From NCBI GenBank assembly GCA_951799425.1, contig OX637404.1, positions 19,671,545-19,735,544 of the forward strand: a stretch of DNA of 64,000 nt. The letters run 5' to 3'. Origin of the DNA: Ilex aquifolium. Its lineage: Eukaryota > Streptophyta > Magnoliopsida > Aquifoliales > Aquifoliaceae. Position numbers and translations under genes: made by a program. Under the pieces are notes generated by a model, which was given only the letters and a program-made list of their open reading frames with translations, searched no databases and was not told the DNA's origin. Below are positions 1 through 64,000 of this stretch, in pieces; within the stretch, counting starts at the first letter, position 1; each line of letters begins with the position of its first letter.

Positions 1-3000
1 AAGACCAAATAAAACGACTGATCACATGAGAAGATTGAGGTTGCAGTTGCACCACCTGAGGACAAGATCAATCGTCTAAGGCTCTGAGCTGCTTTTACAT
101 ATGGAATCATTGGACAACAGAGATATCGAAGAACATGATTCAAGTACATAACGATAACAAGAACAAAGGCAAAAAAGACAAGGATTGAGGTGGTAAGGAG
201 TAGGACAGAAATATCAGATGGGCATTAATACAGCTTAGGGACAAAAAATTATGTAGGCCATCCTTGGTAGCTGGCTCTCAAGGCTTGTCATTTTTAATTG
301 AGTTGTGCACTTGGAAAGGGAGAAAAAGAAAACCAAAAAATGAATTTGTAGGAACATTATCACACCACTCAAACATGATGTACGAAGAAATGATGGCATA
401 ATTTCACCAAGTCGTACTAGCACTTTTCATACATTCGTTTTGCAATAATATATGTTCTATGCCAAATACAGGAGTTTTTCTTTCAAGAAACAAAAAACAC
501 GTATCTTAATCAAATGGATAAGAAATAAGGGCTAGCCATTCAACAATACACAAGTAAAAGCTAGATTTTCCACATTAAAAAGAAATATGCATTTACAGAA
601 CTCTACAAAAAAGATAATGCCATGTAATCAGACAAATGGAACTAAAAGGCACTATCAGAATGCAAGAATGGATGCACCAACTGAATTTGCCAACACCATA
701 CCTATAAACACCAAATAATGGTCCAATATACAAGTTGTAGTCAAATATGGCAGCTCCATTCATGGATCAAGACCTCGACTAAAAAAATTCAGAATGAAAA
801 TTAGCAGTGACGCTGGTGAATCATCAATTTCTCGTTTGCACATGAACTGCATGATTTTGTTTGGTTATCCAAATTAGATGAATACAGATTTGAGCTGGTC
901 ATAATTAGTAACAATGCCTGTTGACAGCTCCATTAACCCTTCAAATCCTACATATTCTCGGGCCCATACGGTTACTGTTGATTCAGAAGTAGATGTGATA
1001 CAGCATTTTGATAACAACTGAGCAGTTCTTGAAGCGCTAAACAAGTTCAAAAGCTATCAAAAGAAATAAAAAAAATCTACTTGTCCTTACTTTTTTCCCC
1101 TGCTAATTAGCTGTGCATGAGAAATGCTCTTACGTGGTTCTGAACAGTTATTTAAATGTTTTTCCCCACCATAGATGCTTCTTCCATCTACAGCTCGTTA
1201 TTTTCAAAACAATTACTTAAATAAAAGAACATATATATCTCAGATGTTTGGCAACTTACCAAAACTGAATAACATAACTGCAAGGTCTATACCATATGAA
1301 AACAAATCATTGTATTTACTATCAAAAAGATTGAATATGGTTGGGTGGAAATCAATCAATGAAGTTTACGGTGTGAATGTGAGGGAGTGTCATAAAATGA
1401 AAATTTCATTCGGGAAAAACATGTTTGCTTATATACCTTGTTTTGGCAAATCATAAAAGTAGTTGTGGAATAACAAAATAAGAATCAAAATTGCAGAGCG
1501 AATTCATATTGAAATTAAAGTTAGGTCAACTTTAGAGCCACTGGAAGCATTGTTGTTGGCACAAAACCCTATCTACAAGACGGCAACATTTAATGTCAAC
1601 AGCTAGGAAACACGGACACCATTAACCATTAGCAAATAAATAAACCATTCTATATGTTCACGCTTACAAACACGAGGTTTATTCATTTAGGGCAATAAAG
1701 TGAATGATCGGGTGCATTAGGAGGTTTGTTTCAAAATCGTGGACTAGAGTCCATGATAAGAAGCAGTGACCAATTGGGTACTTCAATCCCAAGAAGTCGT
1801 CTTCTACTGGACTATGCGATCTCTCAACATTTCTCACATTTTGAGACTCTTCTTAAAAACTGGAAACCCTAGAATTATCTGAAGTTTTCAGTAAGTCACA
1901 CATAAGAAGATGAAAACTTTGACGGGGGGAGGATCATACATGTGTCTTTCTAGCAGTTGGCTTATCAAGCATTTCTGAAACCGCTGCAATCCCTACTGAT
2001 GAGCCTAGAAAAATAAAAGTTGCTTCTCATTTTAACCAGCATGGGATGTGTAAATTCAAGTCTAACCCCACTTTTTCCTTATAATGATGTGTATTGTAGT
2101 GTTAGTGCATACAACTAAATAAGGTTTCATGTATGCCACTTTTGTAATCACTTTACCAGTTGTACTAGATCATCCTTAAAGAGGGATGTGTTTTACTTAC
2201 TGGTTTGGAAATTAACCTATTCCTTTTTTGTTTTGTCAGTTGAAAAATAAAATATTCATGTAGCTAATCTAGCATTTGATTAATCCAATATTACAAGTAG
2301 AAGACATAGCATGAAGGGTGGATCAACAGAGTAACCCAGACTTACTTTAGATGGATCATTAATTTTTGTTCACCTAAAAACAAGCGGGGTTTGAACTTGG
2401 CTAAGTATTTAACAATTAGGCCTAAGTATTAAATATGCTTCTCATCAATAGCTTGAGCTGGGCATGGAAACTAGTCTCTTCAAGCTTGTCCACATAGTCT
2501 AAACAAGCAAGATCAATATATGATGGAAGTCTAAGTGCTCAACAAGTCATGCATGTGTTGCGTACAGCTTACGCATATGCTTGGGTCCAGTTAGGCAGCC
2601 ACCACCCAACTTATTAACGCAAATTCTTTGAAGGCACTTAAGGGAAAGATATACTAGTAAGAGGAAATGATATTTGTTGAACTATTCTGATCTGTTAAGT
2701 CTCAGTTTGTGAAGGTAGCAATGTTAATTGTAGAGCAAATATGGATTGTAACTTGGGTAGTAAATAAATAAATAACACATGCATCCAAGATCATGCCAAG
2801 GTCAAGCTGAGCCAAAGCTCAAGCATGAGAGAGCATTGCTGCAAGCCTGCGACAAGAAGTAAATACAAGCACCATTTATCAAAAAAATACCCTCACACAT
2901 ACTTAGCACAAAACATGAACAGATAAGTATCAGATATTCAGATGATAATGATGAGAGTACACAGATCAAGATATCAGCTACCACTTTTATCAAAAACAAA

Positions 3001-3257
3001 ACTTATATGGTAAAAAAAGAAACTTGTGCATAAAAAAATATCACCAATAATTCACTCACCTTAGCTTTTTCCCTCAACTCCTCTATCATGAAAGACAATT
3101 GTTGATGCCTCCACCACCATAAATTTGCAATCATTCTCCACAAAACTATAGCACCACTGAGAATCATTACAATTTCTCAAATGACATTTAATTAACATTT
3201 TGATGTGTCAATGGAGTGAGTAATACATTACCTTGTATTACTCACTAAATTGACTCT
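1..3257. repeat. Segmental duplication unit A (partial, cut by window start)
   Basis: This AT-rich block aligns by eye almost base for base with 57800-62030 (unit C) and more loosely with 48620-53600 (unit B). It has two deletions relative to C: about 520 bp near 2885 and about 650 bp near 3035. Apart from one exon-like piece at 1940-2004 I see no convincing gene; the short open frames are not shared with the other copies in a way that suggests coding. It ends at about 3257, where the LINE begins. The source may be an intron-rich minus-strand gene now decayed. Confidence 0.8.
1940..2004 (-). other. Exon-like block, unit A copy
   Basis: On the minus strand a pyrimidine-rich acceptor ending TTCTAG is followed by 65 bases open in one frame (core SSVGIAAVSEMLDKPTARKT) and then GTATGA, a good donor. 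The same block occurs at 59546-59610 (unit C, still open, donor GT lost) and 50575-50649 (unit B, with in-frame stops but acceptor and donor kept). Conservation of both splice sites around the frame suggests a real exon of a duplicated, decaying host gene. I do not recognise the protein. Confidence 0.4.
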
Positions 3258-3284
3258 ACGCAAGGGTTACTCAGTTGTTGAATA

Positions 3285-4208
3285 ATGGTGATAAAGCCAT
3301 TTTTTTTTTCCTGTGAAGATAGGTCACAGGCCGAGAGGATTTGTAGGAATGAGAAGCTTCAAATAGAAGGATATGGTATTGTAAAGCTTCAACGTTGGTC
3401 TCATGAATCCAATGCTATTAGAAGCCAAGTGTCGTTCTTGGGAGGATGGATTGCAGTCGAAGGGTTACCATTCCATCTGTGGCATAGAGAAGTATTTAAG
3501 AAGAATGGTGATTGTTGTTTGGGGGGGGGGGGGGGGGGGGGGGGGTTCATAGATGTTGATCGACAAACTGAAAATCTCGGAAATTTGTTTGAGGCTAGAA
3601 TTAGGGTTCATAAACCTTCATCTGGTCTTCTCAAGACTTCTTTCAGTGTTGATTTTCATGGGAAATCTTTTCCTATTAGAGTGAAGGTTTTTTCAAGCTT
3701 GGGGAGGTTCAGTCGCACTGAGAAAATAAGTTTGCAGCGAGGAGGTATTACGGAAAATCGGCGCAATGGGCGAGAGGTTGAAGATAACTTACAAAGGGAA
3801 GGGTGGAGTACGTGGCAGTCAAACAAGGCAGCAAAATGAGAAGTTTGGTCTACGGACGGGTCACAATAAATGTACAGATTTCTCCTGCTGTTTATCCAGG
3901 AAAGAAGATTACGAAGGAGGATTTGAAATTTGAAAATGATTTCAGTTTACGATTTGGTTTTAATTAGGAGAAATTTAAGGAAAATGAATCAAAAAATGGT
4001 GAAATGCATTATGGGCTGTGCTAATATGGATCACGGGAATGACGGAGATTGGGCCAAGAGAAATAATGGGTTAACTGGGCTAGGGAAACAAACTGTTACT
4101 AATGGGCCAGAAATATTGGGTAAGGGTGGAGATTGGGCCAAGAGAGATAATGGGTTATCTGGATTATGGAAAGAAGCTGGTAACAGAGGTGATAAATGGG
4201 TGGGTTGA
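3285..4208 (+). pseudogene. LINE ORF1, 5' part (DUF4283-like)
   Basis: The 184-residue frame at 3285-3839 carries the hallmark GLPFHLWHREVF followed by a Gly-rich stretch and IDVDRQTENL, the pattern of the DUF4283 domain in plant LINE ORF1 proteins, which bind nucleic acid. A second frame at 3930-4208 continues in a spacer rich in WAK and NG repeats, typical of the region after DUF4283. The frame is interrupted between the two and is then lost in a CA-rich repeat at 4255. A run of 25 G inside the domain is an expansion of a short Gly codon run. Confidence 0.75.
3521..3545 (+). repeat. Poly-G run of 25 bases
   Basis: An uninterrupted 25-base G tract lies inside the DUF4283 frame and would encode eight glycines. 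The LINE family normally has only a short Gly pair here, so this is slippage growth or a sequencing or assembly artefact. Confidence 0.95.
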
Positions 4209-4240
4209 ATTGTTATGAGTTGGCCCAATCTCCATCATTA
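4034..4240. repeat. Inverted repeat inside LINE ORF1
   Basis: GGAGATTGGGCCAA at about 4046 is matched on the opposite strand by TTGGCCCAATCTCC near 4220, with flanking similarity over about 25 bases. The left arm also recurs directly near 4127. It could form a hairpin with a loop of about 160 bases. Confidence 0.7.
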
Positions 4241-4254
4241 CCCAATATACACTA

Positions 4255-4386
4255 AAATAAACACACACATACATACTATTACATTAAATTACACATAAAC
4301 ATACTATTACACCAAAATATACATACACTATTGCATCAAAATACACACACTATTACACCAAAAACACACACACACACACTATTACA

Positions 4387-4420
<34 letters not shown>

Positions 4421-4620
4421 TTACACCAAAATACACACACAAACACATATACTATTGCACCAAAATACATGCACATGCACACACTCATACACACATTATT
4501 ATACCAAAATACACATGCACACAATTACACCAAAATACACACATACACTATTATATTATAATACACACACTATTACACCAAAATACATGCAGACACACAC
4601 CCTATTATACCAAAATAAAC
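4255..4620 (+). repeat. CA-rich minisatellite
   Basis: Variants of ACTATTACACCAAAATACAC alternate with CACACA runs for about 365 bases. Open frames in either strand here are low-complexity shadows. Confidence 0.9.
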
Positions 4621-5450
4621 ACATCAGTTAGTTTCTAATTTTAACAGATCAACGATTAAAAAAAAAATGACAAACTCTACCGCTCCTTCGATATGATATC
4701 AATTATCATTGTTTATCCTAACTTTATTTTTTCCATTTTTCTCGTAATCACAATCTAGGCCACATAAATTCAGCATGTGATTTATAGACTCCATTGATAT
4801 ACCAACTCCTAATCTTGTTAATACTTTTCCTCTTTCTAGTTTATGATTCAAATCCCTTAGAATTTTTTTAATCACAATTTTGAAAGGCTTTAATTATTTT
4901 TATAAAATACCTATTTTTTTGCTTACAAGATTCCTTAATTGTATTATTCGTGTCTAATTTATTTATTATTCATCAATTAGTTGTGCCATAAATTTTATGT
5001 TGGGTCGGGTTGTGCCGTGTTCGTATCAATGGGTAAAATATCTGTTACAAAATTTGATCTGTTTATTCGACATGTATCAAAATAATAATTCAAATCTGAA
5101 TATGTTAAGAATTGAACCTCCGATCTGATAGTCCGGTCCGATCCGAATAAATAAAATTCCAAAAATCACATCAAATGACGAACAATTTCACTAAATTACA
5201 TCTGAATTTCATCCATCAATAACTTAATTCCAACACTTTGAGTATAATTTCATAAATAATCCAGCTAGTTTCAACAACATAAATGTTGTTATGCTGTGGA
5301 TTTTGACCGACGTCAGCCTTGAATCTCACCAATAAGGTTGTATCTCTCACATTCAAACTGTGAAGGGCCCAAATAGCATTGCTTGGGGACGATGAACAGA
5401 CGGAGGAAAAGAGAAAAAGGAGATAAAGCGGGACAAAAGAGGGAAACCTC
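4621..5450. other. AT-rich non-coding insert sequence
   Basis: No gene, tRNA or clear repeat end is visible. It belongs to the roughly 4.6 kb that separate the two parts of LINE ORF1. Confidence 0.5.
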
Positions 5451-5759
5451 ATGGGGGTGTTTGGATTGAGGGATAAAGGGGGATAAGGCAAGTTGGATTG
5501 GGTAAAAGAATGTAAGGGCCCACAAATCCCTGCTTTGGCTAAAAAAATGGAACCGGATATTTGTTGGCTTTGAATGCATCGGCCCGTAGTGATCGGAGCC
5601 CAATATCCCTTCTGAAGCGGATATATGTAACCCATGGAGCATATGGGATTCAAATTTTGTTGATAGGGTTGATCGGTATTTTACGAAAATACCCCTGCAA
5701 TTGATTAGGTTTTTACCCTTTGTCTGCCAATTCATTTCTTCAACCAACCCACTAATCTC

Positions 5760-5762
<3 letters not shown>

Positions 5763-5803
<41 letters not shown>
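5763..5803 (+). repeat. (CT)n microsatellite
   Basis: About 20 CT repeats; shorter CT tracts follow near 5852-5873 and 5955. Such tracts are common in plant 5' leader regions, and this one sits 280 bases before the first exon cassette. Confidence 0.95.
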
Positions 5804-5806
<3 letters not shown>

Positions 5807-6074
5807 AATACGGCGCACGGTGGAAGCAGATCTAGGTACGCTTCTTTCGCCTCCTCTCTCTCTCTCTCTCTCTCCTTCGTTCTCTTTGTTGGTGCTTCCT
5901 CTCTCTTTCTCTAGCTCATAACCGTTGCGTTTTTTTCTCTCTGCCAAACCCATCTCTCTCTCTCTGCGAAGAGGTGTGCATAAGTTAGGTGAGGTGGGGA
6001 GAGAGATTCTGGTGTTGGGGAAGGGATTATTTTGTATGAGTTATACTTGGTGGGTTTGCGACTGTATTTTTCAG

Positions 6075-6271
6075 ACAAAAAATGGCTAATCTTGCTGGTA
6101 AAGTTGAGGCTGAAGTTGAGATAAAATGTGATGCTGATGAGTTTTTCCACAGCTGGGGTGGTAAGCCACACCATCTACCAAATTTGTGCTCTGAAAAATT
6201 GCACAACGTTGAAGTACATGAATGTGACTGGAAGACAGAGGGTTCTGTTAAGCTTTGGACATTTGTTCATG
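6075..6271 (+). pseudogene. Major latex protein-like exon 1, copy 1
   Basis: The frame opens at the ATG at 6082 and reads 63 codons plus one base to a G|GTAAGG donor at 6271/6272. Residues such as GKVEAEVEIKCDADEFF, KPHHLPNLC and the V-x-x-C/G-DWKTEGSVKLW pattern match the N-terminal half of the MLP/RRP branch of the Bet v 1 fold, which in plants binds hydrophobic ligands. The intron falls in phase 1 of a glycine codon near residue 63, the place known for Bet v 1-type genes. Known full proteins are about 150 residues, so this is less than half. It has no stop codon, but no second exon follows, so a working product is unlikely. Confidence 0.75.
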
Positions 6272-6395
6272 GTAAGGAAAACACAACTCATAAAAATATT
6301 AGAGGAGTCTATTTAATTTCCAGTATGAGCTGTTGTTGCTGATCTTGCTATTTTGTATGAGTTATACTTGGTGGGTTTGCGACTGTATTTTTCAG

Positions 6396-6592
6396 ACAAA
6401 AAATGGCTAATCTTGCTGGTAAAGTTGAGGCTGAAATTGAGATAAAATGTGATGCTTATGAGTTTTTCCATAGCTGGGGTGGTAAGGCACACCATCTACC
6501 AAATTTGTGCTCTGAAAAATTGCACAACGTTGAAGTACATGAAGGTGACTGGAAGACAGAGGGTTCTGTTAAGCTTTGGACATTTGTTCATG
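6396..6592 (+). pseudogene. Major latex protein-like exon 1, copy 2
   Basis: This has the same structure as the first cassette, with ATG at 6403 and GTAAGG donor after 6592. It differs by a few residues (an Ile for Val in the first strand, Tyr for Asp after CDA, an Ala in place of Pro before HHLPN) and restores the EGDW motif usual for the family. The frame is open. Because the exon is 197 bases, joining two cassettes would shift the frame, so only one could be used per transcript. Confidence 0.72.
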
Positions 6593-6716
6593 GTAAGGAA
6601 AACACAACTCATAAAAATATTAGAGGAGTATATTTAATTTTCAGTATGAGCTGTTGTTGCTGATCTTGCTATTTTGTATGAGTTATACTTGGTGGGTTTG
6701 CGACTGTATTTTTCAG

Positions 6717-6913
6717 ACAAAAAATGACTAATCTTGCTGGTAAAGTTGAGGCTGAAGTTGAGATAAAATGTGATGCTGATGAGTTTTTCCACAGCTGGGG
6801 TGGTAAGCCACACCATCTACCAAATTTGTGCTTTGAAAAATTGCACAACGTTGAAGTACATGAAGGTGACTGGAAGACAGAGGGTTCTGTTAAGCTTTGG
6901 ACATTTGTTCATG
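6717..6913 (+). pseudogene. Major latex protein-like exon 1, copy 3
   Basis: ATG at 6724, acceptor and GTAAGG donor are intact and the frame is open. It starts MTNLAG rather than MANLAG and has Phe for Ser before EKLHNV; otherwise it follows the family pattern including EGDWKTEGSVKLW. Confidence 0.72.
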
Positions 6914-7037
6914 GTAAGGAAAACACAACTCATAAAAATATGAGAGGAGTCTATTTAATTTCCAATATGAGCTGGTGTTGCTGATCTTGCTATTTTGTAT
7001 GAGTTATACTTGGGGGGTTTGCGACTGTATTTTTCAG

Positions 7038-7234
7038 ACAAAAAATGGCTAATTTTGCTGGTAAAGTTGAGGCTGAAGTTGAGATAAAATGTGATGCTGA
7101 TGAGTTTTTCCACAGCTTGGGTGGTAAGGCACACCATCTACCAAATTTGTGCTCTGAAAAATTGCACAACGTTGAAGTACATAAAGGTGACTGGAAGACA
7201 GAGGGTTCTGTTAAGCTTTGGACATTTGTTCATG
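7038..7234 (+). pseudogene. Major latex protein-like exon 1, copy 4
   Basis: This is the last cassette, with ATG at 7045 and GTAAGG donor after 7234. It starts MANFAG and has Leu for Trp in the SWGG motif and Lys for Glu before GDW. The repeat ends at about 7306 and the following sequence is unrelated, so the intron after this copy has no visible acceptor or second exon. Confidence 0.72.
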
Positions 7235-7306
7235 GTAAGGAAAACACAACTCATAAAAATATTAGAGGAGTCTATTTAATTTCCAGTATGAGCTGCTGTT
7301 GGTGAT

Positions 7307-8650
7307 TTCAAAATTATTATAAAAGTGTCTTACAATAGAAAAGAGCACAGATAAAAAACTATTATCCAACAATAAATTATATCTTACTTACTGCTAAAAG
7401 CCTAGGCCAACAAGAAGACAAGTGTGGATCTGTGTCTGTGTGTAAGTGTGGATATGTGTCTGCGTTGGTGTGTGCAAGTGTGGATCTATGCGTGTTTGGA
7501 TTTCAAGTTGATCGAATTGTATATTGTCATCGAGTTTCAGTGTGACCGAGTTGTATATTGTGATTTAGTGTGGATGTACGTTTTTTTTTTTTTTTTTAAT
7601 ATTCAGTTTAATAATATAAAGTTAATAATTGGGTCAAACATGCAGTGGTTACTAAACATGTTTTTTTGTTTTTATTATTGTGGGGTAGGGGATTTTCATA
7701 GAGGGCTTTGGTATGAAGTTGGCGAGCTTCGATCATTACCGGGACTGATTTCGTTTTCTCTCTCTCTCACTTATTCCATTTTTCGATTCATCAGAGATCT
7801 ATTAGATAACCAGCCAGCTACGTAGATCAAACAAATTATTATATGTACATGGATTTTTTCCCCATATTTTTATCTTCAAATTTATCGCTTTGTTCAACAA
7901 TTGCTGCCTCGCATGAATGACCACATTGCTTGGATCTGGGTTTATGAAGGTGCAGAGGGAGGTTTGAGGGCGTAAAAAGGAATTCTCATGCTATTTTTTT
8001 GTTGATTCTCAATTGCTTGAGGCTTTTGTTATAAAGATGCTGCTGCTTCAGGATAGATGTGAATTTCCTGCCTTCAGGAAGAGCATAGCTTTGGTGATGA
8101 ATCCTTAGCCGAGAGTTGAAGTTGTATAAGGATCTAGGGAGGAAGAGGTTTTTTGAGATTTTATTCTTTGTTGTATTTGGTTTGTAAGGGTGAGGTGAAG
8201 CAGATCCCTCTTACTTGTAATTTTTACCGAAAGCAATAAAATCATTCTTTCTAAAAAAAAAAATGTAATATGTTGAGATGAATTGAGTGTTGCACAATGC
8301 TCATAAAAAAAATTAACAAAAAACAAAAAATTCGACAAAATAAGTATAATTTATTTTATGGACTTGATTTTTTTATTATATTATTATTTTCAAGTACCTA
8401 TTCATCCAAATCAATGTTTGACACCATACTCATCCAAAGTTGGTATAGGGTTAGATTATATTTTTTTCTAAAGGGTGTAATGGTCATTTCATCAATTTTT
8501 ATTTAGACATGTGAATGAGTCCATAAAACAAATGTTTTCTATCCAAAGTAAGGATAGGATTTGATAAGAATGGATCAACCCGGACTACTCTGCATTGGGT
8601 TGGATTGGATTCGGATTTAAATCTAATCCAACCCAATCCTCCCATGGGTA
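7307..8650. other. Non-coding sequence after exon array
   Basis: A TG-rich stretch, a poly-T run at about 7579-7597 and AT-rich DNA are seen. No second exon of the latex-protein family, no transposase and no RNA gene could be recognised. The frames here are short and unlike known proteins. Confidence 0.5.
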
Positions 8651-8762
8651 TCCAAACACCCCCCATGGGTACCTAACTCGATTATATCCCATACTAATAA
8701 AAAGAGGTACCCAACCCATTTATTCATGGGTGGGTTATGAGTTTAAATTGCCACTCCCAGCC

Positions 8763-8782
8763 GTTACTAATGGGCCAGAAAT
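8763..8782 (+). repeat. Direct repeat of 4094-4113
   Basis: GTTACTAATGGGCCAGAAAT occurs identically at 4094 and 8763, and similarity extends several bases either side. It may mark both edges of the insertion into LINE ORF1, or be one of the TGGGCC-type repeats internal to ORF1. Confidence 0.7.
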
Positions 8783-8803
8783 AGTGGGTCCTTTTAACAC
8801 TAA

Positions 8804-9587
8804 GGGCATGTTTGTTTGAGGATTGCTATACATGGATTGAGAAATGTATTTCTTATATTTTTAATACCCATAGAAACTAATACAGGTAATAGAAAGTATT
8901 TCAATCCCCTCTCATATTTGTTAATTCAATAGGTATTATGGTGGATCCCATAAATCACCATCTATTCTATCATATCTTATATAACAAATATACAATTTTA
9001 TCCTTAAAATCATCCATTCCATTAATTAATTCTAAATGTATGTACATAAAAAAATTGTAAAAAAAAAAACTAGTGACACTCTACGCTTAAACATATTATA
9101 TGGAAAAAATTTAAAATAATTTTTTTTTAGAAAACGTAAAAAAAACGGTGACAGCTTAAACATAATATAAGAAAAAAATTAAAAAAAAAAAAAAGCCGTT
9201 GACACCGTACACTTAAATATAATATAAGGAAAAAAATTCAAAATCAACATTTTTTTAAAAAAAATTAATAAAATTAAAAAACAAAAAACCGTCGGTGGTC
9301 AAATCTCATACTAACATTAAAAGCCGAATGGTAATTCAGTCATTAATCTCCTTAATTCTGTTGGTGGCCAAAATCCAAAAAATAATACCACCTCCTAGAT
9401 GGTATAATATATACCCATCTACATGGGTCTATATAGCTACTATTGTAAATGGCGGGTCGGTATTGCAATCCAAAAAATAATACTACAAAAAAAAAGACAA
9501 ATAAATAAAGTATTATTGAGCTCTCAAGTACTATTTTCCCTAATATCACCGTCTTATACCACCGTTATTCTTAAAACAAACATGACC
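8804..9587. mobile_element. Tourist-like (PIF/Harbinger) MITE
   Basis: The left end GGGCATGTTTGTTTGAGG and the right end, read in reverse as GGTCATGTTTGTTTTAAG, form imperfect terminal inverted repeats. They are flanked by TAA at 8801-8803 and TAA at 9588-9590, the 3-bp target duplication of this superfamily. The 784-bp interior is AT-rich with A/T tracts and has no transposase. It is inserted in the LINE ORF1 region. Confidence 0.75.
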
Positions 9588-9590
9588 TAA

Positions 9591-10778
9591 AAGGTTAACA
9601 GGTTTTAAGAGGCTTGTGACCCAACCCTCTTCTTTTTTACCACTCGATCAACGTTCCAGTAGGGCTTGTTCTCACCGTCGAGGAAATGAAAACCTGTATG
9701 CAGATGAGGATGGACGAAGACGTGGTGCTTAGGCAAACGATGTTTTCGATGATGAAGGCTTTTTGAGAGGCAAAGTAGAGAAGCCGATGGGTGAAGGAAA
9801 AATCGCAGAAGAGATAAATGATATGGAAAAGGTATGCAATGACAACGAAAGTTAGAGGGATGATTTTGAATTAGGGTTTGGATGCATGGATGAGCATATG
9901 TAGAGGAAGTTGTCTATACACAGGTGGATGAAGGTCACTATAATGATTTTAATGCTGCATTAGAGTGGTATGAAAGTGCTGATTCGAATGGTAGTTTGAA
10001 GGATTCTTTATATCGTCTCGATATTTGGAATGAGGATAGGTTACAGGTTGATGAGGTTTATGATGGAATGGCGAAAGTTTTAGCTGGGGGAGAATTGAAG
10101 GAGGCTCAAATTGACGATCAGATGGCAAACAACCAGAATTGTGAGGTATGTTCTAAAGCACTTTCTTGCACTTTGGAAGGATTCAAAATATCCCAAAAAA
10201 ATTCAGTGATGGAGTCCTCCGGGTGTGTTCTACTTTCTGGGGGAGGGAGTGTCAAAGTCCAGTCTTCTTCTGATCTTGCTAGTGGTGTGGGTGTGTGGGA
10301 AATCAGGGAGGGGTTGCTAGTTTTAGTGAAGGAGTGCTCTGGTGGGGAGAAAAACTGTGAGGGGTTGGGTTTGGGTTCTAAAACCTATGATGAAATTGGG
10401 TTCTCTGAAAAGGGTTTGGTGGTTCAAGGGGACACTGAATCTTGGTTGACTCTGGGGGGCCAGTTTCGGGCTTATTAGGGTATGTGATTACATGTTAAGT
10501 ACTAATAATAATTTTTCCACCTTGAATTTTGCTCGAGGGAATATAGAAGTTGTGCCAACTAGGGTTATGGTGAATTTTGAGGGGGAAGGAAGTAGGGAGG
10601 GGATAGAGTTAGAGGGTGAGGATAGGGATTCCAATGGATATTTGATTGTCAGATAAGGAAAATGGGTAGTGCTAAAGAATTTTCTACATGAAATGGATTT
10701 TTCTTTGGTTCCATCCAAGAAGAAACGAAAACAAAAGAAGGCAGGTAGAAGTGAGAACAAAAGAAGAGGGGAGAAATA
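9591..10778 (+). pseudogene. LINE ORF1, 3' part
   Basis: An acidic, Gly/Ser-rich frame (9924-10478) is followed by a segment ending in a very basic tail, PSKKKRKQKKAG then SENKRRGEK and a stop at about 10778, just before ORF2. A Lys/Arg-rich ORF1 end close to the ORF2 start is usual in plant L1 elements. The frame is shifted at least once between the two segments. No zinc knuckle was found. Confidence 0.6.
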
Positions 10779-10855
10779 GTTAAAAAATTTACAATCAAGA
10801 ATAAATTACGAGGGTGGTAATTGTAAAAGAAGTGAGGTGGGGGCAATTGTTTGTT

Positions 10856-10997
10856 ATGAAAATTATTAGTTTGAATGTTAGAGGATTAGGTTCATGAAGG
10901 AAGAGATGTATAATTAAGGAGTTTTTGGAGAGAATTGGGCCGGAGGTGATAATTTTCCAAGAAATTAAGTTGGAAGTCATTGATAGGTCATTCATTA
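10856..10997 (+). pseudogene. LINE ORF2 start (endonuclease N-terminus)
   Basis: MKIISLNVRGLG is the standard opening of the plant LINE ORF2 endonuclease (exonuclease-endonuclease-phosphatase fold, with the active-site Asn in LNVRG). It is followed after a frame break by IIFQEIKLE, matching the QET/K metal-binding motif. The reading is cut at 10998 by the CACTA terminus. Confidence 0.85.
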
Positions 10998-11044
10998 CAC
11001 TACAAGAAAAAAAGCTTGTTGCTTCGGAGTTATTTGCTTCGGTC

Positions 11045-11896
11045 TGATGAGCCCGAATTTTACTGGGCCAACCCAATTAAAATAAACTGAGGAAGTCTAG
11101 ATAAGAGTCCGTTAGAGTTGGATCAACCCATAGAAGGAAGTCCAAAGCACAAGAAATGACTAATGCTCAAAGGAGCCAAGAGGCCAGCAACAGGACCAAG
11201 GGGGCGCCGCCCAAGGCCCCTAGGAGGGCGCCGCCCAAGATCCCCAAATGGGCGCCGCCCATAGGGTCCCTTGGGGCGCCGCCCATAGGGTCCCTTGGGG
11301 CGCCGCCCATAGGCAGCCCCTTGGGCTCTCCTTCGTCCTCCTCTGTTGTCTTCTCCTCAGTCCACCTCAGTGCCATAGGAATGACTCCGACGCAAGTCCA
11401 AACGAACGTAGTCCACTCCAAGTCCAATCTCAAGATCAAGACCAAGCCCATCATTCCTCGACGGAATAGGAACACGAGGGAGAGAATATCGGGATGAAGA
11501 TTGAGAAGATTGAGTCCTACTAAAATGGTACTTACCGAAATGGTAGAGACTTCCTTTATCACGTCACCGCCTCACCGTCTTACCCTAGCTATATAATGTA
11601 CGCCCTCTCAACATTGAGGGCACGCCTCCAAAACCCCTACACTCACCCTCATACACACTGCTCTCTCTCTCTCTCTCACAGAAGCACTGTAACTCCGGTA
11701 TATACCGTCCGGTGACAATTATTCATTAATAAAGAACACCGGTCATCGCTGCCATTCCAGAGAGTGGACGTAGGTCATCCGAGACCGAACCACTATAAAC
11801 TCCTGTGTTGCTTGCTTATTTACCTTTCATCATTAATTGCACGATATTAATCACTTGACTGTTGATCTTGCACGAAAACCAATTTGTGCATCATCA
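11045..11896 (+). repeat. Gypsy 5' LTR
   Basis: 852 bp, from TGATGAGCCCG to GCATCATCA. A TATA box (TATATAAT) is at 11590 and AATAAA at 11728. It holds five copies of a GGGCGCCGCCCA-type GC-rich unit at 11200-11310, one more than the 3' LTR. CT repeats occur near 11660. Confidence 0.93.
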
Positions 11897-11915
11897 GTTT
11901 GGCGCCGTCTGTGGG
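11897..11915 (+). other. Gypsy primer-binding site
   Basis: GTTTGGCGCCGTCTGTGGG directly follows the LTR. The TGGCGCC start is usual for Tat/Athila elements; I could not assign the tRNA with certainty. Confidence 0.65.
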
Positions 11916-11948
11916 AACCGACTAGTCTTCCTACTCTCATTCAATCCA

Positions 11949-13450
11949 TGACAATCACTACCCGATCTATGAGCCAACAACCGGGAGACAACAACCAGGC
12001 TTACCGAGAGGAGGCTTCGCCTCCCATCGTACCTGGGGAACCTTCTACTACTATTACTCCCGCCACTGGACAGCAACAACTCCTTTAGACCATGCAGCTG
12101 CTGGTGAGCCAGAACCAACAGATCATCCAACTCATGCTCTCCCAAGGAGGAGTCCCACTCCCTCCACCAGGAGAGGAACAACATGTCCCTTCTGGACGCC
12201 AGACTGCCCCCCACCATGGGGTCCCTCACCATAATGCTCCAGGGCCACGCCAGGGAGCCCCTCGTCCAGCAGTTCCTCCTCAACACGCAGGAAGTTCACG
12301 CGTTCCCCCTTCGCATGTGCCTGCCCAGAAGGACGCAGGAGAGAGTCAATATGGAGACCACGAAAGCCAATATCCGACCAAGGATGTCCCTAATCAGTGG
12401 GAAGAGAAGATTAGAGAGGTGCAAAACCAACTGGGTGATGCCCTCAATGCTATCAAGGCACAGGCGCCTGAAACCTTGGACTACCTGGTAAGACGTACCG
12501 ACACTCCTTTTACTGCTGATATAGTGAATTACCTTCTGCCCTCGAAGTTCAAGATGCTCACCATCGAGATCTTCGATGGCACCAAAGACCCTCTAGGCCA
12601 CTTGGACACCTACAAGTCCCTCATGCAACTCCACAACGTGCCTGAGGAGATCATGTGCAGAGCTTTCCCTACCACCCTGAAGGGGTCTGCTCGCCAGTGG
12701 TTCTCCAAGATGAAGCCCTCCTCCATCCATTCTTTCGCAGAGCTCAGTAGATCTTTCGTCTCCCACTTCATTGGGGGACGCCGCCATCAGAAACCAGTGA
12801 CCCACCTGCTCACCATCAAGCAGGACAGGGACGAAAGCCTCAGAAGCTACCTCGCCCGTTTCAACGACGAGGTCCTCCAGGTTGAGGAGCCAGATGATAA
12901 GGTGACCTTAGCTGCCTTTATCGCCGGCCTCCGCACCTCCAACTTCATGTTCTCAGTCCTCAAGAAACCACCCTCCAGCATGCCCGAGCTACTGACCAGA
13001 GCACAGAAGTATATGAATGCTGAGGACGTCACTAAGGCCCGCCGAGGTGAGTCCTCACGAGGAGGGGAGAAAAGGAAGGACAGCCGAGAAGACAGAAGGG
13101 AGATCGAGAACAAGAGAAAGAAGGCCGAGAGAGTCTCAGTAAAAGACCGTCTCGGGCCATTGCCCCCAAGAGACCAACAACCATTCACTCCACTCAACGC
13201 CTCAGTGGAGCATATCTTGCTCCAGATACAGGATGACCCAGCCATCCGTTGGCCCAGAAAGATAAAGTCTGATCTCAAACGTAGGAACCCCAGTAAGTAT
13301 TGTAGCTTCCACCGCGATCATGGGCACGACACGGATGACTGTTTCCAACTAAAGAAACAGATTGAGGAATTTATCCAGCGAGGTCATCTCAGACAGTATG
13401 TAGCTGGTCGAGGACCAGTTCCTCCGAATGAAGAACGTGACCGCCAATAG
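11949..13450 (+). CDS. Gypsy gag region
   Basis: This encodes the capsid precursor. A Pro/Gln-rich N-terminal part is followed by the retrotransposon gag core (FDGTKDP, then HLDTYKSLMQLH and ARQWFSKMKPSSI, and SLRSYLARFNDEVL). A Lys/Arg/Glu-rich linker and a His/Cys-rich segment (YCSFHRDHGHDTDDC), which stands where the nucleic-acid binding knuckle is expected, close it. The largest frame runs 12092-13450 (452 codons). It precedes pol directly, as usual. Confidence 0.85.
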
Positions 13451-13519
13451 CCCCTTGGTGAGATTCAGACCATTGCCGGAGGGTTAGGAGGAGGAGGTGA
13501 CTCCAACTCCGCAAGGAAG

Positions 13520-16500
13520 GTGCACGCCCGTAGAGCCAAACAAGCAGAACCTTATGACTCTCGCCCACTGAAGACCCCCCGACATGGGGAGGAGGAGGTC
13601 ATCACCTTCTTAGACAGAGACCTTGAAGGAGTCCAGGTCCCACATGATGACCCTCTAGTCTTGACTCTGATGGTGGCCAACTACCAAGTCAAGAGGGTCC
13701 TGGTCGACAGCGGCAGCTCAGCCGACATCCTATTCGCCACTGCCTATGACAGCCTTTACCTCGGCAGAGAGAGGCTACAGCCAGTCCGGACTCCCTTGGT
13801 TGGTTTCTCGGGAGAGAGAGTCCAGCCTTTGGGATCCATCACTCTGCCTGTCACAACAGGGACTGCTCCTAGAAGCTCTACCATAATGGTAAATTTCCTT
13901 GTACTTGATTGCCCTTCTGCTTATAATGTAATTCTTGGACGTCCTGCCCTCAATGTTTTAAGGGCAGTACCCTCTACCTACCATCTTCTCCTTCGTTTCC
14001 CAACCTTCAATAGGATCGGGGAGATAAGAGGAGATCAGGTCTCAGCCAGAGAGTGCTATGTGGCCTCTATAAGGGCTAAGAGACCACACGAGACTCTCCA
14101 AGTCGAAGTGCTCGACCCCAGGGATGACAACACCTTGGAAAGAGGTGAACCTGCAGAAGAACTCCAGCCAGTAATACTCGACGACGGCCTTCCAGAGAGG
14201 AAGGTCTACATAGGCTCCTCACTCTCCCAGGAGCTGGCATCTGCCTTAGTAGACTTCCTCAAGCAGAACATAAACGTCTTCGCCTGGTCCCACGAAGACT
14301 TGGAGGGCATTGACCCCGAGGTGGCCTCCCACCGACTTAACGTTGACCCCAGATACAAGCCTATCCGCCAAAAATTGAGAAGTATGAGCACTGAAAGGGG
14401 GCAAGCTATGGAAAAAGAGGTAGACAAGTTGCTGGTGAATGGATCAGTGAGGGAGGTAACCTACCCAGACTGGCTATCCAATGTGGTCATGGTCAGAAAG
14501 ACCAATGGGAAGTGGCGCATGTGCGTGGACTTCACAGAACTCAACAAGGCATGTCCCAAAGACAGCTACCATCTCCCCCGCATCGACCTCCTCATCGATG
14601 CCACTGCGGGGCACGAGCTACTAAGTTTTCTGGATGCCTACTCCAATTACAACCAGATCAGCATGTTCCCTCCTGATCAGGAGAAGACCTCATTCATCAC
14701 CCCGAGAGGCACTTACTGTTACAGGGTGATGCCTTTCGAGCTCAAGAACGCTGGAGCCACATACCAGCGCCTCGTTAACAGGATGTTCGAGGACCAGATT
14801 GGGAAGACCATGGAGGTTTATGTTGACGACATGCTAGTGAAGAGTATAGCTGCAGTAGACCATGTAGCACATCTCCAGGAGACCTTCAAAGTGTTGAGAG
14901 CCTACAGAATGAAGTTGAACCCTGAAAAGTGTGCCTTCGGCGTCAGCTCAGGAAAGTTCTTGGGCTTCATGGTCCACGAGAGGGGAATAAAGGCAAACCC
15001 GGACAAAATCAGAGCTGTATTGGAGATGAAGTCTCCTGCATCCACCAAGGAGGTCCAACGTCTTAATGGGAGAATAGCAGCCCTTAACAGGTTCGTTTCT
15101 AAGTCCGCTGATAAATGTCTTCCCTTCTTTAAGATACTCCGCAGGTTCTTCCAATGGGGCCCAGACGCTGAGGAAGCCTTCCAGAAGCTCAAAGCCTACC
15201 TGGCCACACCATCACTACTCTCTCATGCTGTTCCAGGAGAGGTCCTCTACCTTTACCTCTCCTCCTTGCCCTCTGCTGTCAGCTCTGTCCTTATCAGAGA
15301 GGATGGAGGCATCCAGAAGCCCATATACTATGTAAGTAGGGCGTATCGAGGGGCAGAGGTGAGGTACTCGGAATTGGAGAAGTTGGTTCTTGCCCTTATC
15401 ACTGCCGCAAGACACCTGCGCCATTACTTTCAGAGCCACACCATCAGGGTGGTCACGAACCAACCTCTCAAAAGGATATTAAGGAAGCCTGATGTATCCG
15501 GCCGACTACTCAAGTGGGCCGTTGAGTTGAGCGAGTTCGATGTGCAGTATCAGCCACGATCAGCCATTAAAGCACAAGCACTCGCAGATTTCGTTGCGGA
15601 GTCTACACTATTACAGGAGTCCCAAGGAGAGATTCTAGAAGTCCCTACGTCCATACGCTCAGTGCACACTGACTCCACCCACCAGGAGACTGAATTAGAC
15701 GCGGCCCTAGGAGAACGTGACAGCTCGGAGGAGCAGCAACGGATTAAGCAGCCCAAGGCACCGCCCACCATGGCCTGGGAGCCGCCCACCACACCTAGGG
15801 CACCGCCCACCACACCTAGGGCACCGCCCACCTTGCCCGGGATGTTGTCCTCTCCTCCTGCCTCGCACCTCTCTCACCAGGAGTCAGCCAGCATCCTATT
15901 GCCACCAACCTCTTCGATTCCAGTATCGCCTACAAGGTCGGTTCCCTCCCCATCACCCACTACACCCCTCTAGAAGCTTTATGTAGATGGGTCATCCACC
16001 AACGAGGGTGGGGGAGCTGGACTAGTACTGATTAGCCCTCATGGTACTCCGTTGAAGTATGCCGTCTCTCTCCACTTTGCCACGTCCAACAATCAGGCTG
16101 AGTACGAGGCCCTCATATCAGGCTTGAGACTGACATTGGAGATGGAAGCCCTCAACCTTACAGCCTTCAGTGACTTTCAACTCATAGTCAACCAAGTGAG
16201 AGGAGATTTCGAAGCAAAGGAAGAAAGGATGCAGGAGTACCTCTCAGTGGTACAAGCTCTGCTCACAAAGTTTACCTGTTTCCGTATCAGTCATGTGCCT
16301 CGAGAAGAAAACGCCATGGCCGACGCCCTCGCCAAGTTCGCCTCTGCGAATCTGCTTATGGGCCTGGCACTGACAGGTCACCAGTACGAGCCTAGCACCT
16401 TCAAAACTCAAGAGGGCGATGTCCACTGCACATCCTCGGAGTCCAACTGGATAACCCCCATCCGAGCCTACCTCGAGGAGGGCACTCTCCTAGACAACCC

Positions 16501-17682
16501 AATGGAAGCCAGAAAGTTGAGGATTAGATCGTCCAGGTACGTCATCCTACAGAACACCCTCTACAAGAAAAGTCATTCTCTCCCACTACCCGCTATCTCA
16601 CACCAGAGGAGGCAGACTATGCCATGAGGGAGATTCATGAGGGGATATGTGGAAATCACTCAGGAGGGCGTGCATTGGCCCATAAAGCAGTCAGGCAGGG
16701 ATACTATTGGCCCACCATGATCAGAGAGTCTAGAGACTTTGTCAGGAGGTGTGACAAGTGTCAACGCTTCGTGACTGTGTCCAGACAACCACCCGAGGAG
16801 CTCACCACCATCCAAAGCCCATGGCCTTTCTCCATGTGGGGGATCGACATCCTGGGTCCCCTCCCAGTAAGCTGAGGCCAATGCAAATTCGTGGTTATTG
16901 CCATAGACTACTTCACTAAGTGGGCTGAAGCTGAAGCCCTAGCCAGGATCACAGACCAGAAGATAAAGGATTTTATATGGAGAAGTCTGGTCTGTCGCTT
17001 TGGGGTACCACACGCAATTGTAAGCAACAACGCCAAGCAGTTTGATAACAGACTACTCAACAGTTTCTGTGCAGATCTCCAGATCAAGCAACCCCACTCC
17101 AGCCCCGCCCATCCACAGGCAAACGGGCAAGCAGAGGTCACTGTCAGGACCATACTCCGCAACTTGAAAGCCAGACTTGAAGCCGCAAAAGGGAAGTGGG
17201 TAGACGAACTCCCAAGAGTGCTATGGGCCTATCGGACGACACCACGGGGTCCTACAGGCGAGACCCCATTCTTCCTATCCTATGGAACAGAAGCTGTGAT
17301 ACCCGTTGAAATCGGGGTACACTCCCTTAGGGTTCAGTTTCATGACCCTACCAGTAACAAAGAAGGTCTCCGCATCAACCTCGACTTGGTAGAGAAGGAG
17401 AGGGAAATAGTCATGCTCAAGAATGCAGAGTACAAGCGTCGCATGACCAAGTACTACAACTCGAGGGTGAAGCCTCACTCCTTCTTACCCTGGGACTTGG
17501 TCCTAAAGAAGGTCATCCTGTCCACCAAGGACTCCAGGGAAGGAAAGGTAGGACCCAACTGGGAAGGACCCTACACGGTCACAGAGGTAGTAAGACCAGG
17601 TATCTACAGAATCCAGAATTTTGAAGGAAAGGTCCTGGGCCACCCCTGGAATGCAGAACATTTAAAGAAATACACCCAGTAG
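13520..17682 (+). CDS. Gypsy pol region (PR-RT-RH-aRNH-INT)
   Basis: Aspartic protease with LVDSGSSADIL near 13700; reverse transcriptase about 14390-14960 with YVDDM at 14819; first RNase H about 15235-15600; a Pro-rich linker at 15750-15850; a second, archaeal-type RNase H about 15975-16350 (LYVDGSST, NNQAEYEAL, ADALAKFA); integrase 16624-17682 with a His-His-Cys-Cys zinc region near 16640-16770, catalytic core near 16840-17290 (PHAIVSNNAKQFDN, HPQANGQAE) and a C-terminal GPY-type module near 17550. No chromodomain is seen. In Tat elements the first RNase H is thought to act as a connection domain. The region is nearly whole with few breaks. Confidence 0.9.
15750..15850 (+). repeat. Pro-rich repeat between the two RNase H domains
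   Basis: Four GCACCGCCCACC-like units with a 21-24-base period encode repeated APPTTPR. They resemble the GC-rich units of the LTRs and of the antisense gene. Confidence 0.8.
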
Positions 17683-17830
17683 CTGGGGGCAGTAGGTCAT
17701 GAGTTGGTGTCCACTGTTTAGACTGTTTACCTTTTTACCTTAGTCAATTTCTCATGTTAATTGATTTTCTTCGAGTATCCACTTTGGATTATGAAATAAA
17801 ATTTCTTAGTATTTTCTCAAAAGGTTGTAT

Positions 17831-17930
17831 TTCATTCAAAGTCTAGAAGCTTTTACAAAAGAGTTAGACATAGACTGACATTTCATGCAAAGAAGCTTCT
17901 ACAAAAGAGTTAGACATAGTCTGACAAGCA
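17831..17930 (+). repeat. Short tandem repeat, about 2 x 50 bp
   Basis: AAAAGAGTTAGACATAG with its flanks is repeated in tandem in the segment between integrase and the antisense gene end. No gene is seen here. Confidence 0.8.
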
Positions 17931-18049
17931 AAAAATACAAAGTGTCGCACCTCTACTGACTCTCACTGCCTCCACTCACATAATCGCCTTCATCATCAGA
18001 CTCAGGGGCCTCATAAGGCTTGAGGTCAGAAAGATCGCAATAAGGGAAT

Positions 18050-19957
18050 TGCTACAACTTTAGAATTGATCACCCAAGTGCAGGTTGTGCGAAGTAATAA
18101 ATTTCTCGGGAATCCGAGGTCGAACCACAGGGAATTATGAAAACAAGAAACAATCACACGAACAATAAAAGTAATTTGAAAGGAAAAAATATTTGCTTGG
18201 AAAGTTGTTGATTGGAGAAAAGTGATTTTTGTAATTAAAACAGTAATAAAATAAATACTAGAGTATCAGGTACTCTCTCTCAACTTCATACAATAATAGT
18301 TAAAGACTCAAAGCTTGACTTGAAACAGGAATTAAATGTCAGTTAATCCGATTAACAAATCAAGTGATAAATCCAAAGGTTATAATCAAAAGACTACCAG
18401 GAACCTGAATAATCATTCAATCATATTATTTTATGAAATAATGTTAATCCTTCCAGCGTGGAATAACCAGTGATTTACACGCAGGGAAAATCAAGCAATC
18501 GATGTACGTGGCACAACAACTCAGGAGTTTATACAGCATAAACACTTTGCTAAAAGATTAGGGATTAAATTAACACAATAACATAAATCCTTAAGTACAA
18601 GAGTCAATAAAAATACCGTACTCTGTCGAGAGGTTTTTCCCTAGCCCTAGCTTAGCCTTCTAGCCAGACATGGTAAAAAGATGGAGAAAAAAATAAATAA
18701 AATAAATCATAATCTAATTTCCCTCTCTCAATAGATGAGAGCCTCTATTTATAATAAAATAAATCCTAAGTACAGGTTGAAAGGAATTCCTTTCCCAAAA
18801 AGATGTCTTGTAAGGTTAAATCCCGTGCATAAATCTTGGAGTCCGCGGGTACATAATATGTCCAGACTTCGAGCTTAGATTTCGCATATTTAGAGGTTGA
18901 ATCACGAAATTTTCTTGAAATACACTTCTGTAGCCCTTGAAGTCTTCTTTTCAACCCCACAAAAATCGGGTAAATCAGATATCAGAGTCAAAAGTTATAA
19001 CCGAAATACTGAAGACGTGTCAAATCCTTATCTTCTAGGAAACTTTCCTAATCCAACTTTAAATGAGTTTTCTTCTAACTTGGACTCTTATAAGGATTAA
19101 AATGCTGATTTATCTTCAAGTCTTCCTATCTCAATCTTGACTCTTCAATCCTTATCAGTTATGATTCTTCCTCTAGTGATTGATTCACTTGCATTATCCA
19201 TTATTACTTTAAATCAATCAATTTACCTGCAAAATAAACCAAACAGCTAGAAAAATATCAAACTAGAAAATCAAGGAATTTAACACATTTAATCACAAAT
19301 AATATGCAATTAATCAATCATTAAATATAATAAAATAACACTTTTGATGGATAATAAAATAAATCCTAAGTACAGGTTGAAAGGAATTCCTTTCCCAAAA
19401 AGATGTCTTGTAAGGTTAAATCCCGTGCATAAATCTTGGAGTCCGCGGGTACATAATCTGTCCAGACTTCGAGCTTAGATTTCGCATATTTAGAGGTTAA
19501 ATCACGAAATTTTCGTAAAATACACTTCTGTAGCCCTTGAAGTCTTCTTTCCAACCCCACAAAAATCGGGTAAATCCGATATCAGAGTCAAAAGTTATAA
19601 CCAAAATACTGAAGACGTGTCAAATCCTTATCTTCTAGGAAACTTTCCTAATCCAACTTTAAATGAGTTTTCTTCTAACTTGGACTCTTATAAGGATTAA
19701 AATGCTGATTTATCTTCAAGTCTTCCTATCTCAATCTTGACTCTTCAATCCTTATCAGTTATGATTCTTCCTCTAGTGATTGCTTCACTTGCATTATCCA
19801 TTATTACTTTAAATCAATCAATTTACCTGCAAAATAAACCAAACAGCTAGAAAAATATCAAACTAGAAAATCAAGGAATTTAACACATTTAATCACAAAT
19901 AATATGCAATTAACCAATCATTAAATATAATAAAATAACACTTTTGATGGTTAATCA
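18050..19957 (-). repeat. Array LTR 1 (with 600-bp duplication)
   Basis: 1908 bp, TG...CA on both strands' convention. The 600 bases at 18751-19350 are repeated at 19351-19950. In minus orientation these are the upstream (U3) part, ending at the TATA box (TATAAATAG read on minus near 18745-18753). Confidence 0.93.
18751..19950 (-). repeat. 600-bp tandem duplication of U3 in LTR 1
   Basis: Two copies with an exact 600-base period. The copies differ at about ten positions, so the duplication is older than the array. It starts directly at the TATA box region and covers nearly all the promoter-side part of the LTR. Confidence 0.93.
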
Positions 19958-19975
19958 CACCCCCCAACCTGAATA
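19958..19975 (-). other. Polypurine tract of array internal region 1
   Basis: On the minus strand AGGTTGGGGGGTGTG abuts the LTR start TGATTAACC; this is the plus-strand primer site. The second internal region has the same at 24917-24932. Confidence 0.8.
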
Positions 19976-20127
19976 TTACTAGTCCCTAGTAATACATGTA
20001 TCACAAAATCTAAAAACTAAAAAATAAAATAACCTAATAAAATAAAATACAAATCCACTTTCGTAGGACTCACGATTGCATTTAGCATATGCAACAAGCC
20101 TTTAAACCCCTAGGTTTCCCCTAGTGG

Positions 20128-20143
20128 ACGAGTATAGTCTCGT
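20128..20143. other. Conserved small hairpin in array internal region
   Basis: ACGAG-TATAGT-CTCGT forms a 5-bp stem. The same stem with another loop (TGTAAT) is in a diverged relative at 34776-34791, within a conserved block. Its place just inside the 3' end suggests a function in the element's RNA. Confidence 0.55.
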
Positions 20144-20844
20144 GAAGGTTTGCAGAGATGATACCCACAAACATCAACCTGTAATCAAATATCTAAATAA
20201 TAATTTTATAACACAAATTGCTACCACAATCTAAAAATTCTAAGATGCAAACTCTTTATAAGCACATGCAAAACAAAATATAGAACTATGCGCTATATAA
20301 ATGTATGCACTTATCATATTCTCATATAAACTCGTGTGTAGTGTGAATTAACTATACCAAGTCAGTAATTTATCTGCTAATCACCTCTACAACTATCAAC
20401 TATTCGTCTCAATGCCAAATCTCACTAGATAATTCACTCATAAAAGATTCTCTCAGATTATAGTGACTATTCCCTCAAATATCACATGTGAGAAGAAGAT
20501 ATTTAAGTCAAAACAAAATAATGCTCACATGTTCCATTAAAATAATTGTAATCCAAAAGAAATTGATTTGACATAATCTCATGAAAGGAAATCAACACAC
20601 AATAAATAAATAATCACCATTTTCTTCCTTATTCACACAAGTCATGCATCCATCAATACACTCTTGAGATCAAATAGGTCTTTATTTAAGGTTGTAATGG
20701 GGCCTTGGGATTAGGGTTTTGAAACGAAGGATATTCAGGAATTCAAAAGATTATCCCGAGAGAACATGTACATTACACAACCAAACTTCTTTCCATAGTC
20801 TTTCACTCTCCATCCTTTAGAAGCACAATTTACATCACTTGCTC

Positions 20845-21045
20845 ATATTTTTTTTCTTTTCAAATACATGCTTGCTATTTTTTCTCTTTTTTTTTTTTTT
20901 TTTTCAATCTGTTTTTTTCACTGCTAGACATATTGTCTTTTTTTTTTTTTTTCAACTTTTTTTTTTTTCTTTTCTTCTTTTTTTTCAGCAAGACATCTAA
21001 TGCAAATATTCACAAGTATGTAAAACTCTTTTTTTTCTTTTCTTT
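20845..21045. repeat. Poly-T/CT-rich low-complexity stretch
   Basis: Long T runs with scattered C; the counterpart in the second copy is 25806-26010. Phe-rich open frames here are artefacts. Confidence 0.9.
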
Positions 21046-22015
21046 TCTTAACCAACATCTCCCAAATTACATAAACAATAAAAATTCAATCTCAGGATAA
21101 CCAAGGGTAAAAGATATTATTTTTTTCATTGGCTTGGTTATTATATGTTGGGTATAAGAAATAAATTTTTGCTTCAAAGGCTCAATCATGGCTTATAGGG
21201 ATAATAATATTCAAAGAATAAGGTTTAGGCTCAAATAATCAAAGATGGCCTAAAATCATATCTCAAGAGCTTTTGATAACACACTTCCCATGCAAATAAT
21301 TCAAAGTCAAGCAATAATTCACAATATTGGTGTTAACCAAAACAAAAATAATGAGACTATTGAAGGAGAATAGCTGAATAAAAATATTTTTTATTGAGTA
21401 AATGTAAATAACCCTTCAAGAAAGATTGGATCAAAACTCACTAGGGTTTTTATGCATCTCCACTATATGTTTCAAGTTCTCAAGGTAAAATACCTAATAA
21501 ATTTTCAACTTGGTAAAGTCTAAAGTGCACAAATTTTGAGTTTTTATAAGAACATGATATGAAATACAAAAATATAGAATAAAGTTCTATATAATGCTTA
21601 AACAGTTACAAATTTAAAGTTAAGCAAATTATTTCTATATTGTGGTATCAAATTATGCATAAAAATGTTATTTAAATATTTAATAACCAACAAATTTTTT
21701 TTATATTTTTTTTTTTTAGCAAAGTAAATAAACTAAAAAAAATAAACTAGGAATTTTCACAACACAAGGCATACTCATACCCCCAACCTAAATCCAACAT
21801 TGTCCTCAATGTAAAAATAAATATCTTATTGCTCAGTAAAAATAATGAATAAAGATCAAAGAGATAGGAATACCTGGTGCTGCAACAACTCAAAAACCTA
21901 AAAATAAAAGACTTGACAAAACTATAAATTAAATCAAATAGAAACAAAACTAAAATTAAAAATAAAATAAAATAAAATCTAACTACTATGTACAAATAAA
22001 AATAAAAGCTCACAC

Positions 22016-22789
22016 TCAATCCGGCTTAAAGTCATATTTGAATATGCGACCATTCAATTTTATTGGATTAAAAATGTAGTGTCGAAGCAACTCTTTTAAT
22101 CGAACTATCCACTCATATACCCAAGATATTATTAGAGTATGCAAGAAAAGGGAGATATATACATTTTTATGCAAATCTAACATTGAGATAGAAAATAGAT
22201 TTTTATCAATTACAACACACAACTCAACTTTCATACCCTCACTAAGATTAGATATGTGAATGTCATTACTACTTGTTGATAATGAAAGGTCTTTGGGCTC
22301 ATTAGCCTCTTGTGGAATAATAATGTCACTAAATTCTTCACTATCAAGAGTATTAATGGATTCATCCTCAGTTTGTAGTTCAGGAAAAGAATCACTCTCA
22401 TATTGACTATTTTTAACCTCTTGTTTTTGTATCAATATATTGAGTATATCTTGTATCTCTTTAATATCTTGACTTGTTTGGGCATTGAAAGCTAGTTGGT
22501 TTTGCATAAATTCGTTAAGAATATTCTCCAAATTCTCTTCTTGTAGGTCATGGTAGGGTGGATATTGGGGAGGGTCTTGTGGAGATGTGACATATATAGG
22601 TAACTGATAATGTTCATTCCCCCAACCAAAATTGGGATAAAAAGTTTCAAAACAATGGTCGGGGTAAGGTTGAGACGAATTAGGTAAGACAATTGTCCCA
22701 TTCCTCAAAATTTTTCGAGCAGTTGGAATTAAAGGGCAAACCTCAATGGGATGCCCATACACATCACAAAACACACATAGTTCCTCCAT
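22016..22789 (-). CDS. Zinc-knuckle protein of the non-autonomous element, copy 1
   Basis: The only convincing frame of the internal region encodes 257 residues. The start MEELCVFCDVYGHPIEVC contains a C-x2-C-x4-H-x4-C knuckle like that of retrotransposon nucleocapsid. A Pro/Tyr-rich stretch (ENLENILNEFMQNQ nearby) and an acidic middle follow; the C-terminal third is more hydrophobic and basic. No capsid core, protease or polymerase is seen. It lies about 200 bases after the primer site, where gag normally begins. It could be a shrunken Gag that lets the RNA be packaged by a helper, or have no product. Confidence 0.6.
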   Translation of the reverse strand: MEELCVFCDVYGHPIEVCPLIPTARKILRNGTIVLPNSSQPYPDHCFETFYPNFGWGNEHYQLPIYVTSPQDPPQYPPYHDLQEENLENILNEFMQNQLAFNAQTSQDIKEIQDILNILIQKQEVKNSQYESDSFPELQTEDESINTLDSEEFSDIIIPQEANEPKDLSLSTSSNDIHISNLSEGMKVELCVVIDKNLFSISMLDLHKNVYISLFLHTLIISWVYEWIVRLKELLRHYIFNPIKLNGRIFKYDFKPD

Positions 22790-22984
22790 CAGGAAAAATC
22801 TTCACACCACATTAAAAGAAATATAAAAATAAAAATTATGAAATATCTAACCTGAGGAAAAATAAAACAAATAATTAACAAATAAATAATAATAAAAAAA
22901 AAGGACGAGATTACCGGATCTGTGACGAATCTCAAATCAAGCAAACCTCAATAGATGGCGATGTGTTCTTTGCCTTCAAACAAT

Positions 22985-23002
22985 TCCCCGGCAACGGCGC
23001 CA
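22985..23002 (-). other. Primer-binding site (tRNA-Asp), array copy 1
   Basis: The plus strand shows TCCCCGGCAACGGCGCCA, identical to the 3' end of plant tRNA-Asp(GUC) including CCA as I recall it. It lies six bases from LTR 2. Confidence 0.9.
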
Positions 23003-23008
23003 AAAACT

Positions 23009-24916
23009 TGCTACAACTTTAGAATTGATCACCCAAGTGCAGGTTGTGCGAAGTAATAAATTTCTCGGGAATCCGAGGTCGAACCACAGGGAATTATGAA
23101 AACAAGAAACAATCACACGAACAATAAAAGTAATTTGAAAGGAAAAAATATTTGCTTGGAAAGTTGTTGATTGGAGAAAAGTGATTTTTGTAATTAAAAC
23201 AGTAATAAAATAAATACTAGAGTATCAGGTACTCTCTCTCCACTTCATACAATAATAGTTAAAGACTCAAAGCTTGACTTGAAACAGGAATTAAATGTCA
23301 GTTAATCCGATTAACAAATCAAGTGATAAATCCAAAGGTTATAATCAAAAGACTACCAGGAACCTGAATAATCATTCAATCATATTATTTTATGAAATAA
23401 TGTTAATCCTTCCAGCGTGGAATAACCAGTGATTTACACGCAAGGAAAATCAAGCAATCGATGTACGTGGCACAACAACTCAGGAGTTTATACAGCATAA
23501 ACACTTTGCTAAAAGATTAGGGATTAAATTAACACAATAACATAAATCCTTAAGTACAAGAGTCAATAAAAATACCGTACTCCGTCGAGAGGTTTTCCCC
23601 TAACCCTAGCTTAGCCTTCTAGCCAGACATGGTAAAAAGATGGAGAAAAAAATAAATAAAATAAATCATAATCTAATTTCCCTCTCTCAATAGATGAGAG
23701 CCTCTATTTATAATAAAATAAATCCTAAGTACAGGTTGAAAGGAATTCCTTTCCCAAAAAGATGTCTTGTAAGGTTAAATCCCGTGCATAAATCTTGGAG
23801 TCCGCGGGTACATAATCTGTCCAGACTTCGAGCTTAGATTTCGCATATTTAGAGGTTGAATCACGAAATTTTCGTGAAATACACTTCTGTAGCCCTTGAA
23901 GTCTTCTTTCCAACCCCACAAAAATCGGGTAAATCAGATATCAGAGTCAAAAGTTATAACCGAAATACTGAAGACGTGTCAAATCCTTATCTTCTAGGAA
24001 ACTTTCCTAATCCAACTTTAAATGAGTTTTCTTCTAACTTGGACTCTTATAAGGATTAAAATGCTGATTTATCTTCAAGTCTTCCTATCTCAATCTTGAC
24101 TCTTCAATCCTTATCAGTTATGATTCTTCCTCTAGTGATTGCTTCACTTGCATTATCCATTATTACTTTAAATCAATCAATTTACCTGCAAAATAAACCA
24201 AACAGCTAGAAAAATATCAAACTAGAAAATCAAGGAATTTAACACATTTAATCACAAATAATATGCAATTAATCAATCATTAAATATAATAAAATAACAC
24301 TTTTGATGGTTAATAAAATAAATCCTAAGTACAGGTTGAAAGGAATTCCTTTCCCAAAAAGATGTCTTGTAAGGTTAAATCCCGTGCATAAATCTTGGAG
24401 TCCGCGGGTACATAATCTGTCCAGACTTCGAGCTTAGATTTCGCATATTTAGAGGTTGAATCACGAAATTTTCGTAAAATACACTTCTGTAGCCCTTGAA
24501 GTCTTCTTTCCAACCCCACAAAAATCGGGTAAATCCGATATCAGAGTCAAAAGTTATAACCAAAATACTGAAGACGTGTCAAATCCTTATCTTCTAGGAA
24601 ACTTTCCTAATCCAACTTTAAATGAGTTTTCTTCTAACTTGGACTCTTATAAGGATTAAAATGCTGATTTATCTTCAAGTCTTCCTATCTCAATCTTGAC
24701 TCTTCAATCCTTATCAGTTATGATTCTTCCTCTAGTGATTGCTTCACTTGCATTATCCATTATTACTTTAAATCAATCAATTTACCTGCAAAATAAACCA
24801 AACAGCTAGAAAAATATCAAACTAGAAAATCAAGGAATTTAACACATTTAATCACAAATAATATGCAATTAACCAATCATTAAATATAATAAAATAACAC
24901 TTTTGATGGTTAATCA
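23009..24916 (-). repeat. Array LTR 2 (recombinant, with 600-bp duplication)
   Basis: 1908 bp. Its left part (23009 to about 24140) agrees with LTR 3 wherever LTR 1 and LTR 3 differ. Its right part carries the duplication and the variants of LTR 1. The switch falls between about 24141 and 24270. Confidence 0.9.
23711..24910 (-). repeat. 600-bp tandem duplication of U3 in LTR 2
   Basis: Copies at 23711-24310 and 24311-24910 with an exact 600-base period. The duplication is absent from LTR 3. Confidence 0.93.
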
Positions 24917-26973
24917 CACCCCTCAACCTGAATATTACTAGTCCCTAGTAATACATGTATCACAAAATCTAAAAACTAAAAAATAAAATAACCTAATAAA
25001 ATAAAATACAAATCCACTTTCGTAGGACTCACGATTGCATTTAGCATATGCAACAAGCCTTTAAACCCCTAGGTTCCCCCTAGTGGACGAGTATAGTCTC
25101 GTGAAGGTTTGCAGAGATGATACCCACAAACATCAACCTGTAATCAAATATCTAAATAATAATTTTATAACACAAATTGCTACCACAATCTAAAAATTCT
25201 AAGATGCAAACTCTTTATAAGCACATGCAAAACAAAATATAGAACTATGCGCTATATAAATGTATGCACTTATCATATTCTCATATAAACTCGTGTGTAG
25301 TGTGAATTAACTATACCAAGTCAGTAATTTATCTGCTAATCACCTCTACAACTATCAACTATTCGTCTCAATGCCAAATCTCACTAGATAATTCACTCAT
25401 AAAAGATTCTCTCAGATTATAGTGACTATTCCCTCAAATATCACATGTGAGAAGAAGATATTTAAGTCAAAACAAAATAATGCTCACATGTTCCATTAAA
25501 ATAATTGTAATCCAAAAGAAATTGATTTGACATAATCTCATGAAAGGAAATCAACACACAATAAATAAATAATCACCATTTTCTTCCTTATTCACACAAG
25601 TCATGCATCCATCAATACACTCTTGAGATCAAATAGGTCTTTATTTAAGGTTGTAATGGGGCCTTGGGATTAGGGTTTTGAAACGAAGGATATTCAGGAA
25701 TTCAAAAGATTATCCCGAGAGAACATGTACATTACACAACCAAACTTCTTTCCATAGTCTTTCACTCTCCATCCTTTAGAAGCACAATTTACATCACTTG
25801 CTCATATTTTTTTTCTTTTCAAACACATGCTTGCTATTTTTTCTCTTTTTTTTTTTTTTTTTCAATCTGTTTTTTTCACTGCTAGACATATTGTCTTTCT
25901 TTTTTTTTTTTCAATTTTTTTTTTTTCTTTTCTTCTTTTTTTTCAGCAAGACATCTAATGCAAATATTCACAAGTATGTAAAACTCTTTTTTTTCTTTTC
26001 TTTTCTTAACCAACATCTCCCAAATTACATAAACAATAAAAATTCAATCTCAGGATAACCAAGGGTAAAAGATATTATTTTTTTCATTGGCTTGGTTATT
26101 ATATGTTGGGTATAAGAAATAAATTTTTGCTTCAAAGGCTCAATCATGGCTTCTAGGGATAATAATATTCAAAGAATAAGGTTTAGGCTCAAATAATCAA
26201 AGATGGCCTAAAATCATATCTCAAGAGCTTTTGATAACACACTTCCCATGCAAATAATTCAAAGTCAAGCAATAATTCACAATATTGGTGTTAACCAAAA
26301 CAAAAATAATGAGACTATTGAAGGAGAATAGCTGAATAAAAATATTTTTTATTGAGTAAATGTAAATAACCCTTCAAGAAAGATTGGATCAAAACTCACT
26401 AGGGTTTTTATGCATCTCCACTATATGTTTCAAGTTCTCAAGGTAAAATACCTAATAAATTTTCAACTTGGTAAAGTCTAAAGTGCACAAATTTTGAGTT
26501 TTTATAAGAACATGATATGAAATACAAAAATATAGAATAAAGTTCTATATAATGCTTAAACAGTTACAAATTTAAAGTTAAGCAAATTATTTCTATATTG
26601 TGGTATCAAATTATGTATAAAAATGTTATTTAAATATTTAATAACCAACAAATTTTTTTTATATTTTTTTTTTTTAGCAAAGTAAATAAACTAAAAAAAA
26701 TAAACTAGGAATTTTCACAACACAAGGCATACTCATACCCCCAACCTAAATCCAACATTGTCCTCAATGTAAAAATAAATATCTTATTGCTCAGTAAAAA
26801 TAATGAATAAAGATCAAAGAGATAGGAATACCTGGTGCTGCAACAACTCAAAAACCTAAAAATAAAAGACTTGACAAAACTATAAATTAAATCAAATAGA
26901 AACAAAACTAAAATTAAAAATAAAATAAAATAAAATCTAACTACTATGTACAAATAAAAATAAAAGCTCACAC

Positions 26974-27747
26974 TCAATCCGGCTTAAAGTCATATTTGAA
27001 TATGCGACCATTCAATTTTATTGGATTAAAAATGTAGTGTCGAAGCAACTCTTTTAATCGAACTATCCACTCATATACCCAAGATATTATTAGAGTATGC
27101 AAGAAAAGGGAGATATATACATTTTTATGCAAATCTAACATTGAGATAGAAAATAGATTTTTATCAATTACAACACACAACTCAACTTTCATACCCTCAC
27201 TAAGATTAGATATGTGAATGTCATTACTACTTGTTGATAATGAAAGGTCTTTGGGCTCATTAGCCTCTTGTGGAATAATAATGTCACTAAATTCTTCACT
27301 ATCAAGAGTATTAATGGATTCATCCTCAGTTTGTAGTTCAGGAAAAGAATCACTCTCATATTGACTATTTTTAACCTCTTGTTTTTGTATCAATATATTG
27401 AGTATATCTTGTATCTCTTTAATATCTTGACTTGTTTGGGCATTGAAAGCTAGTTGGTTTTGCATAAATTCGTTAAGAATATTCTCCAAATTCTCTTCTT
27501 GTAGGTCATGGTAGGGTGGATATTGGGGAGGGTCTTGTGGAGATGTGACATATATAGGTAACTGATAATGTTCATTCCCCCAACCAAAATTGGGATAAAA
27601 AGTTTCAAAACAATGGTCGGGGTAAGGTTGAGACGAATTAGGTAAGACAATTGTCCCATTCCTCAAAATTTTTCGAGCAGTTGGAATTAAAGGGCAAACC
27701 TCAATGGGATGCCCATACACATCACAAAACACACATAGTTCCTCCAT
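26974..27747 (-). CDS. Zinc-knuckle protein of the non-autonomous element, copy 2
   Basis: The translation of this frame is identical to that of the frame at 22016-22789, over all 257 residues including the N-terminal C-x2-C-x4-H-x4-C motif. Identity is expected, because the second internal region arose by recent recombination, so it is not by itself evidence for selection. Position relative to primer site and LTR 3 is the same. Confidence 0.6.
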   Translation of the reverse strand: MEELCVFCDVYGHPIEVCPLIPTARKILRNGTIVLPNSSQPYPDHCFETFYPNFGWGNEHYQLPIYVTSPQDPPQYPPYHDLQEENLENILNEFMQNQLAFNAQTSQDIKEIQDILNILIQKQEVKNSQYESDSFPELQTEDESINTLDSEEFSDIIIPQEANEPKDLSLSTSSNDIHISNLSEGMKVELCVVIDKNLFSISMLDLHKNVYISLFLHTLIISWVYEWIVRLKELLRHYIFNPIKLNGRIFKYDFKPD

Positions 27748-27942
27748 CAGGAAAAATCTTCACACCACATTAAAAGAAATATAAAAATAAAAATTATGAA
27801 ATATCTAACCTGAGGAAAAATAAAACAAATAATTAACAAATAAATAATAATAAAAAAAAAGGACGAGATTACCGGATCTGTGACGAATCTCAAATCAAGC
27901 AAACCTCAATAGATGGCGATGTGTTCTTTGCCTTCAAACAAT

Positions 27943-27960
27943 TCCCCGGCAACGGCGCCA
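27943..27960 (-). other. Primer-binding site (tRNA-Asp), array copy 2
   Basis: TCCCCGGCAACGGCGCCA on the plus strand again, six bases from LTR 3. Confidence 0.9.
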
Positions 27961-27966
27961 AAAACT

Positions 27967-29274
27967 TGCTACAACTTTAGAATTGATCACCCAAGTGCAG
28001 GTTGTGCGAAGTAATAAATTTCTCGGGAATCCGAGGTCGAACCACAGGGAATTATGAAAACAAGAAACAATCACACGAACAATAAAAGTAATTTGAAAGG
28101 AAAAAATATTTGCTTGGAAAGTTGTTGATTGGAGAAAAGTGATTTTTGTAATTAAAACAGTAATAAAATAAATACTAGAGTATCAGGTACTCTCTCTCCA
28201 CTTCATACAATAATAGTTAAAGACTCAAAGCTTGACTTGAAACAGGAATTAAATGTCAGTTAATCCGATTAACAAATCAAGTGATAAATTCAAAGGTTAT
28301 AATCAAAAGACTACCAGGAACCTGAATAATCATTCAATCATATTATTTTATGAAATAATGTTAATCCTTCCAGCGTGGAATAACCAGTGATTTACACGCA
28401 AGGAAAATCAAGCAATCGATGTACGTGGCACAACAACTCAGGAGTTTATACAGCATAAACACTTTGCTAAAAGATTAGGGATTAAATTAACACAATAACA
28501 TAAATCCTTAAGTACAAGAGTCAATAAAAATACCGTACTCCGTCGAGAGGTTTTCCCCTAACCCTAGCTTAGCCTTCTAGCCAGACATGGTAAAAAGATG
28601 GAGAAAAAAATAAATAAAATAAATCATAATCTAATTTCCCTCTCTCAATAGATGAGAGCCTCTATTTATAATAAAATAAATCCTAAGTACAGGTTGAAAG
28701 GAATTCCTTTCCCAAAAAGATGTCTTGTAAGGTTAAATCCCGTGCATAAATCTTGGAGTCCGCGGGTACATAATCTGTCCAGACTTCGAGCTTAGATTTC
28801 GCATATTTAGAGGTTGAATCACGAAATTTTCGTGAAATACACTTCTGTAGCCCTTGAAGTCTTCTTTCCAACCCCACAAAAATCGGGTAAATCAGATATC
28901 AGAGTCAAAAGTTATAACCGAAATACTGAAGACGTGTCAAATCCTTATCTTCTAGGAAACTTTCCTAATCCAACTTTAAATGAGTTTTCTTCTAACTTGG
29001 ACTCTTATAAGGATTAAAATGCTGATTTATCTTCAAGTCTTCCTATCTCAATCTTGACTCTTCAATCCTTATCAGTTATGATTCTTCCTCTAGTGATTGC
29101 TTCACTTGCATTATCCATTATTACTTTAAATCAATCAATTTACCTGCAAAATAAACCAAACAGCTAGAAAAATATCAAACTAGAAAATCAAGGAATTTAA
29201 CACATTTAATCACAAATAATATGCAATTAACCAATCATTAAATATAATAAAATAACACTTTTGATGGTTAATCA
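27967..29274 (-). repeat. Array LTR 3 (single U3 copy)
   Basis: 1308 bp; the same as the other LTRs but without the 600-bp duplication. It is followed directly by the target repeat GGAAT. Confidence 0.93.
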
Positions 29275-29399
29275 GGAATGCTGCTGAAGCCTTTCTCCTA
29301 AGCTCCTTATAGCCGTCAACGAAGGCGTTAGCCCTGGCCCTCTCAGCAGTATCCCTCTGAGCCTCTGCCCTGGTAGCTCTCTCAAGTGCTACGTGAAGG

Positions 29400-31922
29400 T
29401 CAACCTCAAGTTAAGTAATCTTCTCCTGTGATAGCCTCAACTGCTCAGCAGCACTCTCTCGCGTCTGCCGCTCGAGCTCTAGTTGCTTCTCGACATCCTC
29501 TCGCGCCTGTCGAGCTAGCTCCACGACATCCTCTCGTACCTGCCGCTCAAGCCGAAACCACTCCTCAGCAATCTCACGTGCCTGTCTCTCCATCGCCCGA
29601 CCATGGACTGCATCCCCAATATTCAGGGTATGGTTAAAGAGATAAGGCAAGGCAGCGGCCACCTATTGGCATTCAAAGATAAAAAGGGATGAAGAACTAG
29701 GTCAAGGTATAACAAGGAAAGCCACATGCAAAGCAGGAATGTAAGACATACCAAGGCGAAACCCTCTACGGCGACGTTAACCACGCCCTGTGGACCTAGG
29801 GAGGCAATCTCTTGAGCTTCAGCGCCGGTCACAAAGGTACATAATCTCTCCTTTGCCAACTCCACATCGTGTAGCATGGACGCTGGGGTGTCGCCCTGGG
29901 AAATACGTTTAAATGGACTCTCCGTCCCAGTGGAACGTGGCGCCGGAACCTCGGCCTCAACAGCGCTAGGACCACCCCTTGGAGGTGATGGAATATCAGT
30001 CAGAGAGGGGGGAGGAGCATTGCCGAGCTCTGCCTCCGCAAGACCACCCAAACTAGGGGCATCGGTCCTCATCCTCTTGGAAGGAGGAGGAGAAGGAACT
30101 ATCCTGGAGGCACATATCTCTTCTACAAAGGACCTGACAAGTGGAGGACCTGCAAAACCAGTGTAAGCCAATGAATCCTACAACACAGTCTTTTCAAAGG
30201 GACTAGTAGAAAGTCAAATACCTTTTTTCTTCGGCCTCAAGGAGGCCGTAGAATAACCAGCTGCCAACATAATCTCGGAGTGCTCCCTAGCTAGGTTATT
30301 ATGGACCATCTCGAGTAGTCCCTTCTGTTCATCGGTGAGGGTTGGCGGGGCTGCAAGAGAACAGTCTCATCATAAGAATAAGTACATGGCTGCACGTGAC
30401 GATCAAGGCAGAAGTTAAAAGTTAAAGTCCTTACCCTGCTTAGTTTTTGGGACGGTACCCCAACGGGTAGGCACCCTGACACGATCGGACTCGGAAGCCC
30501 ACTCGCCCCCGACAAAGAAGAACTTCTTCTTCCAATTGTGAAGATTGGAGGTGAGCTCGGTGATAAACTTCCCTTTCCCTGACCTTGAGGAAAACCGATA
30601 CCACCCCTGGTGGGGAGTGGGGTTCTCCAGAAGTGTGTAGGTGACCAAGAACTCCTCAAACGGTGGAGGAACACTAGCTCTGTGCGTCAATTGCCACAGT
30701 GCAAAGAAAGCCAATAACACTCTCCAACCGTTCGGAACCAGCTTCCCAGGGACTAACGAAAAATGCTCCAATACCCGACATATGGGCCCGGGAATCGGAA
30801 ACCTCAGACCCGCCTCTAAGGTCCCCTCATAGAGAACTATCTCATCCGGGGAATCGCAGCAAGCTGACTCATCAACCTCCGCATGACGGCACAATACCGA
30901 AGGTGGAATACGGTACAAGGAAACTAACTCCATAATATCTTCATCAGACTTAAAATAGCTAAATATAGAGGTTACCTTGGAGTAGTTGCCTCCGTCAGTA
31001 ACCGGGCCTCCATCGCGATCCCTGACAGTCTCCCGCTCGTCTGAACGAAAGCCCATCAACAAACAAAGCCAAGCCGTTGATAAGGAGAGTAGCCATACCA
31101 ATAGAAGAGCAAAAGAAGTACCGGGAACATACCTTGAGAGCCAGAATCATCCACATCGTTGATCGGCCGCTTCCTGGACTTGTGAAGAGGAGACTGAACC
31201 TCGTCTAGGGCGTCGCCCAGTGCATCCTGTGCGCCTCCTGAAGTGCTTGCGGCACTACCTAGTCCGTGACAGATGTCCCCTGCATCTCCTGAAGATCCAC
31301 TCCACTGCCCACCTAGGCGTGGTGTCCCTCTAGATATACCAAATGGATTATCTGAAGTCCTCGTACTCGTGCCTGATCCCCCGCTAATGGTATTAAAGGG
31401 TCTCTCATTAGTCACTGAAGCTGCACCAAAACCACCGCGAGGACAAGGACCCAAACGTCTGAAGCCCAAAGGGGAGCCGCCCAAGCCCCTGGCGCCACCC
31501 AAGGAGGCGTCGCCCAGAGCTTGGGCGCCGCCCATGGAGGACCCTTCATTTCCCTCTTTTCCACCGCCTGCACCATGAAGCACACCACCCGCCTGGACCT
31601 GGAGTACAACCTGTGTCGCCCTCCCGAAGGCGCTTGAGACAGCTGCTTGGGCGCTGCCCAGGTCAGCTGGGGCGCCGCCTGTCGCAGCCCTATGGGCGCC
31701 GCCTAGGCTAGGCTCCCCATGGGCGCCGCCCCTATTGGTGCCCTCTCCATGCTTTAAGCGCCTAGTCTTCATGTTTTTCAGAGAAAGAAATGGAGGAGAA
31801 GATGGGAGTAAGAAAGGAGAAGTGAAGATGAACAGTAGACTTGAGAGCTCCTTAAATAGAGAAGGAAGGCCTTGAAGCTTCTTGAGGAAGCCTAGTTGGT
31901 TTAGCTTCTTGGAGAAGCTCAA
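29400..31922 (-). CDS. Antisense gene region of the Tat gypsy element
   Basis: Several adjoining minus-strand reading blocks, separated by what look like introns, lie between integrase and 3' LTR. Block one (from ATG at 31772) is Gly/Ala/Pro-rich with GC-rich repeats. Block two (about 31080-30415) has RFPIPGPICRVLEHF, LVPNGWRVLLAFFALW and HNWKKKFFFV and resembles the plant 'putative gypsy type transposon' family. Block three (30171-29650) is Pro/Ser-rich. Block four (29662-29411) is a predicted coiled coil of Arg/Glu-rich repeats. Tat elements such as Grande are known for antisense frames here; their role is unknown. The array interrupts the far end, and minus-strand coding appears to reach the other side of it, to about 17953. 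Confidence 0.7.
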
Positions 31923-31999
31923 TGAAGGAAACTTTGTGAGACATACATAGAAGAGGTCTCTGCAAATGAGGGAAAAGTGAAGAAGGTGGAACAGTGACC

Positions 32000-32014
32000 T
32001 TTATTTATAAAAAC
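32000..32014 (-). promoter_or_regulatory. Candidate TATA box of the antisense gene
   Basis: TTTATAAATAAAGG on the minus strand lies about 230 bases before the ATG at 31772 and 180 bases inside the 3' LTR edge. It points to an antisense promoter inside the element. Confidence 0.45.
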
Positions 32015-32183
32015 AAAAAACAAAAAACATTTTTCGATACCGAGAAGTTCAGCAAAGTCCCTAAAAGCTAGTCCCCGAGGATCAAAGGATGCCGTGAAGA
32101 GCAAGGAAAATTCCGACTCGCCCAAATGGAGACGAAGCACATGCCCTAGACCCCTGCCTCTCGAAAAAATCAGAGGCTCTGGG

Positions 32184-32195
32184 CATGGGGGCAAA
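32184..32195 (+). other. Gypsy polypurine tract
   Basis: ATGGGGGCAAA directly before the 3' LTR TGATGAGCCCG. Confidence 0.8.
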
Positions 32196-33022
32196 TGATG
32201 AGCCCGAATTTTACTGGGCCAAGCCCAATTCAAATAAACTGAGGAAGTCCAGATAAGAGTCCATTGGAGTTGGATCGACACATAGAAGGAAGTCCAAAGC
32301 ACAAGAAATGACTAATGCTCAAAGGAGCCAAGAGGCCAGCACTAGGACCAAGGGGGCGCCGCCCAAGGCCCCTAGGAGGGCGTCGCCCAAGATCCCCAAA
32401 TGGGCGCCGCCCAAAGGGTCCCTTGGGGCGCCGCCCATAGGCAGCCCCTTGGGCTCTCCTTCGTCCTCCTCTGTTGTCTTCTCCTCAGTCCACCTCAGTG
32501 CCATGGGAATGACTCCGACGCAAGTCCAAACGAACGTAGTCCACTCCAAGTCCAATCTCAAGATCAAGACCAAGCCCATCATTCCTCGACGGAATAGGAA
32601 CACGAGGGAGAGAATATTGGGATGAAGATTGAGAAGATTGAGTCCTACTAAAATGGTACTTACCGAAATGATAGAAACCTCCTTTATCACGTCACCGCCT
32701 CACCGTCTTACCCTAGCTATATAATGTACGCCCTCTCAACATTGAGGGCACACCTCCAAAACCCCTACACTCACCCTCATACACACTGCTCTCTCTCTCT
32801 CTCACAGAAATACTGTAACTCCGGTATACACCGTCCGGTGACAATTATTCATTAATAAAGAACACCGGCCATCGCTGCCATTCCAGAGAGTGGACGTAGG
32901 TCATCCGAGACCGAACCACTATAAACCCCTGTGTTGCTTGCTTATTTACCTTTCATCATTAATTGCACGATATTAATCACTTGACTGTTGATCTTGCACA
33001 AAGATCAATTTGTGCATCATCA
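32196..33022 (+). repeat. Gypsy 3' LTR
   Basis: 827 bp with the same ends as the 5' LTR; one 24-base GC-rich unit fewer. TATA and AATAAA positions correspond. Confidence 0.93.
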
Positions 33023-33027
33023 CAGTC

Positions 33028-33390
33028 TAATGCCAAAGCAAAAAATAAAATATTTGTATCAGCATTAGGGCGAAGAATTTTTTTTTTGAAGAAATATTCA
33101 ATTTTTTTTTCTTCGGCAAGAGGCCCGAAGTAAAAAAATATGAGTATTTGGTTCAAGATTGAGCCGAAGTAAAAACTATAATTCAAAACGACGTAATATC
33201 GTTTTCATTTGCCAGTACAACAGCAAAAGCTTGATGTTTTGCTTGGGCGTAGTGCTGAAGTAAATAAATATATAAAAAGCTTATAAATTGACTGATACTT
33301 ATAAAAAAAAAACCTAACTCCTTACCTTACTTCTTTCCATTTCTCTCCCGCCTCTCCTCTATGTGTGCCCCATTGCTTCGTCTTGGAAGT
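33028..33390. other. CACTA interior, subterminal repeat zone
   Basis: CTTCGGC/GCCGAAG motifs recur among A/T tracts, matching both ends of the CACTA element. No gene seen. Confidence 0.6.
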
Positions 33391-35300
33391 TGTAAACTCA
33401 ATTATAAGTTGTCAAGCAAGTAGTAAATCTTGATAGAGTACAAAGTCGATCCACAGGGAGTTGGAAATTTTTGGAGTGTGAAAAAAAATTAATAAAAGAA
33501 AATATGTGAATGTTTGAGAGAGTGATTTGGTAATTGGAATGAACAAATAAACTACAATTATTTAAGAAAAGTAATGTGAAAAAATATTAAGGCATTGAGT
33601 ACTATTTTAATAATACTTGGATATCAAATTGACCCAAATTTCCGATCTCAATTGGAAATCAACTAGGAAATAAATCCAATTGGAAGATTTGGCAATAATT
33701 AATTAAAAAATTCTCTAATGTATAATCAAAAAATCAATCTAATCATCAATTACAAGCATTCACTATGCTCGGAGTTTATGATAAATCAAACAATTGAATA
33801 ATTAAATACCCAAATTCATAAAAACCAACAAATCAATTAATTAAAAGCGATGTCCAACAATTCAACTCAAGCATATATATCTAGCTATTCAACTCATAGG
33901 GAATCCCAAGCATAAATCACATATATAGCATAATAATTTAAGAGATTATATAAAGAGAAAGCTTTGCTAAAACAATAAAGATTGAATTATTAAAAAAAAA
34001 CCTTAAATGAAGAATTTATGATTTAATTTACATAACCAAATGTATTAAAATCTCTCCTACTCTTAGTAAGAGAAATTAACCAGCCATCAAAGAAAAAGAC
34101 AAATTAATTTAAGTACATGAATTTTATCCAAATTGGTATAAACCCTAAAACTAAAACTAGTAAGTACTAAGGCATTTTTCCCAAAGAGGAAGATGAAGTC
34201 ATTCTCGCGTCACTCGAGCTTTTCTGATTGGTTGGGAGCTAAAACACGCATTCAGACGTGGTTTTATGACGTCCGGATGTGACAGACGGTTCAACACACA
34301 TTCGAACGTGGAATAAGTGACGTCCAGACGTGGAATTCTAGGATCTTAGCCTGTTTCTACCTCTGATGCAGCACCTCACATCCGGACGTGGAATAAGTGA
34401 TGTCCGGACGTGGCCTTCTGAACTTCAATCTTCTCCTTTCCTTTGTGTAGTCCATTCCCATGTTTGCCTATTTGCCTCCTAATATTGTAATTTGACCTGC
34501 AAAATAGATAAACATCAATTAAATCATGATAGAATTAAATATAATATTGATCTCATACAATTAAATCCAACCCTGTGACAATTAGCCCACAAATGATAAG
34601 ATAACTATGCAATATTTGGGGCTAATCACACCCCCAACCTGGTTCTTATTAGACCCCTAGGAAGAAGCAAAGTAAGACGATAAACTAAACATATATGTAC
34701 ACCCATTTTCATAGGACTCACGATTACATTTAACCCCTGCAACAAGTCTTTAAACCCTTAGATAATCTCTAGTGGACGAGTGTAATCTCGTGAGTGTTTA
34801 CAGTAATGCTACCCACAAACATCAAATGTCAATGAATATCAAAATAATAATTTCATAATACAAATGAGCATCACAATCTAAAAACTTAAAATCATATACA
34901 ATCAATAAGAATTTACAAAACAAGATATAGGACACATTGTTATAAGAAAGTATACACCTATCAAATTACCATGAAAACTCGTGTGTAGTGTGAAATGATT
35001 GTACCAAATCAGCAATGCATCACATGTTCACCCCTTCAACTATTAATTTAATTCGTTTCAATGTCAATCCTCACAAAGTATGCCCTCTAAAAGAATCTTT
35101 GAGATTATGGTGGCTCATCACTCATATGTTACATGTGAGTAGAAGATATTTAGCTCAAAACAAGGTAATGCCCACATGTTAGATACATTAAACGATAAAT
35201 GAAAGAAAGAATTTTGGCATGATCTCATGGCAAGAACTCAACAAATGACATGCAAACAACCTTTATCCCCATCCTCGTTCACACAAGTCATGCATCATGC
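33391..35300 (-). mobile_element. LTR element remnant related to the array family
   Basis: One LTR (33391-34628, TGTAAACTCAA to GGGGCTAATCA) is followed by a polypurine tract in reverse (CACCCCCAACCTGG) and about 670 bp of internal region. The latter matches the array internal region in a block with GGACTCACGATT and the ACGAG/CTCGT hairpin. LTR text also shares a motif near the start (CGA-TCCACAGGGA). No coding part or second LTR is seen; it is broken and older than the array. Confidence 0.7.
34230..34420. repeat. GACGTCCGGACGTGG-type repeats in LTR remnant
   Basis: At least six degenerate units built on TCCGGACGTGG and GGAATAAGTGACGTCC lie within the LTR, partly in inverted orientation. Confidence 0.75.
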
Positions 35301-35318
35301 TTGCCTTCCAAAGGTGTT

Positions 35319-37001
35319 ATATTTTCACGGGTGCTCCCAAGTGTAAGAGAATAATATCGTGTAATAACTAGAACTGAAGTCCAAAGTCGTCTCCTCGGGA
35401 AAAGATTTGGAATCCAATGTGACAAAAAATAAAAGAAAAAGTTCTTTAAGGTTTGAGAAGTTGGAGATTACTACTAATGAAAATGAAATTCAATAATTAG
35501 AAAAATTAGATAATTTTCAGAATTCACCCCACCTATGAACGAGAATTTTTATTCTAAATCTATAACTCATCTGCTTTCGTATTCAAACTAGTACAGACGG
35601 ATAATTTTCAACTAATATCTTAGAAAAGAATCAAAAGTAGTAATTGAGAGATAGTTTATGATGAAATAACCAGTACTCTACTAGTTGCAGAAAACACTAC
35701 TAATTACCTATACCAAAACCAATTATATACGGGTAATCAGGACATAGGGGTGTCCTTAGGCCACGCTGGGTTAGGCTCGCGAAATTTTTTTCGGGCTAGA
35801 CTTAGGTAGTGTAGGCCCAAGCCCTTATCCGGACAAGTTATCGGGTGGGCTGGACTAAGCTTCGGGTAGGGGTAGGCTGCTCGCAGCCCAACTCATCACT
35901 CACTAGGCGGGCCTATTGGGCCGGCCTTACTGGCGGGCTTGCTGGGCGGACCTTTTTTCTTTATATATATACAATTTTATTTAAAATGTTTTCAATTTAA
36001 TATTTTTTTAAATTACATTTTTGAATTAAAAGTACAGTCAAATTGACAAAAAATAAATAATGAATAATTTTATTTAAATAAAGTAGAGTCATATATTACC
36101 ACCAAACTTTCAAAATTTCAATAATTAACTTTTTTTCAAACAATTGGGTAGAAGGGCAGACGGGCGGGCTGGGCTAGGTTGATGGGCTCATGGGCCGGGT
36201 AATGAGTTTGAGGGCAAACTCAAACCCTCTCTTGAAGGATATTGGGCACAGGCGGGCCAATTATTGGGCCTATCGAGCTCCGGACCTATTTTTTGGGCCG
36301 GGTACAGGACTCATGGGCAACCCGGCCCATGGACACCCCTATCGGGAAGTATGCAAACCAAATAGGTTTTCGAAAACACAACTTAATCAAACAATCACAT
36401 AGACATTAAAACTCTAGTTTAGAGTCTAACCCTAATTCATAGGTTGGGACTCCTCCTTCAGATTATCTAGAGAAAGACTACACACTCATGGTGATGTAAA
36501 TAGCACAAGATATTAAAGAGAACATAATTGAATTCATGAAAGTAAAGATTGACTTAAAAATAATTGATTGTATTGAAAAACTAAATTGAAATAACAATAC
36601 TTTGAATACTGAAGGCAATCAAATGTAAGATTGCTAGAACATAACTTAGAAATAAAGAACAGCAGCAAAGCTCTCAAAGTAACTCCAACACTCTTTAAAC
36701 ATAAAAACAGAGAAAAACTAAAGAAGACTCCAAAACGTAATGTTTGTATTCCCCAAAGGGTCTTCTATTTATTCTAGTTGGATGGAGAATCTTCAGATCT
36801 TTGACATATATCCATTTCAAAATTATCTCCTTCTCTGATTGGTTGAGAATCCCCAAAAGATATGGCAAGACCTGATCTTTAATTGAACTTTTTGTGGAAA
36901 TCTACCTTCACTTACCGGTAGCAATACAAATCGTATTTTTACAGGTCATCGACAAAGGGTGGATAATGCATTAATTGGGAGGGAGTATTTTATTGTTCAA
37001 T
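35319..37001 (-). mobile_element. Second LTR-like remnant
   Basis: TGTTATATTTTCACGGG... with CCCAAGTGTAAG and GTCGTCTCCTCGGG near the start resembles the start of the array LTRs (CCCAAGTGCAGG, TCTCGGGAATCCGAGG). A minus-strand TATA-like ATAAATAGAAG occurs near 36770, as in the array LTRs. It is split by a MITE, has no clear right end, and is disrupted by Copia. Confidence 0.45.
35746..36340. mobile_element. hAT-like MITE
   Basis: Terminal inverted repeats AGGGGTGTCC and GGACACCCCT bound 595 bp rich in GGGCC/GGCCC. Flanks ATCAGGAC and ATCGGGAA are a possible imperfect 8-bp target repeat (6 of 8). No transposase. Confidence 0.7.
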
Positions 37002-37006
37002 CATGT

Positions 37007-37186
37007 TGTTAAGTTTAGAGAGTTAACACAATATTAGAGAGAACTAAGAGTGGTCACAACTTGACCTACCTCTCATACATCACTTGTATTTATAGAGTTA
37101 ACTTACAATAAACATAACGATAATATTTACACATACTATCCTAATACTCTTAACAATTTACACATAATACCCTAATACTCTTAACA
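37007..37186 (-). repeat. Copia LTR (left; 3' LTR in element orientation)
   Basis: TGTTAAG...CTTAACA, 180 bp; has an internal repeat of about 30 bp (TAATACTCTTAACA twice) missing from the other LTR. Confidence 0.93.
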
Positions 37187-37193
37187 CTCCCCC

Positions 37194-38921
37194 TCAAGCC
37201 AGACTATATATATCATATAATCCAAGCTTGTAACAAATTGTTGTAAGACGTGTACGACTCAATACTTTGGTAAACATATCTGCAAGCTGATCTTCAGATT
37301 TCACAAATGGAGTCGTAATCTCCCCGGCTACTATCTTATCTCGAATAAAGTGACAATCAACATCAATATGTTTGGTTCTCTCGTGAAACACTGGATTAAC
37401 AGCAATATGGATAGCTGTCTGGTTGTCACAGAACAACTGTAAAGGAGATAGAACCAGAAATCCAATTTCCTGGAGGAAGTGTAGTAGCCAAGTCAACTCA
37501 CTCGTCGTATGCGTCATTGCCCTATACTCAGCCTCAGCACTGGATCTTGTTACCACGAATTGCTTCTTACTTTTCCATGAGACAACGTTACCTCCTAAGA
37601 AAGTACAATAACCAGTAGTTGATCTCCGATCAGAAGAAGAGTCAGCCCAATCAACATCTGAGAAACCTTCCTCTCTAAAATGTCCATTAGCTCGATATAA
37701 CAGTCCAAGGCCAGGAGCACGTTTAAGATATTGCAGAATACGAGTAACTGCCTCTCAATGTGGTACTCGAGGACATCCGATAAACTGACTTACTACACTA
37801 ACTGCATATGAAATATCCGGCCGAATAATAGTGAGATAATTAAGTTTCCCAACCAATCTGCGATATCGACCCAAATTCTCAAACAGTGCACCATCGTCCA
37901 TCAACAGTTTCTGATTTGGATCCATAAGAACATCAATCGGTCTACCACCCAACAAACCTACTTCCTCTAGCATGTCAAGTACATATTTCCTCTGAGATAA
38001 ACAAATCTCCTATTTAGATCGAGCCACCTTAATACCCAAGAAATACCTGAGTTTTCTCAAATCCTTAGTATGAAATCGATCTTGCAAGAAGATTTTCAAC
38101 TTGGCAATCCCCTCAGAATCATTTCCAGTAATCACAATATTATCTACATAGACCACCAATAAAACGTATTCAGCATCCGTCTGTCTATGAAACACAGAAT
38201 GGTCTATCTGACATCGAAGAACACCAAACTCTAAAACTGCATCTGAAAACTTGCCAAACCATGCCCTCGATGACTGCTTCAGACCATACAAAGATTTCTT
38301 TAACCGACATACACTCTTACCGTACTCCCCCTGAGCAGTAAACCCAGGTGGCTGCTCCATGTAGACCTCTTCAACCAAGTCATCATGTAGGAAGGCATTA
38401 TTGACATCTAACTGAAACAAGGGTCAATCAAGATTAGCAGCCAAAAAAATCAAGATACGAACAGATAAAATTTTGGCAACATGAGAGAAAGTCTCTTTAT
38501 AATCAACACCATAGGTCTGAGGAAAGTCCTTTGCAACAAACCGGGCTTTGAGACGCTCCACAGAACCATCCAGATGAAATTTAACTATATACACCCAACG
38601 ACAACCAACAGTTCGTTTACCAGGAGGTAAAGGAACGAGATCCCAAGTCTCATTATGATGTAAGACATCCATCTCCTCCTCTATAGCTTTCCTCCAACCA
38701 GGGTCAGATAATGCATCTTGTAAGTGCTTAGGAATAGATATAGCAGATAATTGAGAGGTAAAACAAGATAAGACAGGAGACAAGACATCATATGAAACAA
38801 AATGAGAAATGGGATGATTAATAACACACGAACGAGTACCTTTTCGAAGAGCAATAGGTAAAGAGTCTAAATTACCTGATGTACCAGGATCAGAAGGCGG
38901 CAAGGAAGACGGTACGGGCAC
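37194..38921 (-). pseudogene. Copia reverse transcriptase and RNase H region
   Basis: Reverse transcriptase shows WKKAIEEEM... with ALSDPGWRKAIEEEMD, ETWDLVPLPPGKR, FQLDVNNAFLHDDLVEEVYM, GLKQSSRAWF and LLVVYVDNIVITG (the polymerase motif, in a variant form). RNase H shows SSAEAEYRAM, LFCDNQTAIHIA and ERTKHIDVDCHFIRD near the element's 3' end. These are the standard domains of copia Pol that copy the RNA and remove it. Confidence 0.88.
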
Positions 38922-38922
38922 C

Positions 38923-40279
38923 TCAGTTGATGGGCGATGACGACGAGAGTATACACGAAGAGGTAAAGTAGATGGTGTACCACAGTAGGCAGCAGAATTT
39001 CTGAAGATGAAGGAAGAGATGGTGGTACAAGAGACGACCCAAAGTCCAGATCCAAAGGTTGAGCAGGTGCCGAAAAATATAGAGCAGATTCCTCAAACGT
39101 GACATCGGCACTAGTAAAGTATCGTCGTAGAGAAAGACTATAGCAACGATACCCCTTCTGTGTGCGGGAGTATCCAAGAAATACACATTTGGTTGCTCGA
39201 GAGTCAAGTTTATCAAACCCAGGACCCAGATTATGAACATAACAGACACATCCAAAAATCTTAGGAGGTAGGGAAAATAAGGGTTTACTAGGAAAAAGAA
39301 CAGAATATGAACTTTGCCCATTTAACACAGAGGATGACATACGATTAATAAAATGACAAGTAGTAAGAACAACATCACTCCAAAAATATCGGGAAATATT
39401 CATCTGGAATAACAGGGCACAGGTGACTTCCAACAAATGAAGGTTCTTGCGTTCAGCAACACCATTCTGTGGAGAGGTGTACGCACAAGAAATCTGATGA
39501 ATAATGCCACTTTTACTAAGATAAGCTGAAAAAAGATCAGATTCATATTCTCGAGCATTATCAGAACGTAAAATACGTATACGACAACCATACTGAATTT
39601 TTATTTCCTTGTGAAAGGTCTCAAATATAGAGAATAATTCAAAACGAGCTTTGATCAGAAACAACCAGGTCACACGAGAATAATCATCCACAAATGACAC
39701 AAAATAAGGGTATTTATTAGATGAAATATTCTTTATTGGACCCCATACATCAGAATGTACCAACTCAAATGGACTAGACACACGATTATTGACTCTAGAC
39801 TGAAAAGACACACGGTGATGCTTACTAAGTTGACAAGCTTCACAAGACAAAGACGACACAGAACTAAGACTAAGAACTTGGCGCTTTAGATTCTGGAGAG
39901 AGGGATGTCCAAGACGACAATGCCATTGAAAGGGAGATAATGAGGTCTGTAGAGCCCGAGTAGGTGAATCAAAATCAAAGTAACATAGGCCACCAACTTC
40001 ATGTCCCGTACCAATCTTCCTCTTCGTCTTGAGATCCTGAAAGACACAATAAGAGGGATAAAAGGTTACAGAACAATTGAGAGAACGAGTAATCTTGCTA
40101 ATGTAAAGTAAACTAAAAAGAAACTGAGAAACAAATAACACGGAAAATAGGGACATATCAGGACTCAAGTGAGTAGTCTCCAAACCTGAAACTTTAGAAC
40201 AAGTATCATTAGCAAGAGTAACACTACGTGTGGAAGTAGCAGACTGATAAGTAGAAAAAACATCAGACGCACCAGTCAT
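38923..40279 (-). pseudogene. Copia integrase region
   Basis: It contains the GAG-pre-integrase segment (WHCRLGHPSLQNLKRQ) with a zinc-binding CEACQLSKHHR, then the catalytic core (ELVHSDVWGPI, FVDDYSRVTWLFLIK, LRSDNAREYESDLF, YTSPQNGVAERKN) and FGCVCYVHNLGP. It inserts the DNA copy. The order before RT is diagnostic for Copia. Confidence 0.88.
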
Positions 40280-40636
40280 GTGATCAGAAGCGCCAGAGTC
40301 TATGATCCAGGGACTGCGAGTGGAGGATAATAAACAAATAGAAGCAGTACCTTACTGGACAAAAGTAGCAGTGGAGGGAGATGGAACAACTTGCTGGGAT
40401 AAGAACTGAGCATACTCCTCTCATGTAATAGTAACCAACCCAGTGTCTGGTGGAGCTGACCGAGATATGGAAGCTGGTTGTCGTATGGAAGCAACAACAT
40501 CTTGCTTGGGTTCCATAGCAATGCAAAAGAAATCACTAGATCACTGAACCGGATAAGAATTACCTACTGTACTGCTGAACCGAAGAAGAAAAGGTTGTTG
40601 GATCACCAAACCGGGCTGGAGAACCTAGCTGGAGCA

Positions 40637-40740
40637 CTGAACCGGACCAGAAAAGTCCACTAGACTGCTGAACCGGACCAGGGAAGTCCACTGGACCGTT
40701 GAACCGGACCAGAGAAGTCCACTGGACCGCTGAACTGGAG
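40637..40740. repeat. 31-bp minisatellite in Copia leader region
   Basis: CTGAACCGGACCAG with GAAGTCCACTGGACCG recurs at 40637, 40668, 40699 and 40730 with a 31-base period. Confidence 0.85.
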
Positions 40741-41167
40741 ACAAAACATATGGAACCGGTCTAAAACTAACTGAACCGGGCTTGAACCGGTTTGGATCTG
40801 GATCTGGGCTCGGTCTTGACTTGGATATGGATCTAGGTCTATTACCTAAACCCACAACCGACCCAGTTCTAGTGGGTTGTCTTCTTCACCAATGAACAAA
40901 CCCTAATGCTCCTTCTTCAACGTCGACGGCAATGAACACCCAACAAACAGTCGATTACACCACCGACGCAGAACCAGAAGCCACCACCAAGAACAATCAG
41001 TCGATTACACCACCAACACAGACCACCGACGCAAACCACACCAGTCGACTACCACCAACGTCCACCACACCAGTCAACTACCACTACCACCACCAGCACC
41101 GAACAAGACAACCACGATGAACAACACAACACAACCGCGACCCAGAATTAATATTTGTATTGTTTTT

Positions 41168-41179
41168 GCTCTGATACCA
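41168..41179 (-). other. Copia primer-binding site (tRNA-iMet)
   Basis: GCTCTGATACCA on plus, i.e. TGGTATCAGAGC on minus, directly beside the LTR. Confidence 0.95.
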
Positions 41180-41328
41180 TGTTAAGTTTAGAGAGTTAAC
41201 AAAATATTAGAGAGAACTAAGAGTGGTCACAATTTGACCTACCTCTCATACATCACTTGTATTTATAGAGTTAACTTACAATAAACAGAAAAATAATATT
41301 TACACATACTACCATAATACTCTTAACA
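41180..41328 (-). repeat. Copia LTR (right; 5' LTR in element orientation)
   Basis: 149 bp, TGTTAAG to CTTAACA, followed by the CATGT target repeat at 41329-41333. Confidence 0.93.
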
Positions 41329-41333
41329 CATGT

Positions 41334-41784
41334 ATTGATACTTTTGATAGGAATTTTTTATAGTTATGAAAACATAAGCTATCATGTACTTGTAAGAATT
41401 TTTCTTTTTATGAATATTAAAATATTTTTATTTTATTGCTTTTGTGTTGTGTGTAAATATTTTTTATATCTGATTATTTTATAAGAGATGTATGCTTGCA
41501 TAGAAAAAATATTATAGTAAATGACATTTATTTTTTTTTAGGAAAAAAGAGTATTTGCTTTAGCAAAATGCTAAGGCAAATAGTTATTTTTGCTTCGGCA
41601 AAGAGTATTTTGTCGAAGCAAAAAGGAAATGCTGAAGCAAATACCTACCTTTTGCTTCGAATTTTTTATTTGGGTAATTTACTAATACTAATACGTTTTT
41701 ACTTTGGCAATAAACTGAAGCTAATTTTTTTGCATCAGACACTTTTTACTATGCCCTCTTTGCCGAAGCAAGAAGTTAATAGTG
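41334..41784. other. CACTA right-end region
   Basis: Many TTGCTTCGGC/GCCGAAGCA motifs in both orientations between 41560 and 41775, as at the left end. No gene. The exact end is uncertain within about 15 bases. Confidence 0.6.
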
Positions 41785-41787
41785 AGA

Positions 41788-43920
41788 TGGTGGTGTTATT
41801 ATTTGGGATGAGAGGTCTGTAGAGGTGGAAGAGTCTCTTGAGGGAGAATTTACTATTTCGATTAGAATTAAGCATAGAGAAGGTTTTGATTGGTGGCTCA
41901 CTGAGATTTATGGACCTAATAAACCTAGACTAAGAGTGTCTTTATGGGAGGAGTTAACTGGGTTGTTTGGGGTGTGTAGTCCTAGATGGTGCATTGGAAG
42001 AGATTTTAATGTTATAAGATACTCGAGGGAGAAGTTGAATAGGGGAAGAATAACAAAAAGTATGAGGGACTATGATGCTTTCATCAGGGAAACTGAGCTT
42101 AGGGATTCTCCTTTAACCAATGATGTGTTTACATGGTCTAATGGTAGGAGTAGAGTGGCAAGGAAAAGGTTGGATGTGTTTTTGTTCTCTGTAGGGTGGG
42201 AAGATTGTTATCTAGAGGTCAGGCAAGAGGCATTATCTAGAGTGGTTTTTTATTATTGTCCCATTGTCCTTGCTAATTCTAAATTTAGATACGGTCCCTA
42301 TTCATTTAGGTTTGAGAATATGTGGGTGGAATATAGAGACTTTAGAGAGAGGGTAAGGGATTGGTGGGATGAAGATGGGATCCAAGGGTTTCAAGGATTT
42401 AGATTTACGAAGAAGCTTGAGGTGATAAAACAAAATTGTGGAATAAAGAGGTGTTTGGATGTATTCGGGAAGCAAAGAGAACTATTTTGGAAAGGATTGA
42501 TGAGGTGGATAAAATTGAAGGAGGAAGGGGTATGGATAAAGGTTTGAAAAAAGAAAGAAGAGAGCTTAAGAATAAATTTGAAGAAGTTGTGTTACAAGAG
42601 GAAATTGGTTTTAGGCAAAAATCAAGGGGTTAAATGCGTGAAAGAAGACGATAATAATACAAAATTCTTCCATAGGATGGCAAATGGAAATAAGATGAGG
42701 AAGTTTATTGATAAATTAGAGCTTGATGATGGATCGATAATTGAGGATAAGGGTGACATTGAAAGGGAGATTATTAGTTTTTTTACTAAACTATATTCAG
42801 ATCATGGTGGTCCTCAACCTATTTTGAGAGGTCTTAAGTGGTGTTCCATTGATGGAGGGGTTGCAGGGTGGATGGAAATACCATTCGAGATGGAGGAAGT
42901 AAAGAGAGCTGTTTTTGTGTGTAGTAAAGAAAAAGCTCTAAGTTCGGATGGATTCACTATGACCATTTATCAGGTTTTTTAGGATGAAATAAAGGAAGAT
43001 TTGATGAGGGTGTTTGCGGAGTTTTATCAAAAGGGTGTGGTCAATAGAGTTACAAATGCTACGTTTATATGTCTTATTCCAAAAAAAGCTAATTCCCTGA
43101 AGTTGAAGGATTTTAGGCCTATTAGTTTGGTCACAAGATCATTGCTAAAGTTCTTTCTATTAGGCTTAAGGAATGTTTGAGTGAAACAATATCACAAAGT
43201 CAATGGGATTTTGTGAGGGGAAGACAGATTATGCATGTAGCACTTGTAGCTAATGAGGTTGTTGAAGAATATAGGGTGAAAAGAAAAGAGGGGTTTGTGT
43301 TTAAAATTGATTTGAAGAAAACTTACAATCAAGTGGGTTAAAGCTTTTTAGATTTTGTAATGGAAGTAAAGGATTTTGGTAGGAGGTGGAGAAATTGGAT
43401 TAGGGGTTGTTTGGAATCGGCAAATTTTTCAGTGATTATGAATGGAAAACCAAGGGGAAGTTTTAAAGAATACAGGAGACTTAGACAAGGTGATCCTTTA
43501 TCACCATTCTTGTTTACTTTGGTGGTGGATGGATTGAGTAGATTGATAGACAGGACAGAGAGAAGTAATTTGGTTGACAGATTTGTGATCAGGGAGGGGG
43601 GGGGAGAACTATAATATCTCATTTGCAATTTACAGATGATACTATATTTTTTTCTTCGAGAGATAAGCAGAAATTAAAAAACCTAAAGTTGATTGTTGAT
43701 GTGTTAAGTGTAATTTTTGGGCTTAAGGTTAATATTGATAAGAGTATCATAGTGGGAATTAATTCCAATGAGGAGAAGGTGAATAGGGTGACTACGCAAA
43801 TGGGATGATTCGGTGGAAGGGTGGCCCCTGAAATATTTAGGGCTTCCCTTGGGTGGTAAATGGTAATCCATTGTCAAATTTTTTTTAGGATCCTGTTGTT
43901 CAGAAAGTGGGGAGGAGATT
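41788..43920 (+). pseudogene. LINE ORF2: endonuclease and reverse transcriptase
   Basis: Endonuclease continues with VEESLEGEF, WWLTEIYGP, RDFNVIRYSREK, FTWSNGRS and RKRLDVFLFS (catalytic Asn/Asp motifs of the fold) up to about 42350. A linker with FFTKLYSDHGG and reverse transcriptase follow: DFRPISLV near 43108, IDLKKTYNQV near 43300, RQGDPLSPFLFTLVVDGLS near 43484 and FTDDTIFF near 43626, where the family has F/Y-A-D-D. About 24 codons are missing where the CACTA element entered. Several frame changes and stops (for example after 42547 and 42982) show it is dead. It makes nicks and primes copying from the target. Confidence 0.88.
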
Positions 43921-45943
43921 TGTAAGACCCGGATTTATATTTATAAGGAAATTGGGAATTAAAAGGAAGTATTGTATAAGATTTGGGCTATAATTTAATT
44001 TATTGGAATAAAGGGGGAAGGAAGTATAGTTTTACTTAATAGCAGGAAGGATATAAGGAAAGGATAAGGGAGTGTCTAGCGGTGAAGACCAAACAAAAGA
44101 AAAAAAAAGGTGGTGGAAGAAGAACGAAGAAGAAGAATAGAGAAAGGGAAAGGAAAAAATGTGAGTTTCAACTCGAATCCAACGGAGATAATATGTAAGA
44201 CCCGGATTTATATTTATAAGGAAATTGGGAATTAAAAGGAAGTATTGTATAAGATTTGGGCTATAATTTAATTTATTGGAATAAAGGGGGAAGGAAGTAT
44301 AGTTTTACTTAATAGCAGGAAGGATATAAGGAAAGGATAAGGGAGTGTCTAGCGGTGAAGACCAAACAAAAGAAAAAAAAAAGGCGGTGGAAGAAGAACG
44401 AAGAAGAAGAATAGAGAAAGGGAAAGGAAAAAATGTGAGTTTCAACTCGAATCCAACGGTGAAATTATCTCCGTTTCTTATAAAATTTGAGTCTGTTGTT
44501 TATCGTAATTTGAATTTCATATCTATCAGTTCAGTTTCTTCAAATGAAGTTGTTTTATTTATTTTATATTTTCTTTCAGTTGATAATCTTTTGAGTGAAG
44601 TTTTCATCAAGAAAAAAAGAAGAATTTCATGCTTAGTTGATGAAATTGTTTAAAATTACAAGCTGAAAATTATGGTTTAGTTGTTGAAAGAGCTTATTTT
44701 TTATCGAAATTTAACTCCAATTTATATCCTAACAAGACATTAATTTTACATAACTAGTTCGCGAAAATAAAATACCTACCTCGTACTGCTAAATATCTTG
44801 ATTTACCTTCATCACAACTACGCACCTCTGTAACAAATCTTCCCAGAAATTCATTTCCTATAAAATCAAAGTTAATCCATTAGCAGATTGATAAAATCAT
44901 CACGGGTAAAATCTTTAATATGATAAAAAATTAAGCAGTGTTATTTTTTCGATAAAATTCAACCCACATAATCCATTTAACTAATTATAAATGAATATAA
45001 AATTTATTTGGCAAAAATACTAAAAAACTAGGTCAAATTGACCCTAGAGGCTAAAATAATCATTTTATTTCTCATTTTGATCCGACCGTCGGATCAACTT
45101 GAAATTTTACAGGGACCTCCGCACGAACGTTACAGAACTTTTGGCACCAACCAGAGGTCGATCAGACGTCGAAAACGCCCACAATTTCTATCAGAGTCCA
45201 CTGGTGTCCCCCTTCCAACTTCATCTTCAACCTTTAATTATTTTGACTTTTACCCGAAATTAATCAACTCTCTCCAATAATGTTATGGTAACTTCCATGT
45301 ATAATTTTAAATGCCAAAACCAAGAGTTATCCTAACATCAATTAAACCCTTATAACAATCTCCCACAATCTTTCAATCATCCAAAATAGGTTTGGGCATC
45401 AATGTAAAAAATTTAATTAAGCTCTTTCAACAACTAAACCATAATTTTCAGCTTGTAATTTTAAACAATTTCATCAACTAAGCATGAAATTCTTCTTTTT
45501 TTCCTTGATGAAAACTCCACCCAAAAGATTATCAACTGAAAAAAAATATAAAATAAATAAAAAAACTTCATTTGAAGAAACTGAACCGGTAGATATGAAA
45601 TTCAAACTACGATAAACAACATACTCAAATTTTATAAGAAACGGATATAATTTCACCGTTGAATTCGAGTTGAAACTCACCTTTTCCTTTTCCCTTTTCC
45701 CTTTTCCCTTTTCCCTTTTCCCTTTTATTCTTCTCTGTTCTTCTTCCACCTTCTGTTTTTTTTTTCTTTTGTTTGGTCTTCACCGTCAGACACTCCCTTA
45801 TCCTTCCCTCATATCCTTCTTACTATTAAGTAAAACTATACTTCCTTCCCCCTTTATTCCAATAAATTAAATTATAGCCCAAATCTTATACAATACTTCT
45901 TTTTTAATCCAATTTCCTTACAAATATAAATCCGGGTCTTGCA
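43921..45943. mobile_element. Fold-back (long-TIR) DNA element with duplicated left end
   Basis: Left arm 44194-about 44697 and right arm about 45421-45943 are inverted repeats of about 500 bp starting TGTAAGACCCGGATTTATA. The first 273 bp are present twice at the left (43921-44193 and 44194-). The 720 bp centre (44698-45420) is AT-rich, with no transposase recognised. Flanks AGATT and AGATC may be an imperfect target repeat. Long arms suggest a Mutator-like or fold-back type. It splits LINE ORF2 between the reverse transcriptase and the GRLTLI segment. Confidence 0.75.
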
Positions 45944-45954
45944 AGATCAGATAG

Positions 45955-47190
45955 TTGGAATAAATCTTTTGTTTTTAGGGGGGAAGATTAACATTGATTC
46001 AGTTTGTTTTGTCTAGCATTCTAATCTACTTCTTGTCTCTTTTTAAATTGCCAGTTGGGGTGGCTAAGAAAATTGAAAGTTTAATGAAGGATTTTTTTAT
46101 GGGAGAGGGGAGGACGAACTATTTAATTCGATGGGAGGTGGTTACTAGGTCAAAAGAAAAATGTGGGCTTTTTTTTGGGAATTTCGTAAAAAAAAATGTA
46201 GCTCTAGTTGGAAAATGGCCCTGGAGATTCCCGTTGGAACAAAATTTATTGTGGCATGCAGTTATTAGGAGCATATATGTGTTACAGGTTAACATGTGGG
46301 ATGCTAATGGGGTTGAAACGAGCTCTTTCTGGAGTTTGTGGAGTTCATTTCTCAGAGGTTACCCTGTTTTTCTTAGAGAGTCAAGTTCATTGTGGGAGAT
46401 GGAACTCGAATGCGTTTTTAGGAGGATATATGGATTGAGGAGTCTTCTTTTTCGAGTCTCTTTCAACGTTTGTATCTTGTTTCTGATTATCATGATTCAT
46501 TTGTTGTATCTATGGTTAGATCACATACTAGTCTAATTTCTTGGGATTTTGGATTGCATCGGAATCTCAATAATAGGGAAGTTTCGAAGTTGGTGAGTCT
46601 TATTTCTTTGCTTAATAATATTACTTTGATTTAAAATTCTGAGGATAAGAGGTATTAGATTGATCATTATTCAGGGCTATTTTCTTGTAAGTCATTTTGA
46701 GTTTCTTATAAATGATTATTTGCTTCATTATTCTATCCATCATTGAGGATTTGGAGGGGGACGGTGTCTTTAAAAGTGCAAGTTTGTGCATGGATAATTT
46801 CTCATGATAAAATTAGTACTAATGAGGTTCTTCAAATGAGGAGACCTAATTATTATCTTCAGCCGCAATTGTGTGTAATGTATAAAGGTGATAATGAGAG
46901 TGTGGATCATTTATTTTTGCATTGTCCTTTGGCACAAGCATAAATGAACAAGTTTTTTGACCTTATGGGCTTTGCTAGGGTTGCTCCAAGGAATATGAAT
47001 TCTATGTTTTGTTTGGATGACGTTGGGTGTGAGGGAAATACAAAATGAAAGACCATTTGGCACATCGGTTTTTTTGCTACATTATGAGTAATTTGGAAGG
47101 AACAGAATATGAATATTTTTTAAGATAAATGTGAAGATTTTGAGGGACTTTGAGAAAGACTTTTTTAAGTTTCAAGATATTCCTCTTTTT
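45955..47190 (+). pseudogene. LINE ORF2 C-terminal part with zinc-binding region
   Basis: Begins with a segment reading LIQFVLSSILIYFLSLFKLP and IESLMKDFFMGEG, typical of the domain after reverse transcriptase. The zf-RVT-like part at 46743-46943 has WRGTVSLKVQVCAW, KISTNEVLQMRRP, and C-x-M-x-K...E-S-V-DHLFLHCPLA, the usual Cys/His pattern. Trailing WKEQN and DKCEDFEG pieces follow in broken frames to about 47190. There are several stops and frameshifts. No poly(A) is seen at the end, where unit B begins. Confidence 0.82.
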
Positions 47191-50100
47191 TGTATTAGAA
47201 CAAGCTGAAAATAAGGATTTACTATAGCCCACATTCAATTGCATAATCATATGCTATCCTTAAGATTCTCCCTCTTCCCCTAGTATGTTTGAATTAAGAG
47301 GTATAGGTTTGGCTTCTTCACATTAATACATCTTAAACAATGTTGAACTCCTTTTTTCTTGTGAAAAAGCAAGCTTGTATTTGGTCCTAACCCTAAGAGA
47401 CTATCATGAAAAAGCAACTACATGGGCTTGAAGTCTAACCAAATACGGTCAACAAGTTCTAACGTCATTACATTCTAAATAAATAGCAAAAAATGCACCT
47501 TAAAATTAGTAAACAAACCATGCTATTAACCTCAAGTAAATAAAAAAAGAATGCAAGTACAATCAGTGCCCAAATAATTAGCCAAGGAAGCATATGCTTT
47601 ATGCTAAGGTTTCCCCATCAGATTGAAAGCCTAATGCGCCTTTAGCCTTATAATCTCAAGTTGCACCAAAATACACAAAAAGAATATCACAAATCAATAT
47701 TTTAGTTCAGTCATGCTGCAAAGAATTTCTTCATATGAACATGTATGCTATGAAGAACCTACATCCAATTGCCAGTGACATGCAACAGCCTTCAGCTGTT
47801 CACTACAAACAATGGTACTCCTCTCAAGTGATCCATATACCATTGCACTTGGGACTGCTACAACTCATTGCTTATAAGGAAAACCAAACTGAAAAAACCA
47901 CTGGACATATCTTCATAAGATGACACTATAAATTTTATGTTTGGGCATCCACCTATCAGAAACCTTTTTGCTCCAAGCTTAGAGCAGCTGTGTTAATAGA
48001 TTATTTGCATGATTTGTCACAAAATATCGGTTGGCATTATTGACTGCATGACTTAATTAAACTGCCAATTCTTTACGGTGTATGATGCAAGCAAACTTGA
48101 AGGCAGGGGGAAGGAGGAGGAGGAGGACAGAGACTACATTAAGAAAACAATAAAATCAGAGAGAAAGTGAATAAGAAATGAATCTAACAGTCATATCCAA
48201 TGTCAGATATCAGGTTAAATCCAATAAAAATATTGCAGATCTTAGTGGCACAAAGTTGTAACAAAGCTAAGCCAGTTGTGGTTAGAAAGCAAACATTTAG
48301 GGTCAGCAAGACTAAGAATGCATGACAGGTGAATTCAACAGAATCAGAAAGAGGAATAATTGTTGTAACTCCAATGGATTGTATAAACTCTGAGAGAGAT
48401 AAAGATGGAAAAAAATGTCTCCCAGAGAGTTAACGGAGCACTTATAGTGTGGAAATCACTCTTGGAATGTTCCTCATATTAATGAGGATTATGTCAAACT
48501 ACAATGTCAAACATATTATATGATATTACGATAAAAGAAAGCAATGTAATTCAAAATTGCAAGATTGCACCTATAGCTGAATTGCGATAGTTGGATGGAT
48601 TAATTACGAATGACAATACAAAAGACCGAATAAAAGTACTGATCTGATGAGAAGATTGAAGTTGCACCATCTGAGGACAAGCTGAACCATTTAAGGCTCT
48701 AAGCTGCTTTTCCTATTTTCTATATCGGACGATTGTCAAAGAAAATGGTTCAAGTAAACAATAGGGACAAGTGAAAAAGCAAAAAACACAAGGATTGAGG
48801 TGGTAAGGACAGATCACATGGCCATTAATACAGCTTAGGGATAAAAAAATTTGTGTAGCCCATCCTAGGTAATTGGCATTCAAGGCTTTGCCAAATTTAA
48901 GTGATTTGTGCAGTTGAAAGGGGAAAAAAAAGACAACGAAAAAATGAATTTGTAGGAACATTATCATACCATTCAAACATGCGTCACAAAAAAATGAATG
49001 TATAATTTCAAGTAGTAGTACTAGCATTGTGGATACCTTCATTTTGCAATAATATAAATTTTTATGCCAAATACAGGAAACTTTCCTTCAAGAAACAAAA
49101 AATATGTATCTTAATTGAATAAATAAGAAATAAGGATTAGTCATTCACTATGTCAATACCCAAGTAAAAGCTATTTTCCACAGGAAAAAGGAATATGCAT
49201 TTTCCAGAACTCTGCAAACAAGATAACGCCCGGTAAGCTCAAACAACACAATATGGAATTAAACGACACCATCAGAATGCAAGAAGGGATGCACCAGCTG
49301 AATTTTCCAATACCCTGTGTCTACATCAAACAATGGTCAACTCTACTCGTTTTAGTCAAGTATGACACTTCCATTAGTGGATCAGGTCCTCAACTAACAA
49401 AATTCAGAGTGAAAATTAGTAGTGACGCCAATGAGTCATGAAGTCAAAGTTAAATGAATATAGGCTTGAAGTGATCATATATAATTAGCAACAACATCCA
49501 TTGACTGCTCCTTTGACCCTTCAAAGTCTACTTATTATTGAGCCGTATGCTTACTATTTATTCGGAAGTCGACGTGATACTGTATTTTGATAACCACACA
49601 GCAGTTGCTGAAACTGCTGAATAAGTTCAAGAGCTATTAAAGGAAATAAAAAATATCTACCATTCCTTACCTTTTTGCCCCTGTTAATTAGCTGTGCATG
49701 AGCAATGCTCTTTTTTGTAGTTTTGACCAGTTATTTTAGCGGTTTTCCCTCCAAAGACGATTCTACTATCTACTTCTTGTTATTTTCAAACCCGTTACTT
49801 AAATAAATGCAATATATCTCGGATGTTTGTCAACTTACCAAATCTAAAAAACATAACTGGAAGGTGTAGGCATTGAAAACAAAACTATGTGTTTTTATTG
49901 TGTCCATATGTGGGAGTCAAGGATCAAAATTTTGTTTTTGTGTATTGTGTGAGTCACCTAGAAACCGGCAACGTTTGGAAATGTTTTGAAAATATTATAG
50001 AAACGAATAAAAAATTTAGGTTCCAAAAATATTTTGAAACATTGTAAGAAATAGGCAGAAACATTTCGAAATATTCCGAAACGCCTCAGAGCATTGAAAT

Positions 50101-50574
50101 CTCAATTCAATGATTGATTCATTTCGGTCGTTTCGACCGTTTCAAAATGAAATTGTAATACTTGGTAGGAGTGTCTTCAAATGAAAACTTCATCAAGTAA
50201 AAACATATTTGCAAATATATCTCATTTTGACCAAGTGTAAAAGTTGTTGTGAAATCACAAAATAAGAAGCAAAATTGCAGAGAAAATTATCCTGTAATTA
50301 AAATTAGGTCAACTTTAGAGCCACTGAAAGCATTGTTGCCGGTGCAAAACCCTATATATAACACAGTTACGTTTGATGTCAGTTGTGCCATATGTTCACA
50401 ATTACAAAAGTGAGATTTGTCCATTTAGGGAAGTAAGGTATGATCGGTCCAGCCATCCCACAATGCTTCTCAAGCTGTGAGACTTTCAAAAACTGGAAAC
50501 CCTAGAATTATCTCAAAGTTTTCAATTAATTCAAGTATGAGAAGATGAAGACTATAACAGGGAGAGGATCATAC

Positions 50575-50649
50575 CTATGGCTGTGTCTTTCTAGCAGTTG
50601 GTTTATTTATCAAGCCTTCCAAAGTCACTAGAATCCCTATTAATGTGCC
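50575..50649 (-). pseudogene. Exon-like block, unit B copy (decayed)
   Basis: Acceptor with a 15-base T run ending CAG and donor GTATGA are both kept. The 75-base frame between them matches the copies in A and C at CCAACTGCTAGAAAG (PTARK) but has in-frame TAA and TAG, so this copy is dead. Confidence 0.4.
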
Positions 50650-51892
50650 CTGAAAAAAAAAAAAAAAGTTGCTTCTCATTTCAACCAGCATGAGGTGTGC
50701 AAACTCAAGTTTGATCCGGCTTTGAGCTTTTCTGATTAGTGTTAGTGCACACAAGTAAATAATTTCTAGTCTAGTGCATGTTACTTTTATAACACTTTGT
50801 CAGTTGTACTGGATCTTCCTTAAAAAGAATTGTTTTACCTTTAGGGTTGGAAATTAAACAATGGTCTTGGGTACTTCCTTTTTTATGGTCCGTTGTAAAC
50901 TAAAAGATGTCTGTAACCTAAAATTACAAGTAGATAACATAGCATGAGGGGTTGATCAACAGAGTAACTCAAACTTACCTTAAGTATATGGTTCATATAT
51001 TTTTGTTTACCAATAAAACAAGCACAGTTCGAACCCTAGCTCATTTCTTTAATGAGCCAAGGAAGTAAAATTACCGGAAACCTTCAGATCAATTAGGCCT
51101 TAGGATTAAAAATGATTCTTATAAATAGCTTGAGTTGGGCGTGAAACTAGTTTCTTCAAGCTTGTCCAACCAGTCTAAACAAGCAATAAGTCTAAGTGCT
51201 CAACAAGCCCCCATGCAACTTTAAACGCATAATCTTTGAAGGCACTTACAGGAACGATATACTAATAAGCTGAACAGATATCGTGTAGAACTATTCTGAT
51301 TTGTTAAGCCGCAGTCTGGGAAGGTAGCAATGTTAATTGTAGAGCAAATATGGATGGTAACTAAGCTAGTACATAATCATATAACAAATGCATCCAAGAT
51401 CATGTCAAGGTCAAGTTGGGCTAAGCTCAAGCATAAGAGAACATCGATGCGAGACTGTGATTAGAAGTAAGTACCATTAAATGGGTTCAACCTAGGGGGG
51501 AACCCAAGACAGCCGTTTTATTTTCGGAATATGGTAAATGCTGAAAAACTTAATTCAAGATGCGATTTATTCATTGACATGGTAAGAGAGTCTACATTTT
51601 GATCAAGCCTAAAGATTTACTAAAAATGCTATTAATGATAAAGGATATTGGCAAATCAGCATTGGCGAGATTAGTTGTCGCACTGCCAATTAAGTCAAAA
51701 GCATACTTTCATTAAGATCCACTGCTGAGTAATGCTAGTATGAATAAATACCTTTCCAAAGCTTTTTTTCCATATGTTGTTTCGAATAACCATTATTAAC
51801 ATTCAAACCAAGAAAATTGAAATGCACACATGCAGGGAATTAAACTCAATAATCCCCTTACGGCGGCGGGAAACATGTATCATAAGCTATGA

Positions 51893-52508
51893 AGAATGGA
51901 TACTTTGTTAAGGTCGACGTATCTATATGGGATACAATACTCATCGGATACTCGAGGATACGTATTGGATACACACCAAATATATTCAATAATAAATAAA
52001 ATACATGGATAATTTGTGAATACTTCTATATTACAGAGAAGTATGTTTAATTTTTAGTTTTAATGTTTACTCTTTCCTTTTGATTTCACATACAATGCAA
52101 TACATCAACAAAAATTTATATGACTTGAAAGACACATGAGTGGTTTCCAAGTATTATCCATTATCACATGTCTAAAAAGTTTAAATAAGTTGATTACTCT
52201 ATAATTTTAGCAACAAATAATTCTAAGCAAATAATATAATTAAATGTTAGTTTTTATTCCTTTAATTAATCACGTTCACTTTATAAATGTATCATAGTGA
52301 GACGATAGATAATTTTTTTAAAATAAAAAATTGTTAATGTTATTTATTATTGTAAAAGAATCACTAAAAATTATAGCTATCAAGTCATTGCATAATAATA
52401 AAAATTTAAAATATATATTTATAGACGTATCCGAGTTGTACTCGTCCTATTTTTTAGGTTTTGTCGTATTGTCGTATCCCGTATCCATATCTGTACTTTC
52501 TAGATAAT
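51893..52508. other. Insertion in unit B, AT-rich, GTATCC-rich ends
   Basis: Absent from unit C. The edges carry repeated GGATAC/GTATCC words (GATACTCGAGGATACG at the left, GTATCCCGTATCC at the right), which gives an inverted-repeat character and suggests a small transposon of unknown family. Confidence 0.45.
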
Positions 52509-52907
52509 AAGTACCCCCAAAAACGCGCACACACATAAACCAAAAACAAACCTTCACATATTTGCACAAAACATGCACAAATCTATTCAAAGTCCAGAGA
52601 TCAAGAAATCAGCCTCCAGCCTATCGAAAACATACTCCAACACAAACTCACACAACACATGCACAGATTTATATATATCACGTGATAAGAGTGCAATGAT
52701 CAAGAAATCAACCACCATCTTATCAAAAACAAAACTTCTATGATCAAAAAAAAAAAAAAAAACTTGTACATAAAAAATAATACAAATTTCGTAAAAAATT
52801 TACTTCAGAGAGGAAATTTTTGATGAGATCAGAGATAAAGGAACGAACCACCAGTCTGATCAAAAAACACAACAGCAAAGAACAACGTAAGAAATTTTAT
52901 AAGAGTA

Positions 52908-53560
52908 TCTCCAGATTTAGACTCAAATTTAAATTTGAGTCAAAATGGCTCAAAATACTTCTCCAACCTTAGACCCAAACCTATACCAAATCAAGGAAAA
53001 ACTTATTCTGGACACAAATTGAGGGAGACTCAAATCCTTTATCAAATTTTCAACGGTAACTTTTTACCCTATCCAAGCTTAAAAGACTCCTTCGACGGAA
53101 TAAGTTCTTACCTCTCCCTACCTCTATCTTCAAAGTCGCTCCCATCGCCGACCACACCGAAGCATTCTTGAAGCCTAATAGATAAACTTCTTCTCTTTCA
53201 TAGTCCATCTTCGTTTTCTTATTTTTCGGGTAATATATATATATATAACATGTGTTTTCTATCGTATTGTTTAATGGTGATTTTCAGGTAATTTGTTCTC
53301 AGCCGAACCGTCGTTTCTGTATTTGATTAACTGTATCGTCGAGTTTGGTTAATGGATTTTGAAGGGAATGAAACCAAAGAATGAGAAAGGATAAAATATT
53401 TTCGTGGAAAAAATTAAAAAAAAAATTTGAGCTTTGAAAAAGTAAGGGAATTTTATAAAAGATTTGAGTTTATATTTGAGTTTGTCCATTGGAGTGCTTT
53501 ATATACCAAATCAAGCTTTTTACTCAAATTTAGACTCAAAATTGAGTCTAAATTTGAGTC
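52908..53560. mobile_element. MITE with nested palindromic ends
   Basis: The left end AGACTCAAATTTAAATTTGAG, trimmed by a base, and the right end ACTCAATTTTGAGT in reverse are palindromic TIRs, with ACCAAATCAAG/CTTGATTTGGT further in. Absent at the matching place of unit C (near 61305). No transposase. Confidence 0.6.
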
Positions 53561-53700
53561 ATGGGTTATATCTGAGATAATTTGCACGATCATGCATGTA
53601 CATGTATATAATAGAATCATTCATGCATGCACATATATCGATTTGTGTGTGCTTCTATACATATATCCATGAAGAGAGAGAGAGGAGGAAAACAATGTTC

Positions 53701-56700
53701 TACAAAGCGTTTCCTCGTCCCTATAACAAATTTCATCCGTCGCCGGCTAGGTATAGTGCAGAATGACAGACAATCTCTGAATCTCACAATGCACCTATCT
53801 CCGATCATCGAAATTGGAACGATTCTTTGCAGCTTTGGCCACGGCTAGTTTTTCAAGTCTTCGACAATGCTTGTGCTTTTGGAGGGTTTAAGTGTCTTTT
53901 CGGTCTCAGTCCGAGTCCATGTGCTACTTCCACCGTGACCCGTCTAGAATACATGGACTCAATTTTAAGTCAATTGGATCTAGATCCTCTTAATTTTAAA
54001 ATTCTACAATTTTTCCAATTTGAGTCACCCACACCTAACACTAGGGATGATAATCGAGTCAAATTATTCGGGCTCGACTCAGGTTCTGTTCGTTTTGGGT
54101 CTAGTCCAGATTCGGCTTATTTTTTAAACGAGCCAAATTTGAACAATTTTTTAAGTAAGACTCAACTCATTTATATGTAAAATAATTAAGTTACTCAGAC
54201 TCGACTCGGATTGAGCTCGTTTTGGGCTTGACTTGTTTAGAAAAATGAGCTCAACATGCTCGGCTCGATTATCAACCCAGCTTAACGCTAACTACGGATT
54301 GGGTCGTGTTCCACTCGTTTCATATCAAAATTTATTTAATATTTACCCAACCTATTTGTAATTTGTGTTGTGCCGAATTCGTGCAATGTATAAACTATGT
54401 TTAACGAGTTTGTATCGTGTGTCACTTATGTTTAGCGAGTTCATATTGTGTGTCGACCTATTAATTGGAAGACTCTAACAAGTTCACCCGTTTACCACTT
54501 AAATTTGAGAATTCTAAACTCAAACTACCAAAATCTATATTGATTTTGTGTTGAATTCGTGGGTCGTGTGTAAAATTATCAGAGCTATAAACTATTGATG
54601 AAAGAGCCCAAAAATAGAACAATATGTCAGCCCAACTGACTAAGACTGACAAGGGATCATTTTGTATCAAAATTTAGTTAATCTATAACCTGCTCAGTTG
54701 TAATTTGTGTTGTGTCGAATTCGTGCAGTGTGTAAATTATGTTTAGTGAGTTCATGTTTTGTGTCAACCCAGTTATTTGAAGAGTCTAATGAGTTCTCCC
54801 GTTTACCCCTCAAATCTGAAAAGTCTGAACTCAAATTCCTAAATCTGTATTGATCTTGTACTGAATTTGTGGGCCATGTGTGAAATTGTCAAGCCTATAC
54901 ACTCTTGATGAAAGAACCCAAAAATAGAATAATGTGTCAGGCCTACTGATTTAGCAGTGGGTGGTTCTATAACATCTAAAAATTATGTGAGATGGATAAT
55001 ACGTAATTTAGCAATTAATTATAATTATGTGTAGTCATGTTCATATTTTGGGAGAAAAAAAGGAAAAGAAAAGAAATCCCTTGATAAACTTATGCAACTG
55101 TGCTCATGTATGTATAAACTGGTGTGCAGAAAGTGTGCAACATATTGACCATGTGCACCTGCAAGGTGCATGCAGTGGGGTGGTCATCGTGCCTGGCTTA
55201 TCCAACCAAAGATATTTAAGGTTTGGACTACAACATTCGACCCTTGGGTTGGACCAGGACTAGATACTTTAACCCAATTAAATTTTGGGTCGAGCTTAAA
55301 CTATAACATTAAGCCCATGGATTAGCCCAATTTATATATAAACATACTAGCAATAATCCGTACCTAAAGGTACTAGAGAACACAAATAAACATGGGCTGA
55401 TTTGGGGGGTGAAATTTTTTTGTGATGATTTTGAGCCATTGGATTGAGTGAATCTCAGTCACTCTTGTGCTAAGCTAAGTTAAGGGACTTAAAATGAGTC
55501 ATGTTTTATTATATAGATTACTTTTCGTATATGATTTATATTAAAATTTTACTTTACACCATTTAGTTAGACGCATTTACAGTTCATCTCCTATATTTAG
55601 TAACGAATAATCATCCCCACCATGTAACCTTTATACACCTAACTATATCACATACATTAGATGCTCACAATCACATGTAAATCAAATGCATCAACAAAGC
55701 TTGAGTGTTATGCAGATAAGTGCCCCATTCCCATGTTAGACCATTAAACAAACCTGTGTGGGTTCACTTTGACCTTTACTTTTAAAATTATCCACATAAT
55801 ACGCATTCAATTGGTACATTAAAATGTACAATTATATTTTCTGTCCAACTCCAGTACAAAGTAGGAATAAAACTTGTTTGCCAAGAAAAAAGCTATGTTG
55901 TCATATGTTTCTGTTATTTTCAAGTAATTTTTACTATTATTAAAAAATAAATATTATTAAGTGAGCTTACCTACCTAGGCTTAGGCCAAGAGGTTGGCCA
56001 AGGGTTGCATCGGGTCCATCATAACATGTTGCAATTATCATGGAGAGGCCCAATCCATATCTAACCTGGTCCAACCCATAGCCGTCCCTAGTTTTCGAAG
56101 CAAAATTAGGGTTGGACTTCTAAAATTTGAAAAATGTATTTTAATTAGTTCTATTTTATTGCTCCAAGTATCCATGCCTTAGTTTTGGGATTTTACTGTG
56201 ATTAAAGTTATTTCAAAATTAAAAAGGACTTATAGTCAAGTGCTGAAGACATTTTTGTTTTCGATAAATTTTAAGCATTCTCCAGAATTCTCATCTCTAT
56301 TTTATTATGTATTATTTTGTTATGTGTATGTGTACATGCTTGTTTGTTCTGTGTTAGGATTCAGCATACCAAAAGATAATTTTGAAAAAATGGACAAAGA
56401 AGAGTACGATACTAGATGGACTCTAGCCTAAAATCTGAAATTAATACTATGTGATCTGAGCTCTTTACTTTAATAAACTATACAGGAACTAACTGACAAA
56501 AAATTTATAAAACAAGAAAAATCATTTTTTTTATAAAAAACAAAGAACTGACCCAGAAATTTGATACAACACCCCATTAAATTATAGTGATATACTTAAG
56601 AAAAAGACAATTTTGGGTTGACAATAGAGAAAGACCCAGCATTGATACATATGATATGGTGGTGTGGAAGTGAACATGCAACAACCACTACGTAAATTTT

Positions 56701-56727
56701 AGATATGCAATCACCTGTAGATCTGCA
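53701..56727. other. Unduplicated intergenic stretch between units B and C
   Basis: It holds a GGCTCGACTCG-type repeat remnant (54040-54270), a tandem duplication (54325-54960) and AT-rich DNA. I see no gene; the short frames lack family features. Confidence 0.5.
54325..54960. repeat. Tandem duplication of about 320 bp
   Basis: 54325-54640 and 54660-54960 share blocks such as TTGTAATTTGTGTTGTG, GAATTCGTGCA and CCCAAAAATAGAA in the same order; divergence looks like 15-20%. Confidence 0.75.
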
Positions 56728-59545
56728 TGCCCAATGCTACTATCCCAATGATTTATAAATAAGGATTTAATGTAGCCACATCAAAATTTCATAATCACCT
56801 ACTATCCTTAAGATTCTTCCTCTTCCCCCAGTATGATTAGAGGTCATAGTTTCAGCTTCTTCAGATTAATGCATCTTCAACGAAGTTCACCTCCGATTTC
56901 CATCTGAAAAGTTGAGCATTTATTTGGTCCTAACTGCAAGAGACAATCATGAAAAAGCAACATCATGGATTTGAAATCAACCAGATATGGTTAAAAAGTT
57001 TTAATATCATTTACATGCCAGATTCCAGAAAAAAGTTCTAACATCATTTACATTCCAAATAAAAAGCCAAAAATGCACCCTCAAAATTAATAAACCAACC
57101 ATGCTAGTAACCTCAAAATTGCAAGTCTTCTTCAAGCAAATATAACTGTTTGGTCTAGCTGCTAAACCTATTAAAAAAGTCTTCACGTACTCTTAAGTTT
57201 TCCGCATCATATTGAAAGCCCAATGTGCCTTTAGCCTTATAATCTCAAGTTGCTCCAAAATATTAAAAAGGAAAGTAGCTAAATAGCACAAATTAAATAT
57301 TTTAGTCGAGTAATGCTGCAAAGAATTCCTTCATATAAACATTTTTCCTATTGAGATCCTATTATCCCTATGGTCAGTGACATGCAACAGCCTTCAGCTG
57401 TTCACTAGGAACAATGGAGGTCTTACTCTCAAGTAATCCATACATCATTGCAATAGGGCACTACTACAACACATCACTTATAAGGAACACCAACTGAAAA
57501 CTCATAGGACACATCTTCATAAGATGACATTATAGATTTGATGTTGGGCATCTACCATCGCAAACCTTCTTGCTCCAAGATTAGCAGCAAGCTGCTAAGA
57601 GATTGCTTGCATACTTTCTCACAAAATTGCCGGGCTCAAGCAATTTTTTTGTGGGTGGGGGTGGGGGGGCAAAACATATTCTACATTAAGAAAACAATAA
57701 ATCAGAAAGAAAGAAAGTGAAAAAGAAAACAAGACAAACAGTCATATGAACAATCATATTGGTGGCCTAAAGTTGCAACAAAGCTAGCCAGATTGCATCT
57801 ATACAACAGAGATATCGAAGAACATGATTCAAGTACATAGTGATAACAAGAACAAAGACAAAAAGACAAGGACTGAGGTGGTAAGGAGTAGGAAAGAAAT
57901 ATCAGAGGGCCATTAATACAGCTTAGGGACAAAAAATTTTGTAGGCCATCCTTGGTGGCTGGCTTTCAAGGCTTGTCGTTTTTAATTGAGTTGTGCACTT
58001 GGAAGGGGGAAAAGAAAACCAAAAAATGAATTTGTAGGAACATTATCACACCACTCAAACATGATGTACAAAGAAATGATGGCATAATTTCACCAAGTCA
58101 TACTAGCATTTTTGATACATTCATTTTGCAATAATATATGTTCTATGCCAAATACAGGAATTTTTCTTTCAAGAAACAAAAATCATCTATCTTAATCAAA
58201 TGGATAAGAAATAAGGGCTAGCCATTCAACAATACACAACACAATATGGAACTAAAAGGCCCTATCAGAATGCAAGAACGAATGGACCAACTGAATTTGC
58301 CAATACCATACCTATAAACATCAAATAATGGTCCAATATAATAGTTATAGTCAAATATGGCAGCTCCATTCATGGGTCAAGACCTCAACCAAAAAAATTC
58401 AGAGTTAAAATTAGCAGTGACGCAGGTGAATCATCAATTTCTCATTTGCACATGAGCTGCATGATTTTGTTTGGTTATCCGAGTTAGATGAATACTGACT
58501 TGAGCTGATCATAATTAGTAACAACGCCTGTTGACAGCTCCTTTAACCCTTCAAATCCTACATATTCTTGAGCCCATACGGTTACGGTTGATTCAGAAGT
58601 AGACGTGATACTGCATTTTGATTACAACTGAGCAGTTGTTGAAGTGCTAGACAAGTTCAAAAGCTATCAAAAGAAATAAAAAAAAAAAATCTACCTGTCC
58701 TTACTTTTTTCCCCTGCTAATTAGCTGTGCATGAGAAATGCTCTTACGTGGTTCTGAACAGTTATTTTATTGTTTTCCCCACCATAGATGCTTCTTCCAT
58801 CTACAGCTCGTTGTTTTCAAAACAATTACTTAAATAAAAGAACATATATCTCAGATGTTTGGCAACTTACCAAAACTGAATAACTTAACTGGCAGGTCTA
58901 TACCATATGAAAACAAATCAATGTATTTACCATCAAAAAGATTGAATATGATTGGGTGGAAATCAATCAATGTAGTTTACTGTGTGAATGTGAGGGAGTC
59001 ATAAAATGAAAATTTCATTAGGGAAAAACATGTTTGCGTATATACCTTGTTTTGGCAAATCATAAAATTAGTTGTGGAATAACAAAATAAGAATCAAAAT
59101 TGCAGAGCGAATTCATATTGAAATTTAAGTTAGGTCAACTTTAGAGCCACTGGAAGCATTGTTGCTGATGCAAAACCCTATCTACAAGGCAGCTACATTT
59201 AATGTCAACAGCTAGGAAACACGGACACCATTAACCATTAGTAAATAAATAAACCATTACATATGTTCACGCTTACAAACGCGAGGTTTATTCATTTAGG
59301 GAAATAAAGTGAATGATCGGGTGCATTAGGAGGTTTGTTTCAAAATCATGGACCAGAGTCCACGATAAGATGCAGTGACTAACTGGGTAATTCAATCCCA
59401 AGAAGTTGTCTTCTACTGAACTATGCAATCTCTCAACATTTCTACATTTTGACTCTTCTTAAAACCTGGAAACCTTAGAATTATCTGAAGTTTTCAACAA
59501 GTCACGCACAAGAAGATGGAGACTTTGACGGGGCGAGGATCATAA

Positions 59546-59610
59546 ATGTATCTTTCTAGCAGTTGGCTTATCAAGCACTTCTAAAACCGCTGCAATCCCT
59601 ACTGATGAGC
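59546..59610 (-). other. Exon-like block, unit C copy
   Basis: A strong acceptor (TTTTTTCAG) precedes an open frame with SSVGIAAVLEVLDKPTARK. The donor GT of the A and B copies is changed to TT here. Same unrecognised protein. Confidence 0.4.
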
Positions 59611-61454
59611 CTGAAAAAATAAAAGCTGCTTCTCATTTTAACCAGCACGGGATGTGTAAACTCAAGTCTAATCCCACTTTTTCCTTATAATGATGTGTAC
59701 TTTAGTGTTAGTGCATACAACTAAATAAAGTTTCATGTATGCCACTTTTGTAATCACTTTACCAGTTGTACTAGATCTTCCATAAACAGGGATGCTGTTT
59801 TACTTATTGGTTTGGAAATTACCCTATTCCTTTTTTGTTTTGTCCATTGTAATATAAAATATGCATGTAGCTAATCTAGCATTTGATTAATCCAATATTG
59901 CAAATAGAAGACATAGCATGAAGGGTGGATCAATAGAGCAACTCACACTACTTTAGATGAATCATTAATTTTGTTCACCTAAAAACAAGTGGGGTTTGAA
60001 CCCTAGTTTGATTTTTAATGAGGCAAGTAAAAGTAACCTGAAACCTTCAGATCAATTAGGCCTAAGTATTAAATATGCTTCTCATCAATAGCTTGAGCTG
60101 GGAGTGGAAACTAGTCTCTTCAAGCTTGTCCACACAGTCTAAACAAGCAAGATCAATATATGGTGGCAGTCTAAGTGCTCAACCAGTCATGCATGTGTTG
60201 CCTACAGCTTAAGCATATGCTTGGGTCCAGTTAGGCAGCCACCACCCAACTTATAAATGCAAATTCTTTGAAGGCACTTATGGGAAAGATATACCAGTAA
60301 GAGGAAAAGAGATTTGTTGAACTATTCTGATTTGTTAAGTCTCAGTTTGTGAAGATAGCAATGTTAGTTTAGAGTAAATATGGATGGTAACTTGGCTAGT
60401 AAATAAATATATAACAAATGCATCCAAGATCATGCCAAGGTCAAGCTGAGCCAAACCTCAAGCATGAGAGAGCATTGCTGCAAGCCTGCGACAAGAAGTA
60501 AATACAAGCAAATGGGGTCAACCTAGAGGGGATACTCAAGACCGCAGTTTTATTGTCCCAATGTGGTAAATACTAAAAAAATTAAATTCAGGATGCCATG
60601 TACACATTGACAAGATAAAAAAAGTCTATATTTTGATCAAGCCTAAAGATTTACCAAAAATGTTACTGATGAGAAAGGATATTGGCGAGATTAGTTGTCG
60701 CAATGCCAAGTAATTCAAAAGCATTCTTCACTAAGATCCACAACTAAGCAATCATAGTATGAAGTATGAACAAAAACCTTTTTCAAATCTTTTTTTTCCA
60801 TATACTGTTTCAAAAAACCAGGATTAAAATTCAAACTAAGAAAATTGAAGCTGAAGCAACACTCACACGGGAAATTAAACCCAATCCTCTGATGGTGGCG
60901 GGAGCAGGAAAGATGCATCTTAAGTAACCCCAAGAATAATACATATACACCAACCAAAAAGATACTCTCGCACTCTCACACAAAACATGCACATACATAT
61001 AAGGGTGCAAATATCAAGAAATCAACCACCATTTATCAAAAAAATACCCTTGCACATACTTAGCACAAAACATGAACAGATATGTATCGGTTGATAATGA
61101 TGAGAGTACACAGATCAAGAAATCAGCTACCACTTTTGTCAAAAACAAAACTTATATGGTAAAAAAAGAAACTTGTCCATAAAAAATAACACCAATTTTG
61201 CAAATTTTTACTCAATAAGGAAACTTCTGATGAGATCAGGGATCATGGAACCAACCATCAGTCTGATCGAACAACCCAACAAAAAAATTTAATGCAAGAA
61301 ATGTTATACAGAGATTGAAAAAAATCCAATCAGACTCGAAATGGCACCTGAAATGGACCATATCTCAGATCAATTGCACCATTATGCATGCAAATATATG
61401 TGCATAAAATCATTCATGCATGTAGATATATCAATGTGTGTGTGCATCTACTCA

Positions 61455-61730
61455 TATATCCACGAAGAGAGGAAGAAAACATTTTTTTTGGAGCATTTCC
61501 TCTTCTGTAGCAGGAAGTTTGATCTCAGGGTGGTTTAGATAAAGAGCACCACGCTCATCGAAATCAGATTGGCCATTAGTGGCTTCGTCACGAACTAAGT
61601 TTTTGAATCCTTCAGGGCACATTGTTCTTTTGGAAGGTCTCTCTTCTGCAAGAAGCCTACGACCAGAATTGCCACCAACAACAACACTTTTACTATCACA
61701 ACCATCTCCACCACCAAAAAAGAGAACTTC
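61455..61730 (-). pseudogene. Unrecognised exon-like frame, 92 codons
   Basis: The minus-strand frame is open for 92 codons between stops and has a natural composition: a Gly-rich start (FGGGDGCDSKSVVVGGNSG) followed by RRLLAEERPSKRTMCPEGF, NLVRDEATNGQSDFDERGA and LYLNHPEIKLPATEEEM. Codon use and lack of low complexity in the second half look like real protein coding, unlike all other frames around. The first in-frame ATG is internal (61622), so it would be an exon of a longer gene. The block is deleted in unit A and not recognised in B. I cannot name the family. Confidence 0.45.
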
Positions 61731-62178
61731 TTACTCTAACATCACCTCCACCACTGCAATCACCATCTCTTTTTTTTTTTTTGGGTAAGTACAATCACCA
61801 TCTTAATGCACTATAACCATTACAATAATTCACCCACCTTAGCTTTTTCCCTCAACGCCTCTATCATGAAAGACAATTATTGATGCCTCCACCATAAATT
61901 TTCATTCATTCTCCACAAAACGATAGCAACATGAGAACCATTACAAGTTCCCAAATGACATTTAATTAACATTTTTACATGTCAATTGACTGAGTAATAC
62001 ATTACCACTAAATTGACTCTAAGAAATTCATTTTTTGCTAATTCATTATTTATCCAAAAAGCAAAAAAAAAAATTGTATACCCAATGCTACTATCCCAAT
62101 GCTTTCAAAATAAGGATTTACTATAGCCCATATTCAATTGCATAATCATCTGCCATCCTTAAGATTCTCCCTCTTCCC

Positions 62179-63000
62179 TTCTCCGACAGCTTTTATGCCA
62201 AGGGAATAATCTTGTTTGGTTCGGTAATGGAATCAATAGCTTGTCCAAACAGGGATATAGGAAGCTGCGTAAGATTGTATGCCTGTAGGGGAGCCCGCCC
62301 TAGGGGGAGAGGGGACGAGCCCGGGAGATTGGCCAGATACTCCGCCGACAACATGTTAGATGCCACCAGCAAGCTGCATGCTAGATCAAGGAACGGGTTC
62401 CCGGGATATAGCATGTTGGGAATGAGGATTAATGATTCGGAATGGCCGGTTGAAGCAAAGAATATTACCCCAGGTAGAGGAGGGCCAATACTTAAACTTA
62501 AGCTCCTGATTCTTATCGAGATTGACCGACGGTTCGATGCGACTGTGTTAAGCATGACACACACACGAACGTACGTGGCTGATTAGAGTGCCGTTAGACT
62601 TAGACCCCATAGATGACTTCCCTCTGCCAATACGAGTCCAGAACCCTCTTCTTTTGGAGGCAGATTTGTGCTCACCTTCTCTAATGGAAAGCATACCTAC
62701 CTAGTAGGGTCCTATTCTGATGAATGACTTGCTGCCGAATCAAGGTCTCTCTTTGAACTGTACTCTCTGGATCAAAGCAATCATATCCTTCTTCCCTCCC
62801 ACAGTTCCTCTCTTCTTGAGCTTTCTCGGATTCAGGGTTCCAAACCCCCTTGGCTAGTAAGCAAGATTGTTGCAAAGAGCAAAAATTGTGTATGGCTCCG
62901 TCAACAGATGTTTGATTTCAGGTGTTTGGGATAGAATACAGTCCACCGTGCAGTCTGACTTGGCATAGAAGGAGTTGGTGTCAGTTGCACGTTATATTAT
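62179..63000. other. Candidate organelle-derived (mitochondrial-like) insert
   Basis: GC content rises sharply at 62179 and the text (CGGGTTCCCGGGATATAGC, long frames open on both strands at 62193-62586) is unlike the AT-rich surroundings and like plant mitochondrial spacer DNA. There is no recognised mitochondrial gene, so this is an impression from composition and style. Confidence 0.4.
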
Positions 63001-63240
63001 TGAGTCATATTGTACATAGTTGTTAGCATGTTTTGAGGGCATGATACCTAGCGACGTGCGTAACACTTTGTTATGTTTATATGTTAATATCACTTTTTTT
63101 GTTTGGGTAAAAGAATATAATTGTCCTTGCACAGGTTATATTACTTTGGTTTTAAACTTTGATGAATGGACATCAGGTTAGTTTAACCATACCCTATTCT
63201 GGAGGAGGAGGGGTTGACCCTTCCCGGGATGGGGTGTGAC
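63001..63240. mobile_element. Possible LTR-end fragment
   Basis: The stretch ends CCCGGGATGGGGTGTGACA, the form in which many plant gypsy LTRs end. No partner LTR, primer site or target repeat is visible. Confidence 0.3.
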
Positions 63241-64000
63241 ATTCAAATCAATTAGGCCTTAGGATTAAAAATGCTTCTTATCAATAGCTTGAATTGGGCG
63301 TGAAACTAGTTTCTTCAAGCTTGTCCAACCGGTCTAAACAAGAAATATCAAAATCTAGGGCAGTCTAAGTTATCACCAAGCACCCATGCAACGTTAAACG
63401 CATAATCTTTGAAGCCACTTATGGGAACGATATACTAGTAAGCTGAACAGATATTGTGTAGAACTATTCTGATTTGTTAAGTTGCAGTCTGGGAAGGTAG
63501 CAATGTTACTTGTAGAGAAAATATGGATGATAACTAAGCAAGTACATAAACATATAGCAAATGCATCCAAGATCATGCCAAGGTCAAGTTGGGCTAAGCT
63601 CAAGCATGAGAGAGCATTGCTGCGAGACTGTGATTAGAAATAAGTACAATTAAATGAGTTCAACCTAGGGGGAACACAAGACAGCCGTTTTATTTTTGCA
63701 ATATGGTAAATGCTAACAAACTTAATTCAGGATGCAACTTACACATTGACATGATAAGAGAGTCTACATTTTGATCAAGCCTCAAGATTTACTAAAAATG
63801 CTATTAATGATAAAGGATATTGGCAAATAAACATTGGCGAGATTAATTGTCGCACTGCCAATTATGTCAAAAGGGTACTTTCATTTCATTAAGATCCACA
63901 GCTGAGTAACACTAATATGAATTAATACCTTTTCAAAGCTTTTTTCCATATGCTGCTTTGAATAACCATTATTAACATTCAAACCAAGAAAATTGAAATG

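Follow-up and report, generated by a model that had tools for sequence, protein, structure and literature searches.

How one exon of a gene comes to stand four times in a row, each copy with its start codon, open frame and donor site and none with the remainder of the gene, is the question raised by a locus in holly (Ilex aquifolium), together with the question of whether such a row is of any use to its host. The locus lies in a window, meaning the whole stretch of 64,000 nucleotides that was analysed (G000:C14:19671545-19735544, in an 800-Mb genome). The explanation that is very probably correct is the capture of a fragment of a major-latex-protein gene by a PIF/Harbinger-like Pack-TYPE element, the fragment having later been expanded by repair or unequal exchange and probably being functionless.

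The repeated exon

The four units (Table 1) follow one another at start-to-start distances of 321, 321 and 321 bp, and TRF reports a repeat at 6028-7306 of the window with a period of 321, 4.0 copies, 96% matches and a score of 2425, in agreement with the four tandem 321-bp units described in an earlier note on this DNA. In all four units the exon of 63 codons is open and ends in CATG, followed by GTAAGG. All of them match the Pfam profile Bet_v_1 above its cut-off (67.5-72.6 bits; E=9.3e-20 for unit 1), and a PDB search with unit 3 alone gave a match to MLP-like protein 28 (2i9y, E=1.1e-15). These matches, along with the exon 1/exon 2 pairs of the genome itself, bear out the earlier assignment to exon 1 of the Bet v 1/major latex protein family (PF00407; PDB 2i9y, 4reh), with which the units share the 63 residues of that exon. 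Whereas a functional major latex protein gene has exon 1 and exon 2 across Bet_v_1, the four units cover at most positions 3-72 of the 151 in the profile and are devoid of both exon 2 and the parental TATA-like region, which makes a whole protein impossible. The earlier statement that no second exon follows is upheld by the genome search, in which the four units are the sole entries on C14 among the 112 Bet_v_1 matches listed and no exon 2 is found on C14 among them. The same is true of the loss of frame predicted for joined units, as the reading frame is lost and a stop is reached when one unit is joined to another. A search of the genome with one unit returned 11 matches, namely the four units and seven places on C7, by which the array occupies a single genomic place.

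Table 1. Coordinates of the array, the captured fragment and the surrounding element within the window
Feature	Position	Strand	Remarks
Left target-site duplication CAT	5450..5452	.	identical letters at 8664-8666
Left terminal inverted repeat GGGGGTGTTTGGAT	5453..5466	+	read from letters
Element's own left part	5453..6031	+	82-84% identity to empty relatives
CT-rich stretch and donor-like GTACGC in element's left part	GTACGC at 5836	+	putative donor-like site
Unit 1	6029..6349	+	putative parent 5' UTR piece, exon 1, beginning of intron 1
Left capture junction TTGTAT	6032..6037	+	like neither empty relatives nor parents
Exon-1 coding part, unit 1	6082..6271	+	190 bases = 63 codons + one base
Unit 2	6350..6670	+	spacing, TRF, unit comparison
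Unit 3	6671..6991	+	spacing, TRF, unit comparison
Unit 4	6992..7306	+	continues unbroken into parent-derived intron 1
Exon-1 coding equivalents, units 2-4	6403-6592, 6724-6913, 7045-7234	+	
Captured remnant of parent intron 1	7307..7673	+	right end uncertain: 7642 (most parents), ~7676 (L009)
Element's own middle part	7674..7945	+	88-94% identity in L029, L030, L031; abuts left part in empty relatives
Element's own right part	7949..8663	+	AATAAA at 8235-8240
Right terminal inverted repeat	8650..8663	-	ATCCAAACACCCCC as read on + strand
Right target-site duplication CAT	8664..8666	.	

The transposon and its captured gene fragment

The array is housed in an element of 3,211 bp (5453-8663) with terminal inverted repeats and CAT outside both ends. 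These ends have the form of PIF/Harbinger-like elements, with the G-rich start and the TGTTTGG of GGGGGTGTTTGGAT at both of them, and are close to published consensus ends of this group, which include GGGKGYGTTTGTTTGAGGGTT and GNSYSTGTTTGGTT (PMC2213677). When up to two mismatches are allowed, the genome contains 49 copies of a related 23-letter left end, the one in the window among them, and none of the reversed control sequence; at least 59 matched pieces are related to the left part (40 of 145 candidates scored) and at least 63 to the right part (40 of 267 scored). The target-site duplication has a length of 3 bp but reads CAT, as opposed to the TTA/TAA of PIF/Harbinger. Among 15 elements, an exact 3-bp pair flanks four (CAT in the window, TTA in L037, TAC in L042 and ATA in L044), the flanking pair is one letter off in six (L030, L031, L033, L035, L036 and L043), and five have no matching pair or clear end (L029, L032, L034, L038 and L039). 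No DDE_Tnp_4 (PF13359) of an autonomous partner was found between GGGGGTGTTTGG-type ends among the 150 scored of 932 candidates, and the three regions that were read do not have these element ends. The transposase matches at C12:22785403, C19:18773205 and C14:15892650 were rejected as partners, since none of them falls within the related element at its locus. By the shape of its ends and its 3-bp duplication the element is filed as PIF/Harbinger-like, while the CAT, the few exact pairs and the lack of an autonomous partner among the candidates scored and the regions read count against this placement.

The CAT on both flanks suggests that the element moved, with or without the captured fragment. 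Neither flank, used as query, led to an empty insertion site in this genome: the left flank gave four matches, namely its own place in the window and three partial matches on C5, and the right flank (40 of 261 candidates scored) gave the window itself and 39 matches that start only at flank position 129 or later. The part of the left flank matching the three C5 places (38.06-38.19 Mb, 87-92% identity) is 5287-5423, perhaps a gene fragment. Elsewhere in the window, a duplication of about 5 kb is seen at 20937-27759, where two ORFs on the minus strand (22019-22801 and 26977-27759) agree in their first 70 residues and two rows of simple repeats recur at the offset of the ORF pair, 4,958 bases.

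The limits of the insert become apparent from relatives that do not carry it. In L029 (C8), L030 (C7) and L031 (C16), as well as in the more distant L039 and in L050, the left part of the window element (to about 6031) joins the part from about 7674 directly, and the sequence in between is therefore an addition in comparison with these five empty relatives. About 910 extra bases are present in L029 and L030 at window 7945/7949, which were either lost from the window element or gained by the relatives. The captured piece extends from about 6038 to 7673; the C7 copies that were aligned begin their homology at 6038, and the right limit of homology falls inside intron 1 (Table 1). A host-gene fragment thus resides in a non-autonomous element with its parent elsewhere (C7) and with relatives that are free of the insert, which is the make-up of a Pack-TYPE element, and the relic of gene capture that the earlier note had considered can now be assigned to a particular transposon and parent cluster and given breakpoints.

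ATTATT is found at both edges of the insert (6026-6031 and 7674-7679), as a single copy in the empty relatives, and also in the intron of L009, one of the C7 copies, close to the corresponding place. A shared word of at least six letters occurs at 0.36% of 200,000 random breakpoint pairs, a figure to be read with the uncertain length of the shared breakpoint word in mind, since the alignment of L009 at the right joint requires a 6-bp gap in a T-rich run. The pattern is in keeping with break repair within the element that involved a template switch to the gene and back. The captured stretch before the ATG looks like the 5' UTR of the parent: L009 has a TATA-like box some 70 bp upstream of the point at which the captured sequence starts, L010 has a similar one, and the captured piece does not include it. 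The captured intron has a 24-base tandem duplication (window 7420-7465) that is not present in the parent L010.

As judged by sequence identity, the source is the major-latex-protein gene cluster on C7, where the genome search proposed in the earlier note finds both the parent gene and its second exon at 39.08-39.26 Mb. The seven unit matches there are each isolated and kilobases from the next, and the exon-1 matches have exon-2 counterparts 2-3.5 kb further on (e.g. 39097421 and 39099911). Units and C7 copies are 94-98% identical over about 300 bases. Closest to the units is L009 with 6-9 differences in 291 bases, followed by the copies of the 12.7-kb cluster with 10-13 and by L012 (39264062) with 13-16, the latter having no start codon and one base missing in exon 1. 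As L009 is the nearest copy but has a foreign insertion in intron 1 (L009:2147-2446) which replaces part of the intron, a copy resembling L009 but still free of the insertion was probably the source. The exon-2 match of L009 is interrupted by one stop. At C7:39097365-39148564 there are five gene copies with a period of about 12.7 kb and an exon-1 stretch that is identical over 291 bases, which points either to tandem amplification in the very recent past or to an issue of the assembly.

Splice signals, coding changes and possible function

The description of the exon as splice-ready holds in part. The open frame, the ATG, the 190 coding bases and the GTAAGG donor are found in all four units, whereas the TTTTCAG taken for an upstream acceptor has lost its support: in the parents, TTTTCAG/AC sits between the TATA-like box and the ATG, which places it in the apparent 5' UTR. 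The CAG is kept in all four units, and TTTTCAG is found as in the units in L009, the closest parent, and in the more distant L012. TTTTAAG is found in five of the seven C7 copies (L005-L008 and L010), near-identical recent duplicates which amount to one lineage. Ten coding sites vary among the units, with nine replacement changes, one silent change and no stop, while neutral change would be expected to give 22.5% silent changes and 4.1% stops; for ten coding changes, the neutral chance of at most one silent change is 0.31 and that of no stop is 0.66. The coding changes are not different from neutral ones, and the open frames and kept splice letters are therefore no argument for use.

This bears on the idea that the units serve a chimeric gene as mutually exclusive first or cassette exons, with the element's own promoter driving transcription and with splicing either to the 3' segment of the element or to a distant exon. 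The GTAAGG after the exon and the CAG before the ATG, intact in all units, speak for it, as do the presence of the CAG in L009 and L012, the donor-like site in the left part of the element, and the acceptor-like site and AATAAA in the right part. The location of the CAG in the apparent parent 5' UTR, the ratio of nine replacement changes to one silent change and the lack of an exon 2 on C14 among the matches listed speak against it; furthermore, translation from a unit into the acceptor-like segment at 8052, the one downstream segment tried, gives Gly and then a stop. This makes the idea very unlikely. The alternative starts for a distant acceptor envisaged in the earlier note fare no better, with the parental TATA-like region not captured and an immediate stop at the 8052 segment. 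Of 37 window ORFs of at least 120 codons listed, nine were compared with Pfam, giving one DUF4283, three retrotransposon domains and five without match; for the eight ORFs downstream of the array, there were three matches to retrotransposon domains and five without any. A distant spliced gene may lie downstream of the array.

Retention of the array as a source of small RNAs that dampen the major-latex-protein cluster on C7 has similarly little to recommend it. The 94-98% identity to the C7 copies would suit such a role and four sense copies would raise the dose, but the region 4500-9500 has no inverted repeat of at least 40 bases, and the captured array exists at one genomic place only, as the 11 unit matches are four units and seven C7 copies. 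Highly improbable as well is the proposal of a live exon-shuffling device, in which the promoter and 5' exon of the element splice into one of the four captured exons at a time, truncated major-latex-protein transcripts or small RNAs regulate the C7 cluster, and the copy number acts as dose control. The array is probably without function, and the differences between its units fit neutral decay.

Capture preceded amplification

Each of units 1, 2 and 3 is followed by a similar joint, which reads GTTGCTGAT, CTTGC, TATTTTGTAT and GAG. Here, TATTTTGTAT is the left capture junction, and both TATTTTGTAT and CTTGC are missing from the parents at that place. As the joints carry the letters of the left junction along with filler absent from the parents, capture came first and amplification after it, and the likeness of all three joints traces the amplification to one joint. 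The CTTGC filler may have been templated, since three of the units also contain ATCTTGCT inside the exon.

The reverse order, in which a major-latex-protein gene was first duplicated in tandem and the whole array captured afterwards, could draw on the recent cluster amplification of five C7 copies, spaced at 12.7 kb. All seven C7 matches, however, stand singly and kilobases apart, and the unit joints contain letters of the element's left junction that are missing in the parents, which leaves this order disfavoured and extremely improbable. Assemblers can mis-size short tandem arrays of high identity, yet the expansion of a single unit by misassembly, raised earlier as a way in which the array could be spurious, has a negligible chance of being correct, because the units differ pairwise at 5-10 of 291 bases (1.7-3.4%) and every unit has private changes.

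For the capture followed by expansion, the following course can be proposed. Some 650-670 bp, comprising the late 5' UTR, exon 1 and part of intron 1, would have been copied into the interior of a non-autonomous element, probably when an internal break was repaired by template switching, the C7 gene serving as template. A later tandem duplication would have created the joint with the left-junction letters and the short filler, from which slippage or unequal exchange may have produced growth to four units. Internal tandem arrays are no general habit of the element family: TRF finds no tandem period of more than 105 bases in 20 other related regions, the 105-base case being L032. A family-related region, L049:5046-7109 (C14:16578045-16580109), has an array of 5.1 copies with a 399-bp period that is made of the left interior of the element and contains a first-exon-like segment with a donor-like site; no element ends were seen around it in the DNA read there.

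Several known systems resemble parts of this arrangement. Pack-PIF elements are known in maize and exon shuffling by such elements has been described (PMC8903248); they share with the holly element the host DNA with an exon between PIF-like terminal repeats and differ from it, as far as that account goes, in that the captured exon of holly is present fourfold in tandem. The acquisition event described for maize is compatible with the fusion of neighbouring elements, while both holly breakpoints are at one internal point (PMC8903248). In Medicago truncatula, 18 of 23 MtPH-A6-4 elements have 60-bp tandem repeats in 2 to 35 copies, for which abortive gap repair was proposed (PMC2213677). Here the likeness lies in tandem repeats of variable number inside a PIF/Harbinger-like element and in GTTTG at the same place in the terminal repeats, and the difference in that the 60-bp repeats are subterminal and come, in that description, with no captured host exon (PMC2213677). 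Animal Pack-TIRs have microhomology at one or both breakpoints in 67.6% of cases and are like the holly element in their short shared breakpoint words, interior breakpoints and mostly single-copy state, although their hosts are animals and the report concerned, as far as it goes, gives no account of the captured part forming a tandem array (PMC8277862). Pack-PIF elements and tandem repeats inside PIF/Harbinger elements are thus already known, whereas no report of a Pack-TYPE element with a tandem array of a captured host exon was met in a search of mostly open-access literature, in so far as the sources describe their elements.

The array is a modest but clear example in which one genome displays the capture breakpoints, the parent genes, the empty relatives and the order of capture and amplification. 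This makes it useful for the study of how Pack-TYPE elements form, with no function implied here. A host exon inside a transposon can multiply in place with its donor site intact, which is plausible raw material for tandem exons.
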